A DNA stretch of 32,911 bases, taken from the NCBI GenBank assembly GCA_030633885.1, contig DAOWBV010000004.1:1-32911 (forward strand). The letters run 5' to 3'. A program made the translations under genes and the position numbers. Source of the stretch: Planctomycetota bacterium. Lineage in GTDB: Bacteria > Planctomycetota > MHYJ01 > JACQXL01 > CAKKQI01. Positions 1-32,911 of the stretch are shown piece after piece. A model generated the notes under the pieces. That model was not told where the DNA came from and made no database searches. It saw only the letters and a program-made list of their open reading frames with translations. How positions within the stretch are numbered: position 1 is the stretch's first letter; every line of letters begins with the position of its first letter.

Positions 1-2
1 CC

Positions 3-2549
3 GCCGAACGGGAGGGGGACCAGTCCCGGCTAGCGCTGGCAAACCCACTGATGCTGGACGGGAAACGCGCGGGCGCGGACCAGAAGGTGGCTAAATCCTA
101 TGATTATTGTCTGCACAATGTCGAGCGAAGTGATAATTACCTCAAGACCGTTTTCGGGATCAATCCTGATTTCCGGGTGGCCAAATACCTGGAACTGCAA
201 TTACTGGGCGCGAAAGGTTTTATCACTGAAGTTTCCCGGCGGAAAAAATCACTGGTCACTCAATATCCCGATTACCCCTTGTTCCGATTGCTGCTGGCGA
301 CGGAATTGACCGGCGATTCCCAGGTCCAGAAAGCCGTTGATATCTATCAGCAATGGTTAGAACAGGTAAATTACGCGGATAACAATGTGCGCTTTCGATT
401 GATTGACCTTTACCGGCGGCAGGGATTGGTCAAGCGTGCATTGGAGGAATGCAATCTGGTCAGTGAACTGGCGCCGTACAATTTGCGTCCTTACTTGAAA
501 CGGGCGGAGATATTCGAAGGTTTACAGAATTATCCTGACGCTTTGACCGAATGCCTGAAAGCCCTGACCGTCGCGCCCGAAAACGCGCGTCTCATTGCCC
601 AGAAAGGCGATTATTTTAACTGGCTGGGTAACCAAAAAGCGGCCCGGGAGGCCTGGCAGGAGGCGCTCAGGATTAACCCCAACAACGTCTGGTTGAAAAG
701 ATACCTGGAATTTATCGAAACAGATAAAGTCGCTTTTGAAAATCCCTTTAAGGAAACACTGGAATCAATCCTGGCCCGGATCGGCGACAAAAAACCATCT
801 GAGGAATCCGCGGTTTATTATCTGCTGGACCAGCAAGTGTCCAAAGTTAACAAAGAGGGGACGCGTAGTTCTTACGTTCATCGGGTGATTAAGATCCTTA
901 ATGAAAAAGGGGTGCAGGATTTTAACAGTATTCGGGTCAGCTACGATCCGTCCCGTCAGAGTTTAAAGATCCTAATGGCCCGGGTGGTGCATCCGGATGG
1001 CAGTATTGAGGAAGCGCGGCTGGGCCGGGGCCAATTCGTGGGATTACCGCCGCTCAATATCAATGATATTGTTGACCTGGAATACAAAATATCAGATCTC
1101 CGGCAGGATTTTTTCGGTGATTATTTTGCCGATACTTTTTATTTCGGCACAAATGACCCGACGGCCCGGTCCATTTATACCCTGATCGTGCCGACGAACC
1201 GGAAATTTTATTTTAACCAGAAGAACTTTGAGTTGAAACCGACCCGGACCGAATCACCGGGCGACCGGACCGTGATTTACACCTGGGCATTGGAAGATAT
1301 TAAGGGTTTTCGGCCGGAGCCATCAATGCCGCCGGCGGGCGAGATCATTCCCGCTCTGCAGGTTTCTTCTTACGGCGACTGGAAAGAATTCGGACGTTGG
1401 TACTGGCAGATGATTAAGCGGACTTTTGACTTTAACGATGAAATGCGCCTGAAATTAAATGAATTAGTGCCGGACAAAAATGTTTCGGAACGGGAAAAAA
1501 TAAAAGCGATCTACGATTTTGTCATTAGCGAGATCAGATACGAGGCCTGGGAGTACGGGATCCATGGTTGGAAACCGTATAATGCTTCGACTGTTTTTAC
1601 CCGGAAGTTCGGTGATTGCAAGGATAAAGCGTTGTTACTGAATGTTTTTTTGAAAGAATTCGGGATCAAATCAGAACCGGTATTGATCTACGCGGTGGAA
1701 GGTCGCCGGGGAAAAGAGGACCTGACTTTACCGATGGTCGAACACTTTAACCATTGCATTTCGCACGTGACGTTAAAGGACGGAAGTACCCTCTGGCTGG
1801 ACGGGACGGCTTCTTATTTTCCCGTGGGGACCTTGCCCAGTGGTGATATGGGCGCGACGGTTTTTGTGGTTAACGAGTCGGGCGGAGAATTGAAGACGAT
1901 TCCTTATGCTCCTCCGGAAAAAAATTCTAAGAGCGAAAAAACCAGGATCGAGATTAAACCGGCCGGGGAGGCGACCTTGACCGTTTCGGCTGTTTTGAAA
2001 GGTGACCAGGCGAGCAATTACCGTTATTATTTTTCAAACCAGGCCAAGGCGCATCTGATGGTGGAAAGATTATTTGGCCGGGATTTCGGCGGGGCCAAGG
2101 TGTCCCGGGTGACTTTTTCCGATTTGAATGATCTGAGCCAGCCGGTTACTTATGAATGGGTGATTGAGATCCCGTCTTTTGCCCAGGTCCGTGAGAAAGA
2201 ATTTCATTTCCGGCCGGTTTTATCAACATTAACTTTATCCCGGCTCTGTTCCCGGGCGGAGCGGGAATTTGATCTGATCCTGAAAAAACCGGTGGCGACC
2301 GAATCCCGGAACGAATTTGTTCTGCCGGCCGGAGCGGCTGTCAAATCAGTGCCGTCAGATTTTGAAACAAAAAATGATTTCGGATCTTTTTCCGTTTCTT
2401 ACCAGGTTAAAAAAAATATCGTAACTGTTGTCCATCAGTTCCGTTTGAACACGACCCGGGTGAGCAAGGAAGCGTATAAAGAGTTCCGTGAGTTTGCCAA
2501 ACAGGTTGACGAACACGAAGATAAGGAAATAGTTTTCGAGTTGAAGTAA
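3..2549 (+). CDS. TPR / DUF3857 / transglutaminase-like protein, 5' end outside window
   Basis: Frame is open from base 3 (AEREGDQSRLALANPLMLD...), so the listed ATG at 51 is probably internal. N-terminal TPR-like helices, DUF3857-like segment (SYVHRVIKILNEKGVQDFNSIRVSY...), transglutaminase motifs GDCKDKA, EHFNH and LWLDGTA. Confidence 0.85.
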   Translation, partial: AEREGDQSRLALANPLMLDGKRAGADQKVAKSYDYCLHNVERSDNYLKTVFGINPDFRVAKYLELQLLGAKGFITEVSRRKKSLVTQYPDYPLFRLLLATELTGDSQVQKAVDIYQQWLEQVNYADNNVRFRLIDLYRRQGLVKRALEECNLVSELAPYNLRPYLKRAEIFEGLQNYPDALTECLKALTVAPENARLIAQKGDYFNWLGNQKAAREAWQEALRINPNNVWLKRYLEFIETDKVAFENPFKETLESILARIGDKKPSEESAVYYLLDQQVSKVNKEGTRSSYVHRVIKILNEKGVQDFNSIRVSYDPSRQSLKILMARVVHPDGSIEEARLGRGQFVGLPPLNINDIVDLEYKISDLRQDFFGDYFADTFYFGTNDPTARSIYTLIVPTNRKFYFNQKNFELKPTRTESPGDRTVIYTWALEDIKGFRPEPSMPPAGEIIPALQVSSYGDWKEFGRWYWQMIKRTFDFNDEMRLKLNELVPDKNVSEREKIKAIYDFVISEIRYEAWEYGIHGWKPYNASTVFTRKFGDCKDKALLLNVFLKEFGIKSEPVLIYAVEGRRGKEDLTLPMVEHFNHCISHVTLKDGSTLWLDGTASYFPVGTLPSGDMGATVFVVNESGGELKTIPYAPPEKNSKSEKTRIEIKPAGEATLTVSAVLKGDQASNYRYYFSNQAKAHLMVERLFGRDFGGAKVSRVTFSDLNDLSQPVTYEWVIEIPSFAQVREKEFHFRPVLSTLTLSRLCSRAEREFDLILKKPVATESRNEFVLPAGAAVKSVPSDFETKNDFGSFSVSYQVKKNIVTVVHQFRLNTTRVSKEAYKEFREFAKQVDEHEDKEIVFELK

Positions 2550-2558
2550 GGATTATTT

Positions 2559-5500
2559 ATGCCCATCCGATTACGTATTTTGTTTGTTATCTTTCTCCTG
2601 TTTATTTTAAGTTTGCTGGTTCCGGTTAATGCCGATCCGGTTCCGTCATCGGAATTAACCAAAGAGACGGCTTTGTCTTCGGTCGGCGGTGAATCCGCCG
2701 AAACGGCGACATTGGAAGAGGCCGTTCTGGGCGCGCCGGCTTTGAAAAAGGGCGATTATGGTACCCTGATTAAAGGTTGGTTGGATATTGTTAAAAAGAA
2801 CCCGGATGAACCGGTCGTGGAATTTATTTTCCGGTCTTTACCCTATTTCCGCTCGTATTTACCCGATCAATCTGTCATGACCAAACAATTGGAGGAAATT
2901 CTGGCCGGGGAGATGAAAAACGGATTTAACCGGATACTATTGATGGAATATCTGATGGGTCTTTATCAGATGCAGGGTCAATGGGACAAAAGTCAATCCC
3001 TGCTGGATCAGTTAGGTTTTGTTTCAGACTGGAGTTTTAACGGACCCTGGGGTTTTACCAGCCTGGCCAGTTTTGATGAAGTTTACCCGCCCGAAACGGA
3101 TCGGGCTGATCTGTCTCTGGAAAAACCTTACGAAGTCGATTCCCGGTTAGCCGGTAGCGGGTCCGGTCCGGATCGGCCCTGGCGGGCCTATCCGACCCAG
3201 TTCCAGGATATGGGGATTAACTTTTTTAATTACCTGGCGGCCCCCAAAGGGGCAGTCTACGGCTTGGCTCAGATTAAATCGCCTGCGCCGCAGGAAATAA
3301 TCATCCGGATCAATACCGGGTCGGCGTTTAAATGCTGGTTGAATGATCAGGCGGTTTTTGAAGTGGATCGCTTAAGAAAATACTGGCCGGTCGAACTGGA
3401 TTTGAAATGCAACTTGCGGGCCGGCTGGAACCGGTTGATGATCAAACTGATCTCCGGTTTGGGCCGGACTTTTTCGGTTCAATTACTGGACAGGCAGGGG
3501 CAGCCGTTAAAAGATCTTGAATTTGAATCGGCCCTGAAATTGCATCCGCTGGAAAAAAACGAAACCAAAGTCAACCCGGTTGTTGCGCGGCCAACCGGTG
3601 CCTTGGAATTTTACCTGGAACGGGCTAAAAACAATCCGGACGACCCTTTTATTCTGAGTCTGCTGGGGTTACTCCATTTATTTGTCGGGCATGATGATGA
3701 GGCGTTATTTTTTGCCGAAAAAGCCGTGTCCGTTAATCCTGATTTGGTTTGGTCTCATTACACGTTGACTCGAGTTTATGGGTCCACGACCTTATTGCCG
3801 GAAACGCACCGGCGGAACCTGGTCAAAAAGGAATATGAACAAATGTTGAAAATAGATCCGGATTTTGTTCCGGCTTACCAGGGTCGGGCGATCTATTATA
3901 ACGAGGATGATAAAACGGAAAAGGCTCTGCGGGAACTGGAAAAAGCGTTCAAGGTCAATCCGGACTTTTTTTACGGTTATTACCTGACGGCCAAGTTTTC
4001 CGAACGGCAGAACTGGTCGCGTGAGACGGAACGATGTATGAAGAAGCTGGATGAGTTGGTCCCGGACAATTCGTTTTACCTGAGTTATTGGATCAGACGT
4101 CACCTGGATGGGCAGAACTATCAAAAAGCCCTGGAACTGTTCCGGAAAAAGCTGCCGGTTGATTACAGTGTGGCCTGGCAGATCGCTGGATTGCATCGGA
4201 AGCAGGGTTACCTGGAAAACACTTTGAAGATCTATAATGAGTTCCTGAAAAAAGATCCCAACAGTGTGAGTTATCTTGAAGCGGTCGCGGAATTGCAGGT
4301 TGAAATGGAAGATTATCCGGCGGCCATCAAGAATTACCGGCGGTTGCTGAGTCTGGTACCGGGTTCGGCCCGCTATTATCAAGTACTGGGTGATCTCTAC
4401 CTGAAATCCGGAGACGAAAAAAAGGCGTCAGAAAATTATCACACTTCTTTGAAATTCCGGCCGGCCAACATCACGCTTCGGCGTTATCTGGAATTTCTGG
4501 ATAACCGAAAAGGTGATTTTTATCAGCCTTTTGCCGTGGATGTTAAAACACTCATTCCCGGCGCGCCGGACAAAACCAAGTATCCCAAATCGGCCGTGGT
4601 TTATTTGCTGGATCAAGCGGTGGTCCGGATCTATGAAGACGGGGCGCATAGCGATGTGATCCACCAGGCTTATAAGATTCTGAATGACGAAGGGATTGAT
4701 AAATACAGTACGATCAATATTCAGGGTGAGTTGTTGGAGGCGAAGATCCACCAGCCCGACGGGACGGTCCTCGAGCCGACCCGGGTTAGCGGCTCTTCTT
4801 TTACTATGCCGGTAGTCCAGATCGGTTCGGTGATCGAGTACAAGTTTAAAATCGAGGCGCCTTACGCCAGCCAGCCACAGTTTATTTATCCGGCATTTTA
4901 TTTTCAGGACCCCAATTTTGATTCGCCTTTTCTGATTTCCCAGTTGATCGTGATCACGCCGAAAAATTTCGATCTGAAATACATCCAGAAAAACCTGACT
5001 TTGAAACCGGAAGTAAAAGAACAGTCAGATGTTAAAATTTATAACTGGACGATGACGCACACGGAGCGGATCGAGCCGGAATCGTTCATGCCCCATCATG
5101 ATGATATTTTACCGCACGTGATCGTCGGTCAGTACTTAGACTGGTCCGAGATCAACAAGTTCTATAAAGAGTATTTTTTTCAGCGTGCTTTGGTGACCCG
5201 GGCCATTAAAGAAAAAGCGCAGTTGTTGATCAAGGGTCAGGAGACGGTCCTGGCTAAAACCGAAGCGATCTATTATTTTGTGACTGATTTGATCAAAGAT
5301 ACCGGTGGTAGTGGTTATACGGCGCATGATATTATACTTGAGAAAAAAGGTAACCGTTTGATCCTGATGAAAGCTTTACTGGATGCCGCCGGGGTGGAAA
5401 GTCATTTTGCGTTGACCCGACAGAATCATCATCTTTACCCGGAACCGAACTGGTCTTTCCCTGACCCGGATTATTTTGCCGGCGAAGGGTCCGGGGGCCC

Positions 5501-6329
5501 GTTGTTGCAGATAGTTCAAGAGAGCGGCGAGGCGCTCTGGTTATCCGGTTCCTATCGTTACCTACCGTGCGGTTTAATCCCTTTTCATTTCCAGGAAGGT
5601 TTTAGTTTTGTCATCGGTAAAAATAGCGGTCGAATGGTGAAAATACCCAAGTTGCCGGCCGAGGAGAATCTCTCCTATTCCGAATTTACTTTTTACCTGG
5701 ATGAAAAAAATAAAGTTTCGGCGGTGGGCCATATCATGGTGAAGGGGGAAAGCGCGGCCACGACTAAAGAAAGCCTGACGCCGCTTGATAAGCAAAGCCG
5801 GAAAAATATTCTTGAGAGTTCTTTTAATTCATTATATCCGGGCTTGACGGTGAAAGAGATCGATTTTGCCGGCCTGCAGAAGTCGACTGAACCATTAAAG
5901 ATCAATGTGCAGTTTAGCTGGTCCGATTTCAGTACTCAGGGGCAGGATGGGATCAGTTGTAAAACCGGATTGGTACCGCTGAATTTGACCCGGCAGTTTA
6001 TTTCTGAATCGGATCGGAAACTTCCCCTGGAGGTCAAGCGGAATTCTCTGGGACGGGAAAAGATAAAAATAGTTTTACCGCTCGGCTGGCGTTTAAAAAA
6101 TGCCCCGGAGAATGTTAATCTGGCCAGTAAATTCGGGACTTACTCCTTGACGATTTCTTCACAGGTCGTTTCCCGGGATGACTTGCCGGTAGAAGTCATC
6201 TCCATTTCTAAAAATTATTTCGTCTGGCCGCAAAAAATATTGCCGGTGGATTACCCGGAATTTATTAAATTTTGTCGTCAGGTAGATAACATTGAGAAGC
6301 GGAAATTATCATTGGGGGAAAAAGAATAA
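2559..6329 (+). CDS. TPR / DUF3857 / degenerate transglutaminase-like protein, paralogue of upstream gene
   Basis: 1256 aa; N-terminal hydrophobic signal-like segment (MPIRLRILFVIFLLFILSLLVPVNA), TPRs, DUF3857-like region (VIHQAYKILNDEGIDKYSTINIQ) collinear with the upstream protein. Confidence 0.85.
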   Translation: MPIRLRILFVIFLLFILSLLVPVNADPVPSSELTKETALSSVGGESAETATLEEAVLGAPALKKGDYGTLIKGWLDIVKKNPDEPVVEFIFRSLPYFRSYLPDQSVMTKQLEEILAGEMKNGFNRILLMEYLMGLYQMQGQWDKSQSLLDQLGFVSDWSFNGPWGFTSLASFDEVYPPETDRADLSLEKPYEVDSRLAGSGSGPDRPWRAYPTQFQDMGINFFNYLAAPKGAVYGLAQIKSPAPQEIIIRINTGSAFKCWLNDQAVFEVDRLRKYWPVELDLKCNLRAGWNRLMIKLISGLGRTFSVQLLDRQGQPLKDLEFESALKLHPLEKNETKVNPVVARPTGALEFYLERAKNNPDDPFILSLLGLLHLFVGHDDEALFFAEKAVSVNPDLVWSHYTLTRVYGSTTLLPETHRRNLVKKEYEQMLKIDPDFVPAYQGRAIYYNEDDKTEKALRELEKAFKVNPDFFYGYYLTAKFSERQNWSRETERCMKKLDELVPDNSFYLSYWIRRHLDGQNYQKALELFRKKLPVDYSVAWQIAGLHRKQGYLENTLKIYNEFLKKDPNSVSYLEAVAELQVEMEDYPAAIKNYRRLLSLVPGSARYYQVLGDLYLKSGDEKKASENYHTSLKFRPANITLRRYLEFLDNRKGDFYQPFAVDVKTLIPGAPDKTKYPKSAVVYLLDQAVVRIYEDGAHSDVIHQAYKILNDEGIDKYSTINIQGELLEAKIHQPDGTVLEPTRVSGSSFTMPVVQIGSVIEYKFKIEAPYASQPQFIYPAFYFQDPNFDSPFLISQLIVITPKNFDLKYIQKNLTLKPEVKEQSDVKIYNWTMTHTERIEPESFMPHHDDILPHVIVGQYLDWSEINKFYKEYFFQRALVTRAIKEKAQLLIKGQETVLAKTEAIYYFVTDLIKDTGGSGYTAHDIILEKKGNRLILMKALLDAAGVESHFALTRQNHHLYPEPNWSFPDPDYFAGEGSGGPLLQIVQESGEALWLSGSYRYLPCGLIPFHFQEGFSFVIGKNSGRMVKIPKLPAEENLSYSEFTFYLDEKNKVSAVGHIMVKGESAATTKESLTPLDKQSRKNILESSFNSLYPGLTVKEIDFAGLQKSTEPLKINVQFSWSDFSTQGQDGISCKTGLVPLNLTRQFISESDRKLPLEVKRNSLGREKIKIVLPLGWRLKNAPENVNLASKFGTYSLTISSQVVSRDDLPVEVISISKNYFVWPQKILPVDYPEFIKFCRQVDNIEKRKLSLGEKE

Positions 6330-6347
6330 CGGTCGTTTGGTCGTCGG

Positions 6348-6369
6348 GACCCCGATAAATAGCGGGGTC
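6348..6369. terminator. hairpin between convergent genes, possible bidirectional terminator
   Basis: GACCCCG-ataaatag-CGGGGTC perfect 7-bp stem between the 2559..6329 (+) and lnt (-) genes; no clear T-tract. Confidence 0.45.
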
Positions 6370-6409
6370 TGTTTAGATTAAAGTCGGGATTATGATCAGG
6401 GACCGTTTT

Positions 6410-7948
6410 TCAGGCGTTATGATAAGCTTCAATTAATAATGGGACAATCAGGTGGCCCAGCATCAAACCGAGATAGAAGATCAGGCAGAAGATCGGCAGC
6501 AGGTAACCGTAGCGGACATAAATGGTTTGATAGCGCCGAGGAGTGATCGTTGTGCGGATCACACCGGTCTGAAGAAAATCAAGTTTACTCTGGATCCGGC
6601 CGTAAGGGTCCACGACCATTGAAACCCCGACCGAAGCTGATCGGGCGATCGGCCGTCTGGTTTCTACCGCCCGATAAGGTACGATACTGGCGTGTAATTC
6701 GTGTTCTATCCGTCCCCAATTTCTGACTTCATTAGTGGGTATGACCAGGATCTTGGCCCCGGCTTTGACGGTATCTCTTCCCAGATTACTGTAGCCGGCT
6801 TCGTAACAGGTCATGATCCCGACCGGTCCGAAATCAGATTGGAAAACCCCGACCTCCTTGCCGGCTCTGATAAAAGCGGTCTCGACAAACTGAACCGGGA
6901 CACGTTTATGATACTCGCCCGGCAATTTACCTTTGGGGCCGAACATAAGGACCAGATTTTGATAAACGTGACGTTCCGGTTCTTCTTCCGATCCGAGAAC
7001 CAGGTAGATGTTTTTTTCGCGCGTTAATTTCTCCAACCGGGCGCGGTTTTGGGGGTTACTTAACGCGTTTTTAACACAGACTTCCGGCCAGACGGCCATG
7101 AGCGGTTTTTTCCCCCGAGTGATCTGGTTGGTTTTTTCGATATAGTGATCGAGGGCATCCGTAGTTAATTCTTCCTGAAAGACGGCAACATCGATCTGAT
7201 TTCTACTGGTTTTTTCCATTAAGCCAACATAACTTAATTTTACCAAACCGTAAAGTAAGACAACGGAAAAAATAACCAGTGCCACGATCGGGCTCCAGAG
7301 TGTCAACTTTTTCCGCCTCAATTTTTCCAGGACAAACCAGGCGAGCAGAGCGTTAGTGATCACGATGATAAACGAAAGCCCATACACGCCAAAGACATCA
7401 CAAATCTGGATCAGCGTTAAATGATTGTGTTGGGAGTAGCCCAGACTTAACCAGGAGAATTTCAGAAAATAACATTCAGCCCGGAAATATTCCAGGGCGG
7501 TCCAGAAGATGGGTGTGATAATCAAAGTTTTTTTAAGGGCGAAACGATCGGCCATGATCCAGAGTGAAGCGGTGAAAAGGGCCAGAAAAACGGTCATAAT
7601 ATTGCCTAGCAATAACCCCATTAATCCGAAGACCGGCCAGAAGAAATGAAGCGAGATCGAATAGAAAATAATACCGGTGATGGCGCCTAACCCGGTAGCC
7701 AGTTTGAGAGACGGCGTACTGAGCGTGGCTACCAGTAAGGGGACCAGGGCTACCCAGGCCAGGATGCCGTAATTGAAAGGCGGAAAAGACAGGATTAATA
7801 AAATAGCCGACAGGATGGCTAAGAAAAACCGGAACCAGGACGTTCGATACAATAACTGCGCCAGCCGGATATTTAAACTCGGAATGTGGGGTTCATCGGC
7901 TGGTCGGGCTGTTGTTTCTGATGGTTTTTTTCCGTGCATTTCATTCAT
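6410..7948 (-). CDS. lnt: apolipoprotein N-acyltransferase
   Basis: 512 aa; multiple TM helices followed by nitrilase-type domain with candidate Glu (MAVWPEV), Lys (GEYHKRVPVQFVE) and Cys (GIMTCYE) residues and a C-terminal TM segment. Confidence 0.9.
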   Translation of the reverse strand: MNEMHGKKPSETTARPADEPHIPSLNIRLAQLLYRTSWFRFFLAILSAILLILSFPPFNYGILAWVALVPLLVATLSTPSLKLATGLGAITGIIFYSISLHFFWPVFGLMGLLLGNIMTVFLALFTASLWIMADRFALKKTLIITPIFWTALEYFRAECYFLKFSWLSLGYSQHNHLTLIQICDVFGVYGLSFIIVITNALLAWFVLEKLRRKKLTLWSPIVALVIFSVVLLYGLVKLSYVGLMEKTSRNQIDVAVFQEELTTDALDHYIEKTNQITRGKKPLMAVWPEVCVKNALSNPQNRARLEKLTREKNIYLVLGSEEEPERHVYQNLVLMFGPKGKLPGEYHKRVPVQFVETAFIRAGKEVGVFQSDFGPVGIMTCYEAGYSNLGRDTVKAGAKILVIPTNEVRNWGRIEHELHASIVPYRAVETRRPIARSASVGVSMVVDPYGRIQSKLDFLQTGVIRTTITPRRYQTIYVRYGYLLPIFCLIFYLGLMLGHLIVPLLIEAYHNA

Positions 7949-7953
7949 ACCCT

Positions 7954-7983
7954 ATTATAGCTTATTAAAATAGTGTTTGTCAA
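7954..7983 (-). promoter_or_regulatory. sigma70-type promoter for lnt
   Basis: Minus strand TTGACA (7983-7978), 18-nt spacer, TATAAT (7959-7954); lnt ATG begins at 7948. Confidence 0.7.
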
Positions 7984-7992
7984 TTTTTTAAA

Positions 7993-8020
7993 TTGACAAC
8001 TCGAATAAATATCTTATAAT
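7993..8020 (+). promoter_or_regulatory. sigma70-type promoter, rightward
   Basis: TTGACA (7993-7998), 16-nt spacer, TATAAT (8015-8020), both perfect consensus. Confidence 0.7.
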
Positions 8021-8220
8021 AATAATACGAGGGTTTCTGAAAAAATAATCTGTAAGATCCTGGATTAAGCCGATCAGACAGATTTTCAGCAGTTTTTACG
8101 TCATAACTGAGAAAATTTGCTGGTGGTCCGGCGGGCGCGAAGATGTTTTTTATTTACTTTTGACCGCAAAAGCGGTGAATTATATACGTTTTATTCATCG
8201 AAAAATCAGGACAGAAAGCC

Positions 8221-8412
8221 CAGTTTGATGTTTTGAAGACCAAAAAAGGGGAGGGGTCGTTGGTTTGGTGGCCGAGAACCTCCAGCCGTTATTGATCGCT
8301 AATGCCGCGGCCGATGAACGGGTCCGGGGTTCAGTTTGATCCCCGGATCGTCGAGGCATTTTTAAAGGTTTATCGTCAGGGGAAAATTAAATTTAATGAG
8401 GAGGCAGCATGA
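8221..8412 (+). pseudogene. remnant of an HD-GYP-type protein C-terminus
   Basis: Frame ending at 8412 reads ...GVQFDPRIVEAFLKVYRQGKIKFNEEAA*, resembling the C-terminal end of HD-GYP domains; in-frame stop at 8293 and no intact upstream domain. Left boundary approximate. Confidence 0.45.
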
Positions 8413-9038
8413 GAAAGAAGAAGAAAGGGAAAGCAAAAAAGAAAGTTCGGAGTAAAAACAAGAAAGCTAAATCGCCTCGCCGGAAAAAAACAGCCAAGCC
8501 GCAAAAAAAACAATTGCCGGTCAGGAAACTTAAGGCAGGTAAAGAAAAAGTTTATCCCAGCCATGGTTTAAGCCACGAAGATTTGGCTGAACGGAAAGTT
8601 TGCTTGACTGATTGGCATCCGAACCTCAAATATAAATGGGATGCCGGGGTAGCCATCAGCCGTTATTTGAACGGTTTGAAGAAAGGGGTCTTGTTGGGGC
8701 GTCGGTGCCGTCATTGCAGTCGGGTTTTGGTGCCGCCCCGCATGTTTTGCGAATGGTGTTTTCAACCGACGAGTGAATGGATCAAACTGGCTGATACCGG
8801 TACGGTAAATACTTTTTCTGTTTCCTACGTCGCCTGGAACATGGTTCGGCTGAAAGAACCTCAGGTGCCGGCGGTGATCGAGATCGATGGAGCTTCCAAG
8901 GGAGTGGGGATCATGCATTTACTGGGTGAGATCGACCCGAAGAAGATTAAAATCGGTATTCGCGTTAAAGCCGTCTGGAAACCACCGGAAGAGCGGCAGG
9001 GTGCCATTACTGACATTAAATATTTTAAACCAATTTAA
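8409..9038 (+). CDS. DUF35 zinc-ribbon/OB-fold protein with Lys-rich N-terminus
   Basis: 209 aa; CRHC...CEWC zinc ribbon (GRRCRHCSRVLVPPRMFCEWC) followed by OB-fold-like segment ending DIKYFKP; about 45-aa basic N-terminal extension. Confidence 0.8.
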   Translation: MRKKKKGKAKKKVRSKNKKAKSPRRKKTAKPQKKQLPVRKLKAGKEKVYPSHGLSHEDLAERKVCLTDWHPNLKYKWDAGVAISRYLNGLKKGVLLGRRCRHCSRVLVPPRMFCEWCFQPTSEWIKLADTGTVNTFSVSYVAWNMVRLKEPQVPAVIEIDGASKGVGIMHLLGEIDPKKIKIGIRVKAVWKPPEERQGAITDIKYFKPI

Positions 9039-9065
9039 CGATAGTTTTCGAAGGGGGCAGGACTG

Positions 9066-9533
9066 ATGTTAGAGAAAAAATTTGTTGACCAGGAGTTTAC
9101 CCGATGGTCGGGTGACATACCGGTTTCTTATCTTTACACAAGCGGGGTGGCCGGCGAACAGTTTTTTACCGGACTGAAAAACAAAGGTAAGATCATGGCC
9201 ACGCGTTGTACCAAATGTCGGATCGTTTATCTGCCGCCGCGACTTTTCTGTGAACGCTGTTTGAAAAAACTGGATAGCTGGGCGCCGGTTCCGAAAAAAG
9301 GTACGATTACGACTTATACTATTGCTTATCAGGATTACCAGGGCCAGCCGCTGGCCGAACCGGTGATCCTGGCGTTAATTAGTTTTAAAGGCGTGCACGG
9401 AGGATTGATCCACAAAATTGACGAGATCCTTCCGGAGGAAGTGAAAGTGGGCGCTACGGTCGTCCCGGTTTTTGAAGACAAAAATAAACGTCAGGGCCGC
9501 GTGTTGGATATTAAGTATTTTAAACCGTCGTGA
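9066..9533 (+). CDS. DUF35 zinc-ribbon/OB-fold protein
   Basis: 155 aa; TRCTKCRIVYLPPRLFCERC zinc ribbon, OB-fold-like segment ending DIKYFKPS; paralogous to the preceding ORF. Confidence 0.85.
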   Translation: MLEKKFVDQEFTRWSGDIPVSYLYTSGVAGEQFFTGLKNKGKIMATRCTKCRIVYLPPRLFCERCLKKLDSWAPVPKKGTITTYTIAYQDYQGQPLAEPVILALISFKGVHGGLIHKIDEILPEEVKVGATVVPVFEDKNKRQGRVLDIKYFKPS

Positions 9534-9537
9534 AACC

Positions 9538-10191
9538 ATGGATAAGAAAATGGAATTTGATCCCGGTAAGACATATAAGATCGGAGAGATCCTGAAAAAG
9601 GCCAAGTTGCTGACCGAGGAGCAGCTGAAAACCGCGTTAGAATACCAAAAATCAACCGGTGAACGATTGGGAATGATCATTGAAAAACTGGGTTTTGTCG
9701 ATGAAACTTCTATGGTCAAATGCTTGGCCGAACAGCAGGAGATCGAAATCGTTAATCTGGACGAAATGTTTTTGCCGGTCAACCTGATCAAGAAGATTCC
9801 CCGCGCGTTGATCGAAAAGTATACGTTTTTACCGGTGTCTTTAAAAGATGATGAGTTGATCGTTGTTATCAGTGATCCGACCGATTACGAAGCGATCGAA
9901 CAGATCCAGCTGGTCACGGACTGGCGGGTGGATGTGGTGTTGGCACCCCGGAGCGTTATCAAGAATCATATCAAAGAGATATTTGAAGGGAAAAGTAAGC
10001 ATTTGAAATCAAAGGAAGACTTGTTGGATATCTTGGAAGGTAAGTCAAAGCCAAAAAAGAAAAAAATAACAGGGACGGTTGGTGATAGCCAGTTATTACC
10101 CGAAGCTTTAAGGGATATTCTGATTTCGAAACAAATTATCACGGAAGAAGAATTAACGGACCGGATAAAGAAAATCAAGAAAGAAAAATAA
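9538..10191 (+). CDS. orphan MshEN (type II secretion ATPase N-terminal)-domain protein without ATPase domain
   Basis: Preferred start ATG 9538 rather than the track's 9472 start, which overlaps the upstream gene. KIGEILKKAKLLTEEQLKTALEYQ and RLGMIIEKLGFVDETSMVKCLAEQ match the repeated MshEN pattern; no Walker motifs. Confidence 0.75.
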   Translation: MDKKMEFDPGKTYKIGEILKKAKLLTEEQLKTALEYQKSTGERLGMIIEKLGFVDETSMVKCLAEQQEIEIVNLDEMFLPVNLIKKIPRALIEKYTFLPVSLKDDELIVVISDPTDYEAIEQIQLVTDWRVDVVLAPRSVIKNHIKEIFEGKSKHLKSKEDLLDILEGKSKPKKKKITGTVGDSQLLPEALRDILISKQIITEEELTDRIKKIKKEK

Positions 10192-10258
10192 TTAACCTCT
10201 GCCCTGTGCGTAATGGTTTGTTTTAATTAGAACCAACAGATTAAAAAAGGGCGCTTCG

Positions 10259-10305
10259 TTCTGATAGTGAAAAGATGTCCCGATTAATCATCGGGAATAT
10301 CAGAA
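10259..10305. repeat. nested hairpin in intergenic region
   Basis: Outer stem TTCTGATA (10259-10266)/TATCAGAA (10298-10305), inner stem TCCCGAT (10278-10284)/ATCGGGA (10290-10296). Confidence 0.55.
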
Positions 10306-10398
10306 GCTGTCAGGCTGTGCCCAAATTAAAATATGGGTTCTACCCGGAATTTCCATACGGCAGATGCGGAGGTTTTTTTCTGCTTTTTTTAAGGTGGC

Positions 10399-11292
10399 AT
10401 GAAAAAAATTGATGTTACTATTTTGGGGAGTGGCCGGGTTGGACAGACGCTCGGTTATCTGTTGCAGCGGACCAGCCGTTATCGGGTGAGGGCGCTCTGG
10501 AGCCGGCATCGCCGGCGGGCGCGCCAGGCGGCCCGTTTTATCGGGCGCGGTGTCAGGATTACAAGTGATCCGGCGGATGCGGCCTGTCTGGGACGGATCA
10601 TTTTTATCACTACCAATGACGGGGGAATCAAGGAAATCTGTGCTCGCGTCGCGGCCCGGCGGGGTTTTCGACCGGGAAGTCTGGTTTTGCATTGCAGTGG
10701 TAGTTTGACTTCGGATGTTCTTCGGCCATCAAAAAAAAACGTCCGGATCCAGATTGGCGCTTGCCATCCTCTGCAAACGATCGCCCGACCCAGCGAAGCG
10801 GTGAAAAATTTTGCCGGGACCTATTGTGCTTACGAAGGTACTCGGTCGGCTTTACCGAAGATCAAATCGTTGGTCAAGGCGTTAAAGGGAGTCCCCGTTA
10901 AGATCAATTGCCGGCAGAAAAATTTGTATCACGCGGCCGGGGTGATTGCTTCTAATTATTTAGTGACCTTATTGGAAAGCGGGCAGAAATTTTTGGCCGC
11001 CGCCGGGTTTCCGAAAAATATCACTTGGCCGGCGTTGAAACCGTTGATCCGGGGAGCCATTACGAACATTGATCGGCTCGGCGGTCCGGAAGCGCTGACC
11101 GGCCCGGTGGCCCGGGGTGACGCCTTAACCGTCCGGGATCATTTAAAGCTGATCAAGAAAAAACTGCCGGGTCACTTGCCGTTTTATGTTGAAATGGGTA
11201 AATTGACCGTAAAAATTGCCCGGCAGAAGGGAACTATCAGCCTTTGTCAGGCGCAGGCGTTAAATAAATTGTTTAAGTCTTTTTCTCGTTAA
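10399..11292 (+). CDS. Rossmann-fold DUF2520-type (NADP-binding) protein
   Basis: 297 aa; N-terminal VTILGSGRVGQTLGYLLQ dinucleotide-binding motif; LVLHCSGSLTSDVL and HPLQTIA segments typical of DUF2520 proteins. Confidence 0.75.
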   Translation: MKKIDVTILGSGRVGQTLGYLLQRTSRYRVRALWSRHRRRARQAARFIGRGVRITSDPADAACLGRIIFITTNDGGIKEICARVAARRGFRPGSLVLHCSGSLTSDVLRPSKKNVRIQIGACHPLQTIARPSEAVKNFAGTYCAYEGTRSALPKIKSLVKALKGVPVKINCRQKNLYHAAGVIASNYLVTLLESGQKFLAAAGFPKNITWPALKPLIRGAITNIDRLGGPEALTGPVARGDALTVRDHLKLIKKKLPGHLPFYVEMGKLTVKIARQKGTISLCQAQALNKLFKSFSR

Positions 11293-11316
11293 GCCAGGTG
11301 TTCATGAGAGGCTGAT

Positions 11317-11853
11317 ATGAATATTGTACTGTTTGGGTTTCGGGGGGTCGGTAAAACAACGGTCGGACGAATTCTGGCCAAAAAACTCGGGGTTGATTTT
11401 ATCGATACGGATGATTATTTTGAAAGTAAATATGGCATGACGATCAGCGAATTTTTTCGGATTCGGGGCGAGACTTTTTTCCGGATGCTCGAATCTGACA
11501 CGATTGCTGAACTTTCCAAATTAGATTCCAAGGTGATCGCGGTGGGTGGCGGCGCTGTTTTAAAGTATAAAAACATTAAAAATCTTAAAAGGCGCGGAAT
11601 TATTTTCTTGCTCGAAGCCGATTGCGATACCGTTTTCCGGCGACTCCAGGCCGATATCTGTACTCCCCGGCAAAGACCGCCGCTGACCACGCTCGATGAT
11701 CTTTACCTGGAGATCAAGGAAGTCATGGAATTCCGGAGACGTTATTACGCGCGAGCCGCGGATCATATCATTAATACTGTTCAAAAAAATATCGACGGTG
11801 TTATGCAGGAAATATTTGATGTCATGCGCGAATCCGGTTACATTCCTTTGTGA
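11317..11853 (+). CDS. aroK: shikimate kinase
   Basis: 178 aa; P-loop GFRGVGKTTVGRILAKKLGVDFIDTDD, GGGAVL motif, CTPRQRPPL lid region. Confidence 0.92.
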   Translation: MNIVLFGFRGVGKTTVGRILAKKLGVDFIDTDDYFESKYGMTISEFFRIRGETFFRMLESDTIAELSKLDSKVIAVGGGAVLKYKNIKNLKRRGIIFLLEADCDTVFRRLQADICTPRQRPPLTTLDDLYLEIKEVMEFRRRYYARAADHIINTVQKNIDGVMQEIFDVMRESGYIPL

Positions 11854-13394
11854 AAATTAAAGCCCGGCAGATAGCTTTAAACGAGTACGAACAGATCAAA
11901 AACTCGGCCGGACTGACCTCAATCATTCCTTCCGTTATTCGGGATCGTCCAAAGGTCAGGTTCGGCCAGAAAATCAATGAAAAACTAATCCAATATTTCT
12001 GGGCGGAACAGGTTCTGCAAAATGTCACTTGCCGAACAGTTTCCGGCCAGTCCCTTCAGGTTATTTTTCCCGGTTTTTGGAACTTATCCGGCGGCCCTGA
12101 TTTCAAACAGGCCCGGTTAAAGATCGGCCCGCAGGTGATGACCGGTGATGTCGAGATTCACTGTGCCGCTTCAGATTGGTACCGCCACCGGCATCAGACT
12201 GATCGTGGTTATCAGCGTGTTATCCTGCACGTTGTTTTCTGGAACGACCTGAAAGAGAAATTTATTACTAACGTGTTTGGGCAGTCGATTCCGCAATTGG
12301 TTCTTTCTCCCTGGTGGCGGCGGAAGTATGAGGCATTCGATCGCCTGTTGACCACGGATATGTTTTATCCTACCGGTGCGCAGTTCGGTGGAGTCGGTCG
12401 ATGTTACCAGTATTTTCTTGATGCCCGAAAACGGGCCAAGTTAAAATATTTTATTGATCTGGCTGGCCGGGTGCGGCTTGATCGGAAAATAAAAAAGTTT
12501 CGAGAAACTTTATCCCAGGAGTGGGTCAATGATAGTGAAAACGCTCTTTATCGCGGGTTGCTGGAAACACTGGGTTATAAAAACAATCGAGCGTCATTTC
12601 TGGAGCTGGCCCGGCGGATGCCGGTCCGGACTTTGCGGGTTATCAGTGACCGTTTTCCCGAAACACTCAAGCCGTTGGTAATCCAGGCGATTCTGCTGAA
12701 AACATCCGGTCTCTGGCCGGCGCCGGGACGAAGTCGGACCGTTGAAACCCGGCGTTATTTGGCTAATTTGAATCTGGTCCTGGGCCGCCTGAAAAACAAT
12801 TGGAAAAAATATAAACAACCGATTCAATGGAATTTAACCGGTACGCGGCCGATAAATTTTCCGGTTCGTCGGATCGCTGGGTTCAGTTATTTTTTAACCC
12901 GGTGCTGGTTGGCGGACGGATTGATCCCTGAATTTTCCGGAATATTCATGTCGACCAATGATCCGGTGACGGTTAATAAAAAAATATTCAGTTTATTTCA
13001 GTCGCCGGACAATGATTACTGGCATTGGCACAGTACTTTTGATTCCAAGAAATTTAAGAACCGGACGACTTGCATCGGGCGTGATCTGATCAATATTATG
13101 GTGGTCAATGTGATCCTGCCGGTTTTATTGTGGCAGGCTGAGAAGAGCGGATCGGGATCGCTGACCCGAAAACTGTTGTCTTTTTATACGGATTATCCGT
13201 TAACCGCTGATAATTATCTGACTCGCTTCATGAATTTTCGTTTGTTGGGCCAGAATAAAAAAATGATCAAAACTATCGTTACTACCGCCTGTCAACAACA
13301 GGGGCTTTTTCAGATATTCAATGATTTTTGCGTTCGGGGGCACGAGGGATGCCAGACCTGCGGTTTTCTCGTTTGGTTAAAAAGTCAGGGTTAA
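11850..13394 (+). CDS. DUF2851 family protein
   Basis: 514 aa; GTG start overlapping the aroK stop (GTGA); PGFWNLSGGPDFKQARLKIG and GDVEIHCAASDWYRHRHQTD resemble DUF2851, terminal CxxC region (GCQTCGFL). Confidence 0.7.
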   Translation: MKIKARQIALNEYEQIKNSAGLTSIIPSVIRDRPKVRFGQKINEKLIQYFWAEQVLQNVTCRTVSGQSLQVIFPGFWNLSGGPDFKQARLKIGPQVMTGDVEIHCAASDWYRHRHQTDRGYQRVILHVVFWNDLKEKFITNVFGQSIPQLVLSPWWRRKYEAFDRLLTTDMFYPTGAQFGGVGRCYQYFLDARKRAKLKYFIDLAGRVRLDRKIKKFRETLSQEWVNDSENALYRGLLETLGYKNNRASFLELARRMPVRTLRVISDRFPETLKPLVIQAILLKTSGLWPAPGRSRTVETRRYLANLNLVLGRLKNNWKKYKQPIQWNLTGTRPINFPVRRIAGFSYFLTRCWLADGLIPEFSGIFMSTNDPVTVNKKIFSLFQSPDNDYWHWHSTFDSKKFKNRTTCIGRDLINIMVVNVILPVLLWQAEKSGSGSLTRKLLSFYTDYPLTADNYLTRFMNFRLLGQNKKMIKTIVTTACQQQGLFQIFNDFCVRGHEGCQTCGFLVWLKSQG

Positions 13395-13582
13395 GATCCA
13401 ATTAATTGGTCAACCGGGTCCAGTCTAATAAAATTTTTAAAAGACTTCAGTGGGCACCGATGCGTCAAGCCAGTTGTCAGCATTAATCACTTTCGAGGTG
13501 TCGAGTATTCATTCCAGTGAATTATTAACGCCCAAATAGTTTTACTTGTTTTTTAGATAATAATCGGCTAATATATAAGGTT

Positions 13583-16500
13583 ATGAAATGTCTAAAATGT
13601 AAAACAGTTAATCCTCTGCAGGCCAAATTCTGTTTGGAATGCGGGGCAACTTTGAAAAAAGACGCTATCTCATCGGCGGCGAAACCGACCAAGTCCGTCC
13701 CGGCGGCGAAGCAGGAACGGCGTCTGGTGACCATCCTTTTTACCGATCTGGTCGGTTACACGTCTCTTTCGGAACGAATGGATCCGGAAGAAGTTCACGC
13801 CATGGTCAACCGGACTTTTTCCCGGTTCGAAGAGGTCATTCAAAAAAAGGGTGGTTATGTTGATAAATTGATGGGTGATGCGCTGATGGCCGTTTTCGGG
13901 GTGCCTCAAATGCACGAAGATGATCCGGTCCGGGCGGTCTCGGCTGCGTTGATCTTACAAGATGAATTAAGAAAGATTTCCGTGGAACTCGGGCAGGAAT
14001 TATCCATGCGGATCGGGATCAATACCGGAGAAGTCCTCTGGGGTGGCGTGGCCAGCGGTGGGTCTACCGTGTTGGGTGATACGGTTAACATTGCGCAGCG
14101 TTTACAGGTGGCCGCTTCCATTAATTCAGTTCTGATTGCCCATGCGACCCAACGTCATCTAAAAAAAGGGTTTCGTCTGCGTCAGATGCTCAGTCTTAAA
14201 CTAACCGGTAAAGAAAAATCCGTTCAGGCTTATGAAGTGTTGGGGGTGGAAGAAAGAAAACTACCGCCGGCGACCCCTTTTATCGGTCGGGTGAACGAAC
14301 AACGTCAGCTCAAAAAGATACTGCAGGATGTTGTCGTCAAAAAACGACCTGATTTTGTAACTATTTACGGAGAAGCCGGTATCGGTAAATCCCGATTGAT
14401 CCAGGAATTTAAAAAATCCGTTTTGAACAGTTCGGAGCCTTACAAATTATTTTATGAGCGTTGTTTGCCCCAGGCCCAGTTGCCTTATGACCCGCTGGCG
14501 CAGGTTATCCGGCACCATTTTGATCTGACCAACCTTTCCCCGGCTGAGGCCAAAATCCGTTTAAAAAAAGAATCAGTGAAGAGATTTCCGGATGATCCGC
14601 TTTGTCATCATTTTTTCGGTTTTTTCCTGGGGATGAAATATGAGGATTCACCGTTAGATGAACTTGATTCTTCCTCCGCCCGGATGGCGGCTTTCAGTAC
14701 CGTGAAAAAACTGGTCGAGTCAACGGCTCGTGAAAATAAGGCCCTGATTTTGATGGTGGAAGATTTGCAATGGGCGGACGTGGGCACCATTGATTTCCTG
14801 AACTTTTTACCCCGCTGTCAGTTTGCCGGTCCGTTATTGGTGATTGCCACCGTACGTCCCCAGGAAGGAATGAGCGATTTTCTGACTAAGATCCGGGGTT
14901 CTGACTTGTCTGCCGGTGAGGCAGGTAAAGGGTCTGCTATTTGGCAGGTGATCGAATTACAACCGCTGGGCAAAGAGACGACGGAACAGTTTGTTGAAAC
15001 CCTGTTAAAAAATGTTGCGTTACCGCCGCGTTTAAAAGATGAGTTATGGATAAAAACCGGTGGAAACCCGCTTTTCCTGGAAGAATTAATGCGGGGTTGG
15101 AACGAGGAAGCTGAGTTGACCGGCATATCCAAGGTTGACGGTAAGGCGGAAATCGATCTTCCGGAAAATATCTGGCAGATTTTAGAAAGCCGGATTGATC
15201 GATTAACGGAGAAAGAGAAAAAAGTGATCAAAGTCGCTTCGGTTTTCGGTCGGATCTTCTGGCAACAAGGGGTTCAGAAATCTTTTGACTACGATATTAA
15301 TGATGAATTGATTAACCTGGAGGTCAAAGGTTTTATCAACCGGAGCGCGGAAAGTTTATACAAAAATGACCGTGAGTATAGTTTTCGGCACGAACTTATC
15401 AGGGATGTTAGTTATCGGATGCTTTTGAAAAAGGAGCGGGCCGAGTTGCATCAGCGGGTGCTTGATTTCCTCAAGGAGAAGCGCAATGATAAAGAACTCG
15501 GGGTGGAATTATACTTAAAGTTGGCTGGTCATCACGCTGAACAGGCCCGGGAATTTCATGAAGCGCTTGATCTTTACGAGGCCTACGGTGATTATGAAGG
15601 TAATCGGTACATGTTACCAGAAGCGATCAAGGTTTACGTTAAGGCCCGGGAGTTATTGGAGTGGGCCGAAATAAAAGAGCCGGAAGTCCGGAAGGCCAAA
15701 TTACTGGAAAAAGAAGCCCATCTTTATCTGTTGATTGGTCTTTATAAAGAAGCGGGTGAATGGTATGAACGATTGAGGAATGAGGCGCCGCATTGGTCCT
15801 GGCGGGTGCGGGGTTTGTTGGGTCTGGCTGAGATCGCTGATAAACAGGGAGAGTATGATCAGGCTTTTCGTCTCTCCGGGGAAGGGACCGAGATCGCTTA
15901 TCACGGTAAAAATAACCGTTTGTTGGGCCGGTCGTTGAATATGGTTTCCCGTACTTTGATCGGTAAAGGTCTCTATGATGGTTCCACTAAATTGTCGGAA
16001 CGGGTCAGGATGACTTTTACTAAAATTATGAAGGAAGATAAACTTTCGGAAAGTGAACTGAATGAGTCCAAAAAAGAACTGGCTACCAGTTTTAATAATA
16101 TCGCTTTGATTCAGTGGTACCAGGGCGAATACTCCAAAGCTTTGATGGCTTACCGGGATAGTATGAAGATTATGAAGGAGATCGGAAACCGTTACGGCGT
16201 GGCTACTTCTCATATTAATATCGGGAATGTTTACCGGGATCAGGGTGATTACACTTCAGCTTTGAAAAGTTATGAGGAAAGCAGTCAGATCAGTCACAAG
16301 ATCGGTAACCGGCGCGGGGTTGCCCTGGCGTTGCTTAATATGGGCGGGGTTCATCATGATCAGGGTGATTATCCGAGGGCCCTTGAGTATTACGATCAGG
16401 GTTTGGCCCTGACCCGCGATATTGATGATGACCGGGAAGAAGCCATGGCCTTGAGTAATCTGGGTAATATTTATCATGATCAGGGGGAGTATGCCCAGGC

Positions 16501-17347
16501 TTTAAAGTCTCATCTGGAAAGCCTGCGATTGAAAAAAAAGTTAGCTGATAAAACAGAGATCGTTATGAGTCTGTTAAATATCGCCACTTTATATTTTGAA
16601 CGGGGCGAATACGTGGAGGCCGAAAAATTAATTTCCGAATCCGAGGGGATTGCCAAAAGAGTGCGGGCCAAAATGGAGATCGTTTCCTGCTTGAATGCCT
16701 TGGGTCGGGTCATGGTTTTCTTTGCTTTGATGGGTGGTCTGCCCGGCCGGAACCAAGCTGAACTATTCGCCAAGGCCCGGCATTATTCTCAGGAGGCTCT
16801 CAAGATGGCTAAAAACTTGAACTTAAAACCTCACTTGCTTGGAGCGATTACCACCATGGCGCTGGTCAATATTCAGGAGGCCAGCTGGCGGGGAGGTGAT
16901 GGGCATGACAAAAAAAATACTTCTGCTCAGGCCATTACGAAACAGGAAGAACTTTTCACGCAGGCCGCTAAATTTTTGAATGATGGCGAACGTTTATTAC
17001 CGTTTATTCACCGGAAAGAATCTGAGATCCATTATTTTTTTACTAAAAGCCGTTATTGTCTGGAGCGGGTTAAAATATTACCGGAAAAAAGTTCGTCGGA
17101 ACGGGTCCAGAAAGAACGGCAGCGGGTCATTAAAGAAGTGGGCGACACGGCTTCTCAGGCGTTGAACATGACTCAGGAATTGGGGCTCCGGCGCTTATTA
17201 CCGGAAGCGATGTATCTTTATGTGGAAGCGTTGGCTTTGACGGGCGAAAAAAAGAAAGCGGATGATTATTACGATGACTGTCGCAATCTGGCTGAGATGA
17301 TGGGTTTGAAACCGTTCCTTCGCATGGCCGCCCGGACTTTAACCTGA
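13583..17347 (+). CDS. zinc-ribbon, class III adenylate/guanylate cyclase, AAA ATPase and TPR multidomain protein
   Basis: 1254 aa; MKCLKCKTVNPLQAKFCLECG zinc ribbon; cyclase motifs VTILFTDLVGYTSLSERM, KLMGDALMAVFG, LGDTVNIAQRL; P-loop GEAGIGKSRLI; C-terminal TPRs. Confidence 0.9.
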   Translation: MKCLKCKTVNPLQAKFCLECGATLKKDAISSAAKPTKSVPAAKQERRLVTILFTDLVGYTSLSERMDPEEVHAMVNRTFSRFEEVIQKKGGYVDKLMGDALMAVFGVPQMHEDDPVRAVSAALILQDELRKISVELGQELSMRIGINTGEVLWGGVASGGSTVLGDTVNIAQRLQVAASINSVLIAHATQRHLKKGFRLRQMLSLKLTGKEKSVQAYEVLGVEERKLPPATPFIGRVNEQRQLKKILQDVVVKKRPDFVTIYGEAGIGKSRLIQEFKKSVLNSSEPYKLFYERCLPQAQLPYDPLAQVIRHHFDLTNLSPAEAKIRLKKESVKRFPDDPLCHHFFGFFLGMKYEDSPLDELDSSSARMAAFSTVKKLVESTARENKALILMVEDLQWADVGTIDFLNFLPRCQFAGPLLVIATVRPQEGMSDFLTKIRGSDLSAGEAGKGSAIWQVIELQPLGKETTEQFVETLLKNVALPPRLKDELWIKTGGNPLFLEELMRGWNEEAELTGISKVDGKAEIDLPENIWQILESRIDRLTEKEKKVIKVASVFGRIFWQQGVQKSFDYDINDELINLEVKGFINRSAESLYKNDREYSFRHELIRDVSYRMLLKKERAELHQRVLDFLKEKRNDKELGVELYLKLAGHHAEQAREFHEALDLYEAYGDYEGNRYMLPEAIKVYVKARELLEWAEIKEPEVRKAKLLEKEAHLYLLIGLYKEAGEWYERLRNEAPHWSWRVRGLLGLAEIADKQGEYDQAFRLSGEGTEIAYHGKNNRLLGRSLNMVSRTLIGKGLYDGSTKLSERVRMTFTKIMKEDKLSESELNESKKELATSFNNIALIQWYQGEYSKALMAYRDSMKIMKEIGNRYGVATSHINIGNVYRDQGDYTSALKSYEESSQISHKIGNRRGVALALLNMGGVHHDQGDYPRALEYYDQGLALTRDIDDDREEAMALSNLGNIYHDQGEYAQALKSHLESLRLKKKLADKTEIVMSLLNIATLYFERGEYVEAEKLISESEGIAKRVRAKMEIVSCLNALGRVMVFFALMGGLPGRNQAELFAKARHYSQEALKMAKNLNLKPHLLGAITTMALVNIQEASWRGGDGHDKKNTSAQAITKQEELFTQAAKFLNDGERLLPFIHRKESEIHYFFTKSRYCLERVKILPEKSSSERVQKERQRVIKEVGDTASQALNMTQELGLRRLLPEAMYLYVEALALTGEKKKADDYYDDCRNLAEMMGLKPFLRMAARTLT
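16081..16560 (+). repeat. about four tandem 120-bp TPR-coding units
   Basis: Near-identical caGGG(T/C)GA-type segments recur at exact 120-bp offsets (around 16128, 16248, 16368, 16488), coding for [H/R/W]DQG[D/E]Y-type TPRs of 40 aa. Confidence 0.8.
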
Positions 17348-17402
17348 GCTTTCAAGGACATTTCTGTTAGCCTGCCTTTTATTCTAAGCGATGACACCGG
17401 AG

Positions 17403-19904
17403 TTATTTTTTTTTGGGCGGATTATTTTTCAATTGTTTGATAATACCTCTAACAATCCGATTCTGTTTTTTTACATCTTCATTTCTCGGATTGACTTTCC
17501 GGGCTTCCTGATACAGGGTCAAAGCTGACTCAAACTTAGACAACGCGATTTGAGGGTTTCCGGTCGAACGTTCCAGATGTCCCCAGTAATGATATATCTT
17601 GGCCAGGGAGATGATGCGCTCATAATTAGCCGGTTCTAACTGGTACCCTCTTTCCAGGCAGACGTAACAGCAGCGGATAAAATCACGGGGGCTGAGCCGA
17701 ACATTGAAATGACGGGTTCTTTTATCGTGAGTAGAGAAGACGGTTTTTTCATCCCAGTTGAGAATTTCGTCTAAACCGGGAAGTTTTTTAAATTGATCTT
17801 TAATCGACTTGCCTTCAACTGACGAAGGCGTGATCCGGGCCAATTCCATAAAATTCCGGCCGGCGCCGTTTAAATAAGTTTTTTCTTTTGGGGCTAACTT
17901 GATAGCCCGTTGATAATAGGGAATGCTGGCGATCCGGATGTTAAAAATAATTTGTTTTTCCTTAGAGGTCAATTGCTGGAGTGGTCTTCGGCGTTGGATA
18001 GCCATAGCTTCCGTATCATAACTGAAACAGAATTTATAAGCCCCGTCGGCCTGGATCTGTTTAATATTTGTTTCCCAGAATAAAATAACCGCGCCGGTTA
18101 AAAGGATGACGTAAATTAAAAAGTTACTGAACAGAACGGTGGTTTTTTCCGGATGAATGGTGGCCCTGGCCCGGATGATCGCGAAAGCCCCGATCGGTAA
18201 AGCGGCCAATAAGTAGATGTAAGAGCCGGCGATCAGTTGATCCAGGGTGTCAACTGAATAAGTAACGTCCGGCCAGTACCAGTTCATGATCGCATAACAG
18301 ATGATAAAAGTTATGCCGACGTAGAACCAGAAAATACCATTGGCAATTGCCCGGCTGAATTTTAAGTCGATAGACGCATTCGTTTTGGTCATAAAATCCT
18401 GACGATTTTTTTTGTTTTTCTTTTTATTTCCCCTTTTTTGGGCGGATTCCGACTCGGATTGAGGTGACGATTCAGTTTCTGTGATTCGAACAATTCCCCA
18501 AACACCGGCCAAATATAACCAGAAGTAAGTCTGGGTGACAACGATATCGATCCCGACGGTGGTTTCGAGTACATGGGCGCTGATCCCGGCCAGTAATCCC
18601 AGTAGCAAAAATCGGTAAGTGCTATTGTCCCAGTTTTTCCAGAGTGCTTTGATCCCGATATAAAAGAAAGTGGCGATCAGAAACATATAGGTAAATAGGC
18701 CGAATATTCCGCGGGTGATCCAGGCATCAAGAAAGCTATTGTGCGATCGGTCCGCGTGTTGGGTTTTCCCTTCTATCCGGCTTAGTTCCGGCGGGTGGTA
18801 TTTGTAAAAAATAGTGCCCAGCGATTCCGGACCATACCCGAAAGCCGTCTGACTCGGGGAGGCGTCTTTCATCAAATCGACCACGCCTTCCCAGATGATC
18901 ATTCGCACCCGGCCGCTGCCGGTTTTGAAATCATTTAAGTTGGCGACCCGTTCCAGGTAGGGAATTTTTCTTAATGATTCCAGTGGTCCGCCCGGGACAT
19001 TCAACAGAATGATAAAAACAATAGTAAAAAAAATAATTAAACCGCTGATAATTAATGGTTTAAAGATTTTTGCCCGGAGGGCCGTAATAAAGAACCAGAG
19101 TAATACGAAAGTGAAACCTCCGGCCAGGCAACCGGCGATCGGGCCGCGGCTTTTGGCCAGGATGATACTGATCAGTTGAAAGGCTAACAGTAAACCGTAC
19201 CCGACGATTTTAAATCCGTGGATGAGCGGCGGCGTATTATCATCCGGGGTAATGATTTTTTTGATGGTGATCAAAAAACGACTTAGGGTTAAGGGGACGA
19301 GCATGATCAAGTAAGCGGCCAGGAAGATGGGGTTGCCCATAGTCGCCGAAACGCGGACGGTTGGGTCCGAACCTTTCCAGGGGACCGGATCATATCCTAA
19401 ACGCTGAATAAGAGCGTAAATAATAATGGGAATTGAAGTTAAAATGATTGTGGTGACCAATCGCTCTATTTGTTCTTTTGTTCTCAGATGGGAAGCCGCT
19501 AAAATAAAAATAATGAAATAAGTGAATACGGTGTAGACTCCCTGTAAGCGATCGTAGGAACCCCAGAAACTGACGTGGAAAGGTATCCGGGAAAGGCTGA
19601 CCGAAATTATATATGAAACTATTAATAATAACATGGGGATCCAGATTGGTTTCCAGCTAATTTGATTAGTCACCTCGAGATCTGTTTGAGGCGTAATCCT
19701 TCTTAATTCGATGGTTTTTATGATCCAGGCCAGGACCATAAAAATAGCGATACTGCGCAGTAGGCATGATTTATCCGGCTCGAACATTCGATGGGTGTAA
19801 ATATTCATGTAAAGGGCGGATAAAACAATTGCCGCCAGCCAGCCTGCTTCAATGAATTTATCGCAGTAAAGACTCAATAAAGTATGTTTTTTTTTCTGGT
19901 TCAT
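17403..19904 (-). CDS. O-antigen ligase/polymerase-like membrane protein with C-terminal TPR region
   Basis: 833 aa; many TM segments, periplasmic HNSFLDAWITRGIFGL motif typical of Wzy_C/WaaL, C-terminal helical repeats. Confidence 0.8.
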   Translation of the reverse strand: MNQKKKHTLLSLYCDKFIEAGWLAAIVLSALYMNIYTHRMFEPDKSCLLRSIAIFMVLAWIIKTIELRRITPQTDLEVTNQISWKPIWIPMLLLIVSYIISVSLSRIPFHVSFWGSYDRLQGVYTVFTYFIIFILAASHLRTKEQIERLVTTIILTSIPIIIYALIQRLGYDPVPWKGSDPTVRVSATMGNPIFLAAYLIMLVPLTLSRFLITIKKIITPDDNTPPLIHGFKIVGYGLLLAFQLISIILAKSRGPIAGCLAGGFTFVLLWFFITALRAKIFKPLIISGLIIFFTIVFIILLNVPGGPLESLRKIPYLERVANLNDFKTGSGRVRMIIWEGVVDLMKDASPSQTAFGYGPESLGTIFYKYHPPELSRIEGKTQHADRSHNSFLDAWITRGIFGLFTYMFLIATFFYIGIKALWKNWDNSTYRFLLLGLLAGISAHVLETTVGIDIVVTQTYFWLYLAGVWGIVRITETESSPQSESESAQKRGNKKKNKKNRQDFMTKTNASIDLKFSRAIANGIFWFYVGITFIICYAIMNWYWPDVTYSVDTLDQLIAGSYIYLLAALPIGAFAIIRARATIHPEKTTVLFSNFLIYVILLTGAVILFWETNIKQIQADGAYKFCFSYDTEAMAIQRRRPLQQLTSKEKQIIFNIRIASIPYYQRAIKLAPKEKTYLNGAGRNFMELARITPSSVEGKSIKDQFKKLPGLDEILNWDEKTVFSTHDKRTRHFNVRLSPRDFIRCCYVCLERGYQLEPANYERIISLAKIYHYWGHLERSTGNPQIALSKFESALTLYQEARKVNPRNEDVKKQNRIVRGIIKQLKNNPPKKK

Positions 19905-19968
19905 AAAGAATTATTACCTCGTATTGTTTATCCGTGCTGTTCGGATAAAAAACTGGACAAAAATATAA

Positions 19969-20751
19969 CTACAACTGTTTCTTCCTCAGGTTTTTTATGA
20001 TTTTTTTAAATTTAATGTATTCAGTGATTGTCGGATGATACCATTGTTTGGATAAAGTTGACGATTTCGAAAATGTTTTTATATTCCCTTTGCTAGATAT
20101 TATTTCTTTGATAGATTTTATCATCAGATCAGTTCCCACTAGATATTGTTTGATGGCTAATGTGCAAAAAGTATCGGTTGCCGGGTCAAATTCAATCCTT
20201 TTTTGATAAAGGATCGGACCAGTATCAACTCCGGCATCAATCTGATGGATGGTTACACCTGCTTTCTTGTAATCCTGATTATAAATTGCCCAGAACGCTC
20301 CGTGAACACCGCGATATTCCGGGGTGATTCCACAATGGATATTGATGATACTGTTGCATAAATTGATGATGTTTTTTTTTATAATACTTGTGCCTGAAAC
20401 GACGACGACGTTTGGATTGTATTTTTTTATCAGTTCCGCTACCTTAGAACAGTTTAAATTTTTTAATTTAATAGATGGCCGATTAGTTTTATTAACGTTA
20501 CCTAGTAGATGGTTTATCTTTTGTTTCGAGAAGGAGTTTATAATAATTTTAGCATAAATAATAAACACAACTTGACCCAATGTTTTAAGCAGTCCCTGCT
20601 TTTTCAATCTATATCTGATCATTCTAAATTTTGCGGCGAATGATCCTTTTTCGTAGATAACACAGCTGATATCGAAATGCGCTGATAATTCCTGGACTAA
20701 ATAATGATTAGTTTTACTTTCACTGGTTAAAATCAGGATTTTCGTGTTCAT
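19969..20751 (-). CDS. formyltransferase family protein
   Basis: 260 aa; NIHCGITPEYRGVHGAFWAIYN and IHQIDAGVDTGPIL match the formyltransferase catalytic region (Asn-His-Asp type). Confidence 0.8.
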   Translation of the reverse strand: MNTKILILTSESKTNHYLVQELSAHFDISCVIYEKGSFAAKFRMIRYRLKKQGLLKTLGQVVFIIYAKIIINSFSKQKINHLLGNVNKTNRPSIKLKNLNCSKVAELIKKYNPNVVVVSGTSIIKKNIINLCNSIINIHCGITPEYRGVHGAFWAIYNQDYKKAGVTIHQIDAGVDTGPILYQKRIEFDPATDTFCTLAIKQYLVGTDLMIKSIKEIISSKGNIKTFSKSSTLSKQWYHPTITEYIKFKKIIKNLRKKQL

Positions 20752-21701
20752 TGATGAAGCTTCTTATACTCATGATAAATTTCTGTCATTGTCAAATTTT
20801 CGATATTGCCTTTGGTTCGTTCTCGGCTAAAATACTTCAGTATTTCCTCGATGGCATAGAACATTTTTTCTGAACTTCCCAGATTAAAAGGGTGAAACCA
20901 GAGATGATATATGGCCTTACGCTTGATTGCACTTTTTATTCCTTTTTTAGCCTTAATAATCCTGACTAAAGATGGCAAAAATTTCCTCATCCCATCATAT
21001 CTGGTTAAAAATTGGGAAGCCGGTATCTCCAAGATATCATATTGATAAGGTAATTCAGATAATTGATAAACCGGCGGGGTGATACCTGATATGCGATCTA
21101 CCATCGAAAAAAGTGGTTGTAAGCCTCTCGGTGTCTTTCGATACCAATTTTTTTCAGTACCTCTAAATGTTTTAATGCCACAGGCCGCAATCTCTTTCAA
21201 GTAACCTATTTTATTTCTCGGGAAGACTAAAGATTCGACATCAAAACCAAGCTTGGCTCCCAATTTTATGCAATTCATTATTTGCGAAACAGCAATTTTT
21301 GCGGTACATTCTTTATCTCCGATTATAACATGTGAGAAAGTATGAGTGCCAATCTCTTGTTTTATTTTCATACTCCTCACTTTATCGAGAATATCTTTTC
21401 CATACCAATAGGGGTCTCTTTTTAATCCTGTTCCCGGATCGTATTTATGCCAATCTTCGTTGTTAAACCAATGATATTTCGGACTCAGTACATTCTGATG
21501 AATTCCCGTGCATTGGTCTAAAAACAAATGTCCCACAAAAGCCCAGGTGGCTTTTATGGAATATCGTTCAAGTAGCTCGATCAGGCGGTTAATAAGTAGG
21601 CGATAATGATCAAAGTGATACTTGTAGGTAATAAACCCCTTCTTATCAAAGGTGCCCCACGCTAATTCCGTATCAAGCGACAGAACAAATAGTGCTTTCA
21701 T
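20748..21701 (-). CDS. polysaccharide deacetylase-like protein
   Basis: 317 aa; N-terminal FVLSLDTELAWG, ATWAFVGHLFLD, EIGTHTFSH motifs of NodB-type deacetylases; overlaps the downstream gene by 4 bp. Confidence 0.8.
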   Translation of the reverse strand: MKALFVLSLDTELAWGTFDKKGFITYKYHFDHYRLLINRLIELLERYSIKATWAFVGHLFLDQCTGIHQNVLSPKYHWFNNEDWHKYDPGTGLKRDPYWYGKDILDKVRSMKIKQEIGTHTFSHVIIGDKECTAKIAVSQIMNCIKLGAKLGFDVESLVFPRNKIGYLKEIAACGIKTFRGTEKNWYRKTPRGLQPLFSMVDRISGITPPVYQLSELPYQYDILEIPASQFLTRYDGMRKFLPSLVRIIKAKKGIKSAIKRKAIYHLWFHPFNLGSSEKMFYAIEEILKYFSRERTKGNIENLTMTEIYHEYKKLHQ

Positions 21702-23812
21702 ATGGCGTTATATTTATTTTTAAACTGCTTAATAATTATTTCTTTTAAACAACGGTGTTGACCTTGTTTTAACAAAGGGTCCCGGCTGAGGACCTGTCCA
21801 GCGTCGTTTCGGGTTTGTTTCAGGATATCAAAATCCCGATGGAGGTCAACAATTTTAAATTCCGGGAATCCGCTTTGCTTTAATCCCAAAAATTCCCCCG
21901 GTCCCCGGATCCTGAGATCTTCTTCCGCGATCCGAAACCCGTCGTTGGTTTCCGCCATAATATTTAACCGTTGTTTCGATTCCGGGGTGGTAAAGTCGCC
22001 AAAGAGTAAACAATAAGAACGATGTGTTCCCCGGCCGATCCGGCCCCGTAATTGATGGAGCTGGGCCAGCCCGTAGCGCTCGGCGTGATCGATGACCATG
22101 ATCGAAGCGTTCGGGACGTCGATCCCCACTTCAATGATTACCGTTGAGACCAGAATATTTATCCGGCCGGATCGGAAATCCTGCATGACTTGATCTTTTT
22201 TCTTTTCGCTCATTCCGCCGTGCAGTAAAGTCACCCGGAATTCCGGAAATATTTTCTCTTGCAGATATTTAGCCATCTGGGTGGCGGATTTTAATGATCC
22301 CTGTTGGTTGATTGCTTGATCAGATTGTTCAATTAAGGGATAAACAAAATATACCTGCCGGCCTTCTTTTAATTTGCCCCGGATAAAATCAAGCGCCCGG
22401 ACCATTTTTTTTGTCGGGCGTAATAATGTTTTGATCGGTTGCCGGCCCGGGGGTAGTTCGTCGATCGTGGAAATATCCAGATCGCCGAATAAGGTCATAG
22501 CCATGGTCCGGGGGATCGGGGTGGCGGTCATGACCAGTGTATGCGGGTTGCCGCCTTTTTGTTTGAGCACCGATCGCTGGATCACCCCGAATTTATGCTG
22601 TTCGTCAATGATTAATAAAGATAATTTTTGAAAGGCAACTTGTTTTTGAATTAAAGAATGAGTGCCAATCACTAAATTGATCCGGCCCTGTTTAATAAGG
22701 TTTAATCTTTTTCTTCGTTCCGCGGCCGGCAGGCCGCTGGTTAATAATGTGATCTTGACCCGGGAATCGGCCAGGAGTTGGGTAATAGTCTGGTAATGTT
22801 GTTCCGCCAGGATTTCCGTCGGGGTCATGAAAGCAACCTGGGTTTTATTGCCGATGGCTACCAGGGACGCGTAAATAGCCACGACCGTTTTGCCGGACCC
22901 GACATCGCCTTGCAGGAGCCGGTTCATCGGGTGAGTTCGGAGGAGATCCTGCTTTATTTCCCGGATGACTTTTTCCTGAGACCGGGTCAAGGTGAAGGGA
23001 ATACGCTGGCGGATTCGTTCTTCCAGGGCGGTTGATATTTTCAAAGGGTATTTGACCTTGCTTTTCCGGACCCGGTTCCGGCGCAGGCCCAGGGCTAATT
23101 GTAACAGGAACAGTTCTTCATAAATGAATCTTTTTCGTGCGGTCGCGAGTTTGGTATTATTATCAGGAAAATGGATTTGCCGGATGGCCTGTTCAACGGG
23201 CGGTAACTGACGTTTTTTTCGTAACAGATCGTCAATGATCTCAGGCAGATCAATATTTTTATCAAGAAGAATCTTGATAGTACGCCGCATGAATTTTTGT
23301 TTTAAGCCTTCGGTTAACGGATAGCAGGGGATCAGTCCGCCGGCGTGCAGGGGTGGAGAATTATCGTCGGCCAGGACTTCATATTCCGGGGCGATCATCT
23401 CTGGTTTTTCTAACAGTTTGATCCGGCCGGAAAGGATTACTTTTTTACCTTTCGTCAGGTAGGTTTTCAGATAAGGTTGGTTGAACCAGGTAGCGTAGAT
23501 CATTCCGCTTTGGTCACTAACGGCTGCTTTGACGATGCTTTTCCGCCGTCGGGTCCGGATGAGGCTGATCGTAACGATTTTTCCCTGAATAGTTTCTTCT
23601 TCAGCACTGGAGAGACGTTCAGTCGATTTTTGTGACCGGTAAAAATTTAAGATCTCAGTGATTTTTTTTATTTTAGTCCGGTCCAGGTATTTCCGTGGAA
23701 AGTGGTAGAGTAGGTCTCGGCTGGTGCTGATGCCCAGGTGGTGAAAATGTTTGACTCGCTCCGGGCCGACCCCTTTTAAATACTGAACTGACATCATTAG
23801 ATCATTACTCAT
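21698..23812 (-). CDS. recG: ATP-dependent DNA helicase RecG
   Basis: 704 aa; N-terminal wedge (LKGVGPERVKHFHHLGI), GDVGSGKTVVA P-loop, DEQHKFGV, VMTATPIPRTMAMT, QLHQLRGRIGRG. Confidence 0.96.
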   Translation of the reverse strand: MSNDLMMSVQYLKGVGPERVKHFHHLGISTSRDLLYHFPRKYLDRTKIKKITEILNFYRSQKSTERLSSAEEETIQGKIVTISLIRTRRRKSIVKAAVSDQSGMIYATWFNQPYLKTYLTKGKKVILSGRIKLLEKPEMIAPEYEVLADDNSPPLHAGGLIPCYPLTEGLKQKFMRRTIKILLDKNIDLPEIIDDLLRKKRQLPPVEQAIRQIHFPDNNTKLATARKRFIYEELFLLQLALGLRRNRVRKSKVKYPLKISTALEERIRQRIPFTLTRSQEKVIREIKQDLLRTHPMNRLLQGDVGSGKTVVAIYASLVAIGNKTQVAFMTPTEILAEQHYQTITQLLADSRVKITLLTSGLPAAERRKRLNLIKQGRINLVIGTHSLIQKQVAFQKLSLLIIDEQHKFGVIQRSVLKQKGGNPHTLVMTATPIPRTMAMTLFGDLDISTIDELPPGRQPIKTLLRPTKKMVRALDFIRGKLKEGRQVYFVYPLIEQSDQAINQQGSLKSATQMAKYLQEKIFPEFRVTLLHGGMSEKKKDQVMQDFRSGRINILVSTVIIEVGIDVPNASIMVIDHAERYGLAQLHQLRGRIGRGTHRSYCLLFGDFTTPESKQRLNIMAETNDGFRIAEEDLRIRGPGEFLGLKQSGFPEFKIVDLHRDFDILKQTRNDAGQVLSRDPLLKQGQHRCLKEIIIKQFKNKYNAI

Positions 23813-23842
23813 GATGTACCATTTTATATAAACATTATAAGT

Positions 23843-23989
23843 GGGGTCAACCCCGTTAGAGGTAGGTCACCGTACCTGCCTGCCGGCAGGGGTGACCGTC
23901 GTATTGCAAGAATAATAACGTTAGTAATATTAATTTACTATTGCCCGTAATTTATTCGCAATAATATCAAATACCTCTAACGGGGTCAA
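23843..23989 (-). repeat. palindromic MITE/REP-like element, copy A
   Basis: GGGGTCAACCCCGTTAGAGGTA...TACCTCTAACGGGGTCAA; arms share ACCCCGTTAGAGGTA inverted; homologous on the opposite strand to copy B at 26961-27092. Confidence 0.85.
23875..23890. repeat. CCTGCCTGCCGGCAGG palindromic insert inside copy A
   Basis: CCTGCCGGCAGG perfect palindrome; absent from copy B; related CCTGCCTGaCCGGCAGGCAGG at 29918-29938. Confidence 0.65.
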
Positions 23990-24031
23990 TAGAATCATAT
24001 TTTCGCCCCATAAAATTTTTAAAAAATCTTA

Positions 24032-24060
24032 TGGACATTCCATTACCGGTATGCTATCCT
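24032..24060 (+). promoter_or_regulatory. putative uvrA promoter
   Basis: TGGACA (24032-24037), 17-nt spacer, TATCCT (24055-24060), upstream of ATG 24133. Confidence 0.45.
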
Positions 24061-24132
24061 AATAGGTTTGAGGTAACCCTAAGATTTTCTCCTGATGGAT
24101 ATAGTATCTAACAGAGGCCCAGAGACCAGGTT

Positions 24133-26964
24133 ATGAAAAACAAGCATATTTCGATCAAAGGCGCCCGGATGCATAATCTCAAGAATATCGAGATCGATAT
24201 TCCCCGGGATAAACTAGTCGTTATTACCGGGGTAAGCGGTTCCGGGAAGTCATCGCTGGCTTTTGATACTATCTATGCTGAGGGGCAGAGGCGTTATATT
24301 GAGAGTCTTTCAGCTTATGCCCGTCAGTTTTTAGAGCAGATGGCTAAACCCGAAGTTGAGCATATCCGGGGCTTACCGCCGACGATCTCCATCGAACAGC
24401 GCAGTGGGGTGGGGACGCCGCGTTCCATCGTGGCCACGGCGACCGAAATATATGATTATTTAAGGGTTTTATTTGCCCGGGTTGGTCAGGTTCATTGTTA
24501 TAAATGCCAGCGGGTGATCAGCCGGCAATCGGCCCAGCAGATTATTGATCAGGTCCTGCTCATGCCGGCCCAGCGCCGGATCATGATCCTGGCGCCACTG
24601 GTTCGGGGCCGGAAAGGGCAGCATCGGGAGATATTTGAAAAAGTAAAAAGAAGCGGTTTTCGCCGGGTTCGGGTCGATGGTAAACTGATCGAACTGGATA
24701 CCCGCCGTCGTCAGATCAAGCTGAATAAAAATAAAAAACATAATATTGAGACCGTGATTGACCGGTTGATCACCGGGCCGGGAATTAAAGAACGGTTGTC
24801 CGATTCGCTCGAAATGGCTTTGCAGTTAGGCGATGGATTGGTCATTATTTCGGAAGAAAAAAACTCTGTTTCCGGGCGCGGCGGTTGGTCTGATACCATT
24901 TTCAGTGAGCATTTTGCCTGTCCGGAGTGCGGGGTAAATGTTGAGGAAGTCAGCCCGCGTATGTTTTCCTTTAACAGTCCTTACGGGGCCTGTCCGGTCT
25001 GTAACGGTCTGGGGAGTAAAATGGAGCTTGATGAAGACCTGATCGTTCCGGATAAATCGTTGACTTTAAGTAACGGGGCGATCGAGGCCTGGCGGAAATC
25101 CGGTCACCGGATGGCTATCTATTATCATCACGTGTTGCGTGATGTTGCCCACTCTTTTGATGTTAGTTTGAATACACCTTTCTTTAAATTAGCGGCTGAT
25201 CAAAAAAGGATCATGATGATCGGGACCAAGCCGGCGGACGAAAAAAAATACGGGACGACCTTTGAAGGTGTGATTCCGGGTCTGGAACGCCGTTTCCGGA
25301 ATACGACCAGTGATTATGTCAAGAACCGGATCCTGTCCTACATGAGTGAATTACCTTGCCCGGCCTGCAACGGCGCGCGTTTAAAGCCGGAATCGCAAGC
25401 GGTCCGGATCGGGGGAAAGAATATTTACGAGATCACGCGATTAAATATTGAAGTAGCCGCCCGTTTCTTCAAAAAATTATCTTTTGAGGGAGAGGACGCA
25501 CTGGTCGCCCGGCCCATTCTTAAAGAGATCACTAACCGGCTTTCTTTTATGGTCGATGTTGGTTTAAGCTATTTGACCCTGGATCGGAAAAGCGCCACCT
25601 TAGCCGGCGGGGAGGCCCAGCGGATCAGATTGGCCTCGCAGGTCGGGTCCGGACTGGTCGGGGTATGTTACGTGCTCGATGAACCGACCATCGGTTTGCA
25701 TCAGCGCGATAATAATCGGTTGTTGACCACATTAAAAAAGTTACGTGATCTGGGTAACACGATCATTGTGGTCGAGCATGACGAAGATACAATTAGGGCG
25801 GCTGATTACATTATCGATATCGGACCCGAAGCCGGGGCGCACGGCGGCCGGGTAGTGAGCGCCGGTTCATTTTCCGAAATATTAAAAAACAATAATTCGC
25901 TGACCGCCCAGTATTTAAAAAATAAACTAAAGATCGCGGTGCCGGCCAAGCGCCGTCCCTGGAATGAAGGTTACCAACTGGAGATCCAGGGGGCCCGGGC
26001 TAATAATCTTAAAAATATTAATGTTCGGATCCCGCTGGGAATTTTTTGCTGCGTGACCGGGGTTTCCGGTTCCGGGAAAAGTACTCTGGTGGAAGAGGTC
26101 CTTTACAAGGCCTTAAAACGACACCTTTATAAAAGCCGGATCCATACCGGTGAACACGATCGGATCCTGGGGGTGCAAAATACGGATAAGGTGATAGTGA
26201 TCGATCAGTTGCCGATCGGCCGGACACCCCGTTCCAATCCGGCGACTTATACCGGCGTGTTTGATGAGATCCGGCACCTTTACGCTTCAGTCAAAGAATC
26301 GAAGATCCGGGGTTACCAGCCGGGCCGTTTCAGTTTTAACCTTAAAGGTGGACGATGTGCGTCCTGTGAAGGGCAGGGGACCAAAGAGATCGAAATGCAT
26401 TTTTTGCCGGACGTGCACGTTGTTTGCGAAGCGTGTAAAGGTCAGCGGTATAACCGGGAAACGTTGGAAATAAAATACAAAGGTAAAAATATCGCCGAAG
26501 TGCTGGAAATGGAAATAAGCGAAGCGCTGGTTTTCTTTCGCAATTTTCCCAAGATCGTCCGGGTCCTGCAGACGCTGGAGGATGTCGGGCTGGGTTACAT
26601 GGCCATGGGTCAATCCAGTACCACCCTTTCCGGAGGGGAAGCCCAACGCATTAAACTCTCCGCCGAATTGGGTCGGGCCACGACCGGCCGGACCATTTAT
26701 ATTATGGATGAACCGACGACCGGACTGCATTTTTCCGATATTAATAAATTACTCAAAGTACTTAATCGGTTAGTGGATATGGGGAATACGATCTTGGTCG
26801 TCGAACATAATCTCGATGTCATCAAAACCGCCGATTACATTATTGACTTGGGGCCGGAAGGTGGCGATGCGGGCGGAAAAGTGGTTGCTGCCGGGACACC
26901 GGAAGAAATAGCAAAAAATAATCGTTCCTATACCGGCCAGGTCCTGAAACGATATTTACGTTGA
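24133..26964 (+). CDS. uvrA: excinuclease ABC subunit A
   Basis: 943 aa; two ABC ATPase halves ([42 protein letters not shown]), zinc-finger CxxC pairs, [11 protein letters not shown] signatures. Confidence 0.97.
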
Positions 26965-27092
26965 CCCCGTTAGAGGCATTTGATACTATTACAAATAAAT
27001 TACTGGCAATAACGAGTTAACATTACAAACAATATTATTATTACAATTGCAACGGTCGCCTGAGGCGACCTGCCTCTAACGGGGTTGACCCC
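26961..27092 (+). repeat. palindromic MITE/REP-like element, copy B
   Basis: TTGACCCCGTTAGAGGCA...TGCCTCTAACGGGGTTGACCCC; first 51 nt differ from reverse complement of copy A at about 5 positions by eye; final 29 nt at 2 positions. Confidence 0.85.
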
Positions 27093-27095
27093 TTC

Positions 27096-27225
27096 TGTTA
27101 GAAGTATAAATAAATATCAACTCTAAGGAGTTCGCTTCGCGGTCCCTTTGGGTTTGAGTTCCATGTTTCCGGCTTTTTGTAACTCAAACCCTTAGTTTTG
27201 ATTTATATTTTTTGCAAGCTAACAG
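27096..27225. repeat. second, unrelated long imperfect palindrome
   Basis: Terminal CTGTTAG (27096-27102)/CTAACAG (27219-27225); inner GGGTTTGAGTT (27150-27160)/AACTCAAACCC (27181-27191). Confidence 0.6.
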
Positions 27226-27237
27226 GATGGAAACTCA

Positions 27238-28773
27238 ATGTTTTTTTTCGGTAAGAAAAAATTAAGAAGGGTTCAACCGGGCAAATCTAGAGTGGTCTCT
27301 CAAACAGAGGATCAGGCCGCGACCCGGGAGTGGTTTACCTATATTCTGGTCGGGATCCTGTTTTCGTTGATTATTATCAGTACTCTGGGTTTCGGGTATC
27401 TTCGATCGGCTGAGCATATCTTATCGGTTACAATCGTCTCCACCCTGGCCGTTTTTTTGATGATCTTTGCTTTGTGGATACTTCACCCAAAGTTATTTTC
27501 TTCGCCGATCAAGTTATTTTTCTTTGGCGTGATATCAGTTTCGCTGGTGGCGCTCGTGGAAGTATTCTTAAGATTCGGTTGGCCGCTTTATCTCCTGCCG
27601 GTCGTATTAACATCGATGATCATTACCATCGGGTACTCTCAACAGCTGGCCGTGATTAATCTGTTTTTTCAGATCTTTGTTATCTGGTTGCTGATCGATG
27701 ATAAGCATTTTGCTAAAGTGATCATTCATTTTCCGGCGGCCATGCTGGTTATCCTGGGTTTAACGGAATTGCGGACCCGGTCAAAATTGATCCGGTTGGG
27801 CGCCCTGGCCGGGGTGGTTACCTTACTGATGGTTCTGATGAAAATAGTCTTTCTCGATGTCGGGTTGCAAGAGTTTTTTAATAACATTAGAGTTCAACCA
27901 TTTGAGAATTCATGGACCAAAAAACTTATTTTATCTTTCATCAACGGTTTAGTCTCTGGTTTCATTGTTCTGGGTGTCTTGCCGTTCATTGAGAAGTGGT
28001 TCGGGGTATTGACCGATCTCAGTTTGCTGGAACTGACCGATATGAACCAGCCTTTATTGAGGAAACTTTATCTGGAAGCGCCGGGTACGTACCATCATTC
28101 ATTGCGGGTCGGTAATCTGGCCGAGGCCGCCGCCCGGGCGATCAGGGCGAACTCTCTGCTCGTGCGGGTCGGGGCTTATTTTCATGACATCGGTAAGTTG
28201 AACAAACCCGAATACTTTGTCGAAAACGAGGTGGAGGCGAACAGTAAGCATAAAAACCTATCTCCGATGATGAGTACCCTGGTTATTACGGCTCACGTCA
28301 AGGACGGCCTGGAATTCGCGAAATATCACCGATTACCATCGCGTATTTTTGATTTTGTCGAACAGCATCACGGTAATTCCGTGGTCAAATATTTTTATCA
28401 CGAAGCGAAAGAAAAAAACAATCATAATGATAACGAAGACCGGGTCGCTCCGGAATCTTTCCGGTACAGCGGACCCAAGCCACAGACTAAAGAAACGGCC
28501 ATTGTTTTACTGGCTGACTCCGTGGAAGCAGCTTCCCGGGCGTTATCAAGCGTTACCCCGGCCAAACTCAAAGGTCTGGTTCATGACATTATTATGTCCA
28601 AGCTTTTAGACGGTCAGTTGGACCAGAGCAATATAACGATGAGTGAACTGAAAACGATTGAAAACACTTTTACCCGTGGCTTGGCCGGTGTTTTTCACGC
28701 CCGGATCAAATATCCCGAGGAAAACGGTCAGGCAGAGACGAATCACAAAAAATCTAAATCAGAATCAGCATGA
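27238..28773 (+). CDS. PgpH-like 7TM-HD domain protein
   Basis: 511 aa; about seven hydrophobic helices then HD domain (APGTYHHSLRVGNLAEAAA, GAYFHDIGKLNKPEYF, EQHHG, LLADSVEAASRAL). Lacks the long N-terminal extracellular region of canonical PgpH. Confidence 0.85.
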   Translation: MFFFGKKKLRRVQPGKSRVVSQTEDQAATREWFTYILVGILFSLIIISTLGFGYLRSAEHILSVTIVSTLAVFLMIFALWILHPKLFSSPIKLFFFGVISVSLVALVEVFLRFGWPLYLLPVVLTSMIITIGYSQQLAVINLFFQIFVIWLLIDDKHFAKVIIHFPAAMLVILGLTELRTRSKLIRLGALAGVVTLLMVLMKIVFLDVGLQEFFNNIRVQPFENSWTKKLILSFINGLVSGFIVLGVLPFIEKWFGVLTDLSLLELTDMNQPLLRKLYLEAPGTYHHSLRVGNLAEAAARAIRANSLLVRVGAYFHDIGKLNKPEYFVENEVEANSKHKNLSPMMSTLVITAHVKDGLEFAKYHRLPSRIFDFVEQHHGNSVVKYFYHEAKEKNNHNDNEDRVAPESFRYSGPKPQTKETAIVLLADSVEAASRALSSVTPAKLKGLVHDIIMSKLLDGQLDQSNITMSELKTIENTFTRGLAGVFHARIKYPEENGQAETNHKKSKSESA

Positions 28774-29207
28774 TAAGTATTAATGCCAGCCAGTCTTTTC
28801 GTCGGATCCTGCCGGTCGAAACCCGCCTGATCAAAAAAGTTCTGCAATCTGTACTCAAGGAACACAAACATGCCCGGTTTGATCTCAGTCTGGCGCTGGT
28901 TGACAACCGGACCATCAGGAAATTAAATCGGCGCTACTTGAAACACAACCGGATAACGGACGTGATTGCTTTTCCGCTGATGGATGATGGGATGAACGGA
29001 GATAAAGTGTTAGGTGAGATCGTTGTTTCCGTCGAAAAAGCCGTTCCGGAGGCGCGTCGGCGGAAGATCACTGTCCGGCAGGAGCTGCTGCTTTATTGCG
29101 TTCACGGTTTGTTGCATCTGTTAGGTTATGATGATGGAAGTCCGCGGGCTCGTCGGCGGATGGAAAAAAAACAAGCTGCGATTCTAAGCAAATATGCGTT
29201 TAAGTAG
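28770..29207 (+). CDS. ybeY: endoribonuclease YbeY
   Basis: 145 aa; NRRYLKHNRITDVIAFP, HGLLHLLGYDDGSPRARRRM metal-binding H-x3-H-x5-D type motif; ATGA overlap with upstream gene. Confidence 0.9.
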   Translation: MISINASQSFRRILPVETRLIKKVLQSVLKEHKHARFDLSLALVDNRTIRKLNRRYLKHNRITDVIAFPLMDDGMNGDKVLGEIVVSVEKAVPEARRRKITVRQELLLYCVHGLLHLLGYDDGSPRARRRMEKKQAAILSKYAFK

Positions 29208-29418
29208 TGATGTCTTAGAAAAACATGCCGACCATACCAACGCTTTTATCGGCGATGCCGGAGCCAGTATTTTCTACAAATATCTTTCCGGAAAAGAAAG
29301 GCAGAAATCCTTGGTTTTATCGACAGCCTTAACTATCCTGCCGGACCTGGATACTTTATTTTTTAAGATGGATACCTTAAAAATTACCTGTTTTAAAGTC
29401 CATGATACGGCCCACTGA
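29194..29418 (+). pseudogene. truncated YdjM/DUF457-like metal-dependent hydrolase fragment
   Basis: 74 aa; LSTALTILPDLDTLFFKMDTLKIT resembles the N-terminal region of the family and the frame stops right after HDTAH; most of the expected protein is absent. Confidence 0.5.
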
Positions 29419-29431
29419 TAAAACTGTTTTT

Positions 29432-29575
29432 TTATTCGTCGCTGGCCGTTAATTTCCAGGCTTTTTTTGCCCGGCGTCGTTTCAGTATTTTCCGCCCGCC
29501 TTTGGTTTTCATTCTTTTCCTGAATCCGTGTTTCTTTTTCCGACGACGAGTGTTAGGACGATAGGTAATACTCAT
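29432..29575 (-). CDS. rpmH: 50S ribosomal protein L34
   Basis: 47 aa [47 protein letters not shown]; short ORF absent from the ORF track; preceded by AGGAG-type ribosome binding site. Confidence 0.95.
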
Positions 29576-29672
29576 AGCGCTTACTCCTATAAAAATTTTA
29601 TAACTTAAATCTTATAAATTATATTTTACGCGGGGAGGGAGCCGAATCCGGCACCCCGGCAAAATACGATTA

Positions 29673-29754
29673 TGGGCGAGAGAGGATTCGAACCTCCATC
29701 CTTTTCAGGACCAGATCCTAAGTCTGGCGCGTCTGCCAGTTCCGCCACTCGCCC
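29673..29754 (-). tRNA. tRNA-Leu (anticodon TAG)
   Basis: Reverse complement GGGCGAGTGGCGGAACTGGCAGACGCGCCAGACTTAGGATCTGG...GGTTCGAATCCTCTCTCGCCC folds as a class II tRNA; CCA not encoded. Confidence 0.92.
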
Positions 29755-29782
29755 GTAATTAACGGGATACGATAAATCGAGC

Positions 29783-29855
29783 TACCCCCGGCAGGACTCG
29801 AACCTGCAGCCACCGGATTAGAAATCAGGTGCTCTATCCATTGAGCTACGGGGGC
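29783..29855 (-). tRNA. tRNA-Arg (anticodon TCT)
   Basis: Reverse complement GCCCCCGTAGCTCAATGGATAGAGCACCTGATTTCTAATCCGGTGGCTGCAGGTTCGAGTCCTGCCGGGGGTA; T-C mismatch in the anticodon stem; CCA not encoded. Confidence 0.85.
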
Positions 29856-29917
29856 GTAGATAATAAGTCCTTTTCCCTAAAGCTTTTGTTTTATCCATTG
29901 TCAACCGGAGGCTGATC

Positions 29918-29938
29918 CCTGCCTGACCGGCAGGCAGG
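29918..29938. repeat. CCTGCCTG-aCCGG-CAGGCAGG hairpin
   Basis: Perfect 8-bp inverted repeat inside degenerate tRNA-spacer; related to the insert at 23875-23890. Confidence 0.6.
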
Positions 29939-30088
29939 CGCCTTCGGCGGAAGCTACGGGAGCCTGACTTTGATCGACTTACCCGTAGACCGCGACCCTG
30001 TGTGCGACTAAGGGCGCATAAATAAATCATCCCTTAGATAGGACTGCGTTAACAGGCCTATACTACGGGGGTTAATCAGGTGTAAAAA

Positions 30089-30162
30089 TACGCCCTGTAG
30101 GATTTGAACATACGGCCAGCTGATTAAGAATCAGCTGCTCTACCAGGCTGAGCTAAGGGCGC
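30089..30162 (-). tRNA. tRNA-Lys (anticodon CTT)
   Basis: Reverse complement GCGCCCTTAGCTCAGCCTGGTAGAGCAGCTGATTCTTAATCAGCTGGCCGTATGTTCAAATCCTACAGGGCGTA; mismatch in T-stem (GTATG/CCTAC); CCA not encoded. Confidence 0.8.
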
Positions 30163-30190
30163 ATAAATATTTAACTAAATACTCCCTTAG

Positions 30191-30212
30191 GATCCCGACA
30201 TCCGTCGGGATC
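30191..30212. repeat. GATCCCGAC-atcc-GTCGGGATC hairpin
   Basis: Perfect 9-bp stem; same core as the hairpin at 10278-10296. Confidence 0.6.
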
Positions 30213-30366
30213 TAAGAATCCCATCAGTTTATGCCTCGCTATCGCTCGCATAATCCTGTGGGCTTCTAAGACTAAGGGCGCATTAAAAGAGAAAGTTTAG
30301 CATACAAGTTGGATTTTTGCAATAAAAAAGTAGAGGGATGGGTACACCGTAAATGTCTAAAAAAAC

Positions 30367-30395
30367 TTGACTTAAAGCGTTTTTTCTTTTATAGT
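30367..30395 (+). promoter_or_regulatory. sigma70-type promoter for the RsbU-like operon
   Basis: TTGACT (30367-30372), 17-nt spacer, TATAGT (30390-30395), ATG at 30422. Confidence 0.6.
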
Positions 30396-30421
30396 TAGAA
30401 ATTAAATTTTAAATAGGAATC

Positions 30422-32092
30422 ATGGCAAAAAGATATCCGCCCGGACCACAAAAAAGGTCCATCAGTATTCGCGTCCCGGCCAAAAAAACGCATTCCGGGG
30501 AAAGTAATGTCATCAAGGCGATCAGTATTCCCCGGGGACGATCGTCTCAGGAAGACGATCTCCGGCTGAAACCACGGGGCGCGTCTTTAAAAACAAAATT
30601 CGCTCTTTTTACCGCCCTGGCGATCACGATTGCCACTCTGATCCTCGTGGTGACGGCTTATCTGGCTGTTAAGCATCAGGTGGAAACGCAAATTAATGAT
30701 GGGGGTATTCGGGTAGTTAAGCTTTTTGCCGCTTTTGATTTTTCTTTCTGGGAGGACCTGAAAGCAAAAGGTAAAAATCCGTTTAGTAATATTATCGGCG
30801 TGAACGCGGAAGAAATGGGGATTGAAATCCCGTCGATTTTGAATCTGATTATTACGGATAAGAACAAGTATTCGATCGTTGGTATGAATGAGGTGGCCAT
30901 CCAGTTGGAAGATTCCCGTTCTTTAATGAAAACAAAGGATAATATTAAAATCAACGAGGGGTTGTACCGGGAAAGTATCTCCGGTCTAAAAATAAGGACT
31001 CGTTCATACCAGAAGCCGATCATGTCTCAAGACGGGGAATTACAGGGTTACGTGATCTTGTTTCTTTCCGCCAAGAAAATCGATGAGATTTTAAATGAAA
31101 TATTGATTTCGTTTTTGGGGCCGGCCTGTTTGGCGATCATTCTGGGGGCTTTACTGGGACTTTTCATGGCCGGCCAGGTGACCCGGTCAGTAAAAACTTT
31201 AATGGCGGATATGGAGATGGTCAGTCGGGGTGATCTGGCTCATCAGTCTCACGCGTACAGCAGTGACGAAATTGGTGTTTTGACGGTGACTTTTAACCGG
31301 ATGACTAAAAGTCTTCAGCTGGCGCGTGAAAAAGAGATTGAAGCCAAGGCCCTGGAGCGAGAGTTGGAATTGGCCCACGAAGTTCAATCAAATTTGTTGC
31401 CGAAAAAAATACCCGCTATCCCGGGTTATGATATCAGTGCTTTTTACCGGTCCAGTCACGAAGTCGGGGGCGATTATTACGATATTATCCAAGTTGATGA
31501 AAATAACATCGGGATTATCGTGGCCGATGTGGCCGGGAAAGGGATTCCCGGTTCGATGCTGATGACGATGACCCGGAGTCTGGTGCGGATGGAAGCGACC
31601 CGGAATCTTTCGCCGGCCGACACCCTGAGCAAAGTGAATCGTATTTTGGCCGCTGATATCAGGCGGGGCATGTTTGTCACGGCCATGTATTTGATCATGA
31701 ATATTAAAGCCCGAACGATTCTGGTGAGCAGCGCCGGGCACAATCCGTTGATCATCTGGCGTCATAGCCGGCGGGGTTATGAATTATTTAATCCGAACGG
31801 GATCGCGCTCGGGTTTGACCGCGGGCCGGTTTTTGAGCGGACCGTGAAAGAACAGCTGATTCAACTGGCTCCCGGTGATCGTTTTGTGTCTTATACTGAC
31901 GGGGTGGTGGAAGCGATGAACCCCCGGGATGAAGAATTCGGGAGTGAGCGTTTTTATAAGTTAGTCGGCCAATTGACGAATTACCCTTCGAAGGTATTTA
32001 TCGACCAGACGATCAAAGTTCTGGATAACTACAAGGGATCGGCGCCCCAACACGATGATATTACTTTGGTTTCCGTCCGAGTAACGGCTTAA
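30422..32092 (+). CDS. RsbU/SpoIIE-type PP2C phosphatase with TM segments and HAMP domain
   Basis: 556 aa; TM helices, HAMP region (GQVTRSVKTLMADMEMVSRGDLAHQS), phosphatase motifs SSHEVGGDYYDII, VADVAGKGIPGSMLM, DRFVSYTDGVVEAMN, HDDITLVSV. Confidence 0.92.
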   Translation: MAKRYPPGPQKRSISIRVPAKKTHSGESNVIKAISIPRGRSSQEDDLRLKPRGASLKTKFALFTALAITIATLILVVTAYLAVKHQVETQINDGGIRVVKLFAAFDFSFWEDLKAKGKNPFSNIIGVNAEEMGIEIPSILNLIITDKNKYSIVGMNEVAIQLEDSRSLMKTKDNIKINEGLYRESISGLKIRTRSYQKPIMSQDGELQGYVILFLSAKKIDEILNEILISFLGPACLAIILGALLGLFMAGQVTRSVKTLMADMEMVSRGDLAHQSHAYSSDEIGVLTVTFNRMTKSLQLAREKEIEAKALERELELAHEVQSNLLPKKIPAIPGYDISAFYRSSHEVGGDYYDIIQVDENNIGIIVADVAGKGIPGSMLMTMTRSLVRMEATRNLSPADTLSKVNRILAADIRRGMFVTAMYLIMNIKARTILVSSAGHNPLIIWRHSRRGYELFNPNGIALGFDRGPVFERTVKEQLIQLAPGDRFVSYTDGVVEAMNPRDEEFGSERFYKLVGQLTNYPSKVFIDQTIKVLDNYKGSAPQHDDITLVSVRVTA

Positions 32093-32118
32093 GCAAAAAT
32101 GTTTAAGGAGTTTTGGAT

Positions 32119-32532
32119 ATGTTGCACGAAAGACTTTCGATTACCAGCGAGATGAAATTCCTGGATCTGGTCAGGAACGTTATGCAGAAATCTATCCGAA
32201 AAAGTAAATTATCCGACAATCATGAGAACAAAATGGTCTTGGCCGTGGATGAAGCGATCAGTAACGTTATTGAGCACGCTTATGAATTGCAGAAAAACAA
32301 ATTCATTGATATTCAAATCAGCAGTGATGACCAAAGATTTCAGGTGACCATTGAGCATAAAGGTAAAAGTTTCGATCCCAAATCAATGACGAATCCGAAT
32401 ATCAGAGAAAACATTCGGCAGGGTAAAAAAAGAGGCCTGGGGATATTCCTGATCCGGCAGACTATGGACGAAGTAAAATATTCATTTAAGAATGGACAAA
32501 ATAAATTAATTTTGATTAAATATATAACTTAA
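32119..32532 (+). CDS. RsbW-like anti-sigma factor serine kinase (HATPase)
   Basis: N-box MVLAVDEAISNVIEHAYE and G-box KRGLGIFLIRQTMDEV; ATG 32119 is 8 nt from AAGGAG, preferred to the track's TTG 32113. Confidence 0.88.
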   Translation: MLHERLSITSEMKFLDLVRNVMQKSIRKSKLSDNHENKMVLAVDEAISNVIEHAYELQKNKFIDIQISSDDQRFQVTIEHKGKSFDPKSMTNPNIRENIRQGKKRGLGIFLIRQTMDEVKYSFKNGQNKLILIKYIT

Positions 32533-32596
32533 TGAACCCCGTAGAAATTTACATCGAGTTTGATACCCGCGGGGTAAAGGAGAAAGGAGTAACTTC

Positions 32597-32911
32597 ATGG
32601 CTGATTTTAAAATTAACTCACAGAAACTTCAAAATGGAATAGTGGCCATTACGGTCAAAGGGTTCCTGGATGCTTACACTTACGGTGAATTAGAGCAAAC
32701 GATTCAGGATTTTTTCAATCAAAATCTGTACCGGTTTATTGTTGATCTTGCGCAGGTTGATTATATCAGCAGTGCTGGAGCCGGCGTTTTTATCGGGGCC
32801 ATTGGTTTGGCTCAGGAAAACAAAGGTAATATTGTGATCATCCGCCCGAAACCGAATGTGAAGGAAGTTTTTGATCTGCTCGGTCTTTCCCAAATATTCA
32901 CCATCGCTGGC
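32597..32911 (+). CDS. STAS-domain anti-anti-sigma factor (RsbV-like), truncated by window end
   Basis: MADFKINSQKLQNGIVAITVKGFLDAYTYGELEQTI...YISSAGAGVFIGAIG...; open to last base, hence missing from ORF track; conserved phosphoserine region SSAG. Confidence 0.88.
   Translation, partial: MADFKINSQKLQNGIVAITVKGFLDAYTYGELEQTIQDFFNQNLYRFIVDLAQVDYISSAGAGVFIGAIGLAQENKGNIVIIRPKPNVKEVFDLLGLSQIFTIAG

Follow-up and report, generated by a model that had tools for sequence, protein, structure and literature searches.

Repeated tRNA-Lys 5′ ends in a Planctomycetota genome: probable footprints of a gene-less palindromic element

How the first nucleotides of a tRNA-Lys gene came to lie three times in close succession, with a whole tRNA behind only one of them, is the question raised by a locus in a 32,911-nt stretch of a Planctomycetota genome (this whole stretch is here called the window). 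The sequence CTAAGGGCGCAT occurs at 30008, 30153 and 30272, the copies at 30008 and 30153 lengthening to CTAAGGGCGCATAAATA, and perfect matches to CTAAGGGCGCATNAA in the 2,043,354-base genome number three, all within 276 bp, a clustering that led us to reject a chance repeat. A promoter repeat was likewise rejected, the minus strand having no sigma-70-like site in the region. The preliminary description was right that a complete tRNA-Lys(CTT) follows the middle copy only (ARAGORN, 30088–30163; Rfam, 30089–30162; both minus strand), and the two CTAAGGG/CCCTTAG palindromes that it had seen using the tRNA start as one arm are present, with partners (minus-strand CTAAGGG) at 30184–30190 and 30031–30037. 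We consider it likely, on the evidence given below, that a non-autonomous palindromic mobile element, inserting after tRNA nucleotide ~10–15 and supplying a new 5′ end, has left the three starts as its footprints.

Architecture of the tRNA-Lys and tRNA-Arg leaders

The locus is better read on the minus strand, as a stump, palindromes, an antisense arm and then the tRNA. In this orientation tRNA-Lys(CTT) comes first, then tRNA-Arg(TCT) and tRNA-Leu(TAG), and downstream of them lies a short reading frame, taken by eye to encode ribosomal protein L34. The Lys leader opens with the stump GCGCCCTTAG (30281–30272), an exact copy of tRNA-Lys nt 1–10, followed by a palindromic filling (30191–30253) in which TTATGCGAGCGATAGCGAGGCATAA (30229–30253) and GATCCCGACGGATGTCGGGATC (30191–30212) are each predicted to fold as RNA hairpins. 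The antisense arm CTAAGGG (30190–30184), complementary to tRNA-Lys nt 4–10, and an AT-rich loop then lead into the intact tRNA-Lys (anticodon CTT), which occupies 30089–30162 and starts at 30162. These two Lys starts lie 119 nt apart, with no reading frame of at least 80 aa between them.

The Lys–Arg spacer is built of similar parts. An Arg-type 5′-end copy, ACCCCCGTAG (30072–30063), forms the outermost stump of the tRNA-Arg leader, 217 nt upstream, and is followed by CTAAGGG...GCGCCCTTAG (30037–30008), the terminal hairpin CTAAGGG-ATGATTTATTTATGCG-CCCTTAG of a second element. The end of this hairpin (30008–30017) is a Lys-type 5′ end lying within the tRNA-Arg leader with no tRNA behind it. 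Next come the antisense arm CTACGGG (29988–29982), complementary to the CCCGTAG of tRNA-Arg, a second Arg-type copy, GCTCCCGTAG (29963–29954; 108 nt upstream), further palindromes, and the intact tRNA-Arg with anticodon TCT (29783–29855, minus strand; ARAGORN, Rfam). When the spacer is compared with its own genome, most matches fall on the palindrome CCTGCCTGCCGGTCAGGCAGG (29918–29938, minus strand), which is dispersed in the genome; tRNA spacers are filled with many such palindromes. Elsewhere in the window a 6S RNA was detected at 10193–10376 on the plus strand (RF00013, 57 bits).

A covariance model built from the elements of relatives only, with no window sequence (model R1), matched the window at 30148–30209 (14.2 bits, E 0.0011 over 1.1 kb) and at 29841–29893 (15.9 bits, E 0.0004 over 1.1 kb; loop motif AAAAGGACTTATTATCTAC), both on the minus strand and each match terminating in a tRNA start, that of tRNA-Lys and tRNA-Arg respectively; the hairpin at 30008–30037 gave a weak partial match (3.7 bits). 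Because the TAGCTCAA of the tRNA start is part of the model, any tRNA gains some credit, and control loci were therefore used. Across 76 kb around the tRNAs of this genome the best four matches were the leaders of Lys, Arg-TCT, Met (C200) and Arg-ACG, all ending at tRNA starts, and 74 kb of control loci yielded no comparable match at a tRNA start among the matches listed. Genome-wide, R1 found no match at E≤0.001, and a BLAST search with the units of this genome for non-tRNA copies returned only the known tRNA leaders and weak matches. The window units are distant members (14–16 bits) with palindromic cores unlike those of the element in the nearest relative; they and that element probably form one family, the low R1 scores keeping membership at the level of the probable.

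A dispersed element in the nearest relative

The nearest relative (G001, of the same family) carries a dispersed element of ~61 nt, with 41 matches to model R1 at E≤0.001. Its unit consists of a small hairpin (CCCGAAAGGTCGGG), ATTTCGCT, an antisense arm, a loop (A[TG]GACTCACTATTTAT) and a sense arm ending in ...TAGCTCAA, the sense arm being a replica of the first ~15 nt of a tRNA; the inserts have CCCGAAAGGTCGGGATTTC...ATGACTCACTATTTAT in common. Units located at tRNAs match their own tRNA at 15 of 15 positions in six cases in G001 and in one in a second relative (G003). Copies away from tRNA genes in G001 span CCCGAAAGG to TAGCTCAA with the tRNA start still attached, and the tRNA start is therefore a terminus of the element itself. 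Two non-tRNA loci have GCCCCCGTAGCTCAA, identical to tRNA-Arg at 15 of 15 positions, another has CCCCCGTAGCTCAA (14/14), and several other copies resemble tRNA-Thr.

Some of these copies lie in frame within protein-coding genes of G001, namely those for SerRS, PstB, a 4Fe-4S protein and a DUF11 protein. The SerRS gene holds two tandem units in frame (44 residues between aligned blocks vs 1 in PDB 2dq3), PstB carries one in-frame unit (~21 extra residues), and the insert in the 4Fe-4S protein gene and the stump in the tRNA-Thr leader contain the same 35-nt palindrome and tRNA-Thr start.

The two arms of the unit change together. In the unit alignment 30 double-changed cells were counted against 12.6 after shuffling, with a covariation score of 0.247 vs 0.087 (0 of 500 shuffles), sliding the arms abolished the sense/antisense pairing, and own-arm pairing reached 6.6 vs 4.8 for swapped arms. 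Across whole leader inserts the antisense excess is modest (7.0 vs 5.9 in G000, 6.4 vs 5.9 in G001 and none in G003), and the claim of covariation therefore rests on the unit alignment. Several tRNA insertions, such as that at tRNA-Gly-CCC of G001, have no antisense arm, and there is therefore more than one kind of insert.

These features bear on the idea that the repeated starts are a target-site duplication of ~10–15 bp, made by a staggered cut over tRNA nt 1 to ~14, with only the hairpin and loop belonging to the element. The direct repeat at tRNA sites does begin at or near the mature 5′ end and end at nt 10–15, as such a cut would have it; yet at non-tRNA sites the tRNA start is still present on the right, the left side has no copy to match it, and an antisense arm that matches each tRNA is left unexplained, making this account unlikely. 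For the mobile-element reading itself it is a point against that signs of target-site duplication at non-tRNA sites are weak (mean longest flank word 1.75 vs 0.56 swapped; only 12 copies, 2–3 of these at tRNAs). MITEs of DDE transposons have target-site duplications of fixed length; here a few copies have matching flanks (e.g. 7 nt, TATAATT, at L257) and most have none.

Copies of 5′ ends and other inserts at tRNA genes

We surveyed exact 9-nt copies of tRNA 5′ ends within 400 nt upstream, with real tRNAs masked. Such a copy precedes 29 of the 148 tRNAs in this genome and in three relatives within its order (9/38 here, 11/32 in G001, 7/46 in G003 and 2/32 in G006) and none of 31 in more distant genomes; swapped tRNA starts gave 0.4–1.4 per genome and the downstream side 0–1. 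Among the 38 tRNAs of this genome, 5′ copies also occur at both Met loci (C149, C200), Arg-ACG, Arg-CCG, Gly-GCC, Leu-CAA and Thr-CGT, and tRNA-Phe has two tandem units. The arrangement is thus found at many tRNAs of the genome and its relatives, where absence of the segment near other tRNAs would have spoken against the preliminary description. A strict form of the unit of this genome (CCGTAGTTTN{12,40}GGTCTACGG), sought in 294 genomes across the phylum, matched only the two Arg leaders of this genome, and a search throughout GTDB for an antisense arm ahead of tRNA-Lys gave 14 pattern matches, one of them the relative. The tRNA-Pro loci of this genome (L076, L067 and L075) bear tandem units in whose inverted repeats, TTTTATCGGGG / CCCCGATAAAA, the start of tRNA-Pro serves as one arm. 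On contig C10 of G003 (L037, 500–800), a complete tRNA-Leu(TAG) lies within a broken tRNA-Leu (TGCGTGGG...GGCAGAC / CCTTTAGGC...CCCACGCA), with inverted CATCCCGATAAAAATGGGCG-like repeats on either side.

The preliminary description had left two options, mobile palindromes targeting the tRNA 5′ end or plain repeated duplication and truncation. The former is well supported. The latter is not the best account, because a dispersed element, found also at non-tRNA sites, has the tRNA 5′ end as its terminus, and because the antisense arm is part of that element and covaries with it. Simple duplication or truncation of a local tRNA array, or slippage between repeats, with no mobile element involved, would suit the interleaving of Lys- and Arg-type fragments in one operon and the tandem units at tRNA-Phe, but we regard it as highly improbable given that the insert sequence is common to unrelated tRNAs and protein genes, that dispersed copies lie in frame, and that 5′-end copies upstream far outnumber those downstream.

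The acceptor stem is always sound only in the downstream copy, and many stumps have decayed; the notion that functional 5′ ends pair worse than stumps found no general support. Decay bears on a further possibility, namely that stump and antisense arm form a selected RNA switch controlling tRNA folding or processing. In the predicted fold of the leader alone the partner of the CTAAGGG arm is the stump, whereas the fold of the whole precursor pairs it with the genuine 5′ end of the tRNA, and the precursor appears near-bistable (leader and tRNA apart −79.3 vs whole −80.4 kcal/mol; z −5.1 vs shuffles). Predicted acceptor pairing falls from 0.17 to 0.07 with the antisense arm scrambled and rises to 0.49 with the stump scrambled, in folds computed without cotranscriptional folding, tertiary contacts or modifications. 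In such models the stump would be a decoy competing for the 3′ strand of the acceptor, and the antisense arm would relieve this slightly, which is weak evidence that the arm is of use at tRNA sites. The arrangement is, however, absent from most tRNAs and variably present among orthologous ones, its stumps decay, and the element unit also sits in protein genes, so that a selected leader function seems improbable.

A second class of insert is found at other tRNAs. Small GIY-YIG reading frames occur in the four genomes of this order, and for 17 of those examined a tRNA of the same strand is no more than ~190 nt away; the GIY-YIG domain was confirmed for four. Frames upstream of the tRNA tend to leave a 5′ fragment (Val 1–24, Leu 1–24, Asn 1–20, and Pro-CGG 1–30 in this genome) and downstream frames a 3′ fragment (Asp 58–78, His 60–75, and Leu-TAA 66–84 in this genome), and three of the insertions break in the T-loop. 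In this genome the frames at L283:220–660 (C211; Pro-CGG) and L295:1046–1750 (C149; Leu-TAA) have a tRNA fragment on one side and an intact tRNA on the other, the T-loop being broken at GTTC/GAATCC. The GIY-YIG genes follow the same rule as the hairpins, leaving a fragment and one whole gene, at other positions in the tRNA. The tRNA stumps might then be remnants of GIY-YIG homing, with the palindromes as later, unrelated insertions into dead spacer, and the same-strand frames close to tRNAs, often bordered on their other side by a tRNA fragment, fit this. We nonetheless give it little credence: the ends of the hairpin unit are conserved, its junction with tRNA nt 1 is fixed in many tRNAs, it is dispersed alone, and the GIY-YIG insertions break elsewhere in the tRNA (T-loop or anticodon arm).

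Other insertions were also seen. On contig C174 of a further genome (G007; L040:2124–2417), the orthologue of the window's tRNA-Arg(TCT) is interrupted by a group I intron (RF00028, 64 bits); the window itself has no match to the Rfam intron model. Y1_Tnp genes number five in this genome (RAYT-like; L261, L265, L266 and L267), occur also in the relatives, and are candidates for mobilizing hairpin repeats.

Proposed mechanism and relation to known systems

In the mobile-element reading that we prefer, a unit would enter a tRNA gene after nt ~10–15, leaving the original 5′ end upstream as a leader stump, and its 3′ terminus would join the remaining gene as a new 5′ end, so that a whole tRNA is kept. 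At tRNA-Lys the stump would be 30272–30281 and the functional start 30162, and the copy at 30008–30017 would be the end of a second unit lying in the tRNA-Arg leader. The upstream stump would then drift while the downstream copy retains a sound acceptor stem. Both the direction of movement and insertion by transposition are conjectural on our part, as is the view that the ends were derived from, or converted to match, the tRNA that they rebuild. Element ends might come to match by descent within one tRNA family or by conversion between stump and element end, and the antisense arm could arise by palindrome-correcting template switching; Y1/RAYT-like transposases and GIY-YIG nucleases are candidate enzymes only. 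We see about an even chance that the fuller statement holds, namely that gene-less mobile hairpins whose 3′ terminus is a tRNA 5′ replica enter the D-arm, rebuild the cut tRNA, have replica and antisense arm re-matched to each tRNA, and spread to protein genes.

Several known systems resemble parts of this arrangement. REPs are led by GTAG, and the REP/BIME repeats of RAYT systems are short hairpins like those found here; the Arg units have a GTAG...hairpin...CTAC layout that resembles theirs, but the arms of the unit change with the tRNA (TTAG for Lys, ATAG for Thr, GTAG for Arg) instead of keeping a GTAG foot. Rickettsia palindromic elements (RPE) occur in frame in conserved protein genes and also in RNA genes (tmRNA, RNase P RNA; PMC2229807). 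Like these and the Wolbachia palindromic repeats, the unit is small, palindromic, dispersed, present in both protein and RNA genes and has no known mobilizing enzyme. It shares RPE-like dispersal in G001 (the 41 R1 matches), this genome having only distant tRNA-leader copies, and RPE-like in-frame insertion in the SerRS, PstB, 4Fe-4S and DUF11 proteins. RPE are, however, 105–146 bp long with long terminal inverted repeats, whereas the present unit of ~61 nt has two hairpins and not one long stem, and PMC2229807 describes none that has a tRNA 5′ end as its terminus or that rebuilds a tRNA.

Homing endonuclease genes likewise combine a selfish insert with a partial copy of the host gene such that a whole gene remains, as with the partial C-terminal duplications beside GIY-YIG/LAGLIDADG ORFs in fungal mitochondrial atp6 and cob (PMC6279837). 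The GIY-YIG genes at tRNAs described above look similar, but no reading frame is present in the window unit, whose share of the tRNA is only 10–15 nt. Integrases and genomic islands (attB/attP) also restore the tRNA that they enter and leave a tRNA fragment at the far end, one such tRNA-inserted element giving a 22-nt tRNA duplication in Haloquadratum (PMC3119063). Integrase elements typically duplicate the tRNA 3′ end and encode an integrase; here it is the 5′ end, the unit is ~61 nt and gene-less, and the 119-nt spacing of the Lys starts, lacking a reading frame, does not match integrase-type att sites. Searches of the open literature turned up no palindrome that lacks genes and terminates in a replica of a tRNA 5′ end, which is not proof of absence.

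Since tRNA genes are short and essential, an inserting element must spare or restore their function. If the reading given here is true, a gene-less hairpin restores the tRNA 5′ end at many different tRNAs of a single genome, with arms that track each tRNA, and how small elements acquire target sequence and how selfish palindromes pass between RNA and protein genes become testable. For annotation there is a warning, in that truncated tRNA starts and odd inserts of ~21 residues in conserved proteins of this lineage can have one source.
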